A stretch of 64,000 bases of DNA, from contig OX453272.1 of assembly GCA_949710005.1 (NCBI GenBank), forward strand, positions 37,932,992 through 37,996,991, in the 5' to 3' direction. Made by a program: the position numbers and the translations under genes. Positions 1 through 64,000 of this stretch are shown here, in pieces. Below the pieces are notes generated by a model. It did no database searches, was not told where the DNA came from, and was given only the letters and a program-made list of their open reading frames with translations. The DNA is from Ricordea florida (lineage: Eukaryota > Cnidaria > Anthozoa > Corallimorpharia > Ricordeidae). Within the stretch, counting starts at the first letter, position 1; each line of letters begins with the position of its first letter.

Positions 1-79
1 TATTTCGACCAGACTACAAAAGGAATCGGCGGAAGATGACAATCTAAACAGGTTGAGAGTCATTGGGAAGTTATCCTAA
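1..79 (+). CDS. Possible C-terminal end of a gene entering from the left
   Basis: Frame 2 is open from the window edge for 25 codons (beginning ISTRLQKESAEDD, ending VIGKLS) and stops at TAA 77-79. The composition is polar and codon-like. An AATAAA lies at 515-520 on the same strand and could serve a long 3' UTR. No family is recognisable from so short a piece and chance is a real alternative. I see nothing else convincing up to about 890. Confidence 0.2.
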   Translation, partial: ISTRLQKESAEDDNLNRLRVIGKLS

Positions 80-954
80 TGCAACAGAATACACTGTCAG
101 ACAATCAGAAGGCGAACAACAATGAAAACAGAAAACTGTGCAAACAGCATACAGACAGAATTAGGAGACAAACGACAAAATAAATTACCATATCGTACTG
201 AAAAAATTGCTTAGAAAAGGGAGACAGAAACCATACGCAATGAAAGATTCCAGTCAACTTGTACTTATACTGCAATGAGAATGCAAGTAGGTATTTTTCG
301 TTATAAAACGATAGCCTTTCCATTTTGAAGAAATTCCAGATACAGCGGTTGCAGATAGCAATCATTTATGATGTTGTCTGATGTCATTGCAACAGTGAGA
401 ATATTGTCAATATTGTGTGATGTAGCAGTTATGTTCAACATTCTTAGTAGAAAAGATGCCAAACACTGAGCACTGGTTCTGCAACATTATCAGTGATCAA
501 TGCAATTATTTGGTAATAAAGCAGATGTTGTTATTGACTTCAGAGTAGTATTTATATTTGCTATATACATTTGCTATATATGTACTATGTAATTAAACAG
601 ACAAGTTCCGTATCCTTTTCAAAATAGCTTTTTGCATTTAAGTTCCATGACTGTACCCCCTGGGAATTACTCTCTTAGCCCCCCTCCCTTACCCAAATGA
701 ACAGTTAATTTAAACCCTACTTTGGAGGACTGGATATAACAAATTAACCGTTTTCCTTACTGCTGTTTACTTCATTTTTATGCGGATGTCAAATACCAAT
801 ATTTACTAACAACCACGATACACAGTTGACCTTTTACACTGGAAAACCTCTTTAAAGGAGAAACTAATGTTTGTAATGCGAAAAATGTTATGATCTTTCT
901 TTCTGATACATACATTGATATGGTACCTATATGTAGGGGAAGGGGACACTTTTA
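80..954. other. Non-coding stretch
   Basis: AT-rich sequence without a supported gene. The only signal noted is a possible polyadenylation hexamer at 515-520. Confidence 0.5.
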
Positions 955-1225
955 TTCTGTACTACTCAGAACATCATTGATACCAAAGAAGGTTAACCAA
1001 AAACCATACATTCATTGCAAGTGTGCTGTATGTAATTACAATTATTTAAAGTTTCCTAAATGCCCTATGCTTTCAATAATGATCTTGTACACTAACTGTA
1101 TCGAAGAAAGACAGCACTAGATTCTAAGACCCATAGGAGATGTGGTATTTTATAGAGCTATTTAATTATTACCAACTCAGATACAAACCCTATTCAGGAA
1201 AAACTGTATTGCATGAAATGGTGGC
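955..1225 (+). repeat. Diverged dispersed repeat, pair of 36280-36540
   Basis: About 270 bp align in the same orientation with 36280-36540, sharing blocks such as TGTGCTGTATGTAAT, CTACACTAACTGTAT and TTTAATTATTACCA with many small indels. The second copy is cut off by a Penelope-like 3' end at about 36549. Family unknown. An AAT-rich microsatellite follows at about 1288-1320. Confidence 0.6.
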
Positions 1226-1380
1226 CGTACAATACCTGTCTCAGATAATGACATGCACCCCCACCCCCATAAAAATATTGTATGTATATAATAATAATAA
1301 AAATAATAATAATAATACTAACACCAATAATATTAACATCAGTGCAAATAATGATAATGATGATGTAATGAGAAGATGAT

Positions 1381-1480
1381 TACAATAATTGGGGTTTTAG
1401 CCCTGATAGGGAAAACCATTATGGATTCTTCAAAAACTACCTTCGCGAGGTTTTGCGGGAGTCGTATTTCTAGCTGTTTT
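1381..1480 (+). repeat. Short dispersed repeat, pair of 55800-55895
   Basis: About 100 bp (ACAATAATTGGGGTTTTA ... GTTTTGCGGGAGTCGTATTT) recur at 55800-55895 with few differences and in the same orientation. Family unknown. Confidence 0.7.
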
Positions 1481-1562
1481 AAGGCAGGAGCCCAATGGGC
1501 TTCTGCTTAAGCTGATTAGGTTACCTTTCAAAGGAAATGCATTATTTTTTTTTTGTCTTAAG

Positions 1563-2300
1563 TTAGTGAAGTGGAAGAAGTGCAAGATTTAACTGTATTA
1601 GCTGACATTGGTAGGTATCCCGTTTTTACCAGTATGGGAAGTGTATTAAATTTTGTTTTCGGAGCTCATTCTTATTTGTTCTAATCTTAAGTCCTCATGA
1701 AACAAAGACAACAAAAGACATTCTTAGTTGTCAAAGTTGAGATATTGGTCTTGTATCATGTTACTGATAAAAATCATTAACAGATCCAGACAGTGGACCT
1801 AGCTACGACATCCAGCTCATCAGGTTGCTGTTGCGGTTCAATGGGATTCCATCCCGGGTGGGGGGGGGGGGGGGTACTCCCATATATGGGCTATATAGGT
1901 ATGTGCCGCGGGATAGGGTGAGGTTCTCGATCCTTAAATAGCGTATCATTTTTGCACATGTTGGCATGGTGTTCCCGGTGTGATCCTTAGATAGGGTACC
2001 TAAATTGTATTAGGCAGTCTACTATACTATGCTTGAAGCTAACTTCCGGTAATCTTACAGGAACGAAATAAAGTTGACCCGTTCAAGCTATTTTTAGTTT
2101 TTGTTTTTCCCTTGCATAGGGTGTCATTTTTCGTGTTTGGGCCTTAAATAGGGTATCAATTTTCGTTTGCTTCATCCTTAGATAGGGTCAGGGTTTAAGA
2201 CCCTTCGCGGCACACACCTATCCGAAATTTATGGGAGTACCCCCCCCCCCCCCCGGGGATTCCATTCAGGCTTCACTTTCTCTACCTTTCCTCGGTACAG
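1563..2300 (+). pseudogene. Two exon-like segments, the second split by a MITE
   Basis: A T-rich tract ending AAG (1562) precedes an open segment 1563-1610 ending in donor GTAGGT. A second open segment starts after CAG at 1784. When the 405-bp MITE and one target duplication are ignored it continues to CAG|GTATGG at 2300. The phases agree (exon 1 leaves phase 1, exon 2 resumes it) and the translation is continuous with no stop, including DPDSGPSYDIQLIRLLLRFN and, past the MITE, FRLHFLYLSSVQ. I do not recognise the protein. It could be a broken host gene, part of an older transposon, or chance. The clean phasing across the insertion is the main argument for it. Confidence 0.3.
1853..2257. mobile_element. 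405-bp MITE with G-run termini and 8-bp target duplication
   Basis: The ends are inverted repeats of about 60 bp: a G-run then TACTCCCATA, later ATGTGCCGCG, mirrored at 2195-2257 as CGCGGCACAC ... ATGGGAGTA then a C-run. GATTCCAT occurs immediately before (1845-1852) and after (2258-2265). An 8-bp duplication and no coding capacity suggest a non-autonomous hAT-like element. Inside are repeated variants of TAGGGTATCA. The length of the terminal homopolymers may be unreliable. Confidence 0.8.
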
Positions 2301-2889
2301 GTATGGTGTTTCAGTACACATATGTAAATTGTAATGTGAAGCCACTGGTACTTCAATATGTTGATCTTTGTTTCCAATGGAATTTTGTTTACTAGAGAAT
2401 CTTATGGAATGCCCATGGTAATTTTGCTGTTCAATGTATTGTAGCTGTCAATGCAAATGCGGTTTCAGGCAAATTGATATATGTTAGGCCTGTGTGCATA
2501 ATCCGATTCCGTTTAACAAATACTACTATATATAGTTCTACTCAAGTTGGTTATGGAATGTGATAACTGAGAACTTATAATAGTCCTAAAGCCACTATTA
2601 ATATATTTGTATTAATATGTGAGAAGGACATACTTTTCATGTATTTTCTGTGCTCTGAATACTGTAGGACAGCTATGATGCCAAAAGAATGACATGCTAT
2701 ACAGGATCATAAACATGTGCTATGTTCGTGCAGCAAACTTTGGCTCTACTTTTACAAAGAAGGGACAAATGGCCTACGAATATGGCTGTTTGTAATGTGA
2801 ACAATTTGGTACAAATAAGCTATGTCGGATTAAAAAACTGTGGCTGAATATCTGCCGTTTAATTCTAAAGATTCTTCATTTAATAACAG
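2301..2889. other. Non-coding stretch
   Basis: No gene, array or hairpin of note was seen. Confidence 0.5.
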
Positions 2890-3449
2890 CATAGCCAGAA
2901 ATTCCGAACCAAAGTGGGTGGTGCTTATTTCTGTTACGCACCAGCACACATGATAACCTGTCAATAACGCTAGGGTGTAATTGGTCCATCTGTTAAAAGT
3001 CAACCAAAATGGCGTCGCGCAATAAACCTGAAAGAGGGTATTTATCCGAGCTAAATGCTAATTCATCCGCTGATGCCGACTTTGATTTGCCAAAGAAAAT
3101 AATTAAGTACACAAGATCTACTTATTGGAAAGTTGAAGGACTCGTCGAAAGACGTGAAAGAAATGGAGCGGTAAGTGTTTGGCTGTAGCGCATGATTTCT
3201 TTTTGCCTGAAAACCAAAAAAAAAAATTCTAAAATTCCCTAAAAAGCATTATCCACCGAGCCTCCAGCCTCGTGATCACACCATGTAGCTACCAGTCTTT
3301 TATCTGTCCTCGAGCTGATGGTATCAAAATGGCGATCGTTTTGGCACAGAATTTAGTACAATTACTGTTCGTGGATGCGTTCATACTTGCTGAAAGCAAG
3401 CTAAAAAAGCCTCAAGATTTTCGGGGTGTACAAAGTCTTTTTTGCCGTA
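2890..3449 (+). mobile_element. CATAGCC-family TIR element, 5' part, truncated by a LINE
   Basis: This is an inverted copy of about 560 bp of the complete element at 15206-16160. It starts with the same terminus CATAGCCAGAAATTCCG. Homology breaks at 3449, where the Tx1/L1-type LINE begins, so the LINE probably inserted into or recombined at this element. The missing half is not found beyond the LINE. It carries the short first exon annotated separately. Confidence 0.75.
3009..3170 (+). CDS. First exon carried by the CATAGCC element
   Basis: ATG at 3009 in the context CAAAATGG opens 54 codons (starting MASRNKPERGYLSEL, ending ERRERNGA) that run directly into a consensus donor GTAAGT at 3171, in phase 0. 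The same exon is present in inverted orientation in the 15206-16160 element (about 16036 down to 15880) with a few substitutions, also followed by GTAAGT. It is basic and hydrophilic and of unknown function. No downstream exon is identifiable here because the LINE interrupts the element. Confidence 0.45.
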
Positions 3450-3469
3450 AGGGGTCTGGGTCTGTCATG

Positions 3470-4317
3470 GCCGAGTGAAGACGTAAGCGAAACCGTTCCC
3501 TCTTTATTCGTTATTTTTGGTGTAAAGCGGAAAACTAGAGGAAGTAGTAGTAGTTCAGAAAGTGGAGCTCTGACACCGAAAGAAAAGAGAATTTACGAGC
3601 CTTCGTTTGAAGCTGACGACGCAGTCAACATTGCGCTGGACATGGCGGAAGATCTTGGCTCGAAGCTACAACTGGTTTTACAAAAATTGAACAGTTTAGA
3701 GAGCATGGTCGGGGGAGTCCTACAACGATTTAACAACCTGGAGTCCTCCGTAAATGGTATTAAAGGAGAATTTGCCACACTTAGCGCCAAAACTGATGAT
3801 TTCGAGAAGGCTGTCGCGACTATGGACAGAAGTTTAACTTTTTTAAACAGCGAGATAGAGCAATTAAAGTCAAGAGTGAACGAAAATGAAGTGGAAATTA
3901 AATCCCTGAATAGCCGCATCCTCTATCAAGATGTCTATAGCCGACGCGAGAACCTACGTTTCTTTAACATCCCTGAGTCAACTGATACAACGGAAGAGAA
4001 CGCTAAGGAACTTATTTATCTTATTTATCTTACTTATTTATGCATCGAATCGGAGGAAAGAAGCCAGGTTCTCCCCGACCGATCATTGCCCGTTTCCTTC
4101 GCTTTCCCGATCGAGAAAAGGTATTAAAACGAGCGTTGGAGTTGAAAGATGAGATTGATGTTAAGTTGTGTGCTGACTACCCGAAGGAAATACAGGAGCG
4201 GAGAAGAAAATTGTGGCCACGTCTGAAGCGTGCGAGGGAGGCCGGGAAGGCAAGAGAGCTTTTTTCGACAAGAAAGAACCTGACAAGCTTATTATTGATG
4301 GACATGTGGTTACTTAG
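3470..4317 (+). pseudogene. LINE ORF1 protein (coiled coil + L1-type RNA-binding domain), frameshifted
   Basis: After a Ser-rich head (SSSSSESG) come heptad-like segments (LVLQKLNSLESMVGGVLQRF and following) that look like the trimerising coiled coil of L1-type ORF1 proteins. YSRRENLRFFNIPES is the typical start of the RNA-binding (RRM-like) domain. A frameshift lies in the TTATTTATCTTAC repeat at about 4010-4040. The C-terminal domain continues in the next frame (PRPIIARFLRFPDREKV) to TAG at 4315-4317. The protein would bind LINE RNA as an RNP. The true start codon is unclear. Confidence 0.8.
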
Positions 4318-4703
4318 AACTTTAGTTTTTTAGCTTTGGTTTCTTTTTTTCTTTTTCCAACATTTTGGTCATTATTGATGATGCATGTTATTATTATTAT
4401 TATTATTATTTTTTTTTTTTTTTCTTCTACTCATAAATAGCGGGAGCGGTAGTGTCACCTTTTCATGAAATGCAAATATGGCAAAAGCTCTAAATCCCAC
4501 GGGCTGCGTATATGATTTAGCAATCAGCAGCTCTTATAATAATCTATTATTTTTAGTGTGGTGTCTAAGTGTTAAGAATGACCCTTTTGCGTTCAGATCA
4601 TATTTTATTTCGCTCAAATTATTGACATTCTCTGTGCGCTACGCAGGACTTGTGCTCTGTACGTTACTTTCTGATAATTTGCTTCTTCGCATTCGAGAAA
4701 TCT

Positions 4704-7250
4704 TGCGTAGATTTTAAATTATTGTCTTTGAATGTTCGAGGGATACGATCGCCCACAAAGAGGAAAGCTCTCTTTGGCTGGCTGGGTGAACGGAAATATG
4801 ATATAGCTTTTTTGCAGGAAACTTACAGCACTATTGATATTGAAAGTGTCTGGAGGACACAATGGCAAGGTAAGCTATACTTTTCACACGGTTCTAATCA
4901 CAGCTGTGGGGTAATGATTCTTGTAAGAGATGATTTAGACTTTAAGCTAAACTTGGTTCGCTCCGACGATAATGGGCGTTATATTATAGTGGAAGCTGAA
5001 GTTCAAGGATCTTCGTTTTTGTTTGTAAATATCTACGCTCCGAATAGTGTGCAAGATCAATGTTGTTTCTACGATAATTTGAATAAGAATATTGAAGAGA
5101 ATATAATCGAAAAGGATAATAGGATAATCCTTGGAGGGGATTTTAATGTCACATTAAACCCGGTCTGGGACTGCTCTGGCGGGAATCAGTCAAAGAAAGC
5201 TTCAGCTAAATTCATTGAAGATGTATGTCTGGATTTTGATTTAATAGATATTTGGAGAATAAGAAACCCGGAGATCAAACGTTTTACTTGGAGACAAAAG
5301 AAACCTCTTATCCAGAGAAGACTCGATTTTTGGTTAATAAGCGATGTTTGTCAAGAAGATATTGAAAAATCCGATATCATATCCTCGATAAACTCTGATC
5401 ATCCGGCCATTATTTTGCATTTTAGTAGCACTGGTAAACAAAAATACGGCCCGTCGTTTTGGAAATTCAACGCTAGTCTGGCTGATGATATGAATTACGT
5501 ATCATTATTAACTGAAAGTATAACAGCGTGGCTAGCCGAATTCAACGCAGTTACTGATAAGAGGGTCTTGTGGGACTTAATTAAATACAGAATTAGACAA
5601 TTTTCCATAAAATATAGCAAAGAAAAAGCTCGTGAAAAAAGAGAAAAAGTTTCTAAGATCGAAAAAATGCTTCAGACTTGCGAGGAACAGTGTAGCAAAT
5701 GCCCTTCTGATGAAAACTTTGAACAGCTTGAAAACCTTCAAATTGAATATGATGATTTATATGAAGACCTGGCTAAAGGTGCGATAATTCGTTCGAAGGC
5801 TACTTGGTATGAAAAAGGAGAGAGAAGCAATAAATACTTCTTAAATCTTGAAAGTCATAATAAAAGCAAAAGTTCAGTTCGGAAAATCTTTAATGGCGAA
5901 GGTGTGTTGATCACAGACCCTCAAAAAGTGCAACAAGAAATTGAAAGATTCTACTCTGATCTCTGTAAAAGCGATACTCTCTCACCATCTGAGAATATGC
6001 TAAATTCTTTTCTGAAAAATCCTAACGTACCAAAACTTTCTCAAGTTGATGCTCAAGTCTGTGAAGGAAAACTAACAGTCTCTGAATGTTTTGAAAGTCT
6101 TCAGCTCTTTCAGAATAATAAGTCTCCAGGGAATGATGGACTAACTGTAGAATTCTATATAAGCTTTTTGGCATGTCTTGGGCGAGTTTGTGGTGGACAG
6201 TTTAAATGACTCTTACGATCGTGGCGAATTATCCAATTCTCAAAAGGAAGCTATCATCACTTTAATTGAGAAAAAAGATAAAGATCAGAGTTACTTATCA
6301 AATTGGAGACCAATCTCGCTAATCAATGTAGATCGGTTAAAATAGGTTCAAAAGCCATAGCCAAAAGATTAGAGACAGTCTTGCCGAACATGATACATTA
6401 TAACCAATGTGCATATGTGAAAGGCAGAACAATTTGTGATGCAATTAGAACAGTTGAAGATATTATGGAATTTACGGAAAGATACTGTATTAATGGTAAA
6501 ATGATTTGTATTGATTTTAAGAAAGCCTTTGATACTGTAAGTCGAAACTTTTTGTTTAAAACCCTTCAAGCTTTCGGCTTTGGATACTCATTTATTCAGT
6601 GGATTCGCACATTCTATAAAAACATATCAAGCTGTGTCCTTAATAACGGCTTTTCTACTGCACCTTTTTCAGTTGAACGTGGAGTAAGGCAGGGAGACCC
6701 GCTCTCTGCTTACTTATTTATTATTGTGTTAGAAACTTTATGTATTTGCATACGAAAGCAAAGATATTCAAGGAATTACAGTAGATACCGAGGAGATAAA
6801 ACTGGGGCTGTTTGCTGATGATTTGACCGGCTTTTTAAAGAACGACATTTCTCTTCAAAAATTTTTAGAACTTGTGGAGCTTTTGGAGAATGTTCAGGCC
6901 TCAGGATTAATCATGATAAGTCTGAGGTGATGTTACTCGGAAACAGTGTGCGCTCCTCTTTAAGAAATGACACCGAAATTAAAAACCTTGAAATTAAACA
7001 CTCAGTAAAAATTTTGGGAGTTCACCTCACCTACGACTCACGTGCCAAAAGAAAGTTGAATTTTGATGAAATTGTTACCTCTATCAAACAGAAACTACAC
7101 ATCTGAAGATGGCGTGATCTTACAATATTTGGCCGAATTCAAATTGTCAAGACATTCATAATTCCTATTTTCTTGTATAGGGCGAGTATGGTATGTTGCG
7201 ATCAAGAATTTGTAAAGGAGGTGAATAAAACAGTTTGCAAAAATTGAGCC
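4704..7250 (+). pseudogene. LINE ORF2: APE endonuclease and reverse transcriptase, broken
   Basis: The endonuclease is in one frame at about 4707-5450: LSLNVRGI, LQETYS, NIYAPN, GGDFN, RRLDFW and SDHPAI are APE-type motifs. The RT follows (NNKSPGNDGL, then NWRPISLINV, GKMICIDFKKAFDTV, VRQGDPLSAYLF and FADDL). Disruptions occur near 6165, 6340, 6735, 6890 and 7105. The EN style (SHGSNHSCGVMIL) is that of Tx1/L1-group elements. An internal stretch of 519 codons is still open (4650-6209), so decay is moderate. Confidence 0.85.
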
Positions 7251-7559
7251 GTTTGCGTACTAAGGGCTCACAAATTTAAAGGCAACCCAGTGAAGGCTTT
7301 TGAAGCCTCTTGTTTACTTTTAACTCATGCTCCATGCATTCTTTCAATTTACAGTAAAGTATCACACAAAAAAGTACAAATAAAGTACAAACCCAAACAT
7401 GTACACACCCCAATGGTACTTAATCAAGCTGATACATGTCGTTGACATCTGAGGCATAACTCGCCTAGTCTCTGTTCATACTTTACAAAAATTCACAAAA
7501 CTCTTTCGAAAATCCAGAATTCAATAGTAAAGTTCGGCGAACTTAGACGTGAATATGAG

Positions 7560-7960
7560 TCGATTGAAACTTATAATAATAATAATAATAATTTATTGAT
7601 TTCTAGCGCGCAGGTGTCAACCATTCGGTTTTCAAATGCGCGTTACAAGATGTATAAAATATATGTATATATATGTACAATATAAAATGATGTAAATATT
7701 CGTAGAATAGAAAAAGAAAAATGTTAATTAACAAATGTATAAAATATATAAAATCTATTGATAGGCCTGTCTAAACAAGTGTGTTTTAAGCTTTACTTTA
7801 AATAGTTCTATAGAAATGTCAGGATTTCTAAGTTCGATAGGGAGACAGTTCCAAAGCTTTGGCGCGGCCACAGCAAAAAACGGAAAAAGCGCCAAGACCC
7901 TCAAACCGAAAATCGCAAAGCCACCCTCCTGAGTTTCATGAGTCACGGTTTTTGTGAACC
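7560..7960 (-). pseudogene. 3' end of a CR1/L2-like LINE ORF2
   Basis: On the minus strand the C-terminal signature of CR1/L2-type ORF2 is readable (FAVAAPKLWNCLPIELRN ... FKVKLKTHLFRQAY then stop). It is followed by a short 3' UTR and an AAT microsatellite (about 7577-7593 on +), the usual 3' tail. Everything upstream is missing, so this is a strongly 5'-truncated copy. Its upstream edge abuts the tandem duplication at about 7895, and copy B (13715) begins inside the same LINE remnant. Confidence 0.75.
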
Positions 7961-9030
7961 GATAAGACTTTCCGCCGTCTAAGCAAGTTTGCTATTTACA
8001 GTAAAGCAAACAGTGCTAAGTCCAAGTCAACTTTTCATTATGTATCAGATATCATGATATGGAAATTGATCTCAATCATCTAACACCTGTTTACCCTCAA
8101 GTTCTTGTTTTCCTCGTCAGCTTTAATTTCAACTCCTGTTAAGTGTCCGTAACACTTTGAACGCAGGAATTCTATTGTTGCTTCCTTCGTCAAAAAGTCA
8201 CTTTCAATATAACATTAGAAAAAGAAAAGCATCTTTTCTTTTTTATGAAAGAAGCAAAATTACTGGTGTCGTCTGGGTAACCATCAACCACACCTTCGTG
8301 GGCATAAACAGCTGAGTTGATTCAGATGTTGTCTATAGAGTTCTAATTTACAATCCATTTTACAACGCCATGAATCTAGACACATTGAAATTTCTGTCGG
8401 CTGTCAAAAAGGTTGATTTGACAGTCGTTATACCGTCATGTACGCCGTGGAACGCAGTTCGAAACTATAAATATTATTTACAGTAGTGTCTCATGGTGAT
8501 TAAAACATGAAAGTTTGTATGATATATCTGACAGACATAGGTGGAATAGGTTTTTTTGACATAGGTAACGTAATAAATAGGTTATCTTGATTAGACATTT
8601 TCAAGATTTGATTGTTTTTAAGATACTTCATTTATTCATTAGTTAACCTTGTGATTTTCAAAAACTCGCGAAATTAGAGCCCCGCGATAAAACTTTTTCG
8701 CGAAAATTATCCCCGTGAAATTTAATAATCATGCAAATTGCTCCTTCAAAATGATTCCTTAATCAATTTTAAGGAGGACCCAAAGGCATTTTAAGAAATT
8801 GACAATGTTCACCAGCTGTAGACGTAATCAACGTTGTTATGTAGCACTCTTGTATGGCTCTGCTTTGATGCAAAGGAACATGTTTAACTGTTTTCAGTTC
8901 TTTTGGTAAGGTAGATTTATTCAGTGCAATGCCAACTATCGAAAAGGAATATTAAAATCAGTCGTGCCGATTCTGAGATTAACTGTTTTTCTTTTTCTTA
9001 AGCAACAATTCAGTTTCCTCATAACGTATT
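7895..9030 (+). repeat. Tandem duplication copy A, first part
   Basis: This aligns along its length with 13715-14570 (shared blocks: GCCAAGACC, GAGTTTCATGAGT, CACCTGTTTAC, GAACGCAGGAATTCTATT, ATAACATTAGAAAAAGAAAAGCA). The rest of the unit is displaced to 12530-13200 by the inserted block 9031-12529. It contains no recognised gene. Confidence 0.75.
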
Positions 9031-9046
9031 AATATATATATATATA

Positions 9047-9093
9047 TTATCCCCTGATGAGTGGGCAACCACGAAACAGGCTTGTAGGGATAG
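9047..9093 (+). ncRNA. Type I hammerhead ribozyme candidate with canonical core
   Basis: All parts of a hammerhead are present. Stem I: 9047-9053 pairs with 9087-9093 (7 bp including one G-U). Core CTGATGA: 9054-9060. Stem II: GTGG 9061-9064 with CCAC 9069-9072, closed by a GCAA tetraloop. GAAA: 9073-9076. A short stem III: 9076-9078 with 9083-9085. GTA lies at the cleavage position, so cleavage is predicted after A9086. Short stem III hammerheads of this layout are known from Penelope-like elements and retrozymes. A second copy of the host repeat at 13233 keeps core and stem II but has lost stem I. Confidence 0.65.
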
Positions 9094-9099
9094 ACCTGT

Positions 9100-9232
9100 A
9101 GTTTGTTTGTGTTTTTTCTCCCGCAACAACTACTTCGCTCTACGTTCACGTATTGAGCACTGTTTTACGATTAATCAACTTTTACACTATATGGAACGTA
9201 TTAATCATGGTTTGGCAAACCATATTATTCTG
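9100..9232 (+). repeat. Tail of the hammerhead-linked repeat, copy 1
   Basis: About 130 bp after the ribozyme (CCCGCAACAACTACTTCGC, CACGTATTGAGCACTG, CGATTAATCAACTTTTAC) recur at 13300-13370, and the last part recurs in reverse at 13669-13701. Both ends of the repeat are embedded in AT dinucleotide arrays. Confidence 0.75.

Positions 9233-9297
<65 letters not shown>
9233..9297. repeat. (TA)n microsatellite
   Basis: About 65 bp of pure TA repeat. Length is likely polymorphic. Open frames through it (YIYIYI) are artefacts. Confidence 0.95.
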
Positions 9298-9298
<1 letters not shown>

Positions 9299-9365
9299 TA
9301 TAATTTCAGAGCTGAACACAGTGTTTCCAGCAATCTGATTGGTTGAGTGTACTCGCCATATGACG

Positions 9366-9396
9366 TTATATTCACCGCGCTAGGCGGTGAATATAA
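9366..9396. promoter_or_regulatory. 13-bp perfect palindrome upstream of the recombinase gene
   Basis: Arms 9366-9378 and 9384-9396 (TTATATTCACCGC and its complement) flank a 5-bp loop, 12 bp before the ATG at 9408. A CCAAT-type motif (ATTGG, about 9340) lies upstream. By position it could be a recombination or promoter element of the Crypton. Function is inferred only. Confidence 0.5.
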
Positions 9397-9407
9397 AGCA
9401 AAACAAA

Positions 9408-10881
9408 ATGGCTGCCAGCAGCCGGTTTGTAAATGTTTCCGACGAGGAAATCTCAGAAATTAAAAGTAGTGCAGTCCCGAAAACAACGCAAAATGCAACA
9501 AAATATGGTGTTAAACTTTTCAAAGGTATGTCAGCCTCTTCCGTTGGGCTTATTATTTTACTTTGAAACTTTACAAACAGAAACAGTACCGATAACAACG
9601 GCTGAAACAGCTAATTAACTGTCGTAACTCTTAATTTACCTTACACAGAATGGTTCGCACAGCAAACCGAATTCGAAACAGAGTTTGAGTGCATGGAAAT
9701 CAAAGAAATGAACAACTGCCTTTCAAAGTTTTATTTATCAGCAAGACGACAAGACGGAAGCCATTACAAGAAAACAAGTTTGTTGTCAATCAGAGCAGCC
9801 CTAGATCGTTATCTACGCTCATCTCCGTTCAACAAGAAATTCTCAATTTGCGACGGAATTCAGTTTAACGAAGCAAATAAAGCTTTAAATTCTTACCTAA
9901 AACACCTTGCCAGTACCGGTAAAATTGCTGGGACAATTCACAAGAGTCCCTTGACAGCCGAAATAATCCCAAAAATTGTTCGAGGCGGGGGAATTGGCGA
10001 GTGCAGAGACGACAAATCCTCGCGCTTTGCTGCAAACAACATGGTTTTACGTTTCGCTCTATTTCGGTAAAAGAGGCAGAGAGAATCAGAGTGTTATGAA
10101 AAAAACCATGCTTCGTCTGGCGGTTACGGCCTCAGGTGAAGAATACTTTGAGCTCAACAAAGAAGAACCAGGCGCGGTGCTTTCCACCAAAAATCACTCA
10201 GGCGGTCTTGATGGCAGCGAGGACAACGCAGATGGAAAAATATTTTCAAACCCCGATTCCAAAAGGTGCCCAGTTCAGACCATCAAAGCGTACCTTTTTC
10301 ATCTGAATCCGGAGGTAGATGCCTTATTCCAACGGCCCAAGGATGTATCTTTAAGGTTCAGTCCAGAAAGGGATAGTGTCTGGTTCGAAAAGAAAGTTTT
10401 GGGCCACAACACGTTGGAAAATATGCTGAAAAACATGACTCAGAGAGCCGGGATCCAACCGCATTTCACGAACCACTCTTTGAGGGCGACTACTGTCACT
10501 GTTCTTTCCTCAGTTAACGTGGAAACACGACAAATTAAGGCAGTGACTGGTCACAAAAGCGATGCAAGCATCGAAAGTTACTGCGAACGGCCTACCCTGC
10601 ATCAATTTCAGCACATGTCTTCGGCGCTAAGTTCATTCATACAAGGAAAGGAAAATACGGCACCAACAGCAACCGCGTCCTCTCCAGCTTCGGAATCAAC
10701 CGGTATTCGAGCCCCAAGCACTCCAGCTGAAATGATCGTTCCAACAAGACCAACCAGCATCTCTTCCATTCATAACGACGAGAACGTCTTCATTTCCAAC
10801 GGAGTTAACCCAAGTGAGATACTACCATCGGGCAACTTTCATGGATGTTCTTTCACGTTCAACGTAAACATCAACAAGTGA
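9408..10881 (+). pseudogene. Crypton-type tyrosine recombinase, one frameshift
   Basis: Exon 1 is 9408-9525 (MAASSRFVNVSDEEI..., donor GTATGT, phase 1). Exon 2 starts after CAG at 9649 and runs to TGA at 10881, about 450 residues in all. The N-terminal part (MNNCLSKFYLSARRQDGSHY, LLSIRAALDRYL) matches the core-binding region of Crypton-derived DUF3504 proteins. The C-terminal part has the tyrosine recombinase motifs: an arginine in [15 protein letters not shown] (HxxR), [12 protein letters not shown] (H then Tyr). The frame changes once near 9966-9980, consistent with a single extra base in an A run. Otherwise the gene is intact, so sequencing error or recent death are both possible. The enzyme would perform site-specific strand exchange on a circular DNA intermediate. 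A Ser/Pro/Thr-rich tail follows the catalytic domain. Confidence 0.8.
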
Positions 10882-10889
10882 TGTGATGT

Positions 10890-12439
10890 CTTTTTGCATC
10901 CAACAAACTTTAAGCTGCTTCCTTTTGATCCAAAGATCAGTTTTGCATTGGTTTAGGTGGCGTAATATTTCCTCAAGCTGATCGCTAAATAAATCTATAG
11001 ATTCGATTTTGGCGATAGATAGATGCATCCGATGGCGATAGATGCATCCGATGACAAAAGGGTTTTTATGCTTAATACCAGGGTCTACTTCAATCCAACA
11101 GGATTCGACAAGATCTAAATTGAGCTTCAAGTCAGGTCTTACGTGAGCATTATAACTATTTGAGACGTAAATTCCAGCTCCTCCAGCCGCTGACTGAGAG
11201 TCAGTATGAAAGAAATTATATCCTGGTATTTCAATATTAACGATGGAATTTTCATTGAGTTTTGTTTCGGTGACAGCTAAAATATCTGGGGTTCTAATTA
11301 GTGTGCAAAGTAATTCATTCAAAAGATTTAGATTTTTTGGTAAGCTAAGAACATTACAGTGAAATAAGGATAAGACGTTATTTTCACTTTGTTCTATTAG
11401 TGAATTTAACTTAGGCGCTGAATAGTAGTGAGAGATTACATTATTTAGCATAAAGTCAGGATCATTCTCATCAAGTTTGTCAGGGTTCGGTAATAAATTA
11501 TATAGGTCTGATTCAGAGTCAATATCATATCTACTTGTGATATTTTCCTGACTACAAGCCATCGTGGCTTATTATCACTACTAGATGCCTGAATCATACT
11601 AAAATGCTGGCTTCTAAATACCAATGAATTCATCAAACTCTTCGTTAGAGGAAAAGCTAAATACTTCGGAATCGTCGGATTCCCGCAGATGTATCTTACC
11701 GTAAACTGTCCAGATATGCCTCCATTTGTTATTTCTGCAGAATTCATTCACTCGTCCAAAGAGCTTGCGCCGGTAGAGAGTCAGCGACTCGTTAATGAAG
11801 ACTTTAGAATCTTCCAGAATGCTTGTGCCGAATTCTTTTCCGATAATATTGATATCTTTTGCAGACTTACCCAAAAGTTTGCGTCGGTTATGGTAGAACT
11901 TATCGCGCATATCGCGATGAACAAATTTCACAATCAGTCGATCCTTGACTTTCTTTGTTGACGGGAGTCGGTGAGCTGTAGATATATGGTGGACGGTTAT
12001 GTCTGCAATCCCTATTAACTGTCCAATCTCGACGGCAATTTGCTTGGGGTTGTCTCAGTTGTGGAGGGACCGGTACGCCATTTATTTCTAAACAGTCCCG
12101 TCTTGAGTGCTGCTGTAAGTTGTCAAGGGTGGCTTCCAGCTTATAGATGTCGTCTTCCCCGTTTCCAACTTTATCCTCCAGTTGCTTGACGTTCTTGATC
12201 GTTTCTGTTAATTGCTTTTTTGTTGACTGGATGGTCTTCGTTACGTTGTCGTACTCGGCTGAGGGCCAGCTCTGTGATTTTTCGATGGCGTCCATTTTGT
12301 TTGTTAATTCCCTCATTTCTGCCCTTAAACTACTTAATTGTCCTCTGATTTCTGCTCTTATGCTTGGCAATAGTTTGGATTGCCATAATTTGGTGAATGA
12401 ATCAATATTTAAATTATCAGAGTTATTCATTATGGACAA
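10890..12439 (-). pseudogene. 5' half of a CR1/L2-like LINE (ORF1 and endonuclease), 3'-truncated
   Basis: Minus strand. ORF1 starts at 12439 (MSIMNNSDNLNI) with a predicted coiled coil (LEDKVGNGEDDIYKLEATLD), then SRRDCLEINGVP, a frameshift near 12000, and the C-terminal region FINESLTLYRRKLFGRVNEF ... EEFDEF. ORF2 starts at 11562 and carries APE endonuclease motifs (LFHCNVLSL, DILAVTETKLNE, GGAGIYVS, GCIYRH). It stops near 10925 before the phosphohydrolase end and all of the RT. Losing the 3' half rather than the 5' half is unusual for a LINE. The break lies within 40 bp of the end of the recombinase ORF. Confidence 0.8.
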
Positions 12440-12529
12440 GACTCAGAGCACAACCGAACACGTCCGAACACCTCAGCGTCTCCCGTCTCTCTCCATATAT
12501 ATCTATATATATTTTTTTTGGACAATTCA

Positions 12530-13200
12530 CGAAATTTAAGTGCCGCGAAATATGCCATTCCGTTTGTGCGAAATTTAGTTCCCCGAGAAAACATTTAATA
12601 AGAAGGTCTTCGGGACCGTGGTATGAGCGGCGTTGAGACAGCCGTCAATGAAAGATAAGTTCATTTAAAGTAAGTAAATTTAAGACAGATTTCATGTCGA
12701 ACGCTAATTTATCAAAGCGATTAAATGTCTTAATCGTCAGACGAGCATATATTCCTTAATTCCCACTCTCAAGAATCACTTCACCTCTTTGAATTGGGTG
12801 GTTCAGGTGATTGACTTCGAGCACGTATACGTTTTACATGAACCTTTGTTTAACTTTGTCGCGGAAAATCGCCAAAAACAAGTCAAAGTACGTTAAAAGT
12901 ATAATTACTAACGGATGTGTAAGGTCAGTTTTGATTTGGATTCAACTGACTGCTGTTAGTCACTCCATAATTTCCTTGCACGACTTTTTACATACTGCCT
13001 GGAACAATATGTCGTCAGTATTGGTGCCTATAAGACACACACACTTAGCAAGTTTATATAGTGGACCATTTGCAATCTTAATTTTCTTATAATTTCTGTC
13101 TTTCACCTTTCAAGTGCACTTATTGAGAAGCTCTATGATTAAGAAAGAAAACAATTTTGTGAAAATATTTTCTAAACATGATTTGATCAGAGAATAGAGT
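12530..13200 (+). repeat. Tandem duplication copy A, second part
   Basis: Aligns with 14575-15205 (GAAATTTAAGTG, CGCGAAATATGC, TCCGTTTGTGCGAAA, CTTAATTCCCACTCTCAAG, AATCACTTCACCT). In copy B the two halves are contiguous, which identifies 9031-12529 as an insertion in copy A. Position 13190/13191 corresponds to the insertion point of the 955-bp element in copy B. Confidence 0.75.
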
Positions 13201-13232
13201 AGCTCAAGTTTATATGGTAGATATATATATAT

Positions 13233-13270
13233 CTGATGAGTGGGCGACCACGAAACAGGCTTGTAGGGAT
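13233..13270 (+). ncRNA. Degenerate hammerhead motif, second copy
   Basis: Core CTGATGA (13233-13239), stem II GTGG/CCAC with a GCGA loop, and GAAAC are intact and the flank is the same as at 9061-9100. The bases before the core are an AT repeat, so stem I cannot form. It is probably inactive. Confidence 0.45.
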
Positions 13271-13368
13271 AAACCCGTAGTTTGTTTGTGTGTTTCTTTC
13301 TCCCGCAACAACTACTTCGCTCGACGTTCACGTATTGAGCACTGTTTTACGATTAATCAACTTTTACA

Positions 13369-13369
<1 letters not shown>

Positions 13370-13407
<38 letters not shown>
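13370..13407. repeat. (AT)n microsatellite
   Basis: AT dinucleotide array at the end of the second hammerhead-linked repeat. A further array lies at about 13641-13664. Confidence 0.9.
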
Positions 13408-13410
<3 letters not shown>

Positions 13411-13492
13411 GTGTAGAAAAGAAGGTTTGCCAACGATGACGCTAGTGAGAAGGATCCCAAAGGATACACGACGCTTGCACTCGGTGGATTTA

Positions 13493-13640
13493 GTTGAAAT
13501 GAAGGAGAAACAGCGAACTTCTCACATGAGGTTTAATACTGTAAACGTTTCGCCCATTCGGGCTTCTTCAGTACAGTATGTTCACTATGTTCTTAAAAAG
13601 ATTAAAAATATTAGAATCGTTGTTTCTCCTTCATTTCAAC
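13493..13640. repeat. Foldback unit of ~150 bp with a hammerhead-like centre
   Basis: TTGAAATGAAGGAGAAACA at 13493-13512 returns inverted at 13621-13640, so the segment can fold back. Its centre holds the motif annotated at 13536-13579. The whole is flanked by (AT)n arrays at both ends. Confidence 0.65.
13536..13579 (-). ncRNA. Hammerhead-like motif (minus strand)
   Basis: Read on the minus strand: a perfect 8-bp stem I (13572-13579 with 13536-13543), core CTGAAGA, an extra A, stem II GCCC/GGGC with a GAAT loop, then GAAAC and GTT at the cleavage position. Stem III is only the palindrome ACGT, so activity would require a dimer, as proposed for Penelope-like hammerheads. The extra A after the core is a departure from the consensus. 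It may be a structured relic. Confidence 0.45.
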
Positions 13641-13714
13641 TATATATATATATATATATATATAAAGTGTAAAAGTTGATTAATCGTAAAACAGTGCTCA
13701 AAGGGGTAAAAAGG

Positions 13715-15205
13715 GCCAAGACCGTCAAACCGAATATCTCAAAACCACCTTCTTGAGTTTCATGAGTAACCTTTCGTGACGCGTTAAGATTTCCCGCCGT
13801 CTAAACAAGTCTGCTTTTGACACCTAAGCAAACAGCACAAAGTCTAAGTTGACTTCTCATTATTTATCAGATATCGTGATTAGGAAGTTGATCTCAAACT
13901 TTGAACACCTGTTTACTCTCACAATCTTGTTTTTCTCATCAGCTTTAATTTGTATGATGATGAAGGATGTTCGATGATGAGCACATTGCCGGGATTTCGG
14001 TAACATTTTGAACGCAGGAATTCTATTATTGCTCCCTAATCAAAAAGCCACTTTCAAAATAACATTAGAAAAAGAAAAGCAATTTTTGTGAAAGATGCGA
14101 AATTATATATTTTCTTAACAGACATAGTGTTTTCATTTAGCCAAAGTAACAAATAAAGTATGACATTTTCAAGATTTGATTGATTTCAAGATACCTCTGT
14201 TAATGCATGAGTTAACCCTGTGATTTTCAAATACTCGCTAAATTAGTATCCCGCGAAACAACATCTTCGCGAATTAAAATTAAGCAGGCGGAATTCAATA
14301 ATCCGGCGACATGATTGTTTAATCAATTTTAACGAAAGTCCTTCAGCTGTAGGAACTACAGGTAATACTCTTGTAGAGCCGGCTTTGCTTTGGTACAAAG
14401 GAACATGTTTAACTGTTATCAATTCTTATTGTTTTATAGTCTTATTCACGGCAATGAAAACTATCGTTAAGGAATATTAATTAAAATAAGCCCGAGGCTA
14501 ACAGCTTTTTTTAATGCAGAGCAGCATTTCTTGTACATTTTGGCTTAATTCAGTTCCCTTACAATGGATTTCTTCTGGAAAAATTGCGAAATTTAAGTGT
14601 CGCGAAATATGCTCGTTCCGTTTGTGCGAAATTAAGTTCCCACAAAAATATTTTTAAAATCTTGAAGAAGGTCTTGGGCACCTTGGTATGAGCGGCGTTG
14701 ATAGTCATTAATGAAAGATAAGTACAGAAATTTAAGACAGATTACAAGTCAAACGCTGATTGGTCAAAGTAATCAAATGTGTATTCATCGTCAGACAAGC
14801 ATGTATTCCTTAATTCCCACTCTCAAGAATCACTTCACCTGTTTGAACTGGGCGGTTCAGTTGATTGACTTCGAGCAAAAAGGTAAGCACGTATACTTTT
14901 CACACGAAACTTTCTTTAACTTTGTTGCAGAAAATCGCCAAAAACGGTTTTTGTGTTTTTTGTTTTTGTGTTGGATTCAACTGCCGTTAATCACTCTATC
15001 ATTTCCTGGCACGACATGTTCATCCAAGCTCAGCTATAAGAAACACGCCCTTGGCAAGTTTATATAGAAGACTATTTACAGTCTAAATTTTCTTAAACAT
15101 TTGGTCTTTCACCTTTTTTCTTAACGAGACGCTCTATGATTGAGAAAGAAAACTATTTTACGTCACTTACGATTACGATATTTTCTAAACACAATTTGAT
15201 CAGAA
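13715..15205 (+). repeat. Tandem duplication copy B (contiguous)
   Basis: Contiguous counterpart of 7895-9030 plus 12530-13200, diverged by many substitutions and small indels. It includes an open stretch (14711-15067) that I do not recognise and do not call. It ends where the 955-bp TIR element is inserted. Confidence 0.75.
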
Positions 15206-16160
15206 CATAGCCAGAAATTTCGAACCGGGGGTGTGCAATAGACCGTAACACTTAGAATATTAAACTTGCTGAAGAGAGAAGGATCAGTATGGGATTCATA
15301 TAAAACCAGCTTATAAAATTCGTACAATCGATGCAACAACCCCATCCCAATGCTAGATCGAATAATATGCATCAGTACTTTCATTGCATAATTATTTTGT
15401 TTTGGTAAATCAAACACTCGTTGCGGTTTTCTTGGTTATTTTATTCCGAATAAATGCCCTTTACAACACACTAAAATGGCGCGTACCTTCGTCAATGACA
15501 CTTTCAACATCTTGACTCAGCTGAAATCGTCTGCTGGAATCGATCCATCCCAATCAAATAATTTAAGTTCAAAGATGGTATTCCACATTTACGGCAAAAA
15601 AGACTTTGTAAACCCCGAAAATCTTGCGGCTTTTTTAGCTTACTTTCAGCAAGTATGAAGGCATCCACGAACAGTAATTGTACTAAATTCTGTGCCAAAA
15701 CGATCGCCATTTTGATACCATCAGCTCAACGACAGATAAAAGACTGGTAGCTACATGGTGTGATTACGAGGCTGGAGGCTCGGTGGATAATGCTTTTTTG
15801 GAGGGAATTTTGGAATTATTATTTTTTTTTTGTTGGTTTTCGGGCAAAAAGAAATCATGCGCTACAGCCAAACACTTACCGCTCCATTTCTTTCACGTCT
15901 TTCGACGAGCTTTTCGACTTCCCAATAAGTAGATCTTGTGTACTTAATTATTTTCTTTGGCAAAACAAAGTCGGCATCAGCGGATGAATTAGCATTTAGC
16001 TCGGATAAATACCCTCTCTGAGTTTTATTACGCGACGCCATTTTGGTTGACCTTTAACAGATGGACCAATCACACCCTAGCGTTATTGACAGGTTATCAT
16101 GTGTGCTGGTGCGTAACAGAAATAAGCACCACCCACTTTGGTTCGGAATTTCTGGCTATG
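15206..16160 (-). mobile_element. Complete 955-bp CATAGCC-family TIR element (non-autonomous)
   Basis: 21-bp terminal inverted repeats at 15206-15226 and 16140-16160 differ at one position (CATAGCCAGAAATT[T/C]CG). Comparison with copy A of the duplication (13181-13200) gives the empty site, supporting a target duplication of only AA. It carries the first exon (ATG near 16036, minus strand, donor after about 15880) also seen at 3009. On the other strand it has an open stretch 15476-15658 of unknown meaning. It has no transposase of its own. Confidence 0.85.
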
Positions 16161-18042
16161 AAATAGATCTAGAGTAGCTGAAATTTTGTTTGATTTGACT
16201 GTTAGGCTAAAAAAACAACAAACATTTACCATTACATAATCTGATTTGCCTTTAACGTGATTTCAAGTTTAATTTGCTTCTACTTGAATTCGGCAAGGAT
16301 TTTAGCCTCTAAAAGTGCTGTATTAATTTCTATCCACTCTGAGAAAACCAAGTTGTCAATAGAGTTAGGGTTAGGGGATAGGGTAAGGATTAGGAACAGG
16401 GGTAGGCTAACGGTAGGTATCTAATGTAGAGAAAACTAGTAATATGTCAAAATCCTGTTTTATGGGGAAAGTTGCTCGGACATTGTGTGAACCTGCTAAC
16501 TTAAGGGGAAAATCAAAAGACTGTACATAATCAAAAAGACTGTACATCAAAAGACTGTACATAAAACTACGTAGCACACAAGAAAAAAATTACCATTTTC
16601 CTCAAGATTTCTGTTTTAGCATCTACTACGGTATGATGTTATGAATGCAGAGAGCTGTTGCGGTGTTTTGTTGCTAAAATGGATGGCCATGACACCTGGC
16701 AACTGAAAACAACACGGTTCACAACGATGATTCAGTTTTTGACATTAAAATGATGCAAAAAGGTTTTACTTAAGGGCTGTAATTATCAGTTCTCAAGATT
16801 CAGGTGGAGTCTTGAAAAGTTCAGTTCAAACGACCTCGCCTAGGTAACTAGGGAAAGCTTGAATTCCTTGCTTACTGATTAGCATTCGTTCAAACTTTGC
16901 AACTAAGAGCAAATACAAGTGCCAGCGATACAGCTGACTAAATAGTATTTACTAAGTTAGAACAGGAGTCGTCTTACACAATGCTAATTTTATGCCAACT
17001 GCCAATTAAGGAATAAATTTTGAATAAGATCGATGGAACCTGAATACAAATTACTACCTGTTATCGAGGGGGATACTTCGTATTTTCCTCAGTCTGTTTG
17101 ATACACTGAAGAGGCTATCACTGTCCGTATTTTTTGTATCATAGCGCAATTTGTTTAATCATAAAACAGGGTTTATTGAAATACACGCTCAACAATGTAC
17201 GAGAAAACAAGTGCATTGTAGACTTCAGATCATTTGTTTTTAACCAAAAACGTGCATGACCTCATGGTATTAAAGTAAAGTTTGGGAAAAAGAGTCTTCT
17301 GGAGGCAACTGCACACAAAATTCAACAACCGACACTGAACTACCACTGTCAAGGATGCAGCAATTAAACCTTACTGCAAGAGGTCATGCTTTTTTGACTG
17401 TCCACCAGAAATCCCTTTGGGAAATTGATAAGGCGTGATTTTTACAAGGACTTCTCTGAGTCACAATTATCTTTTCTTTCTAATTCTTGTACAAAATTTA
17501 AATTTAAATACACTTCAACAACACTTCGCAACCTACACGTGATTATATGTTTAAGGTCGGTGGGCGATAAAGTTTTCAAAAACAATTTTCAAAAACATAT
17601 TCCTTGGCATTCAGATGATAGACTTTTTGAAATCCAGTAAAACGATTTCTAGGTTTGCAAAACGAAGCGCTGCATTTACTTACAACGCTCACGTCCGCAG
17701 TCATTCAAAGTGTTTGGTCCTGGGTACTGCAAATAATGCGACGACAAAAAGACAAAGAGCAAGACTTTGCACTACAACAAAAGAGTAACTTGACTGTAGC
17801 TTGCTCCAAAACCAAAACACACACTCAAAAAAGGAAGTTAAAATTCAACTGCATCTATATTCTCCAGTTAAGTTTTCGAGTGGTTTTTAGCTTTTTATCT
17901 GTTATGATGTCAATATTACTGATGGCACTTTCGTTTAGAGAACATACTTTTTCAGGAAGAAATACAAAGTAAAATCATCTAAACGAATCGTGCTAGTCTT
18001 GTAAGGAGAGGAACTTAACAGTATTACTGTCAACTCTCTGAG
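16161..18042. other. Non-coding stretch with a short telomere-like run
   Basis: No supported gene. A short TTAGGG-like run occurs at about 16363-16400 (two exact units, then degenerate). Open frames such as 17425-17640 and 17655-17972 have no recognisable features. Confidence 0.5.
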
Positions 18043-18186
18043 GGTCTCAATGGGGTTAACCGTTAGCCGTAAAACGGGCAAGAAAATTAGCCGTTAGGCG
18101 TAAATATTGAAAAATTTTAGCCGTTAGCCGTAAAACAGTCAAAAATATTAACCGTTAGCCGTAAAAGTCATCACGCCATTGAGACC
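18043..18186. mobile_element. 144-bp element with inverted ends and internal CCGTTAGCCGTAAAA repeats
   Basis: GGTCTCAATGG (18043-18053) is mirrored by CCATTGAGACC (18176-18186). Between them the unit CCGTTAGCCGTAAAA recurs four times with changes. A MITE with subterminal repeats fits best. CTCTCTGA occurs on both sides but is offset a few bases from the right end, so the target duplication is uncertain. Confidence 0.6.
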
Positions 18187-18200
18187 TTCCTCTCTCTGAA

Positions 18201-18361
18201 GGTTGGTTTTCACTAGCGACGGAGTAAAAATGAAAATTGAAAATCGGAGTCGTAGGCAGAGTCATAAGCTCGACGAAATCAGAGTTGGAAGAATCAGAAC
18301 GCTTCCATTTTCGTCCGAGTCCTTTTATGATTCCGACGCTTATGATCAAGTGAAAACCGAC
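18201..18361. mobile_element. 160-bp MITE (GGTTGGTTTTCAC termini), copy 1
   Basis: The left end GGTTGGTTTTCACTAG is mirrored by AAGTGAAAACCGAC at the right. Internal GTCGTAGGCAGAGTCATAAG-like repeats are shared with 19055-19205. Confidence 0.6.
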
Positions 18362-18372
18362 TGAATCGTAGA

Positions 18373-18889
18373 TGTGCTGGTGAGTGTTGTTTGAAGAAAA
18401 ACAAACTGGCGTCGAAGCTAAGTAAACTAAATGTGGCCGCCGTCGATTCTCGCTTTACAGCGTTTTCCGAGAGGTTTCACTAGATGGAACCACCATTAAA
18501 ACGCTGAGCAGGATGGTACGAAACAATAGCACTAATCAACGACAATATGAAACTGCATTTGCTCTTCACTCTGACGAAAAGCTAACGCTCTAAACGTCAG
18601 CACCCACTTCTTACCTTACGGTGGTTTAAATTACTTTATCAACTTGTTTGATCATCCCAATTTCTTGTGTATCAATTTCCCACTGACGCAGCACCAGTTT
18701 CTTTAGAAACTACCCCACAATGTGTGCAGAATAAAGGTTGGTAAGTTTCTCTACCGTACGAATTACTCTTTAAAATGACTTTTTTCGAAGTCTTCTCGAG
18801 GAACACCTCCGCATTGAACGGCGAAATTTCCTTGCAAAATTGTGGATGAAATAACAATTCAAATATTTGACCATTTGATAGGTAAAGGG

Positions 18890-18891
<2 letters not shown>
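18373..18891 (+). mobile_element. Penelope-like 3' end, copy 1, joined to a GATA array
   Basis: Matches the inverted copy at 22047-22560 almost base for base. It contains the blocks CAACTTGTTTGAT, ATCAATTTCCCAC, GACGCAGCACCAGTTTCTTTAG found in all Penelope-like 3' ends here, and the hammerhead-like motif at 18571 (core CTGACGA intact, but GAAA is TAAA). It ends exactly in the GATA array. Confidence 0.75.
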
Positions 18892-18928
<37 letters not shown>

Positions 18929-18962
18929 ATAGATAGACAGATAGATAGACAGACAGACAGAC

Positions 18963-19013
<51 letters not shown>

Positions 19014-19014
19014 A
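18892..19014. repeat. (GATA)n/(GACA)n microsatellite
   Basis: About 123 bp of GATA with interspersed GACA units, immediately following the Penelope-like end. Long YLSIYLSI frames here are artefacts. Confidence 0.95.
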
Positions 19015-19054
19015 ACTTTATTAAGAATGTCATCAACCACCTACCTGGGGAAAA

Positions 19055-19205
19055 ACTAGTTTTCATAAGATCGTAAGCGACGGAGTCGTAAGCAGAATCG
19101 ACATTTTCTTTCCGATTCCGTCGATTTGAATTTCACTAGATCGTATCGCTCTACGCTTCCGACTACGACTCCGACTCCGACTATATAGCTACTGAAAACC
19201 AGCCT
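19055..19205. mobile_element. 150-bp MITE, copy 2 of the 18201 family
   Basis: The ends CTAGTTTTCATAAG and CTGAAAACCAG are imperfect inverted repeats. Internal GACGGAGTCGTAAGCAGA and GACTACGACTCCGACTCC mirror each other. Confidence 0.5.
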
Positions 19206-21234
19206 TTAGCGATCACTCTGTTAAGCGGCCACTTCCCTCAATAAAGCGATCACATTTTCAATAACAGTTTTGCTTCTCAGTCAAACATTGTTTCAGATAT
19301 AAATGAAAAAATACGGCATTAAAAACTTCGGCTGTTACAATATATGATTATTATTGATAATTATTCCACGTGAAAGCCGTGGAATAGGAATGCCGTGGAA
19401 AAGGAATACCGTTTTCCCCACAGGGAAAAATTTAACTACAGAGAATTTCCAAAAAGGAATATTCTTTTCTTCTCAAAGGAACTTTACATATTTACTTCAT
19501 TCAGTGGATACACACACGCTCTTGCTTATCTTTTTAAATTTTTTATTAAGCGATCGCCTCCTTTTACTAGAAAGAGACCACTTTTCCCTGCACCAGTGGT
19601 GGTTGCTTAAAACAGAGCTGACTATGTTTATCAAATGTAGCATCTTTTAATAAACAGACGTGATAGAATAGTGATTCATAGGTACGTGACAAGGCTGAGC
19701 AAATAGAACCGGCCACATTCATCGAAATTCAAGCCAAATAAGTACGGATTCGTCTGAGTTTTTAGTTTTATGTGCTGTTGCAGCTGCAGATCACCTAACT
19801 GTTTGCAAATCTCCAGCACGAAAGAAGTCTCTATTTTCCGATGGAGTACTTGTCATTTTCGAAGCTGTTAAGTGATCCACATTGTAATGGTGGACGCGAA
19901 TGCTGTCATGTTGATTAAAAAAGTAACTTATGAATGTAAATTTTTAATAAGTAATTAACCTAAACAGTCGTTGTCTTATTGTAATTACTGTAATGTTTAT
20001 ACGTTCTTCGAGTGATGAACTCACTCTTTCGAAGCAAGACTCTATGACAGATCTATTTTTGCTGTTGTCGTCTCTCTACAAAAACTCAGCTGAAACATTT
20101 CTCTGAATATTTCGCATATGACAAATCGTAGAGACTTGAAACTTGGCGAGGCAGTTCGGCCGATATTTATCAATTTCATGTCCCTTCTAGACTTTATCGA
20201 TTATACGGTTTCTCAATTGATTTTTGATGGTGTAAAAATGATAACCAGTAGTAAGCCCTATGAGCGTCATGCATTTCCTTAATTACTTAACGCAGGAGCC
20301 TGCTTAACGGAAGTCTCGGCCTATTTTATAAATGACCGGAGCCACAGTGTGACCACACCTAGCAATTAGGTTAAGTAGAAAAGAAATTTATGAGCAAAAA
20401 TGATTTTGGAAGATAGAAACAGGTTTGTTGTATTCAACACTAAAATCAGAAAATGGGCAAGTCAGGAAAGAAGGGTTTATTGCCTGTAACCTGCGATTAG
20501 GCTACTTTTTTGGCTTTTCATTTACCCAAAACTCTTTTGAAATCATGTTAAAATAATTCACAGTGCGCACACTGAGTTGTGCGAATCATGTAAACAAACC
20601 CAATATGTTGTGACATGCGCGGATATGCTTTATCGATCACGAAAATAAAGTATTGTTGGCATACGTTGGGCAAATAGTTTGACTGGTTTTTGAAACTTTA
20701 CGCAACCATGTGTGCCAACTTAACACCATGCAACATAGCCTAACATAGGTGCACAGACGAACGCAACATGTTGTGCCCAGCAACATTTGGTGGTGTTGCG
20801 TCAACGTACATTATACTTTGCGTTCGCTTGCACGGGCCTTACTCACAACTTAATAATTCCATCTAAAAAGTTTACGTTTCGGAGGATTATTTCCAGCTTT
20901 CGAGATGACATTATCAAAATCCTTTGACACAATCATCGTCCGCGTAGTATGTTGGGTAACAAAATAATACTTCTAAGGCCACTATTGATCGAGATTGAAG
21001 AGAATCATTATTTTAGTATAAGCAACTTCAGTAACATCTCTTGGAAACAACTATAAAGGGAGAATTGACGTCGGCCATTTTTTTCTTCTTCGACCAAAAC
21101 TCACAAAGATTTGAAGACTTATCCTACAATCAGACATGTTTGCTAAGTCTGGTCTCATGAGTCTCGTTGGAAGGAGAACCGAAGCATGCAATAAGGTCAA
21201 TACCCCTATTTAGTAAAAATCTACTTGTAGACTA
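19206..21234. other. Non-coding stretch
   Basis: No gene is supported. At about 20560-20830 repeats of CAACATGTTG, CAACATTTGG and a GCTTGCACGG edge look like part of an old MITE whose limits I cannot fix. Confidence 0.4.
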
Positions 21235-21525
21235 ATGCAAATGCCGCAATCTGGTTGGCTGAGCTACTGCAGACTATCATGATCAGCCACTAGACAGCAC
21301 TTGGTTGAAGATCGTTTTCAAAATGGCGACGTATGGGCGCTTTTAGTGAAGTTTCGCAGGAAGATTGAGTATTTTGGTGTTTTTTTTTTCACTGACACAT
21401 GATTTGTTTATTGTGATTTTTACTAAAAACAATTAGATTATTCGCTCTCGATTTCTATGGGGTGATAGTTGATTCGGCCTTCGGCCTCATCAACCATTAC
21501 CTCAATCTAATTGTTAATTATAAGC
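21235..21525 (+). mobile_element. Short element: CCAAT region, first-exon-like ATG, terminal hairpin (copy 1)
   Basis: About 290 bp are shared with 52985-53225: CTGGTTGGCTGAGCTAC, CAAAATGGCGACG, GAAGTTTCGCAGGAA, GACACATGATTTGTTTATT, TTATTCGCTCTCGATTTCTATG. It ends in a hairpin (GTTGATTCGGCC/GGCCTCATCAAC, inside AATTAGATT...AATCTAATT). The ATG frame is broken here but open in the second copy. Confidence 0.6.
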
Positions 21526-21852
21526 TAGTCACGTTAAGTAGAATTATCCCTTCTTGTAGCCAATATCCTCCAAGATCAAATAAGCCTACGTCAGCCACAC
21601 AGCAATTCGAGCACTTAAGGTTACGCATAACTTGATATGCTTCAGTGTTACAAATAGTGCACCAGCATTACAATCATGAAATTATTAAGGTTTTAAAGAC
21701 CAAAATAACGTTTAGAATTAATATGATTATAGCTTATACATTACATACATACCAACTCAATACTCTGAAAAAATTATTTAGATATGTTACTATTTGTTAT
21801 CGACCCAGCTTGTAATTCAGCCCAACAGTTGCAAGTGGTTTGAATAGACACA

Positions 21853-22046
21853 TCTATCCATCGATCTATCTATCTATCTATCTATCTAACTATCTATCTA
21901 TCTGTCTATCTATTTATCTATCTATCTGTCTGTCTATCTATCTATCTGTCTATCTATTTATCTATCTATCTATCTATCTATCTATCTGTCTGTCTATATA
22001 TCTATCTGTCTATCTATTTATCTATCTATCTATCTGTCTATCTATC
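21853..22046. repeat. (TATC)n microsatellite
   Basis: About 195 bp of TATC with TGTC and TATT variants, the reverse-complement counterpart of the array at 18892 but longer. Confidence 0.95.
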
Positions 22047-22560
22047 TTCCCTTTACCTATCAAATGGTCAAATATTTGAATTGTTATTTCATCCACAATT
22101 TTGCAAGGAAATTTCGCCGTTCAATGCGGAGGTGTTCCTCGAGAAGACTTCGAAAAAAGTCATTTTAAAGAGTAATTCGTACGGTAGAGAAACTTACCAA
22201 CCTTTATTCTGCACACATTGTGGGGTAGTTTCTAAAGAAACTGGTGCTGCGTCAGTGGGAAATTGATACACAAGAAATTGGGATGATCAAACAAGTTGAT
22301 AAAGTAATTTAAACCACCGTAAGGTAAGAAGTGGGTGCTGACGTTTAGAGCGTTAGCTTTTCGTCAGAGTGAAGAGCAAATGCAGTTTCATATTGTCGTT
22401 GATTAGTGCTATTGTTTCGTACCATCCTGCTCAGCGTTTTAATGGTGGTTCCATCTAGTGAAACCTCTCGGAAAACGCTGTAAAGCGAGAATCGACGGCG
22501 GCCACATTTAGTTAGCTTCGACGCCAGTTTGTTTTTTTTCAAACAACACTCACCAGCACA
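22047..22560 (-). mobile_element. Penelope-like 3' end, copy 2 (inverted to copy 1)
   Basis: Reverse complement of 18373-18891, including the hammerhead-like motif near 22340-22370. The pair with its arrays forms an inverted duplication about 3 kb apart. It has no coding region of its own. Confidence 0.75.
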
Positions 22561-23004
22561 AGGATTTACCCAGAAGTCCCAGCATTATTCACCTCCTAGC
22601 AGGTGGATATGGTTAAACATCTCGAGATGGCGCGCCAATCAGATTTCTCAAAATGCCAAGGTTGCTTAATATTAATACTTTCTGTTCTAATAATACGCTG
22701 TAATCTTTTCACTTGAGATGTAATAATAGGATTGAAAATATTATGAGTCTAGAAAACATGTTTAAGCGGGAGAAATATATTTAATTATCTCAACTGTACG
22801 TACTTTAACGATAATATCTGCAGTGACATTCACTCACAAAGAAAATTATCTCCACCCCTCCTTTCTTCAAGTCACAGAGTCCTGTGTGTAGGACATCTTC
22901 TGTATCCCCACCCCTCATTTTACAAGTTAAATTTTCTACATATCTAGCTGCCTAAGGCCTCGTTCAGACCCCGAGCCACTCATGTGCCGAACCTAACTGA
23001 GTTT

Positions 23005-23035
<31 letters not shown>

Positions 23036-23159
23036 TCTGATTCAGACGGCGCACCGTGTGTCGAACCTAATATTTATTTCATGTAGGGAGAAAGAAAAAG
23101 ACCTGGGTCCGATATCATATCTTCGCGCCTTAATTCAACTTTCAAAGATGGTGGCTGTG

Positions 23160-23748
23160 AAGGAGAGGATAGCTCTGATTAGAGCTATTTCTCGGGGACC
23201 TCGGGGAAACGAACGCAGGAGGATGTTTTCGGAAAGTGCGCAAATGCCCATTGCATTAAGAAGACGACGGATAGGTTCTCTTTTGTCCTTTGCAGGGACT
23301 TTGTTGCTTTCGCGTTAGCAGAATTTAGCCACGGAGATGGTTCATGTACGATCTTGCTGGCGTCTGCTCAGGAGCAACGGTTTGTGGGAGATGGTTTGGA
23401 AAACATGTACCGATGAACGATTCAAGATAACTTTCAGAATTTCGAAGAATACATTCAGTTTCATTCTGAACCGGATTCGAAACGACTTGGAACGCCAGAC
23501 AGTAAACGAAGACCCCATATCACCCGAATGTCGGCTAGGCATTTGCCTTTATAGGCTTAGAAGAGGTGATTGATTACTACACCATAGCGGAAATGGCTGG
23601 ATTGGGTGTTTCAACTGTACATGAGATTGTAACTCAGGTATGTCAATCGATCGTTGAAAACCTTTGGGAGGACTGTGTCAAGAAGCATATGCCATGCACT
23701 GAGGAGGACTTTAAGGATAAGATGAAGGAAATGAACGAAAGACCATAA
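23160..23748 (+). pseudogene. Harbinger (HARBI1-like) transposase N-terminal part, frameshifted and truncated
   Basis: The frame from about 23337 reads RSCWRLLRSNGLWEMVWKTC ... FKITFRISKNTFSFILNRI, then LGICLYRLRRGD. A frameshift at about 23565 is followed by YYTIAEMAGLGVSTVHEIV. This is the helix-turn-helix and DDE_Tnp_4 entry region of HARBI1-like nucleases. It stops at MKEMNERP (23748), where the minisatellite replaces the catalytic DDE part. The protein would cut at the element ends, and this copy cannot. Confidence 0.8.
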
Positions 23749-23749
23749 A

Positions 23750-23850
23750 TGTAAACCAAGGAAAATAAAATTTAAACCAAGGAAAATAAAATTTAAACCA
23801 AGGAAAATAAAATTTAAACCAAGAAAAATAAAATTCAAACCAAGGAAAAA
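23750..23850. repeat. 21-bp minisatellite, about 4.7 units
   Basis: The unit ACCAAGGAAAATAAAATTTAA repeats with few changes and reads as a 7-residue repeat in the antisense frame. It lies at the point where the Harbinger transposase breaks off. Confidence 0.9.
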
Positions 23851-24309
23851 ATTGAACCACAACATGGCCACTATTATTGACCTTCCACAGAGAGATAAAT
23901 ATAAACATTAACACAAGCAATTTGCAGTTTCAAATTATTCAATTATACCCTTCTGTTGATCAATTTTAATCACCTAACTTGCACTTATGCTTACTTTAAA
24001 GCAACAAAGGAAACCTTGAATGCTGGAATTCCTTCGGCGATGATTTTGTTGTGTTGGAAAAGAGAATCAATCACGCATGAGATAAACTGCAAACATAACT
24101 ACATCGGGTGTTTACACTTCTGGTTTGTGACAGCTTCTTGCTGATTATCACTTTTATTAGCGAAAGAAGATTACCCTTCCTTTTCACTGTGGGCATCTTC
24201 CTTTTCTTCAGCTTCTTCATAACTGCGCTTACTTGCGATCAGCGACTCGGTTACGGGCCTTACAGTTTCGCACTCAAAACAGTAGCCGACACTCTTCCCA
24301 CCTATCCAT

Positions 24310-24425
24310 GCTTTCATCCATCTCTGGCTCGCTACATAAGTTGCAAATGGCTACTTTGCAGAGAATGCAGCGATATTTGGTCCATCTTCTGCACTGTTTA
24401 CAGCTCTATCCGTCTTTTGCCGCCA
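24310..24425 (-). CDS. Cys-rich zinc-ribbon-like frame inside the Harbinger element
   Basis: The minus strand reads SCKQCRRWTKYRCILCKVAI then CNLCSEPEMDESM and stops soon after: C-x2-C-x7-C-x2-C-x5-C-x2-C. This spacing resembles zinc-ribbon tails of some cut-and-paste transposases. No upstream ATG in the same frame is secure. Treat it as a possible C-terminal exon of the element's second gene. Confidence 0.3.
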
Positions 24426-24675
24426 TTTCCCTTCCTCGTCAGACTTACGAGCATGCGTACAAGTTCTCGGAAGGACTTATGGGAAGATTTATAAATTATC
24501 ATAATGTATGCATTTGATTCGGCACATGAGAAGAGCGCCTTATGAATCACCTGCAGCTCCAATATCGAATAATGCGACAGACCCTGTCGAACTTAACGTT
24601 TTTGCCGCACCAAATTGAAACTGCCCGTACCAAACTGATTCAGACGCGGCTCTTTTGTCGCACTTAATACCTCAG

Positions 24676-24710
<35 letters not shown>

Positions 24711-24840
24711 CGGGCCTAATAGTATAGTCTCTTTGAAGTTAATCTTCAGCTCTATTTTCATTCCAACTCTCTGTTTTTAAATTTTCGATTCAAAATACTT
24801 ATTATACTTATTTCATATTTTTTACCAGGTGTCCGAAGAG

Positions 24841-27800
24841 ATGAATGTGCTATTGGGCTTTGTTGTCCTTCTTGGAGTGCAGGCATTGTCCACTGCTGGT
24901 AAGATACAAATTAAAGCACAAATTTAATATTCGTGAGTGTCGAGGTCAGGTGGCTTTCTCGTCAGACCAAAAAAATTCTCGACTGCACCAAATATTTTTC
25001 TAAAGCACATTATACTGACTAGGTACGGTGTTATAGTAAGTTGACCTATCTTGGCAATAGCACATAGTACCATGGGCCAATCAGATTTAGTCAGCGCCAC
25101 GCGCGGGAAAACTCACGCAAGCTTCTTACCGCTGGTTCGTTTTTTACTACCAATGATAGCGAAAGTGAGGCAAGATTCTCAGCCACGTGAAAGCGAAATA
25201 ATTCTTGCATTTTTTTCCACTGTGGGAGTATGACGCGTGAATCGTCCTTTATACTTTGATATAATATACATAGGACCCTGCGCGCGCTCTGATTGGAAAT
25301 AGCGTGTTTTATTGTTTTCGTCACATTACCTCTAATCGACATTTTTGTTAGAGATGGCGAAAAAATTTTGCTTGAAGAAATTTATAATGGAGTTCTCTGC
25401 GAAGCAGCAGGAAGTTTTGAAGCTGAGATTAATATAACAAATAAAGAAGAAGAAATGAAAACAGACGACAAGTTTGTATTAATTGGCGTCAGTTTGTAAA
25501 TCTGTGTGCTTTGTTGTTTTCACTCGGGGGTATGTAAAATCTATATCATAAAGCAAATGAAGAAGCTTAAAAACACGATAAAACACGACAGGCATTGAGA
25601 ACACGAATGAAATGTAGAAACACGAGCCGCGGGCGAGTGTCTTCTACATTCCTCGAGTTGTCGAGAGAGTCTCGTGTTGTTAAATAAAACATGGGTTTTT
25701 GACTAATCAGAGCGCACGCAGGATCCTTTCTATATTATGAAGTTTGATAAACGACGATGTTTGGACCAATCATAACGCGCCTAGTATCGGGATTGTATTA
25801 TATATGTTGAGCTAAGAAGTGAAAAAATAACCGTCTTTATTGGAATTTTTCAGAACCTTCTAGTTTTTGTCGGTTGGACCTGGGTTTGGTTGTGGACACG
25901 ACTAAAAGTGTCAGAGCACATAATGTCCCCACACTGAAAGCTTCCATAAAGGATCTACTCGGCAATTTAACAATCTCAGCCAGTGAAACACATGTGTCGT
26001 TGGAGACCTTCTCTTTTGAGGGCACACTTCATAACCAGTTCAAAGACGAGGCATTTCAGAGCCAAGAAGCAATGTTTGATCTCATAGACAGCTCCATTGA
26101 TAAGCTGAGGAGTCCTACACGACTTGACTTAGCAATAAAGTTGGCCAATGAATCAATGTTTACTGAGGAGAGTGGGGACAGACTTGGAGTACGCAGCGTC
26201 ATGGTTATTTATACTGATGGACGGTCAAAACCTAACAAAACCGAGGATTTTGGAGAGCAACTTATGGCCTTAAAAGTGAGTAATCAGACAGCCAGCCAAG
26301 CAAGTAAGTTGAAATAAAGGAAATGAAGAAAAAAGTAATGATAAGTAAAATTAATGATACTATTAAAATTCACTATTTTTATCTTTTATTGGTAACGAGG
26401 TACCATAGGAATTTACTCACAAGTTGTAGACAGCAGTCATCTTCCTTACCACTCGACCTTAAATTGACAAATCTTTTGAACGCATCTGATCGACGTTTCC
26501 TTCTTTCACCAATTCGTTTTAGGATATTTACGTTGCGTTCGATTCTGATATCACTGTCTAGAAAAAAAAGGAAAAAATCAACATAAATTGTGCAACAAAA
26601 TATCAATGTTTTCTTTTCTCCTTTACTTTTACCAGGCGAGAGGAGTTATCATAATCGCCGTTGCCGTAGGTCCTGACTCTAAGAAGCAACAGTACCAAGA
26701 AGTGTTGGAGTCTATTGCTGGGACAAATGTTTTTTATTCGGAAGACTACCACATTCCTTATGATGAACTTGAGCAGCTAATCTGTCGTGAGTATAATCAT
26801 GAGACTCAGATCCACCGTTCAACTGACCTGGTTTTACCCGAGCCATCCATAAGTCCACCGGGATAGGCGACTGGCCAGCTCCTCCCATTCTCTATTACAC
26901 AAACACTTCAGTGCAGGGGCTTAGCAACCTGTACGCACGGACGCACCTGTGTCCGGAAAAATGCCTAAGCAGTGTATTTTTATTCTAGCACTCATCGCGG
27001 AACACATCGAGGATAAAAATTGAAACCTAGTTTCCAAACAGCCATCTATACCACGATCTAACCAATTTTAAAAACCATCAATTTTAATGAAGAATTAAAA
27101 TTTGTCTAAGAATGTGACCAGCATTCTTAACAAAGCTTGGAAAAGGGGAAAGAAGAGGATCCCAAAGTTTTAACGTGTGATTTTCAGTTAATGACACTTT
27201 AAAATTAAAGAAAATAATTTGACATAAGTATGCAATTTCAACTGTAAGATTAGTAGATTACAGATCGATGTAAGTATCTGGGCAACAATGCACTCAACCC
27301 TCCCTAACGCAGCAAGTTATAATAAGTTAAAAAGTTAGTGTTAATGTTGGGATAGGGGAGGGGTAGGCGTACAGTGGCCTAGATACTTACATTGATCCGA
27401 TTAGTTTGCTAAGAGTTTAAGGATTCAACGAAAAATACCATGTTAAAAATATCATATTAAACCAAGGTATAACAAAACCTGAGACTAACTATTGATGTCT
27501 GTGTGATTTTTCTAGCTCCAACTAATTGTGAGGGTATGAAAGGACTGGATCTCGCGTTTCTCATCGACAGGACAAAAAGTATTAAAGTACCAAACTTTCA
27601 GTTGTTGAAAGGTTTTGTTCTGCAAATAATCGAAAGTTTGACCATTGGTCCTGATGCTACCCAAACCGCATTCATCTTGTTTGCTAAACAAGCAACAGTG
27701 TTAAACACATTTAACGATAGCCGATACCACAGCAAGGAAGAGGTTGTACACCTCGTAAGGAGCATTCCTGAAGACTTGGAGAGTGGAACCTACATTGACA

Positions 27801-30800
27801 GAGCTCTGATAGCGGCCAACAACACTTTATTCACTGATGCTGGAGGGGACAGACCTGGACATCCCAACGTGTTGGTTCTTTTTACAGATGGCAAGACAAA
27901 TATAAAGTCAGAAAACTTTTCTACGATCACTCCTTCACTTCAGGTTAGTAAAATCAATGAGGTACTCTAGTGAAAACTGGATGTTGCGACTAGGGATGCT
28001 AAGAAGGTGCTGCGTCAGACTCAGAATTGCGAGCTGGGCTTTTGCAGCGAATTCTGTGCTCGCATTGAGTAATCAATGATAGCAAAGTGAAAAATTGCTG
28101 TGAGATGAAAATTGAACAACAAAACCGAATTTTCTGACGGAAGTTAATTTAACCCACATTACCGTTTAAACAAAAACGTTCTCTAATATGCAACAAACGA
28201 TAGTTGCTTCGTTCCGCGCCTGTGTTCCTCTTCCCTATTATCTTTTGGACAGAGCGTTATAACAGACCTTGCTTTTTTTAGAAACGCACTGTCCTCAGCA
28301 CTTCGCCTCATAACAACTTACATAGTTTTTCTTATGCTGCTTCAAGTTATTGCAAAGGGTTGGTCAACTTGGGGTGGCTTTGTTACAAACAGATGTTTCG
28401 AAAGCCAACACACTTTCATGAAAACCGCTAACCTACTTATAGTGTACGTTGAGGTGCTCGATTGCTGCAAGGCATCATGAGAAATGGCTTGTGCAAAGTT
28501 GAATGAAATATGACGGAGAGTTCTTTTTGAGCACAGTTTACTTGGCAGGTATATTGCTGTTGTCAACATGTGCGAAAACACCATCATTTCGAGCAAAGGA
28601 TGCTTCTAAAGATAATTAATAGGTCTTTCAAACTGCCCAATCAAGAATATGAAGGGAAGAAACGCTAATGGTTAGCCCTATTGAAACCTTTTCTTTTTTT
28701 GCAGAAGAAGAAAGTTAACAGGATTGCTGTTGGCATTGGAAATTACATGGACTTTTACCACGAACTGTTGGAAATTGCAAGTTCAGGAAACAGCACCTAT
28801 ACCGCTTCCAACTTTGTCGACGTCTTTGACCTGTTGGAAGGTATTCTGGAGATGGCTTGTGGTAAGTTCGTGTTATAATTTAATGAACCTAGGTTACTAA
28901 ATCATTACTTCCTAAACATTAAGAGATAATAAATATCAAGAGAAAATGAGGTAAGAAAAAGTATCTTCCATACTGGGTTCTCTTACTATGATAAGGGGAC
29001 AGGATCTATTTTTAGATCCGATTTACTATTTTAACTGACCAGTGGCTGATGTCCTTCTCATCACGTGGTTGTATTTTCAATGCGCCATGTGGAAACCGCG
29101 CAGCCATGGAACGAGAAATGAATAGATTCCGCGCTAAAAATAGATTCTGTCCCCTTATCATATCGGACGGGGTTATGTTCTCTTTCCTCATTTTCTCTTG
29201 TAAATATTCTACAGATGAATCTTCTATGTAAACCCGTTCATAAGGAGCTGGTTCACCTATTACAGATGCATTTGGAATCAAAGGAACATGCTCAACTTGA
29301 TTGCCTTAACTTACAGTATGTGCATGGGCACATAGAAGGTCGAGCACGCTTTTGAACAATTAGATTACAAGTTTGAGTTTTCTATAGTGAATCGACTATT
29401 CGTAGCAATAGCAAACAAGTACTAGTTGTTAAATTGTTTTTGTCGGAACCATCTATGACACAGCTTTTAACTCCCACAGTTCATTGTTTTGTTCCAAGCG
29501 CATGCGTTTTTGCTACTTGCTATCTATCTATAGAGTACCGCGTTAGCCAATAAAATTACATGATTCGTGATCGAACGCCAAAAAATAAAGTACTTTTAAA
29601 TCGAACTTTCATGCATAACCTTTTTGCCGCTTTGTTTTACATTGGACATTAGTACATAAAAGCATAATAGTATATTTCTGAGTGACCTAAAGCAATTTAT
29701 TTTTATTCATTTCACAGTTTTCATAACTACATTGGGCAACCTCCAACAGATATAACCTAGGCAGCAGAGGTTCATGCATTAACACACTCTTTACAACTAC
29801 AATAAAAATTCAGTTGTCCCAAGAGTTGTCAGTAGTAGATTCGGCTCCCCTCAAAGTCTAACTGAATAGTTTCAGAAGATGGTAAGGTCTGCAATACTGA
29901 CAAGTTTGTTGTTCTCCAGGTAAATTTGCCGAAACGCACGCGTAAGTAGGCAAAAGAATGCTTCAGAAGACCCTGCTTTCCTCAACTGTGAGTTGCATTG
30001 TTCGGATCTTGACTAGAGTCAGTTAATTATCTAATAGGTGATTCGCTAGACCAATTAAACTGTGACTCGTATAATGTACTTTGAATAAACTTCAGTTTCT
30101 AGTCTTTCTTAAGTGTGATTTACGTTACCTGTAAAGTGTATAGTATCATTGACGTGATGTATGTAGTGCTATGCGGGACATTGATTCAACTCAAGTATCC
30201 AAAACTCTATTCTCTCCTGTACCTGGACCTGGTCTGGTCGCTCAGTCGGGAGAGTAATATCACATTTATTTCAGATCGAGTTCAAGGCCCCAATTCACAC
30301 TTCGCCTAGTTGATGTAAGAAAAGGGGCAGCGTTCAGTGGAGATTTTCAGAGAAGTAATTTGTCGCACCAAAATCTTTACAAATGGTCGTTCTCAAAATG
30401 CTCATTTCCTCTCGGCTGACAAGTAATCGATACTGAAAACAAAAACAAAACGAAACTCGTCCAAGACTCATACCCACTCCATAACACAAAAACTCATTCC
30501 AAGACCTTTTTTTTGGCATAGGATGGATAAGGTAGGAGGGGAGGAAAGGGGTCAATCCTATTCAACACCCTTCTCCAATTTATCTTTTCTGGTGAAAGGA
30601 ATCCAAAAAAATATTTTCTAATCATTTAAGAACTGCTTCATCAAGAAGAAACATCAAACGAGAACTTTTAGGGAAACAAAAAAATATTTACCCCTTGGAA
30701 TTCGTTGCAGTGGTACTTTTGATATGCGTTAGTAGATATCTATGCTTCTAATAGCTCTTTTTTTCTTTCTTTTCTGGGTTTCAATTGGATTTTGTACATT

Positions 30801-31054
30801 ATTTGAACATGTTTTCAACTGAGTATGTTTGTTTGCGAAATATAATTTCAGACGTGCAAAATGTGGAATTAAAAGATAATAATTTCGGGCTTTGATCTGC
30901 ATCAGGGTGTGCAATTTGAACTTAGGATAAAGTGAATCAAATATCTTGGCTTAGAGTACGGAAATTTAGTTTTATCTCATTTGTTGTTGATTTTGTTTCT
31001 TTTAATCCTTTCCTTGCAGGTTTGCGAAAAATGGAACATTTGACATCTGAATAA
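24841..31054 (+). CDS. Secreted protein with two vWA domains (gene 1)
   Basis: Six exons join in phase: 24841-24898, 25854-26275, 26636-26786, 27516-27943, 28705-28861, 31020-31054, giving 416 residues. Each intron is GT-AG. The 5' exon piece starts after CAG at 24829. Residues 1-19 are a signal peptide (MNVLLGFVVLLGVQALSTA). vWA1 (about 25-210) has the metal-site pattern VVDTTKS, PTRLDLA and YTDG. vWA2 (about 215-405) has LIDRTKS, TYIDRAL and FTDG. DxTxS replaces the usual DxSxS, which should still bind a divalent ion. The ending GLRKMEHLTSE comes from splicing directly to the last exon. The paralogue has a TSP1 exon at this place and I cannot find one here. vWA/TSP1 proteins such as coadhesin occur in coral skeletal matrix, so an extracellular adhesion or matrix role is likely but inferred. 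AATAAA occurs at the stop. Confidence 0.8.
25240..25760. mobile_element. Foldback element in intron 1 of gene 1
   Basis: Long imperfect terminal inverted repeats: GCGCGCTCTGATT at about 25283-25295 is mirrored by AATCAGAGCGCACGC at about 25705, each with flanking ATATTATA-type sequence. Inside are an ATG exon-like frame at 25353 (MAKKFCLKKFIMEFSAK) and a GAGTGTCTTCTACATT/AATGTAGAAACACGAG hairpin related to the one at 43613. Confidence 0.6.
27263..27397. mobile_element. 135-bp MITE in intron 3 of gene 1
   Basis: GATCGATGTAAGTATCTGGGC at the left is mirrored by CCTAGATACTTACATTGATC at the right, with a purine-rich centre (GGGATAGGGGAGGGGTAGG). It has no coding capacity. Confidence 0.65.
28988..29161. 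mobile_element. 174-bp MITE in intron 5 of gene 1
   Basis: Terminal inverted repeats ATGATAAGGGGACAG and CTGTCCCCTTATCAT extend to about 28 bp (TCTATTTTTAG). The paralogous intron at 51345 lacks it, so it postdates the gene duplication. Confidence 0.75.
30222..30295 (+). repeat. tRNA-like pol III promoter relic, possible SINE head
   Basis: TGGTCGCTCAGTCGGGAGAG resembles a tRNA A box and GAGTTCAAGGCCCC about 40 bp later resembles a B box. The stems of a cloverleaf do not pair well, so a tRNA-derived SINE fragment is likelier than a tRNA gene. Confidence 0.3.
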
Positions 31055-31079
31055 AGATAAGGGGGTATGCGACATAAAC

Positions 31080-32838
31080 CGAGGGATAAAGTAAATTTTA
31101 AGTCAATTTAAAATAAAAAGGTTTCATGTTAAAATAAAAAGCTAAAAGTTAAAATGTTGTCAAAATAAACTCTCAAAATGAAAACTCTTTTTGTTCTTGT
31201 TAATATTCGCTTGTTTACTTACTACCCAGTCCCACGGTCCCTAGCGCACTCACTCAGTCGCGCATTGCTGTTCAGTTTTTAATTATCCCTCTGAATTTAC
31301 CTTGTCTTTTCAATCACATGTTCACCTTTAGAAGTTAGATGTGTCTTAAGAGCGGATGTCTGTAAATATCGACCAGAGGTGGGAAAAATAATTTTTTTCA
31401 AAAATCCCAAAAAAATTATGTAGACTACCCAAGGTATTCTAGAAATGAAAATATAAATTTTAGTTTCACTGGATAAATATTTTGGCGATACGGCGAATGT
31501 CAAGTTCGGGCGATTTACGGCCTCCGCCAGACCGCTTTTTCGGGCCTCTAGACCGGGCTACGAAAAGACCGCGATTTCAATCGAATTCAAATATCATCCA
31601 ACCCAAAACGTTTCCTATCGTATTAAAAGGGTTTTAATACAAATATTGAGTGGTCAAGTTCTTGAATTGATTTTAACTGAAATATTTTATGTATTTTTAA
31701 ATATTTACAACATTTTAAGGATTTTACGCGAGCAAAATATTGTCAAATGTCAAAGGCCTAAAATTACATCCGATACATGATTTCAAACAGAAAAAGACAT
31801 TCCAAATTAAAAAGCAATCTCTAAGCTTTCAAAATGTGCTTTCAAAACTCTGGGCAACATATGAAATGAATTCTTGGGAACGCAAAATTCACGACGTACT
31901 TGAGTGTAATTTGACCTTTCTGACTTGACAGTTAAAAGGTTCGGAGTAACATAAATCAATTCTTCAACAAATGTTTCAGTTAAAATACGTTTAATTTAGG
32001 CAATCTCAAGTCCCACAGTGATACAAAAGATGCTTCATATACATTAGGTGGAAAGTTTCATGTCATTTTGTCAGCTGTGAAGAACTCTTTAATCCTTCAG
32101 GTGCAGTATTTGAACTCGCGCCTCGCTAATGCAAACATGTGGGTCAAGTGCTTATCACGAAACAACAAAGTTTTCAAAAGCTACACCAAATATCTATCCT
32201 GCGTAGTATATAATCAGGTCTATTATTTGATTCTTTGTACCTTGTGTCCTTGTTTGACTCCATTTCCGCAATGAAACTGAGACAAACCACAGCGAAGTTC
32301 TTGCGTACTCGATATGTCACGAGTCACGTGAATGGGTCGTTTTAGACTTGATTGCGTTACGTAAACATGACACACTGCTTCCGAGTTGTGAAAAAGAATT
32401 TCTCATTAACTTACGTGTTGTGGTTTTGCCATAACTGAATGTACAGACAATCTCAATATTTTTTTTTTTCATGCAGTTTTAATATCACAGATTGGTCGGA
32501 TTTCCGACGAAACCAAAAAAATCTTAGGACTAAAATTTCCGAGCCCGGGAAGGTTTCAGTGAAAGATTTAATGATTTTGCAGGCCAAAAAATAGAAAGTA
32601 AATGATTTTTGGTTGGTTTATTCATCATACCATCTGCTGAATTTATCTTTTTCGCATCTGATAGTCTAAACTATCCTTTCTATCCTCAACGAAAACCCGT
32701 AATGAAAAATTTCAAAACAAAAAAGAAATTTCTTTATTACCTCCCCCTCCCGTCTCTTTAACTCACCCCTCCCCTCCAACCGCCCTCCTCCCACCCCGCT
32801 TGGGCCGGGCCTAGGGTCAAACTTGATTTTTTGTGCTG
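31080..32838. other. Non-coding stretch after gene 1
   Basis: No gene is supported. It ends in a C/T-rich low-complexity run (about 32739-32812). Confidence 0.45.
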
Positions 32839-34169
32839 TTATTTTTTATTGCAGGTAGTAGTTCGACATTTCTCCCACTTCCTGTATAACAACTCGAGCT
32901 GCTGTATTTTGAATAGATTGTAATCTTGAAAGTAGATGTTTTGGAAGACGATATAGTAGTGAATTGCAGCTATCCAATTTCGCTGTAACAAAGGCATGAA
33001 CAGCAATTTTAGCACTCTCCTCGTCAATGGCGATATTTCTTATGCGATAAGGAGAAGACTTGCAAATTGATTTTATGTGCTCCTCAAAGTTATAAAGATT
33101 ACGAGCTGAGGATGATGGTACAACTGTCACGTTGCCAATTTGAAGAGACTCTAAAGATGGACTGGGACGATATCTTGAGCTGATAAGAACAACTTCAGTC
33201 TTGTCATGATTTAGTTTGAGCTTGTTGATAACCATCCAGTTGTCTATATCGCGAACACATCGCTAAATAGTAGTTTTACACTCACGGACGCCAAGGTCCA
33301 AGAAACGTTGAGAGGATCTGCATTTATTGACGTTAACAAACTGTTTTCGTGATGTTAAATAAGATCTCAGCCAGGTGAGGTCTATTTCCTTGATCCCAAA
33401 GCGACTAGATAACCTTGATAACAAGATGGAATGGTCCACGGTATCAAAATCGGCAGATAAGTCGAGTAGAAGTTGAATAACAGAGTTATTGTTATCAATA
33501 GCAGTGAGAATATCATTGTGAACTCTAACAAGGGCCGTTTCAGTACTGCGAAATGCTTTATAGGCGGATTGAAATGTCTCGTTAGGGTGGTGCCTCAGTA
33601 TATGGTCGTTTAATAGCGAAGCCCTGCATCTGTATTAACTCCTTTTTTTCTTTTTGTTATGTCAATAGTGTACGCACTTTAACATACTGCGTTAAGCACT
33701 TAAACTCACACTGTACTGTTACTATTGTAGATAGTGTACCTTATTGTAAGTAGAAGTTCTAGTAGTGTCAGGACTACACATATACACTTGCGGGCGAGCT
33801 CCGATCGCTACATTCCCTCCGCCCGCGCGGTCGCTGCGCTTCCTCCGCTCATGTATACTACCATGGGCTCCTGATACTACCCATCCATTATTTGTGCAGT
33901 CCCGACATGACTACCCGAGGCCATCCATCATAGTTATTGTGTCACTCCCAACCTGTGATCGTTTCAGTACTGTGAAATGCTTTATAGGCGGATTGAAATG
34001 TTTCGTTCCGTATATGGTCGTTTAATTGCGAAGCAACAGCCTTCTCTCTGATAAGCTTGGACGCAAACGTTAGATTTGAGATTGGGCGGAAATTTTGTAA
34101 TTGGTCAAAATCAGCATCTTGTTTCTTGAGAAGCGATTTTAATACAGCAACTTTCAAAGCATGCGACAT
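32839..34169 (-). pseudogene. Rearranged LINE reverse transcriptase fragments (CR1/Rex-like)
   Basis: Minus strand, in order: NFRPISNLTFASKLIREKAV (34100 region), NETFQSAYKAFHSTET, a 340-bp insertion, a second copy of NETFQSAYKAFRSTETALV, LLLDLSADFDTVDHSILLSR, then a deletion removing the YADD motif. The downstream part KLNHDKTEVVLIS ... SARNLYNFEEHIKSICKS ... RLQSIQNTAARVV follows. The element is inactive. The short duplication at 33535-33625 and 33960-34037 flanks unrelated GC-rich sequence. Confidence 0.75.
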
Positions 34170-34179
34170 CCCACCATTC

Positions 34180-35531
34180 TTGAGGGACTACAGGAGGTAT
34201 CAGTCCGATCTTTCAGTAGGGTTTTTACCACATCCTAGGCAGGTCTGTTACCCTGAGCAGCAGAGGTGGATGAATCTTGCACTGAAGGGGCGACATAGGT
34301 TGTCGGTCTCCCTCAAAGCTGCTCTCCCACGGTACAACCAAAATAAAAATTGAACGTTGTCATCATACTTTGAACACCTCCGATTCTTGCTTTCATTTCC
34401 GTGTCTTTTGACACGGTTAGCGACCAGTCTCATAGTTCCATTAGTTCAGCGTGATGATAACTGCTGCTGATGCTTTGCCACGCACAGTCCAACTCGTAGG
34501 GGAAAATGCATGTACACCACGTGACTCATTCTTGGTTTCGGATCTTACTTTGTTTAGCTTTGTGTTCCTTTGCTGTGACTGTTAACCAGCTTTCCAATTT
34601 CGCATACTGTGTCAAGTGAATCACTGATGTATTGAACTGATTTTATGGCATCAGCGACAGCCAGATTCAAGCCATATCAGTGCGTGTATAAGCATTTTCC
34701 GTTGATGGTCTTAATTTGCATAGCTACTCCAGTTTTCTCGCCTGCCTTCGTCACTGCTCCATCTTACACTGCCGACGGACGCGCTGGATGTTTAAATTCA
34801 TTCTCAGTAGGGAATTCTTTAATTAGTATTGCTACTACTTGATTTGCATTTCTTCTTTCCAAATGATGCATTCCAATGAAATCTTCGTCTATCACAAAAT
34901 AGTCGTGAACTCACCGAATGCAAATAACCTGTTTCGTCAGCCATGATCGTGAAAAACGTCGCATTCTGAATATTTGCAGATATTTGCCGCATCATGCCAA
35001 AAGCCATTGCCTCTAGCATCTCATTCTGAATCTCTGGTGATGTATATTTGTCATCTCTTTTCCGAAGCCACTCAATGATCGCTGGATTTTCTTGAGCTCG
35101 TAGTTTCAGCAGCTGATAAAAATTGGAGTTCTCTTCAGACATTGTTTCAGTGTCGGATATTGGACAGGATTGTGAGCAAAATTTTTCTATTCTGGCTCTT
35201 TTCTGATGCATGTCATTCAGATAGCAAATCACCGATATCACCTATTACTGTAAGTTGCGGTTGCCGTGACATATCTTGGTACTGCCTCCATGAGCGAATC
35301 AGACGATTCGTGCTTTTAAAATCCTTTCTTTTCCTCCATCGCATTTTTCCAGTTAGAAAATCCATTTTTCGTAAAAGCTGGGTCTGCATTAGATGAACTT
35401 GAAGTAAGCATTCCGCTCTGAGGTGCTTTCAACCAAGTATGGCAATGAGCCACATCTCTTCTCTCGTCATAATGCAGCCACTTAAATCGTTCAAACCATG
35501 CTGTTTGAAATGATCTTTTTGTTGGATTCAT
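34180..35531 (-). pseudogene. hAT transposase with TTF-type zinc finger (ZMYM1/DUF4371-like), decayed
   Basis: Starts at 35531 (MNPTKRSFQTAWFERFKWLH). CHTWLKAP and ADPAFTKNGFSNWKNAMEEK are the TTF-type finger region. The DUF4371-like segment follows (YTSPEIQNEMLEAMAFGMMR, IMADET). Later pieces (TINGKCLYTHWYGLNLAVAD, ISDSLDTVCEIGKLV, SNHAELMELWDWS-like) are scattered over frames to about 34180. The family transposes with 8-bp target duplications and has domesticated relatives. This copy has many frameshifts and is joined to LINE fragments on its 3' side. Confidence 0.75.
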
Positions 35532-35559
35532 ACTCCCGAAGGTCTTTGCCGGAAATTTA

Positions 35560-36279
35560 AAATTCTTCGGCTGGTATGAACTATCTGTTACGTTTACAAA
35601 GACGCATCTGGAGGGCTGAGTTGTCTCTTGTCGTTTCCTGTTTGCCAGCTATTGTAGTAGTAGATATCTGCTGGTTCTGGGAAACTGCTTTAAATCCACA
35701 CCCCAAAACCACCCAAAACCAGTACAATCTACCAAAATCAAACTCAACCCCAAAATCGGATCATCTTTTTTTACCAGAATGCATTGCAATTAACCACACT
35801 TTTTACCAGAATGCCTTGCGCCAGAAAAGCATGAAGATGTCATACCGTCACACCAGCGTACCTTTTCGCGTGGATTTCAGTGAAAGTTTTTAAATCTGGA
35901 CGATTAATTTTGACATCTTAATTCCACTATCAATCAGAGCTGTCCAACCAGATCAGTTTATTTCTACATAGCCTGTATAGCGACGACAGGTTTTTGGCGA
36001 AAACTCTCAAAAGAAGCCTACTTCATTTTCAATTTGACCTGCCCGGCTGGTCAGTTCTGACTTTTGGTAAGCGCCCTTAAACCACTTCTCGTAACGCCAA
36101 AATTAGTGACGATTTTGAGAATTCAAGGTGCTTTAACAAGTCTTGGGACGCGCAAGTAGATGGAACACTGCCTAAACTATGTCAGTATCAACAGAATGTG
36201 CCGCAGCATCACTATCTCTTAGATACCCTAGTTTATGATATTTATTACTGATACCTTCATTGTTTTTTTCTCTGTACTC
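35560..36279. other. Non-coding stretch
   Basis: No recognisable gene. The open frame at 35576-35893 has no family resemblance and biased composition from AC-rich sequence. Confidence 0.4.
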
Positions 36280-36540
36280 CTCAGAACCTCATTATAATCA
36301 ATACCAAGGTTAACAAAAAACGATACATCCATTACACGTGCATGTGCTGTATGTAATAACAAATCTTTCAAGCTTCCTAAATACCCTAAGCTTTCATTCA
36401 TTCATTCATTCATTCATTCTACACTAACTGTATGGACGAATGACTGCCTATATTCTAAGCCTCAAAGAAGAAATGGTATTGTTTAGAGCTGTTTAATTAT
36501 TACCACCCCGGACACAAACAGAAGAAAACTGTATTGCATG
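36280..36540 (+). repeat. Dispersed repeat, pair of 955-1225
   Basis: Second copy of the 270-bp repeat, containing an ATTC microsatellite (about 36395-36419) not present in the first. It is cut at about 36549 by the Penelope-like 3' end. Confidence 0.6.
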
Positions 36541-36548
36541 TATACGTA

Positions 36549-36935
36549 TGTGGCCTTTCCGTGCATCAGGGCAACACGGAAAGCCGTAAAAACCTAGAAC
36601 AGAAGTTTATCTTCCAACTCGGTTCTCTTAATCCCTACGGTATCAACGAACGTTTCTCATTCATTTAATCATTCATCTAATTTATTCACTTCCATTCACA
36701 CACTGCTATGGTTCCACCAATAGCATGGCTCCAAACTTCTCTATATAAATTGTACGTAACCCACAATCCTCTCATTCGCTCCGACGAAGGGCTAACGCTC
36801 GAAACGTCAGCACCTCCCATTCACCTTACGGTGGTATAACTTACTTAATCAACTCGTTTGATTTATCCAATTACTTGTGTTTCAATTTCCCACCGACGCA
36901 GCACCAGTTTCTTTAGAAACTATCCCCACAATACT
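36549..36935 (+). mobile_element. Penelope-like element 3' end, copy 3, with C-terminal coding tail
   Basis: The first 120 bp translate as the very C-terminus of a Penelope-like ORF downstream of its GIY-YIG domain (LSVHQGNTESRKNLEQKF, LNPYGINERF) and stop at TAA near 36668. A 3' UTR follows, then the hammerhead-like motif at 36778-36811, then the conserved tail ending GTTTCTTTAGAAACTATCC. It matches the minus-strand copy at 49155-49550. Confidence 0.85.
36778..36811 (+). ncRNA. Penelope-type hammerhead-like motif
   Basis: Core CCGACGA (36781-36787, U4 changed to C), an extra A, stem II GGGC/GCTC with a TAAC loop (one G-U), GAAA (36801-36804), the palindrome ACGT as minimal stem III, and GTC at the cleavage position. 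Stem I is only about 3 bp (GCT with AGC). It matches the type of dimer-dependent hammerhead described in Penelope-like elements. The core change suggests low or no activity. Confidence 0.5.
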
Positions 36936-38773
36936 TAATATACTTCCTCTCCCTTATTCAGACCTAGTGGGGCTACGCTGGTTATTTATAAACAAAATCA
37001 ATGTTACTTAGAAAGTTATAATTCAACGAATCAAGTTACATTCTCTCTTAATGCGCTGCGTCGATCATATTAAAAGACTTTAAGACTGAAACAAAAAAAC
37101 ATATTTTGAAACCCGCTAACGTTGACAAGGGTTTCAAGCTTTGACAAGGAACATTGAATGAAATATGGCAAGTTTCATCACTAATATTCATTTACACAGA
37201 AAATGCCCTCACATCCCTCCCCACCGAGGTGCATTTGTGTTTCCTATTAGCAAGTTATATATTGTACTGCAAGTGACAAAACCCCGTGAGTATAGCCCTC
37301 TCTATAACGATCCCCCCTACTTTACTTAACATAATTTTTCTCTTGAGCAATAAAATGAAAACCTTCAACAGTTCAACCTTAGGTATAGTGGGAACTTTCA
37401 ATTGAACAACAAACTGGTTTTGCACTGCCAGTTGCACGGATTAGCGGCTTTTTACTTTCATTGCTCGGAAACAGTATGAAAATGCCAGTTTATAAATAAA
37501 GATAAAATTAGCGACGTGACCATTTATCAAAGGCTGAAACAATAACACCAAGTTTTGAAAATACATCAATCCGTTCTAAACACGTGATCAAGTGCATCTT
37601 CAACATGGAAGCTCTCTCTAAATGGTTGAAGTTTTACATGATTTAATCGTCATGGTTCAGTCTTAAGAATTTTGGGTTGCTTTCCTTTCTCTTTTTCACG
37701 TGATTGCACTTGAAATTTACTTCTACTTAATTTGTAGTTGTAAAACATTTTTAATCTGATCACTCCGAGAGAAAAAAGAATATTACATCAAGTTTCTTCC
37801 TTTTTGCTCACTCTTAAGTTGACAGTGGTAATCCCTGTCGCTTTTTGACTTACATTTCTTGGAAACGATATAAAAATTTCAGTCAATTTATGAATAAAGA
37901 TTAAATGAGCGACGTGTCGCCCTGTTAAAAGACTTAAAATAAAACACAAAGGAGACAAAAAGAGAGAATATCAGAAGAAATAGGAAGAAATAAGGCAAGT
38001 TTTCCGGTGATATAAGATTCTTATATCTTTGTTGTATGACTCATATATTTCTTCCTGATACAGAAGATAATGGCCTCTTAAACAACCTTTTTCTCAAATT
38101 GTCCTTGTTCTCTTTCATAGCTGCCTTTTCTAAGAAACTAGCGCTAAAGCGACCTACCATAATACAATCTTTCAGGAATAGTTTTATATTACGCTGGTTA
38201 AGTAGATGATCTATAACTTACTTTTATTCATATCACAGTTATCACACGGCCTTATCATTACTAACCAGATATAACTTTGTTATCAGTCATTTTTTCTCAA
38301 CATGAAAACAGAGGTCAGATGAAGTTATATTCTTTCACATACTGGTTTCGTCTCAGTAGCTCAAATTTCATAGAATTTCATCGTTATAAATTAAAAGATG
38401 ATTAAAATGATTAAAAAATGATATTCTAGCGGGAGAAACGGATCGAACAATCTAATACTCTCGACCATGTTGACTGGTGTATTTCAACGTCAATATTCTA
38501 AGCGACATTCGTTTACAAAAAAATACGCACCCACCTTGTACGTAAGTTATATATTGTACTGCTAGTGACTGAGCCCTGTGAGCTGGTTCCCCTTTAGTAC
38601 ACCACCCTCACTTTGCATTTCGGGATTCTCTTCATGACAAGTGCTGTGTTTTATAGTATAGTGTCTTTTTCAGCGATCTTAGATTCTCTCTCTGTTCAAA
38701 CTCTATATCATTAAATTTCAATTTACGTCTTAACTAACCTGTTACACTTATTTAGTTTCATATTCTTTACCAG
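36936..38773. repeat. Non-coding stretch with diverged local repeats
   Basis: Related blocks recur within it: AAGTTATATATTGTACTGC at about 37252 and 38547, and AAAGATTAAAT(T/G)AGCGACGTG-like sequence at about 37499 and 37895. No gene is supported. It lies just upstream of gene 2. Confidence 0.5.
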
Positions 38774-39339
38774 GTGTCCGAAAAGATGAATGTGCCATTG
38801 GGCTTTGTTATTCTGCTTGGAGTGATGGCATTGTCCACTGCTGGTATGATACAAATTAAAGTACAATCAGTGGATGCATATCAGACTTTAGAGGCGCCTG
38901 ACGACCATTTTCGCCTATACCTAATTACTTTGAGCTTAATTCTATTTGAGAAGACATTGCAGCCTTATAAGGACAGGAATTTGAGAGAAAAAATGTTTCC
39001 ATATGAGGTGGGAGAACCAGAAGTTGCGTAGCAGAGGAGGCCAAAACCAACATAAGAAGGCGTAGAGGTCTTGTTGCTCTTTAAAAATATAAATTTAATT
39101 TATTACGATCGAAGATGATGGATGCACGACCCAACATTTGAGACGAAATAATGCCATCACACACGCAGTGGAGTAAATACCAAGTTTTTTCCTGTATGTG
39201 GGCTTGATTTACGGAACGAACGATGTTCCAAACTGAGGAAGTTGATATCCTGACTATATATTCATCTCTAAAGTTTGTCCATTTGCCGAGGAATCATAAC
39301 ACTAGGAGAAGAGAATACTAAATATTATTATATCTGCAA

Positions 39340-39934
39340 CCCTTGTATATGAGCAAACGCACGCTCTGATTGGTTCCCTACTCATGGTATATCAGCTCAT
39401 ATACCATTGGCACGGAAAACGGCCATCATGGAGGTATGATTTCTTGAATTAGACTGGGAGAAATTCAAGTCAAGCTTCAAAATCATACACCAAAGAAATA
39501 CTACCGAAGCAAATAAGTATGGGATGAAATTATTCGACGGTAAGTGGGCAAATTATATTGCGAAATTGTTTATTACGAACGAAAGTGAAACTCTTACAAA
39601 CAGCCGCCATTTTGAAAGATCTGTGAAGCCCGTAAACTGAGTTTTTATTTTATTTCTGCCTACTTTTTCCACTTTAAAATTCTTAAACTAATTTGCTAAC
39701 TCGAAAAAAAATTGACAAGTACAATAAAGAGATGTTTAAAAACGAGCCGGACTCGTGTTTGAAACATTTTTACACACCGGCTCTACAATATGTCGGCTCG
39801 GCAACAACATGGTTCTGTTCAAAAACAATAACAAAGTCAATTCTTGTCGTACAAACTAATTCCAGTGTCTCATAAGTGAGGGTTTAGAGATATAATAAAA
39901 CAATTATTCCACTCAATCTCGTCGTATACGAGCT

Positions 39935-39967
<33 letters not shown>

Positions 39968-40020
39968 ATTAGCTCCTATACGACTCCATTTCGTGGAATA
40001 ATTGCTAAATATGCAGGGTA
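39340..40020 (+). mobile_element. Crypton-related short element in gene 2 intron 1
   Basis: The left part has GCTCTGATTGGTT, a palindrome around 39385-39412, and a broken exon (KYGMKLFDG before donor GTAAGT at 39541) equivalent to the exon 1 end KYGVKLFKG of the recombinase gene at 9408. The right end is a large hairpin at about 39900-40007 (CAATTATTCCAC ... GTGGAATAATTG, with TATAGCCAACTCGGCGC inside). It has no recombinase. Confidence 0.6.
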
Positions 40021-42229
40021 AAGGTGGACCACTGAGATACTGCAAGCCTTAACTCAGTTAAATAAAGCCACGTTCGGTTGCATTTCTGCTACTCTTTTCA
40101 AGACTAACAACATAAAAATTCCCATCGTGTTTCAGACATATCATTAGCCAGAAACCATTTAGATCATTTGCCCACAAACTATACCCCGCACTTGACCAAA
40201 ATCTCTGTGCTAACCTTTTCAAAATTAAACCATTCGTGTCAATACTTTCATTATCCTTTCAACCATTAATAATGAAACTTAAATTACTGAAAAAACGTCC
40301 AGGGTGATAGACAATTCAAATTTGTGACTGATACTCAGTCACAAATGCAACTGAATAGTGAATTAAAAACCACCTCAATAAATGTTTTTCAGAACCTCGT
40401 AGAACGTGTCGGCTAGACCTGGGTTTGATGGTGGACATGACTAAAAGTATCAAAGCACGTAATGTCCCCAAACTGATAGCTTCCATAGAGGATCTACTCA
40501 ACCAGTTCACAATCTCAGCCAGTGAAACGCATGTGTCGTTAGAGACCTTTGCTTCTGACAGCAAACTGCATAACACATTCAAAGACGAGGCGTTCTACAG
40601 CCAAGCAGCTATGCTAGGCCTCCTAAAGAATTCCACTAAGAAGCTTCGGAATCCAACACGACTTGATAAAGCAATAAAGATGGCTAATGAATTAATGTTT
40701 ACCGAGCAGAATGGGGACAGACCTGGAGTACCTAGCGTCGTGGTTATATACAGCGACGGACGGTCAAAGCCTGAGAAAACCGAGAATTTTCTTGAAGACA
40801 TTAAATCCTTAAAAGTGAGTAATCAGTCAATCAACAAAGCAAGTAGCTGAAAGACAAATCACTAATTAATACCTATTTATGATCTAATTGTTTCCTGTGC
40901 AATAAGTACAAACTTATTTGAGTTTGATGTTCCCTTCCTCTTTCACCCCACGGAAGCTTTCTTCAGAGGCCGCTGTATTTCTTTAATTGTATCGGCTTTG
41001 ATTTAATCCAAGTACTTACCCTCCAGTTGAATCCTTCTTAACCAATGGCTACGCTAAACGTCAGCTCCTCTCAACTAGTCGAACGCAATCCCTGATCTAC
41101 GTTCACTCCTACTAATAGCTATTAAAATGTAGGACAATTTTTTGTGGTTTGTTGGCAACGCAAAATCATAGGCATTTACTCACAAATCATACACAGGACG
41201 GTAAATAGACGAATCTCGCGAGCGCATCTGATGGACTTCCATCGCCATTATGCTCTTCATCTTAATATTTTTAAGAATATGAGGAAAGTTCAAATAAATT
41301 GTAGACCGAAACATAATTTTTTTTTTTTTCAGACGAGAGGGGTTCGCATAATCGTCGTTGCGATAGGTCCTGACTCTAAGAAGCAAAAGCACCGAGACGT
41401 ATTAAAGTCGATTGCTGGCGAATATTTTTTTTATTCAGAGGAATACGTCACCCCTCATAAGAACATTCTGGACATAATGGCTCTCCTCTGTGATGAGTAT
41501 AATTAGACTTTAAAACCACAGACATTTCTAATGACTGAAATCTTTTGCATTAAACTTAAGAGCCAATGCCTGTAAATATCGAGAATCCGAAGTCAGTCGC
41601 GAAAATTTCGATCTCTCGATATTTTGCCCAGATAACCCCTATGGTGAGTTATTTTCGAAAATACTATTCAAAAATCCAGGGACGCCTTATGTTTTTCGAA
41701 ATCCGAGAAAGTTTGAAACACGCCATTTTTGCTTCCCGCCGAGGTCGACAAAATGGAAATTTGCTGCATTTTCATTTCGCTCGTACGGAACAACGCCCAA
41801 ACATCTAACACTGGTATTTGGGCAGATTGTTGCACATGTCTTGTTCTTTCAAAAACACAAAATAATAATGCGACAGTTCTTGCCGTTTTGAATTTCTTAG
41901 CTGTTCAAACTACCCCAATTATACCGTCTGAGCGGAAGAGCGAATTTTAGTTAATTTTAGCGGCAATAAAACCCTACTGATACATGAATTGTGAACTTGA
42001 AACTATCATTCTCTTGAAGTTAAACCTTAGTTTTACGTTACCTGAAAATTTCACAGGTGGCCCGACAAAACGGCCCTGTCAAGAGCTAGAAACGCAAAGC
42101 AAATTTTGACGTTTGACCTTTCCTGACGTAATCACGTAATCCGCGTGACTGATAATACACTTCTCGTCAAGCATTAAAAATTCGCCAATGACATCCTTTC
42201 CAACTCTAATAATGGTTTAAATCTAATAA

Positions 42230-43335
42230 AAAAAGCCTTCTGAAAAATGGATAGACGAAAAATAAGAAATTAGATGTTGTGGTCCTTACAAATACTAGAA
42301 AAGAGCATCAATGAAAATCTAATTTACGTGTCAAATTGGCCTACAGCCAATAAACTTTCCCTTAACATTGAGAAAACTAATTTTGTTCTTTTTCATCCAC
42401 CTCAAAAGGCCACTAACTTTAATATAAGATTAATGATCAATGACCAGTTCATTAAGAAAGCTAAATGCATTAAGTGTCTTGGAATTTTCATTGATTCCCA
42501 CCTGAGCTGGAAACAACAAATTTTGCACATTTCAAAAAAAGTTAAGCGATGTGTGGGTGTGCTCTCAAAAGTCAGACATTATGTAAATGCTACCACTCTT
42601 TCTATGTTATATTATTCACTAATATATCCTTTTTTGACTTATGCTGTTGTGACTTGGGGGAACACCTACACAGCCACCTTGAGGCCTCTTATTATCCTTC
42701 AGAAGAGAGCTGTACGGTTAATGACGTTCTCAGAATTTAGAGCTCATTCAGATCCAATTTTTCATGACCTCGGACTGCTCAAATTACCTGATATAATTTT
42801 TTTACACAATGCCCTCTTTATGTATGACTTTTACTCAGATAGTCTGCCTTCTGTCTTTAATTGCTTCTTTCTACCAGTCGACAGGATACATCAATACAAT
42901 ACTAGACTGGCAGCTAAGAGATCATGCTACCTTCCTAGAATAAGAACTAATTATGGAAAATCTAACATTCGTTATTTGGGCGTCAAAATCTGGAACTCAA
43001 TTTCAGAACTTTTTAAAAGTAAATCACGATCCTCTTTTAAGAAATTTTTGGTTGACTCCTTTATCGATGGATATAATAATTAAAATTCTTGTCTCATCTC
43101 CAATTAAATCTAGATAAAAATTAAAATCTAAGCCGTTTTTCCAAGTTATTTGTTTTGTTTGTTTGTTTAGTTCTCTGTTGTTTCTCCTGTTCGGCTATTG
43201 TGTTGATGTATCCTCCTACAACATACTGTCAAAATTTTAGTTATACTGAGACCCTTGGCTGAGGTACTTGACTCGATTAGTTTTAACTATTATCAAGTTC
43301 CTTGCGCTCTTTTCAAACATTAACTTATAAGACAT
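42230..43335 (+). mobile_element. 5'-truncated LINE in gene 2 intron 3
   Basis: It begins within the RT region and ends after a 250-bp 3' UTR. Its ORF fragment is annotated separately. Confidence 0.75.
42280..43083 (+). CDS. LINE ORF2 C-terminal part, open
   Basis: About 267 uninterrupted codons: ANKLSLNIEKTNFVLFHPPQ (RT thumb entry), CIKCLGIFIDSHLSWK, SLIYPFLTYAVVTWGN, LQKRAVRLMTF, YNTRLAAKRSCYLPRIRT, YLGVKIWNSI. These are the post-YADD motifs of CR1/L2/Jockey-group LINEs. The catalytic YADD and endonuclease are missing because of 5' truncation. The lack of stops implies a young insertion. Confidence 0.8.
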   Translation, partial: WSLQILEKSINENLIYVSNWPTANKLSLNIEKTNFVLFHPPQKATNFNIRLMINDQFIKKAKCIKCLGIFIDSHLSWKQQILHISKKVKRCVGVLSKVRHYVNATTLSMLYYSLIYPFLTYAVVTWGNTYTATLRPLIILQKRAVRLMTFSEFRAHSDPIFHDLGLLKLPDIIFLHNALFMYDFYSDSLPSVFNCFFLPVDRIHQYNTRLAAKRSCYLPRIRTNYGKSNIRYLGVKIWNSISELFKSKSRSSFKKFLVDSFIDGYNN

Positions 43336-43339
43336 ATTA

Positions 43340-43538
43340 GAAAACAGTCCTAAGAAAGTACGCGCGCTGATTGGTTAGAAATCGTGTTTCTATAACTCGA
43401 TAGAAACACAGAACTAGCACGAGCTGTTGACGTAATGATGACGCGAGCAAAGAGAAATACATTTTGATATTCAAAGCTAACAAGTTGCTTTTCTTTTTTT
43501 TCGTCGCGGTGTTTTCTAATTAAGAAATAGAAAACATG

Positions 43539-43577
<39 letters not shown>

Positions 43578-43592
43578 AGTTTGGGAGAACTC

Positions 43593-43623
<31 letters not shown>

Positions 43624-43624
43624 C

Positions 43625-43655
<31 letters not shown>

Positions 43656-43722
43656 CTTTCACTCGTGTTTCTATAACTCGATAGAAACACGGTACATGTT
43701 TTCTATTTCTTAAATAATTATA
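43340..43722. mobile_element. Foldback element with ~90-bp hairpin arms
   Basis: Arms at about 43521-43618 and 43625-43718 are nearly perfect inverse complements (TAGAAAACATGT, GTGTTTCTATCGAGTTATAG, GAAAGTTTGGGAGAAC). The left part has GCGCGCTGATTGGTTAG and a third copy of the GTGTTTCTATAACTCGATAG palindrome. The centre ACTCGCCTGCGGCTCGTGTT is shared with the element at 25240-25760. Confidence 0.8.
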
Positions 43723-43798
43723 TGAATGTAATGTAACAATCTCGAGTGCTAAATAAAGTGTTGTGTTGTTGTTGGGGAACCACACGGATAGCGTTTAG

Positions 43799-44153
43799 CC
43801 TTAGGACCTTTAAAAACGAACGCACTCCGTCGTTTCCAATAATTTCAATTTTACTGTAGCTCTAACAAGTGGTAGCGCGTGGAAGAATGTAGTGGAACTC
43901 GATAGAGCGTGGTTGAGCCTGATTGAGCGTGGTTCGAACTACAAGTAAATAGAAACAAATAAAAGCGAAATTAACAAATGCGCGATTAGCTATACGTGCA
44001 AAGATACTGACTTTAAGAACAACGTAGAGGTACGTATTACAAAATATGATACACTTACTTTGGTAAGCTCCTAAGTTAAAGCCAGTTAAAAGAAGAGCGA
44101 CAATTCTTTGCAGGACCGATAGCCAAAGGAAAAGTAAAAGTAACCCGCAGAAG
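43799..44153 (-). repeat. 3' LTR of the BEL/Pao element
   Basis: Shares CCTTAGGACCTTTAAAAAC, AACAAGTGGTAGCGCGTGG, AATAGAAACAAATAAAAGCG and GACCGATAGCCAAAGGAAAA with 48706-49052. The two LTRs have diverged by scattered substitutions and one short duplication (TTGAGCCTGA), so the insertion is not recent. Confidence 0.85.
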
Positions 44154-44171
44154 TCACGTGGCTGTTCCTTA

Positions 44172-44940
44172 GCTTCTGGGGCATCGCACCCAACTAGCAG
44201 ACCAACCTCTGCATTTATCTTCGGAAACTCTATACCGCTAAGGTTTGGCCAACGGTCACACCTTAGCGGTACAGAAATAGCTTCTTGAGCAGTTGCATTA
44301 TTCATTGACAAAGGCAGCTTTGACCTGTGAAGACTGCGCGTAGCTTGATGAGAGTTTCATCTTCGAGGTCGGAGACCTCAAGACTAACCATGGAGCTCTG
44401 AGCTTTGTTGTTCTCTTTGTCTATGGCAGTCAGGAAAAGCAAGGTATTCTTGCCAGATAAACCTAACTGCAGAGCAAGTTCTTGGGAACAGAAGGATGCC
44501 GTTGACCCGGTGTCCAGAAATGCATGAGTCACCACATCTTTGTTGCGGTCGGGTGATCGCACTCTCAAGGGGACAACCACCAGACCAGTAGCAGAAGAGA
44601 AACTGGAAATGTCCTTTTGAACGCACGGTTTGTTTCCTTCAACGAATGAATTTGTAACCTGTGTGATGCCGTCTTGGGTTTCCGGCCGGACGGAACGGGG
44701 GGCTGAACTTGTAAAGGCGTAGTAGTCTGGTCGGCACCTTTAGGATGTAGAATAATTGAGTGATTACCATTGCAACCAGTGACACGACAGAATCTCGGTC
44801 TGGGGCATGAGCTTGGCTTGTGACCGCTAACTAGACAATTTTCGCAAAGCCAACCTCTCTGACATCGATTTTCGCCTGAATCTGCTGCACTGCGACAGCC
44901 AGTGATTGGAGCTGCATAATGGGCATTGTTTGCAGACGGA
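44172..44940 (-). pseudogene. BEL/Pao zinc knuckle and aspartic protease
   Basis: The zinc-knuckle region reads CENCLVSGHKPSSCPRPRFC then CNGNHS (minus, about 44850-44770). The protease frame (44580-44302) has HAFLDTGSTASFCSQELALQ, the DTG active site of retropepsins, followed by WPNLSGIEFPKINAEVGLLV. It breaks off at about 44170 into the LTR, so the polyprotein ends just after the protease. Frameshifts separate the knuckle from the protease. Confidence 0.75.
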
Positions 44941-44944
44941 TAGT

Positions 44945-46745
44945 CAATTAATAATAATCTTTTATTAGAAAGCCTTCATTCACTATACAGTGGTTTTCAG
45001 AAAGGTCCTAACTAAGATTAAAAATACTAAATAAGACTATATACAATAAAACGAAAAAAAAATACCTTAGAATTAAAAACTATTATTAAAAACTAACTTG
45101 AATACAAAGGAAAGAGTTAACTAACAAACCTACTTAGAACGCTACGCTTAAAATTTACAAGATCAGGTGCATTTCTGGTGTTTCTGTCTAGGTTGTTCCA
45201 GTCTTTCAGAGAGTGATAACACACTCTCTGCTTTCCCCAATTTTTGGTTACACGAGGTAGCCTAAGCATATCTTTGTTCCTTGTGTTATAGCTATGAATG
45301 TCCCCGTGAGCCAGTAACTCCATAGAGTGATCCATAAGTCCATTAATACACTTATAAACATATATACAGCGATGATAAAATCTACGTTGTTCTAGGTTAA
45401 GCCACTTTAAGGCTACGAGGGCATCAGAAGCTGACGAATAAAATTGTCTGTCCAGGATGATTTTCACGGCTTTGTTTTGTAAAACCTGTAGGTCATTCAT
45501 AAGCTCCACATTGTTCTTGTCGCCCCACACAAGATCAGCATAATCAAAAATTGGTAAAACAAGGCTGTTGTAGAAAAGTAGGCGAGCGGTGAAAGGTAAC
45601 AAATGTTTTATCCTACGTAAAAGACCGAGTCGCCGATTTACTTTAGAAATTACATGCTCTACATGATCAGACCATGTGAAGTCTGAGGCCAGCTTAATCC
45701 CTAAATATTTAAACGTACTAACACTATCTAATTTACAATCAAAAATAGATAAAGACATTGAAGAAAATATTTACTAATTTTCTGTTGCTGCCGATTAACA
45801 TGGATTTTGTCTTTGTAAGGTTCAATGTAAGTTTGTTCGCTTTTAGTCACATTGCTACGTTGTAAAGATCTGCGTTTAATTTGCTCTCCAGCTGGTGCGG
45901 TTCTTTTGAAAAGCAGTAAAGAACAGTATCGTCAGCGTACAATGACACCTCGGAGTGTTCAATAACAGCAGGTAGCTCATTGATGTACACAAGGAACAAT
46001 AACGGTCCCAAGATACTTCCTTGTGGAACACCGAAAGTAACGGGAAGGGCTTCGGATAAATTATTTTCACAGGAAGTTTGCTGTTTGCGATTTCTAAGGT
46101 ACGAAGCAAACCACTCCAAAGACCTGGGGGAGACTCCAACTGATGACAATTTGAATATCAAAATCCCGTGATCGACTGTATCGAACGCCTTTGTAAGATC
46201 CAGAAATACGGCACCACAGATGTTCCCTCTTTCCATGTTTAATAAGACTTCATCAGCAAAACCAGTCAATGCAGTGGCTGTTGAACGTTTGGACCGGAAA
46301 CCGAACTGCTTGTTTGAAAGTAAATTGTTTGAGGCCAGGTGTTCGTACAGTTGGGAGTGGATTACTCTTTCTAAGATCTTGCTGAGAGTAGGCAGTATTG
46401 AGATGGGACGATAATTTGTTGCATTTGTTCGGTCACCCGATTTGAACAAGGCTGTCACTTTAGAGCACTTCTATATCCCCGGAAACTTTCCTGAGCGTAT
46501 AGACAAACTTATTAACTTTGTGATGGAATGACTAATTGATTGAGCGCCACACTTCAAAAGCCTTGCACTTATATTGTCCAAGCCAATAGCTTTGTTAACC
46601 TTGAGACTAAGCAATTGTTCAAGGACAACCGCTTCGCTAATTTCTTTTAATTGAAACGATCCAGAAAGACGAGCACTCGGTAATGAAGTGCGAGCTACAG
46701 ATGTAGCCTGACCAGTTGCGTTGTTCACAGTTTGCGTTGTGAACG
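44945..46745 (-). pseudogene. CR1/L2-like LINE RT nested in the BEL/Pao element
   Basis: Minus strand, 5'-truncated. RT motifs: KSGDRTNATNYRPISILPTL, FLDLTKAFDTVDHG, GVPQGSILGPLLFLVYINEL, SLYADDTVLY, then FKYLGIKLASDFTWSDHVEH and WGKQRVCYHSLKDWNNL to the stop at 45117. One in-frame TAG (about 46471), a TGA near 45847 and a frameshift near 45765 kill it. It ends in TTATTATTAA at about 44949, the usual short 3' tail. Confidence 0.85.
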
Positions 46746-46769
46746 TTGATGCGTTCCGCAATGTGGACT

Positions 46770-48350
46770 TCGGTCTGGCTTTAGCACTTCCTGATACTTG
46801 ATGACTGGAAATATCGCCAAATACTGCATGATTTGCGGCTCTGGCTCTAACTGCGACGAAATTACTCAGGTTTCAACAGTTATTTCTCTCTCTTCGTTTT
46901 CAGTTATGTTGTCAGCCACGTCTCTCCATCTTTGTCGAAGACCATAAGGGAGTCTGGTAGCTTTTGCTTTGAGGGCTTCAGGATTCTCCGCCTTGTTAGG
47001 TAACCTATATCCTTTAGGGTATTTTTGCAGCTGCAGTGGAGAGTGTAGAATCTACTTAATGCTTCCGAATCGCTATCTTCAGCCTTAATTGCCGGACCCT
47101 TCATGACCTTGTGCACTTATGCCATAGCTATCGGTAGCACTTACCCCGTACCGTATTGTCAGGCAGCTTCTAACCAGCTCTTTCACTTCGCCGCTCGTGT
47201 ATTGTACCAGACAGTAAAGGCGGGCACTAGGGCTCGATGTTCGGTTTTCAATGAGATTCTCGAATGCTCGGATAAATGTCCAGTACTCCATCGGGTTACC
47301 GGCAAAAAACGGGAACGTCTGGCTGAGGGAGAGTCATAGCTAACGTGCTTTGTTGCTGTTGAACCAAAAGCTGCTGCAGGCGGTAATTTTGTTGATGTTC
47401 AGCTTCCAGAAGACCTTGTGTGAAAGATCCAATAGGGAAAGGATCAGCACGGTTGAACTCTTGTGTTTTGCCCTTTACCGGTGGAGGATAAAGCACGTAC
47501 TGATTATCGTGTTTTACGTGTAGAGGATGCGGCTGACCTTGGTCTTCGCGATAGCGTAACTTCTCTACTTTCGGGGAGTAGCTGTCGGCGTCAGAATTTA
47601 AAGGTGGCTTGGTTGACAAGGCACGTGCTTTCTCAGGTAAACGCTAACTCGAAGTAAGATTTGTAACGCTTAGTTTGGGAAAGGCGGAGAAAGGATTTGA
47701 AGGGGCTAAGCGGACAAGTTCTGGCTTACTTCCCACTTGGCTTGATTCAGCCTCGATATAGGCTTGTTCTTCGAGCTCTGTCTTGAGTTGCAATTGTCTT
47801 TTCTTCATTTGCAAACGGAGTTCTTTCCTTTGAATTTTTTCCAGGCTTTCAAGTTCAGTAGCTTCAGCCTCCAATGCGGCTCTTTTCGCTGCAGCCTTCG
47901 CTCTCGCTGCTGAAATTGAACTTGCGTGGGACACTCGCGAGCCCGTGTGTTGGGATAACTTCGTGTTCGCACTTGAGACTATGTTGCTAACGGAATCTTC
48001 GGGTCTTACATCGGTGAATGCGCGTGTTCCGAGTGCCAGCGTTTTGGGTAGGTTAGCCTTTCACCACGCAATCCAACGGTGAACTTCGTTTTCGATATCT
48101 GTCATCGACTGGTTGACATATTCATTAGATTCCGAAATAGTTAGCTCCTCTGTCAGGATTTGGTGGTATGCGTCATGAGCTTCATTCCGCTTGTCACCTT
48201 CGCTTGCTCGAGTTTGTCTTCAATCAAACTGATATCCTTGCTGGAGTGCATCAGATTTCTGACCTCATTTTGCGCCTTTGTGACTAACCCCCTTTTTGCG
48301 CTTCGCGACTGCCTTAAGGCTCGTAATCTTTCCGAGTCGATTCATCCCAC
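46770..48350 (-). pseudogene. BEL/Pao gag, frameshifted
   Basis: Minus strand. The N-terminal half has an Ala/Glu-rich coiled-coil segment (MSHASSISAARAKAAAKRAA, LEKIQRKELRLQMKKRQLQL). Then a Gln-rich linker and the gag core [40 protein letters not shown] and [20 protein letters not shown] are spread over several frames. These are typical of Pao-group gag. A downstream piece (ANHAVFGDISSHQVSGSAKA) leads to the LINE junction. Confidence 0.8.
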
Positions 48351-48705
48351 GGTTTAAAGTGCGGTTACGTTCTCGAATCCTTTCGTGTTTGCCGTTAACG
48401 TCGCTCACTTCGCATTCAGTCAAATATGTCAAAGTTCAACTTCTGCACGCAAGTAAGGCAGCGCAACTTGTGTTATATAACGCGTTCTTTGTCAAGAATA
48501 AAACAACCAGCATTAAAGATTTCCAGTGTTCATGAAATTGAAGCACACAGGCCAATGATCCAAAAATCTCGTTTAGTCGCAATGGAAATGAAGATTTTGA
48601 ACCGAACGAAGAATGTCAAACCAAACGTAAACAGCATTAAACGGCATCGAATGAAGAGTATCAAATTCAAACGAATGTGGTCCTTGGAGAACGGCAGGGA
48701 TTTAT

Positions 48706-49052
48706 CCTTAGGACCTTTAAAAACGAACGCACGCCGTCGATTCCAATAATTTTAATGTTACCGTAGCTATAACAAGTGGTAGCGCGTGGTAGAATGTAGG
48801 AGAACTTGATAGAGCGTGGTTGAGCGTGATTCGAGCTACAAGTAAATAGAAACAAATAAAAGCGAAATTAACAAACGCGTGATTAGCTATACATGCAAAG
48901 AAACTGAATTAAAGAACAATGTAGAGGGTACGCATTACAAAACACGATACACTTACTTTGGTAAGCTCCTAAGTCAATAGCCAGTTAAAAGTAGAGCGAC
49001 AATTCTTTGCAGGACCGATAGCCAAAGGAAAAGTAAAAGTAACCCGCAGAAG
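48706..49052 (-). repeat. 5' LTR of the BEL/Pao element
   Basis: Partner of 43799-44153 in direct orientation. Sequence on the inner side (about 48670-48705) would hold the primer-binding site on the minus strand, but I cannot assign the tRNA. Confidence 0.85.
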
Positions 49053-49154
49053 ACACACGGCTGCCATACATGCGTAATATGAGAAACAAGTAACTAAAGC
49101 CTTAAAAGGAAATTAACAAGAGCGTGACGGAAACATAAGCTACATTAGTATTGT

Positions 49155-50170
49155 AAGGATAATTTCTAAAGAAACTGGTGCTGCATCGGTGGGAAATGAA
49201 ACACAAGGAATTGGGTAAATCAGTCAAACGAGTTGATTAAGTAAGTTATACCACCGTAGAGTAAAAGGGAGGTATTGACGTTTCGAGCGTTAGCCCTTCG
49301 TCTTGGGAGCGAATGAGAGGATTGTGGGTTACGTACAATTTATATATTGAGAAGTTTGGAGCCATACTATTGGTGGAACCATAGCAGTGCGTGAATGAAA
49401 GTGAATAAAATAGATGAATGATTAAATGATGAGAAACGTTCGTTGGTACCGTGGGGATTAAGAGAACCGAGTTGGAAGATGAACTTCTATTCTACGTTTT
49501 TACGGCTCTCCGTATTGCCCTGATGCACGGAAAGGCCACATACCGCCATGTTGTGAGTTGAGTGGTTAGGCGATTAAAGTGTTGCGCTACAGGTTTAGAT
49601 ACATCTTTGTCATTTCGTTCTACGTCAGCAGATGTTCGAGGAAACGGTCACCTAATCTTCTTCCTGACGATATATATCTTCTTGCACAAGGTGCATTTTA
49701 TGCAACTGAGATAACATTGGCGGAAGTGCATGTGAAACGGTCGGTGTTTTTAAACGAGCGTTTAGGTCCTGCTATTTTGTCTGTGTTGTGGATGAAATGG
49801 CAAGTTTTGCATTTTTTGCGTGTGCAGTTGAATGTGCCAGGTGATTCGTTTGATTCTAGTGTACTTCTAACTAAAAAATCGCTTACGTTTTTGTTACGTT
49901 TAAATGAGATGCGTGGTGGTAGTGAGAAGATGCTGCCTGTTTCGTTGTCATTCTGAAGTAACTTAAAGTTCTTCAGGTAGGTTGAGTGGGTGAAAAGTGA
50001 GTGTGAACGGTATTCTCTGGTTCTCTTCCTTTTGTGACGTTTGTGGTGCTGAGTGTTGGTCAGTCGTTTGAGCGCGTTGTTGAGCTGTCTTCACAACTGA
50101 GTCAGGGTAGCAACGGTTCTTGAAGAACTGGAGCATTTCTTCTGACTTGCTGGAAAAGTCCAACTCATCA
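49155..50170 (-). pseudogene. Penelope-like element: RT end, GIY-YIG domain and 3' tail
   Basis: Minus strand from 50163: FFKNRCYPDSVVKTAQQRAQ and RIPFTLTFHPLNL are the RT C-terminal region. SIFSLPPRISFKRNKNVSDF, then CKTCHFIHNTDKIAGPKRSF and FTCTSANVIS lead into a degenerate GIY-YIG endonuclease (RRLGDRFLEHL). The ORF tail matches copy 3 (36549), and the 3' UTR carries a hammerhead-like motif at about 49275-49305. Penelope-like elements pair a telomerase-like RT with a GIY-YIG nuclease. This copy is 5'-truncated, with stops. It identifies the whole repeat family in this window. Confidence 0.85.
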
Positions 50171-51344
50171 CTACATCAACGTCGAAGTCTGAGGAATTGA
50201 GAATATGGAATGGAATTTTTAATATGGGTGGGGTGAGAAGACGAGTGCAACAAATAACTATGGGAGATCATATCAAATTGTTTTCCAAGTTATGGCAAAA
50301 CCTTAGGCTAACTATTTTTTTATTGCTATGATTTTTCTAGCTCCATCTCCTTGTAACAGCAACAAAGGGCTGGACCTCGCGTTCATCATTGACAGGACAA
50401 AAGTATTAAAGAACGAAACTTTAAGTTGCTGAAAGGTTTTGTTCTTGAACTATGCGAAGGCTTAGACATCGGTCCTGATGCTACCCACGCAGCTTTCATC
50501 TTGTTTGCTGAGGAAGCAAAAGTGTTAAACACATTTGCTGAAAGCCAATACTACAGCAATGCAGCGGTCAACGAGCTGCTAATGGAAATGGACAACGATT
50601 TGGAAAGAAAAACGTTTATTGACAGAGCTCTGATAGCGGCCAACAACACTTTATTCACTGACGCTGGAGGGGACAGACCTGGATATCCCAACGTGTTGGT
50701 TCTTTTTGCAGATGACAAGACAAATCGAAATTCAAAAAGCTTTAAATCAATCCATCGCTTGAGGTTAGTAAAAATCAATGAAGGACTCTGTAGACTGGAT
50801 TTTGCGAACTTCATAGATACTAATTATAAAAAAATGGGTGCTGCCATATTGACAGAGCTCTTTATCTGAATCATATTCGCAGCGCTCGAAAAATTAATGT
50901 GAAAACATATTTGGAACCGTGGCATTTATGAGCAAATGTGAAGACAATGCACCGTTTGCTGCAAACGTACTTTACCTTTGCTATCAAAACAAATCTCTAC
51001 ATCCCTCATACATTTGCTATAGATTTGTCCTATTTGAGAATGCAAAAATTCTACGCTGGATACAAATCTATGAAAGTACGTTAAAAAAAGAAGTCATTTG
51101 ATCTGTTTTTTTGCTGCAGAAATAGGCTACAACTAAACGGTAAAATCGATATTTTATTCAATGTTTGTCTAAAACCTTTTATCTTTACAGAAGAAGGAAG
51201 TTAGGAGGATTACTATTGGCATTGGACGTTACATGAACTTTATTGACGAACTGCATGAAATTGCAAGTCCAAACAGCACTCTTACCGCTTCCAAATTTAA
51301 TGAAATCACAGACCTGTTTCACGATATTCTGGAGACTGCATGTA

Positions 51345-52984
51345 GTAAGTTCAAATTTTAATTCAATGAACCTAACGATCTTAACTTTCCAATTGACTAA
51401 GAAATGAAAAAATTCATACAGCTGATGAAGCTTATATGTGAACCCGTGCATAAGGAGGTGGTTCACCGTCGAATTACAAATTCATTGGTATCTCAGGAAT
51501 GCGGCCTGTTTTTTCTTTTTTGTCTTAACTTTAAAGGAAATACGTTTTCCTAAGCGCGGGCGTTTTCACTGCTGGCTATCTATCACAGACTACTTTTGCA
51601 TTAGAGCGGATTATTCCGGATTCATGGCCAATTCGAGATGATTTGGTATTGGATTCGTTTTGCTGTTTACAAAGTAATAAACGAATCCAAACAACGTACC
51701 GGTTTGGTGTCGCCTCCGGAGATTTTGGGTTCGGAATTCAAAGAGGGGAACTTTGGATCCGAAAACTTTTGAATTCAAAGTGTTAGCTCGTGTGAACGAT
51801 CCAAAAGAAGGAAATCCGAATATTTTGCAGCCTGCAATCGTTTATATATATAGGTTCGCGGAAGAACCAAAAAGGTGGATTTATCGCTTTCCCCAATAAG
51901 CTCGGCAGTAGCTGGTTGCTTCATTCTGTGCCTGCATTAAGTATAGCCCTTCTCACCGGAATTTTTGTTAACGTGTCTAGGAAGGCAACAACACAGGCGC
52001 GCATCCAGGGGGGGGGGGGGGGGAGGGTGAATTGGGTGACAAGTCGGGAAGTCAAGCCTTCATATTTCATCGATTATTAGGGAAAAAGCCTGAAAGAGAT
52101 AATACGATGCAAAGTACATGTCAGCTTGCCAAAAATATCTTCATCTATAAGGAAAAATCAAGTGGATAATAGAAGCACATCAAAAGTCCCTTGTGCAACT
52201 CTTTGTATTCAAAATATATATAACTCTATTAAATTTTCATCCTCTAATATTGCATTTCTAGCCTTCTAATTGGCTCACTAAATCTCAGTTGTCAACTCAT
52301 ATACATCGTTTTCACTTTGTATGGGAAACGATTACGCCAAGTGATGCCAAACTAAAAAAAATTGGCGAACGCAGAGGAAGAAAAATAGCTTTTATGAGCC
52401 TTCTACCGTAGAAATGCAAGAACAAATGCAATTTTTGAACAGCTATTTCCTCTTTATGTGCATGATACCAAAACCAAAAAAAAGAAAGAAGACGATATAG
52501 ACACTGAAAACACTTTTTGAAAATTCCCCACCGTGGATTTAGCCCCTTCGTTGGTCGGCGTTCATTAATTCTAAATGATTGTAATAACTGTGCAGCAGTG
52601 CGTCTTGCTTGAAATCTTGCATTCAGCGAATTTTCCAAACGGCGCCTTGTTGCTGTTGTAAAATCAAAACAGAATTCAATGAATCAGATATTTAGCTCAA
52701 TTCCCAATGACTGACAAACGTCTAGAATTTAATAAAACAATTATCCGTTCGCGCTTGTTGGATATGAGATTAGTGATAGACAAAACAGCGAGGCGAGTAT
52801 ATGCTCGATATCATTCAGTCAGTAAACGCCTCTGAACCATAATATTCCAAAAACGATGAGCCCCGTAACATTTATTAATCCGGAACAATTTCTTCTTGTG
52901 TAATCCTAGTCAAAGAATAGACAGAATAGATTGCAGGACTCGTGATAGAGTGATAGAATGGGGGTTAGTTTCTCCAAGTTAACA
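51345..52984. other. Gene 2 intron 5, first part
   Basis: The first 150 bp resemble gene 1 intron 5 (GAACCCGTGCATAAGGAGGTG against GAACCCGTTCATAAGGAGCTG). A G-run occurs at about 52010-52030. No gene is supported. Confidence 0.5.
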
Positions 52985-53230
52985 ATTAGAAAAAATCTAC
53001 TAGCATACTAATACAAATCTGATTGGCTGAGCTACAGCACAGCAGCACTTGCGTGGTTCAAGATAGATTTTCAAAATGGTGACGTCTTCGGGCTTAAGCG
53101 AAGTTTCGCAGGAATACTTAGTATTTTTAGAATTTTTTTTCGCCGACACATGATTCGTTTATTACGATTTATTCTGAAACAATAAGATTATTCGCTCTCG
53201 ATTTCTATGAGGTGAGCTCATAATCTAATT
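52985..53230 (+). mobile_element. Short element: CCAAT region, first-exon-like ATG, end hairpin lost (copy 2)
   Basis: Copy of 21235-21525. Here the ATG at 53076 opens MVTSSGLSEVSQEYLVFLE. The terminal hairpin is replaced by TGAGCTCATAATCTAATTGATG. Confidence 0.6.
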
Positions 53231-53654
53231 GATGACAAGACGCTTGACAGAGCGTTCACTCAGGCTTTGCATGGAGCGCTTTACTTGAGCATTCGCCACG
53301 GATAAAATGTATACGAAACTACATGCGCAATACGGGCGGGGAATTTTCGATATCGGTCACTCCAGTACTGCATTTTGACTGCTATTTGTGCCAACAGTCA
53401 GTTTGATTACTCATGTGAAAAACAACAGCCGCTCACACAAAACACGAGTACAGTTATAATATACATAGTTTGCATGACGCGATCTGAATTGTTGTACTTT
53501 TATTGATCCTGTAACATCGTTATTTTCATGTACATTAGTCATATTAACAACTTTTTCAAGTCATCAAGAGTATTTATCATGTGTTCTGCTAAGCACATAC
53601 AACTCCGTGCAAAGAGCAAACCAACATTCACGATCGCTTGTACAATAATAATAG

Positions 53655-54198
53655 AGGGGGGGGGCGTAAAGGGGTCCGAAAACCGCAAATCCGCACAGAA
53701 ATACGCCAAAAAACCGCAAACCGCATCGGATTTTTTCCCGAAAACCGAAACCGCACGTACATAGAGGCCACAATATGAAAGCTTACGTCAGTAAGAATTG
53801 TGATACATCCTGATAACATTGTACGTTAATATTAAACATACCATCATAGCATCATCTAAGAATCATTGGCCAAAACGACCAAAACGGTTAATCACATTAA
53901 GTATTAACTGGAAAAGCTGTGATATCAAGCCACAGAGGTTAACTGTAAGCTGATATAATGAACCCTGATGCGTTGTAAAACAAAACACTTGGCTCGCGCT
54001 TGCAAGACAAACGGATGCCGACTGCCTGCCGACCGTTCTAAAGAGTGTTATCACCGCAGGCATTTTTTTTTTCACCGAAAACCGCGACTTAAAGGTTGTA
54101 ATAACCGCAAACCGCTTAGTGTCTTGAAACCGCAATACCGCGAGTTAAAATGAAAATTACCGCAAAACCGCATCACCGCAAACCCTTACGCCCCCCTC
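53655..54198. mobile_element. 544-bp MITE with CGTAAAGGG/CCCTTACG ends and AACCGCAA repeats
   Basis: The G-run then GCGTAAAGGGG at the left is mirrored by ACCCTTACGCCCCCC at the right. ATAATAG flanks both sides (53648-53654, 54199-54205). Subterminal ACCGCAAA motifs are repeated many times at both ends, in the same orientation. A 7-bp (perhaps 8-bp) duplication suggests a hAT-like non-autonomous element. It sits in gene 2 intron 5. Confidence 0.8.
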
Positions 54199-54527
54199 AT
54201 AATAGTGATTATGTACGCAATACCAAATTGTACTTTACAAGTGTTGAGCCCAATAAAGCGAGTAAGGTGTTCGTCCAGCAGTTTGTGTTTAAGTCACAGG
54301 TTTGGCAGTATTTTCGTAGTCTGAGCTAACACATGGTTCATTTGATATCTCGTGATAACCAGTATGAACTTTGCACATTTGGCCAGCTTTCAGAATTCGT
54401 GGATCGACGACCCCGGCATTCCGACCGAAAACGCTCGACATCATTTAGTGTGGGGCTACCACGAACAGTTTGCGTTTGTATGTGACAAAGCAGTTAAAGT
54501 CTGCAACATCGGTTTCTTTTCCTCCAG

Positions 54528-54706
54528 ATGTTGACGGCGGATTTTCTAACTGGAGTAACTGGTCCCCTTGCAGTGCGACTTGTGGTAGAGGATACAAGAA
54601 AAGGACAAGAACTTGCACTAATCCCTCACCGTCTAGGCGTGGGAAAGATTGTGAAGGTGATCGTGTAGTGACCAGAAAATGCTGGATTACATACTGCCCT
54701 GTTTAA
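54528..54706 (+). CDS. TSP1 exon of gene 2
   Basis: Starts after CAG at 54527 in phase 1, as required by exon 5. FSNWSNWSPCSATCGRGYKK has the WxxW and CSxTCG pattern. Six cysteines follow the thrombospondin type 1 layout (TCTNP, DCEGD, KCWITYCPV). The stop TAA at 54704 is one base before the donor GTGAGT, so the last intron is in the 3' UTR and the 3' exon starts at 54991. TSP1 modules bind glycans and matrix proteins. The exon itself is undamaged although gene 2 is not. Confidence 0.85.
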
Positions 54707-55286
54707 GGTGAGTTACATTGCCCTCCTTAAATACAAATGCTTCGCAGGTCACTCGATGGACCCAGTGAACTGTGACAATTCTCATTTTACCATTTAACAG
54801 CTTCTTCAAGAAGCTGAGTAGTTAGTCTTTCAAGTCAAAATTTGTCATGTAGTTATTTTAAATCTGTATTAACAACGAGAAATATCCAAAGAGAATAAAT
54901 GGAAATGACTTATGAAAGCAAAAAATGTGTTGTAAATTAAGAATTACTTTAAAATCATTTTGTTGTTGTCGTTTTGATCCTTTTTTGTAGGTTTGGAAGA
55001 AATAGAATCATTTGACCTTTGAAAAAACATAAGGGAATGGGCAACATATACCGAGGATCAATTCAGTAATAAAGTGGTTAGAGTGAAATAAAAATAAAAG
55101 ATAATAAAAAAGGAAAGGCTAATGGTGTCAAAATGAAACCTGAATGAATTTCTTTGTTCCTGCTTGGCTAACCCATTACTCTCACTGCCAAGTCAGACAG
55201 TCGCCTCCCCACCCACAAGATCCCACTTTGCATATTAACTCTTCCCTTATTGCTCAGAGATTTTCGTTATTCAACTTTCTTTTCCC

Positions 55287-55585
55287 TAGAAATTGGGTAA
55301 ATCAAACGAATTGATTAAGTACGTTGTACCACCATAAGGTAAAAGGGAGGTGCTGACGTTTCGAGCGTTAGCCCTTCGTCGGAGCGTTAGCCCTTCGTCG
55401 TTTCGATCGTTAGCCCTTCGTCATTCGCTCCGACGATGGGCTAGGGCTCGAAACGTCAGCACCTCCCTTTTACCTTATGGTGGTATAAATTATTTAATTA
55501 ATTCGCTTGATTTACCCAATTTCTTGTGCTTCAATTCCCCACCGACGCAGCACCAGTTTCTTTAGAAACTATCCCCACAACACTT
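55287..55585. mobile_element. Head-to-head pair of Penelope-like 3' ends
   Basis: Minus-oriented 55287-55400 and plus-oriented 55425-55585 share the family tail (AAATTGGGTAAATCAAACGA; GACGCAGCACCAGTTTCTTTAG). Their hammerhead-like motifs face each other (CTGACGTTTCGAGCGTTAG and CTCGAAACGTCAGCACC), with extra partial copies of GCGTTAGCCCTTCGTC between them, so the centre is strongly palindromic. Confidence 0.8.
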
Positions 55586-56912
55586 CTTTTCCCTACTCGT
55601 CCTTGTCTCAGTTAAATTCCTACCGCAAAGTTCAAATCCCCAATTTACGATTCCATTCGCAGTGCAAATATATGATTTATTATTTCCCAATTTGTGTAAA
55701 CTTGATTTTTTTACCTTTTGGAAACTGAGTTTTGTAACTGTAATGTCTCCATTACTTGTCGTGAAAAGCTAATTAATATATCATGAACAATGATGAGATG
55801 CATACAATAATTGGGGTTTTATCCCTGATAGGAAAAACCATTGAGAGTTCTTCAAAAACTAGCTTCTCGAGGTTTTGCGGGAGTCGTATTTCTAGTATTG
55901 AGCAATACAGCGGAGTCTCACGAAAGCAAATACAAGTGTTGAAATTGATAGTAAGATAGCTGCTTACATATATTTAAGTAATACTGGAATAGAAATTGTA
56001 TTACATAAAAAGAGTTTCCAAAAGCAGCCTATAGGCTAACCGGTAAAAGAGTTCCGACGCTTTCCCGAATCCGAAGGTTAAAGAAAACCTTATCACAACA
56101 ATGCCAATGTTGAACAATCAAAACGTATTCGCGTTATGCATTAAATCTGGTCAGTGTTTCTTTGGATGCGATACTTATCAGAACAACAATGTTAGATGGC
56201 CAAGATTCAAGTTTTACAAAGGAACTGATGAACCAGTTCAAGTTTAACCGTGCAAGAAAAACTAGAAACATTGAAGCGAAATGCAAATGACGAATACGTG
56301 GCTTTCCCCCTATATATACTAATGATAGACAAGAGAAAATGTTCTCTTGTGATAGAATAATGTAAAATGTTACCAGCTACCTATGTCGTAAAAGGAGAAA
56401 AGATTCGGCCCTTTCTTAGCGCGATAAGTCAAGTCGAAATGTAGTTTATATGAATATTCGCCATTTTATTGCAGCACGAAGTCCCAATACTAAACAGTGT
56501 TCCATCGCTTTTTCTTGCAACATGTTTTATTGTGGTATCTATCAACCAATAAATCCTTTTCAGGTTCATTAGCGCAAGATTGGTTTCGTCAGTGGTATTT
56601 CGTTTAATTTGATGATTCAGTAATTTGAAGCGTACATTAAATTTTATTCTATTATTATGTCACTTTAGCGCTAAACGTTTACCGGTTATATTGAAGAATT
56701 TTGCATGATTTTCTCCAGATTATAATGCTCAAAACTTCAAGAGATTTTTCTTCCTGGATTCATGTGTTTTTGTTGTATATGCGCTGTTTAGGGAAGGTAC
56801 TTTTGTTTTTTCTTTTTTTTTTTGGGGGGGGGGGCGGGGCTTCGGAGGGGAGGGTCCTTAGTAAGTTTTTTACAAATTGGGGAGGATCAAAACTGTTTTA
56901 TACTCAACCGGG
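55586..56912. other. Non-coding stretch
   Basis: Holds the short repeat at 55800-55895 (pair of 1381-1480) and a T/G homopolymer run at about 56812-56834. No gene is supported. Confidence 0.5.
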
Positions 56913-56914
56913 AG

Positions 56915-57595
56915 AGTGCACAGATGATGAATAATGGTAGGGTAGTGGGATGTGGCTTGAAATGACAACGTCAAAATGTAATAAGGGTAAGTTGAAACCA
57001 CATATATGCGCACTGAGGAGACAGTAGTAGAAGGGACAAAACCCTGTTGCTACCAAAAAAAGGATGAAATCAAGTTGAGCTCAAAAGCCAGCAGCCATGG
57101 ACAGCTGTTTCGGCCTTGTTAGGCCTCACCAGCATGGCACAGTTAGCACATGAGCTGTGGGTTCCCACATTGTGAATGTCAAGATGATGAAGAATGGTAG
57201 GGTTGTGGGATGTGGCTTAAAATGACAACGTCAAAATGTAATAAGGGTAAGTTGAAGCCAGACATATGTGCACTGAGGCGACAGTGGTAGAAGGGATAAA
57301 ACCCTGTTGCTACCAAAAAAAAGATGAAAAAATTGAGCTCAAAAGCCAACAGCCATGAACAGCTCTTTCGGCTTTGTTAGGCTTCAACAGCATGGGACAG
57401 CTAGCACATGAGCTGTGGGTTCCCACATTATGAATGTCAAGATGATGAAAAATGGTAACGTTGTGGGATGTGGCTTGAAATGACAACGTCAAAATGTAAT
57501 AAGGGTAAATTGAAGCCACGTTGTCATTTCAAGCCACATCCCACAACCCTACCATTTTTCATCATCTTGACATTCATAACGTGGGAATATTTGTT
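56915..57595. repeat. 258-260-bp tandem repeat, about 2.3 units, ending in an inverted piece
   Basis: TGTGGCTTGAAATGACAACG recurs at 56951, 57211 and 57469. The units share CCTGTTGCTACCAAAAAA, AGCTCAAAAGCCA, CACATGAGCTGTGGGTTCCC. From about 57517 the sequence turns round (ACGTTGTCATTTCAAGCCAC ... CTTGACATTCATAACGTGGG), giving a foldback end. Unit 1 carries the hammerhead-like motif at 57095-57137. Confidence 0.85.
57095..57137 (-). ncRNA. Hammerhead-like ribozyme in the tandem repeat
   Basis: On the minus strand: stem I CCATG (57137-57133) pairs with CATGG (57100-57096). Core CTGGTGA has one change (A6 to G). Stem II is GGCCT/AGGCC with an AACA loop. GAAA is intact, the palindrome ACAGCTGT forms a minimal stem III, and GTC is at the cleavage position. 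Tandem monomers of a few hundred bases with hammerheads are typical of satellite-like and retrozyme RNAs. The copy in unit 2 (about 57354-57397) has lost stem II, the core and GTC. Confidence 0.55.
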
Positions 57596-57599
57596 TCCT

Positions 57600-58330
57600 T
57601 GGGCGGTGGAAAGGGATTAACCACTGGTTTTAGCCTACTCTAGCCTCTTAACCCATTAATCTTTCAAATAGAACATTTGTTTCACTCAATTGGACAACAC
57701 CATCAGCTTTCGTGCAACTAAATTAACGAGAAGAGAGGGAGGTACTGAAAAAAAGAGACAACATTTTATTTTATGGGTTTTAGGAAACCAATGGAAGGAA
57801 ACTGAATCAAAGCAAAGAATATTTATTGCAATATACAACTGAAAATAGTACAAAATGAAGCAAAGAAGAAAATGACTTGGTCAGGTAACTTTATCTTAGT
57901 TTCCAGTCTTTTCTTCGTCTGTCGTATTGCACACTATGGCCAAGCTAGTTAATACATTTAATTAATCGGTTTAACATAAGTTTTAATAAATCTTCTGTGC
58001 AATTCATGCTGTGCGTATCAGGCTTCTTGGTTCTCTTCCATGGCCACATGGATTCATACATTCAGTTTCTGTTGAATAGCTTGAATTTATTATCACCAGA
58101 TCATGATCATAACAATAAATACACATGTATAGACTACTGTAAACATATTATTATTCACTCAAAATATTTCCCCAATTCTGATTGGCTAAAAGCACATGTT
58201 TAATTCACCATAACCAGTTACTGATGACCAAATTTGGAAAAACGTTTGTGTTTAATGAGAAATGACATCAAAAATGTAGCCTACAGGTTAATGAACAGTT
58301 AACTGAGAAGACCTGGGGACAAGGTTGAGT
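57600..58330. other. Non-coding stretch
   Basis: No gene is supported. It ends in a GATTGGCTAAAAG-type CCAAT region followed by a short ATG exon-like frame at about 58353 (MADTSPVSRVITTAGTRQS, then GTAATA). Confidence 0.4.
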
Positions 58331-58569
58331 TGCTTTGGTTGTGAAAACAAAAATGGCCGACACTTCACCCGTTTCCAGAGTAATAACTACAGCTGGAACT
58401 AGGCAAAGTAATAGTTAAAAACATAGCAAAAACAGCAATAAGACAACTCATTCATTCAGTAACTGCTTAATATTAACTATTAACACTTGAGAATTAAATC
58501 ATGCCCTTTTTTAAAATAATAAATTTCAAAATACAATAAGTTTATTTTGGAATTTCCTTTAAGTGTGCA

Positions 58570-58590
58570 CATAGCCAGAAATTTCGGACA
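58570..58590 (+). repeat. CATAGCC-family terminal repeat next to the transposase-like gene
   Basis: CATAGCCAGAAATTTCGGAC matches the ends of the element at 15206-16160 at 19 of 20 positions. As in the other copies it is followed within 70 bp by an ATG in the context AAAATGGC (58637, MAYENYKGLYEKRWNYG). A matching inward end is not present before 64000, so the element, if real, extends past the window. Confidence 0.6.
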
Positions 58591-59374
58591 TTTGAGCCCG
58601 CATGACAGCAGTGGCTTTTCCCAATCGTTTTAAAAATGGCGTACGAAAATTACAAAGGTTTATATGAGAAGCGATGGAATTACGGAAAATACAAAACCAA
58701 TTACTGTGGTTTTTCAGTTTGCCAAAATCGAACATTATTCAACGACATTTCAGCTCCATTTAAGTGAAAAAAAATTATACGAAAACCAATTCCATACCTT
58801 TCCCTCGGAACGATGTCAATTTGCAACTTCAGATCCAGTCAAGGCCTTACAAATCACTGACAAAAGAACCGAAGATGACATATTTGACAGGAAATAGCAA
58901 AAAAGCAAATGACGCTTCATAATTTGCCAAAATCGAATCATAAAATAAAGATAAAACCCTATTTGGAAAATAAGAAGTCTGACCTTCGGCTTGTAAATTT
59001 ACCTTTCCTTTCGGCTGTTAAAAACCGTACACAATGAAATAAGTCCCGGGAAGAAAAGTCGACATGTCACGCAATTCCAGTTCCGCTCCATGATAAAGAA
59101 AGCAACGAGTTCTCCCTCTTTGCGCCGTGTTCTCGCACGAACACCCTGCAAATTTGGTATCAACATTTTCAGCAAAACCCAGACTTTTCGAGCCTGCAGT
59201 TTTCTAAGACAGCAGTTTAAAGTTAAACCTGCGATAGTTCTCTAAAGCAGTCGCACGCCTCCGCGCAGGAGCATTCCGCGGGAATTACGCGCGAGAATTA
59301 AATTCCATGTTTACAGTTTCTTGCACATTTTTGCTGGCGTTTAAAACAGTTTCTTTAGTAGCCACAAATTCGCA

Positions 59375-62300
59375 ATGTCTGATGTACTTAGCTCTTACGA
59401 TCGCGAGAGGTATTTCAACTGCGTCGGAATTGATTCAAATCATAGTCTACAATATATAGCAAAACAGGGTATCAACAGTGATGAGATTCTTCTGACAATC
59501 CACGTAACCAATAAATGTTTAAGAAGCTGGTACGAGTTTAAGGAGCAGAACGTTTTTCCAGACTTGAAGTTTATCGATATCGCTAATGCACTGATCGGCG
59601 AAAAGTTTGGGATTTTACTGAGAAGAGACTGCGAAAGAATCGAAAATCATTTCAGGAGGCTTGCGTCTACCGTTAAGAGCCAGTTTGTCGCAAAGAACGG
59701 TAGAAACTATGTGACATTTGGAAACAAGGTCAGAAAGATAGCCATACGTAAGGGGGAAGTGCGAAATATTGTTGAGGCTGAGAAGGAATTAAAAGACCAA
59801 ATAGAACAAAGCAAAATATTGCAAGAGAAAAATGAATATTTGCAATTTGAAACTCAAGGTCTTCAAGGGATAATAGATCAGCTTTGGAAAGACTTACATG
59901 AGGCCCGTGAATTACAAAGTGAAGCAGAAGAGAGAGTGGAGGAACTGTACGCTGATTTAGAAAAGGTTAAGCAGGAGAATTCCCATTTGTTTTAGTATAT
60001 AGAAAAAGTGGAGGAACTTAAGAAATTAGAAAACTCAGGCAAGAAATTTACTGAAGTGCATGAAAAACAACAACAGAGGAAACTGCGCGAATTGAAAACT
60101 AAAGCTGAAAGAGCTTTATGGTTCGCAGAGACTTTTGGTCTTAAGATAACATTCATGGAATGCCAGGACGACAGTGGTAAGACTCACAGCATCACTTACC
60201 AAGGTCAAGGACAAGGAACAAAGTCATTCAAGGAATTATGCAAAGAAGACCAAGATAAAATTAAAGAAATTGTTTACCTAACAGACAAATTCTGCATAGG
60301 AGAAGCAGCATACCATGAGCTCACTTTAGCATCTAGTGGGGATGGTCTACCTCGGTCTTACCTAGTGAGACAAAGTAAGAACCACCTGAATGAGCTGATC
60401 CACATAGCAAGAACCCCCGGAACAGCAGAAGGAGCTCAACTTGACTTTGAGAGGGAACTTCAAAACACAATACGAAAACTGGTCAGTATTATTAGTGATC
60501 TGTAAACCAGGCCAGTCCCTTAACTGGTACAATCAAGGTCATAGCAACAACAAAAATAATGATAATGATGATGATGATTATGATAATGATGATGGTTAAC
60601 ATACAACTGTTGTTTGCCTGTGTTCTTAAAACATCTGCAGAAAATCCAAAATGAATCAGATGCCAAACTTAAAGTAAAGATCAGTGGAGATGGTGCAAGA
60701 ATGTCTAGGATGACAAGTTTTGTGATTATGTCCTACTCAGTTGTGGAGAATGATGATGTAATGTCATCAAAAGGTAAAACATTGTGTAGGGAATAACAAT
60801 TAAACCCAGTGAATTTACTTTTGTTTCATTTATTTATTTATTTTATTTTTTTATAAGGAAATCATACAGTTGCTGTAATTAAGGGTCATGCAAGTTATGA
60901 TCTTCTGAAGACCTCATGTGCTGACCTGTTTAATGCTGTCAACAAGATTGTGAAGGAAGGGAAGGTCACAGTTGATGGGAGAGAGATACCAGTTGAAATG
61001 TTTCTGGGTGGGGACTATAAGGTAAATTATTTACTGCATTAAATGTTTGTACAACTACAAAACTATTGACCATTTCAAAATCCCAGCAGCTATAATAACA
61101 AAACAAAATACAGCAGTGTTGAGTTTGTAATGTCATTAAAATCATTGTTTGTTTTGCAGTTCCTTCTTCTCATACTCGGTATGAAAAGTGCCACCTCTGA
61201 TTATTCATGCCTTTGGTGTACAATTCACAAGAGAGACAGGTAAAAATCTACACCTTCTAACAGTATGCCTGCATGAATTGCTCAGTTACAAAATAACCTC
61301 ACTGTGTTATCTGATCCCAGTATTTATTTTTAACATTATAGGCATGAAATGTCCAAAGCCACAGATTATTACTGGGAAGAACCCCTTGTAAGAACTCTTC
61401 AAACCATGAAGGACCATGCGAAGGATCATAAGTTCTCCTGTGTCCATAAGCCCTTGCTTGAAATCCCCTTAGAAAATGTTGTCCTTGATGAGCTACATTT
61501 GATGCTGAGAGTGACTGGTATGTGTAAGATGCAATTAAATAATGAACTGTCTTGGTATTTTCCTTGGGGACCTAAAAGAGAAAACATTTGTCTTCTAAAT
61601 TAAGGAATAAATACTCTTAAAAGGTTAGAGAGATAACTAACAGGTTGTATAAAAAATTTTATTTTACACAGATGTTTTGACTAACAACTTAGTAGAAGAA
61701 GCCATGGCCTGGGATAAGAAGGAAAGTTTTAACAAGCCCCCTAGCCAGAAAACAAGCCAACATACTGACTCTCTCAAAGCTGCTTTTAACAACTGTGGTG
61801 TGTCATTTAATATATGGGAAAAGAAAAATGCAGACGGAAAGGGCAGTGGTTGTTTTGATTTCACAAGTTTGATGGGTTCTGACAAGAAGATACTTCTGAG
61901 AGAATTGCCACCAAAGTTACATGGTGTATTAAAACCAGAAACCAGAGATGTTGTGATAAAAATCTGGAAGGTAACAGCATTTTGCACTATTATACAGATG
62001 TATGTGTACAAGTTTTTCTTTTAAGAACAAAATGTTTATTGCAATGTAATGTTACTCTGAACAGGACTTTGATGAGCTCTACAAGATGTTTGATGAACAA
62101 AATCTCACTGATGATTATGCTGAAGACTACTTTCAAAAGGTAAATAAACTGCCCAAGTGTAACTATACCTTGGCACATTCTAAAAACTTAAATGGGTAAG
62201 GGGAATTATTATGGAAACAATCATTAATTACAAGAGCTGTAATGTATACTCATAACAAGCTACTGACATGATTAATTTCCCTCCCTATATCCTTGTCAGG

Positions 62301-63163
62301 CAAAGGCATGGGTATCCCTTTTTACATCTCTTGCAGGAATAAGCATTGGTTATGCCAAGGCAAATGTCACTCCATACATGCATGCAATGGTGTTTCATGT
62401 GCCAAGATTTCTAGCAAAACTTCAAGGGATCAAGAAATTTACAGGGCAGGGTAAGGCAAGTTAATGTAGACTACCTAATGATGTACAAAACTGTGCAATT
62501 TTGAACTGTTTTTCAATAAACTTTTGATATCTTATTGTCCTTTTCCAACGAAAAGAGTGAGTTTTTTTTTTCATTAGTCGCTAAGAAGCTCTGATTTAAC
62601 CGGAGTTCAATAAAAGAACATTCTAAAAATAACACCATGTTCTACTGCCTACTCAGACCATCTCTTGTAACAATAACAGTATTAATGTCAATGGTTTATT
62701 ATATAATAGTTTTAAATGTATTTTATGTTAAAACTAATATGTTTAAAAAACTTACAAAAGATCAATTCTCTAAACAGGGGTGGAAAAAAATAATGATGAT
62801 TGCAGAAGAATACATCTTCAAAAGTCTAACGAGTGGGATGCTGCAAAAGATGTTCTTTTGGTTAGTAAAAGACTTGAGCTACTGAGCGAATGTGAGCGAA
62901 CCCCAAGAAACTACAAGAAAAGGAATGCAGAGTACTGGGAAACCACCATAAAAGAAAAACATGCCTGTCAAAGAGCAGCCATTAAAGATTTATCCAGTTC
63001 AGCCAATCGTGATAGTACTAATGAGTATGATGTAGCTAACATGACTCCAGAAAATATTAAAGCTCAACTTGCAGAGATGGGAATTAGAACACGGCTTAGA
63101 AATGTAAAAAGATTGCAAGAACTACTTGAAAATGCTTTAGAGTTAGCCTCTCAAGCTGATTAA
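59375..63163 (+). CDS. Transposase-like protein with RAG1-type DDE and zinc-ligand layout
   Basis: Nine exons join in phase: 59375-60481, 60641-60773, 60858-61021, 61160-61239, 61342-61517, 61672-61970, 62065-62139, 62300-62450, 62778-63163, giving 856 codons. A single TAG interrupts at codon 207 (59993). Residues about 140-220 are a coiled coil. Candidate catalytic residues are D386 (KISGDGAR), D466 (FLGGDYK) and E731 (GVEKNND). C485/C488 (CLWC) and H706/H711 (HAMVFH) would bind zinc. [10 protein letters not shown] (D544) lies between. The D466-C485 (19), H706-H711 (5) and H711-E731 (20) distances equal those of RAG1. The C-terminus ([19 protein letters not shown]) looks like a SAP DNA-binding motif. 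I know the family only as an unnamed multicopy one in cnidarians and sponges. DNA cut-and-paste is the likely reaction, by inference. Confidence 0.75.
60558..60595. repeat. (GAT)n-like microsatellite in intron 1
   Basis: GATAATGATGATGATGATTA-type run in the first intron of the transposase-like gene. Confidence 0.9.
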
Positions 63164-63624
63164 TAAGTCACAAATAGAACACAAAGGAAATCACTGATGT
63201 GAGGGAGTTAAGGATTTGACATTAAAGAAATTGATAGTTTCAAGCAGACACTTTGTAATAATTTCTTTTCACTGTGATTAGTTGATTCTTGGCAATGTGC
63301 CCCTGATCAAATACAAATGTATCCTGACCAGGATACAATTCAGCAGTTGTTGACCTCTCAGTTGTTTGTTTTGCCATGATTGTTGAAGGGAAAATCTAAA
63401 TATATAACAAAGCACTTAATGTGTGGTCCCTTGGGGAACTAGTTAGAGGGAAAACAAAACTAACTGTTTCCCTTAGGACCATACATTAAGTGTATATTGT
63501 TTTATACCTCATTCTACAAAGAGTTGTGCCACATGCAAACTGGTTTGTCAGGGGTTGCAAGATATTCTGCAATCACTCCTTCAAAAGTTTTAGTTACCAA
63601 ATAATATTGTAGAAAGGAAATCTT
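63164..63624. other. Intergenic stretch between converging genes
   Basis: 460 bp between the stops of two converging frames. It contains the hairpin at 63414-63491 and nothing else notable. Confidence 0.5.
63414..63491. terminator. ~32-bp-arm hairpin between converging genes
   Basis: ACTTAATGTGTGGTCCC ... AACTAGTTAG (63414-63445) is mirrored by CTAACTGTTTC ... GGACCATACATTAAGT (63460-63491), with a purine-rich loop. It could act on transcripts from both sides or be a small foldback insertion. The latter seems as likely. Confidence 0.45.
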
Positions 63625-64000
63625 CTACAACACATTTTCTAAGTTACATGGCTTCTTTGCAATTTCAATGCACAACTTCTCTAGGGGGAACCTAGGGGCC
63701 TTGCAAAGTAGCCCATCTTTGTTAAAATAATGAGCTGGGTACCATGACAACACTGGCTTTATTTTAATAGGGAAGTCAACAGCAAATCCCTCTCCATGTT
63801 CGTTCAAAAAGTACCACCAGTGTTGAGAAAGGTACTTAAACTTTGTAAAGTCATCTTTGTAACATAAAAAATGACCTCGATGTTCTGAAGGAGTACATTT
63901 GTTATAAGAAATAAAGCGCCAAATATCGAGATTCATGTCAATGTAAAATGGTGAAAGAGAGGAACTTTTCAGCCCAGTTAACACCCCAGCAGCAAATCGC
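63625..64000 (-). CDS. Unknown gene entering from the right edge, minus strand
   Basis: An open frame of at least 119 codons runs from the window edge to a stop at 63625. It contains PFYIDMNLDIWRFISYNKC, QHWWYFLNEHGEGFAVDFPI, KPVLSWYPAHYFNKDGLLCK. Rich in Trp, Tyr and Phe, it looks like a folded domain rather than chance. There is no upstream stop before the edge, so the start lies outside. I do not recognise it. It converges on the transposase-like gene, and if the CATAGCC element continues to the right this may be its second gene. Confidence 0.5.
   Translation of the reverse strand, partial: RFAAGVLTGLKSSSLSPFYIDMNLDIWRFISYNKCTPSEHRGHFLCYKDDFTKFKYLSQHWWYFLNEHGEGFAVDFPIKIKPVLSWYPAHYFNKDGLLCKAPRFPLEKLCIEIAKKPCNLENVL

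What the first reader, a model, noticed from the sequence alone, without database searches (positions are those of the whole stretch)
59375..63163. Unnamed transposase-like gene whose catalytic and zinc-ligand spacing matches RAG1
The nine-exon reconstruction gives D386, D466 and E731 with C485-x2-C488 and H706-x4-H711 in between. In RAG1 (mouse numbering, from memory: D600, D708, C727, C730, H937, H942, E962) the second Asp to first Cys is 19, His to His is 5 and last His to Glu is 20. All three distances are identical here. The flanking patterns also agree: GDG near the first Asp, D-x-L-H between, and a hydrophobic segment after HxxxxH. The family is multicopy and unnamed to my knowledge. 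It could be a relative of the RAG/Transib lineage or another C2H2-insert DDE group with the same fold, and it has an unusual coiled-coil N-terminus and SAP-like C-terminus.
Basis: partly seen in the sequence, partly recalled or inferred. Interest (0 to 1): 0.9.

Follow-up and report, generated by a model that had tools for sequence, protein, structure and literature searches.

The report
RAG1-like transposon with chromodomain partner gene
This stretch is a decayed copy of a jumping gene, found in corals and sea anemones among other animals, whose enzyme is predicted to have the fold of the antibody-gene recombinase RAG1 and is paired tail-to-tail with a chromatin-reader gene, much as RAG1 is paired with RAG2.

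Summary

The gene sits in a DNA transposon of about 6.1 kb starting at 58570; its 3' end, outside the window, was read from a 99% identical copy. A second, convergent gene encodes a chromodomain protein (last exon 63625-64000). In the host genome 45 of 53 transposase places scored have this convergent partner; none has it otherwise. Both ends begin CATR, not CAC. Of 14 complete elements, 13 show no abutting repeat of 2 bp or more; the 14th gained one base.

It is a RAG1-fold lineage that fails the Transib/RAGL tests of ends and duplication. No tree was built and Repbase could not be searched.

The parts
58570..58601 (+). 5' terminal inverted repeat, CATAGCCAGAAATTTCGGACATTTGAGCCCGC; outer boundary of the element
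   Evidence: Similarity to two other genomic copies (L007, L008) stops here and an inverted copy lies 6.08 kb away in L008; 28-base core matched once in the window, 0 expected by shuffles; pattern of that core (two N, one Y) at 9 places in the genome, 8 of them exact, 0 for the reversed control
59375..60481 (+). transposase exon 1: N-terminal domain, long helix / coiled coil, start of the RAG1-like region; contains the in-frame stop 59993-59995
59993..59995 (+). in-frame TAG at residue 207 (this copy is probably inactive)
60641..60773 (+). transposase exon 2, first catalytic Asp D386 in GDG
60858..61021 (+). transposase exon 3, second catalytic Asp D466 in GGDYK
61160..61239 (+). transposase exon 4, zinc-ligand pair C485-x2-C488
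61342..61517 (+). transposase exon 5, conserved DELH motif (D544-H547)
61672..61970 (+). transposase exon 6
62065..62139 (+). transposase exon 7
62300..62450 (+). transposase exon 8, zinc-ligand pair H706-x4-H711
62778..63163 (+). transposase exon 9, catalytic Glu E731 and SAP-like tail
   Evidence: SAP-like tail from relatives
63625..64000 (-). last exon (cut by the window end) of the convergent second gene: unnamed C-terminal domain of the chromodomain protein; chromodomain exons and the 3' terminus lie beyond the window and were read in the 99% identical copy L008
63413..63492 (.). imperfect inverted repeat (27 nt arms, 81% complementary, 26 nt apart) between the two converging genes

Best explanation
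This is a decayed copy of a two-gene cut-and-paste DNA transposon. Gene 1 is a DDE transposase with the RAG1/Transib fold: an RNase H core with D386, D466 and E731 and a zinc site from CxxC plus HxxxxH, preceded by a coiled-coil N-terminus and followed by a SAP-like tail. Gene 2 runs in the opposite direction and ends tail-to-tail with gene 1; it encodes a chromodomain joined to an unnamed conserved domain. The transposase most likely binds the CATRGCCAGAAAT termini as a dimer, cuts the element out by RAG-type chemistry and inserts it with no target-site duplication, or one of a single base. The chromodomain protein most likely is a chromatin-reading partner that steers or regulates insertion, as the PHD finger of RAG2 does for RAG. 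Shown here: fold and residue conservation (by prediction and alignment), the two-gene arrangement, termini, copies and empty sites. Inferred: catalysis, zinc binding, complex formation, histone binding and the hairpin step.
For: Model of P0004 with 59 sequences, mean pLDDT 85.8, core mostly above 90. All 47 Foldseek matches at E <= 0.001 are RAG1, RAG1L or HzTransib. Best Z by family: RAG1 27.6 (447 residues, rmsd 3.7), BbRAG1L 24.1, HzTransib 22.4, P element 12.7, ISCth4 9.9, Hermes 8.9. Family profile against PDB sequences: RAG1 (3jbw) at E 1.6e-5, with the second Asp, CxxC, HxxxxH and Glu in register. Pfam RAG1 matched by 7 of 59 members at E <= 0.1, best 9.7e-5. Residues and spacings conserved. 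Termini: inverted repeat at both ends of C2, C5, C7 and L057 and of 10 copies of another subfamily, where a 19-base core is perfect at 20 of 20 ends. Partner gene: Chromo domain E 1.5e-12 in the C2 copy and 7.3e-8 to 2e-16 in 4 of 4 divergent loci scanned, which I had picked from 6 because a chromodomain-like motif was visible. Pairing: 45 of 53 transposase places have a convergent partner within 6 kb, 0 another arrangement, 8 none; 3 at most in 2000 random placements. From the gene 2 side, 22 of 26 distinct places (30 loci) have a convergent transposase within 1.5 kb. Empty site: 40 of 40 scored paralogues of the C2a target are one base shorter than the joined flanks; in the 6 that I aligned this is a single gap at the junction, and the CATG tips are absent in the 2 alignments printed.
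Against: No activity was measured. This copy has a stop codon and the C2 copy has a 2-base deletion in exon 4. The model is of a homologue (52% identical over the core), not the window product, and its active-site distances were not measured. The window product alone matches neither Pfam RAG1 nor any PDB sequence at E <= 10. No Chapaev, EnSpm, Mirage or Plavaka structure appeared, and to my knowledge (recall) none is in the PDB, so a RAG1 best match cannot tell these lineages apart. The duplication length is not settled: one empty site implies 1 base, another 0. Junction bases agree in 8 of 14 elements, chance about 0.01. With shifted boundaries, short repeats appear in two of ten elements (C14 TAG, C9b ATGAG). 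Only part of the transposase candidates (53 of 692) and gene 2 candidates (150 of 354) were scored, and how many of the 115 gene 2 places are unpaired was not counted. Eight of 53 transposase places lack a partner in that list. A role for the chromodomain protein in transposition is inference.
Confidence: 0.84

Rival explanations
1. It is a lineage of the Chapaev/CMC transposons rather than of RAG/Transib; the RAG1 match reflects the common CMCT ancestry and the lack of Chapaev structures in the PDB.
For: Pfam DUF1280, described as the Chapaev transposase (PMC3985635, passages), matches 3 of 59 members, best 4.3e-5, no weaker than RAG1's best 9.7e-5. CxxC and HxxxxH occur across CMCT, and CMCT ends are mostly 5'-CA..TG-3' (PMC12730594, section 16), as here.
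Against: Chapaev is reported with invariable CAC..GTG ends and generally 3-4 bp duplications (PMC4079192, passages); here the ends are CATR and no duplication of 2 bp or more was established. The only DUF1280 match whose extent I saw (P0086, E 0.041, not among the 59) covers 29 residues. More members match RAG1 (7 against 3 of 59).
Confidence: 0.25
2. It is an ordinary Transib or RAGL (RAG1L-RAG2L) transposon.
For: RAG1 fold; convergent two-gene layout as in RAGL transposons (layout from PMC7204232, passages).
Against: Ends are not CAC and no 5 bp duplication is present. The partner has a chromodomain, and no kelch or PHD match was found in its C-terminal region in the C2 copy or 8 relatives. 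Sequence similarity to RAG1 is marginal: P0097 18.3 bits against a cut-off of 25.
Confidence: 0.05
3. Gene 2 is a passenger or host-derived gene that does nothing for transposition.
For: Non-autonomous copies also carry parts of gene 2 (C5, C7); 8 of 53 transposase places have no partner in the list; no function was tested.
Against: The pair is kept in the same orientation across subfamilies whose gene 2 products are only about 28-35% identical to the one in the window's subfamily, and the chromodomain is kept too.
Confidence: 0.15
4. It is a domesticated host gene.
For: Eight GT-AG introns in this copy.
Against: Terminal repeats, several copies, closely similar intronless copies of other subfamilies and a broken frame here.
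Confidence: 0.03

Closest known systems
RAG1/RAG2 and RAGL (ProtoRAG, TransibSU) transposons
   Same: RAG1 fold with second Asp, CxxC, HxxxxH and Glu in register; two genes in convergent orientation; a chromatin-reader domain in the partner (PHD in RAG2 by recall, chromodomain here)
   Different: Ends CATR rather than CAC; no 5 bp duplication; partner with a chromodomain and an unnamed C-terminal domain; coiled-coil and SAP-like ends; first-to-second Asp spacing 80 against 108 (recalled numbering)
Transib (HzTransib)
   Different: Ends, duplication length and a second gene; no sequence-level match to HzTransib among the 60 of 65 listed
CMCT group (EnSpm, Mirage, Chapaev, Plavaka, ESTA, Lanisha)
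   Same: C(2)C and H(3-4)H between second Asp and Glu; 5'-CA..TG-3' ends
   Different: CMCT duplications are 2-5 bp, here 0-1; I saw no report of a chromodomain partner in the listings of searches
Hermes (hAT) and P element transposases
   Same: RNase H core with DDE chemistry (recall)

Membership tests
RAG/Transib superfamily | RNase H DDE core with zinc site from CxxC and HxxxxH | tested here: met
   By predicted fold, conservation and spacing: (active-site distances in the model and zinc binding not measured)
RAG/Transib superfamily | Termini beginning 5'-CAC (heptamer-like) | tested here: not met
   CATA/CATG ends with few variants; definition from PMC7204232, passages
RAG/Transib superfamily | 5 bp target-site duplication | tested here: not met
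   13 of 14 complete elements have no abutting repeat of 2 bp or more, read from the printed flanks; the 14th, C2a, has TTT on both sides but its empty site shows one base gained; a second empty site fits 0 bp
RAG/Transib superfamily | Score above the Pfam RAG1 cut-off (25 bits) | tested here: not met
   P0097 18.3 bits; 7 of 59 members match at E <= 0.1, best 9.7e-5, their bits not shown; the window product has no RAG1 match listed at E <= 10
RAGL (RAG1L-RAG2L) transposon | Convergently oriented partner gene | tested here: met
   45 of 53 places
RAGL (RAG1L-RAG2L) transposon | Partner is RAG2-like (kelch repeats and PHD) | tested here: not met
   Chromo domain; the last exon has no kelch or PHD match in Pfam in the C2 copy or 8 relatives; its fold search was inconclusive
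Chapaev | CAC..GTG ends and 3-4 bp duplication | tested here: not met
Chapaev | Chapa zinc finger, RING in some | tested here: inconclusive
   No RING listed by Pfam for the window product or 10 relatives; the Chapa domain was not searched; definition from PMC4411706, passages
CMCT group | C(2)C and H(3-4)H between second Asp and Glu | tested here: met
CMCT group | 5'-CA..TG-3' ends in most cases | tested here: met
   (18 of 20 tips CATG)
CMCT group | 2-5 bp duplication | tested here: not met
CMCT group | Placement in a transposase tree | not tested
   No Chapaev, EnSpm or Transib sequences were gathered: the search for PF12940 in the host genome did not complete (last tries)

The most novel reading that the evidence does not exclude
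A second, separate RAG-like two-subunit system: a distinct superfamily of animal transposons, sister to RAG/Transib, in which a RAG1-fold transposase has teamed up with a chromodomain reader instead of the PHD-bearing RAG2, in the same convergent layout, and which inserts with no or a one-base target duplication. The pairing of a RAG1-type enzyme with a chromatin reader would then have arisen at least twice, or be older than RAG2.
Probability: 0.45. Interest if true: 0.92.

Novelty: new variant of a known kind. Interest (0 to 1): 0.82.

Why it matters
RAG1-RAG2 is the only recombinase I know of (recall) in which a RAG1-type enzyme works with a histone-reading partner, and why RAG2 joined is an open question. 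A family with the same predicted enzyme fold, the same convergent layout and a different chromatin reader gives a natural comparison: does a chromatin reader repeatedly improve this enzyme? Several subfamilies in this genome have uninterrupted, closely similar copies, so the question could be tested at the bench. A DDE enzyme of this fold that leaves no or a one-base duplication would also be mechanistically odd, since RAG and Transib leave 5 bp (PMC7204232, passages).

Tried and rejected
Viral contigs and bacterial/archaeal genomes: no relatives confirmed, so no prokaryotic or viral origin was found. Forty whole-genome searches came back as busy and unanswered. Never answered, therefore not done: the RAG1 family PF12940 in the host genome, the relaxed terminus pattern (three mismatches), the L057-type terminus pattern and the C4a flanks. 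No tree with Transib, RAG1L or Chapaev was built.

The idea that CATG is a 4 bp target duplication was rejected: the empty site lacks it, and one subfamily has CATA (CTTA in C2) at the left end and CATG at the right in 3 of 3 complete elements. A 1 bp duplication in all cases was not upheld: junction bases agree in 8 of 14 (6 of 8 copies with perfect tips; chance 0.004) and one empty site fits 0 bp. A search for the fold of the gene 2 C-terminal domain found nothing at E <= 0.001; only one of five models was confident (86.7 against 60 or less), so this is inconclusive. NCBIfam gave nothing useful. A coral MITE paper concerned piggyBac. Matching contig lengths between transposase and gene 2 hits to show linkage in other species gave no match by eye. 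A fifth, divergent copy (C5:18.88M) is broken up and no gene 2 hit was found beside it.

Literature: in the titles and abstract openings listed by searches (20 of 35, 15 of 397, 2 of 2, 20 of 69, 10 of 11, 10 of 22 and 8 of 18 papers) none describes this family. Repbase and bioRxiv are not held, so the family may be in Repbase under some name. Papers seen: PMC12730594 (passages and section 16); PMC7204232, PMC3985635, PMC7642931, PMC4079192, PMC4411706 and PMC2872659 (passages only); PMC3093488 is not held.
Full report
The observation. A search of 5.8 billion proteins with residues 370-856 gave 132 relatives, 120 listed (7994 candidates scored). Named sources are anthozoans (Dendronephthya, Acropora, Paramuricea, Exaiptasia, Nematostella, Pocillopora, Stylophora, Desmophyllum, Actinostola, Oculina), the molluscs Pinctada and Mytilus, the hemichordate Saccoglossus, and one bacterial bin that is probably host contamination; most rows carry no name. 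None of the names shown is a function. In an alignment of the window product with those 120, the three acidic residues and four zinc ligands are nearly invariant (D386 118/119, D466 118/121, C485 120/120, C488 120/120, H706 114/114, H711 113/114, E731 108/109). The spacings 19, 5 and 20 are constant (120/120, 113/114, 107/108).

The element. Of four other genomic places found with part of exon 1, two copies share the sequence up to window 58570 and no further. A copy on contig C2, 99% identical over most of the shared stretch, ends 6,082 bp later in an inverted repeat. A pattern of the 28-base terminus occurs at 9 places in the genome, 8 of them exact, none for the reversed control. Left ends read CATA and right ends CATG in C5 and C7, CTTA and CATG in C2. 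C5 (about 1.1 kb) and C7 (about 2.8 kb) are internally deleted, non-autonomous forms. The C2, C12a and C12b copies are decayed.

The second gene. Between the transposase and the 3' end the C2 copy encodes, on the other strand, a three-exon protein with a Chromo domain (E 1.5e-12) and a C-terminal domain with no Pfam match. Only its last exon lies in the window (63625-64000). That domain has 19 relatives at E <= 0.01. In the host genome gene 2 has 145 matches among 150 scored of 354 candidates. Reading 30 of these loci (26 distinct places), the transposase tail lies within 1.5 kb on the opposite strand, tail-to-tail, at 22 of 26; the exceptions are the two deleted elements, one locus without a hit and one with a hit on the other side. 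From the other direction, a transposase search gave 57 matches (53 candidates scored of 692). Merged into 53 places, 45 have a convergent gene 2 within 6 kb, none has it otherwise, and 8 have none; 2000 random placements gave at most 3 (contigs taken as 30 Mb). The chromodomain was found in 4 of 4 divergent loci scanned, picked from 6 inspected. So the pair has been kept while gene 2 diverged to about 30% identity.

Copies and activity. Several subfamilies have open single frames; nine listed places share an 895-residue frame without stops, and five have 866 or 867 residues without stops. Whether their catalytic residues are intact was not checked copy by copy. Ten complete copies of the 895-residue subfamily have a perfect 19-base terminal core at 20 of 20 ends and CATG tips at 18 of 20. 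This is in keeping with recent movement, though none was shown.

Target sites. In 13 of 14 complete elements (nine of these ten, and C2, C5, C7 and L057) no repeat of 2 bp or more abuts the ends (with shifted boundaries C14 and C9b show TAG and ATGAG). The 14th, C2a, has TTT on both sides, but it sits in an integrase-like repeat: 40 of 40 scored empty paralogues are one base shorter than the joined flanks, and aligned ones lack the CATG tips, so the tips belong to the element and one base is gained. For C9b a 205 of 205 match about 105 kb away implies 0 bp, and 18 of 40 matches run two bases across the junction at equal length. Junction bases agree in 6 of 8 perfect-tip copies and 8 of 14 elements overall (chance 0.004 and 0.01). 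I conclude 0 to 1 bp; the exact rule is open.

How it most likely works. The transposase would bind CATRGCCAGAAAT ends and cut and rejoin DNA with its DDE site, as RAG1 and Transib do (inference from fold and residues). The chromodomain protein would tether or regulate the complex by reading histone methylation (inference from domain and constant pairing).

Place among known kinds. It shares the RAG1 fold, and the convergent layout of RAGL transposons (PMC7204232, passages). It fails their CAC ends, 5 bp duplication and RAG2-like partner. It meets the CMCT motif and CA..TG ends but not the 2-5 bp duplication (PMC12730594, section 16). Chapaev ends and duplications do not fit (PMC4079192, passages), although DUF1280, described as Chapaev (PMC3985635, passages), matches 3 of 59 members weakly. 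Without a tree I rate it a new variant of a known kind. Seven literature searches listed no description, but Repbase was not available.

Noticed in passing
window 63413-63492: An imperfect inverted repeat (27 nt arms, 26 nt apart) lies between the 3' ends of the two converging genes; it could serve as a shared terminator.
   Followed up: no
window 56922-57587: A cluster of direct and inverted repeats up to about 340 bp at 92% identity outside the element (self-matches of L010 914-1579).
   Followed up: no
L008 / window 59724-59976: The C2 copy carries a tandem duplication of roughly 180 bp in transposase exon 1 relative to the window copy.
   Followed up: partly
L057 and one search places: Divergent subfamilies have a transposase in one open frame (866-895 aa) while the window subfamily has eight introns; gene 2 appears to keep separate exons in both.
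   Followed up: partly
P0121-P0137: The gene 2 C-terminal domain is conserved and unnamed, without a Pfam match; no PDB fold match at E <= 0.001 was found.
   Followed up: partly
L038 (C14:12770752) and L033 (C14:12035677): Gene 2 copies without a convergent transposase within 1.5 kb; they may be remnants or solo genes.
   Followed up: no
P0110: A relative filed under a Candidatus Thiodiazotropha bin, probably DNA of the animal host.
   Followed up: no
G000:C2 near 40262034 (C2a target): An integrase-like repeat with at least 40 closely similar copies into which one element has inserted; 'integrase-like' is my reading of its frame, not a search result.
   Followed up: partly
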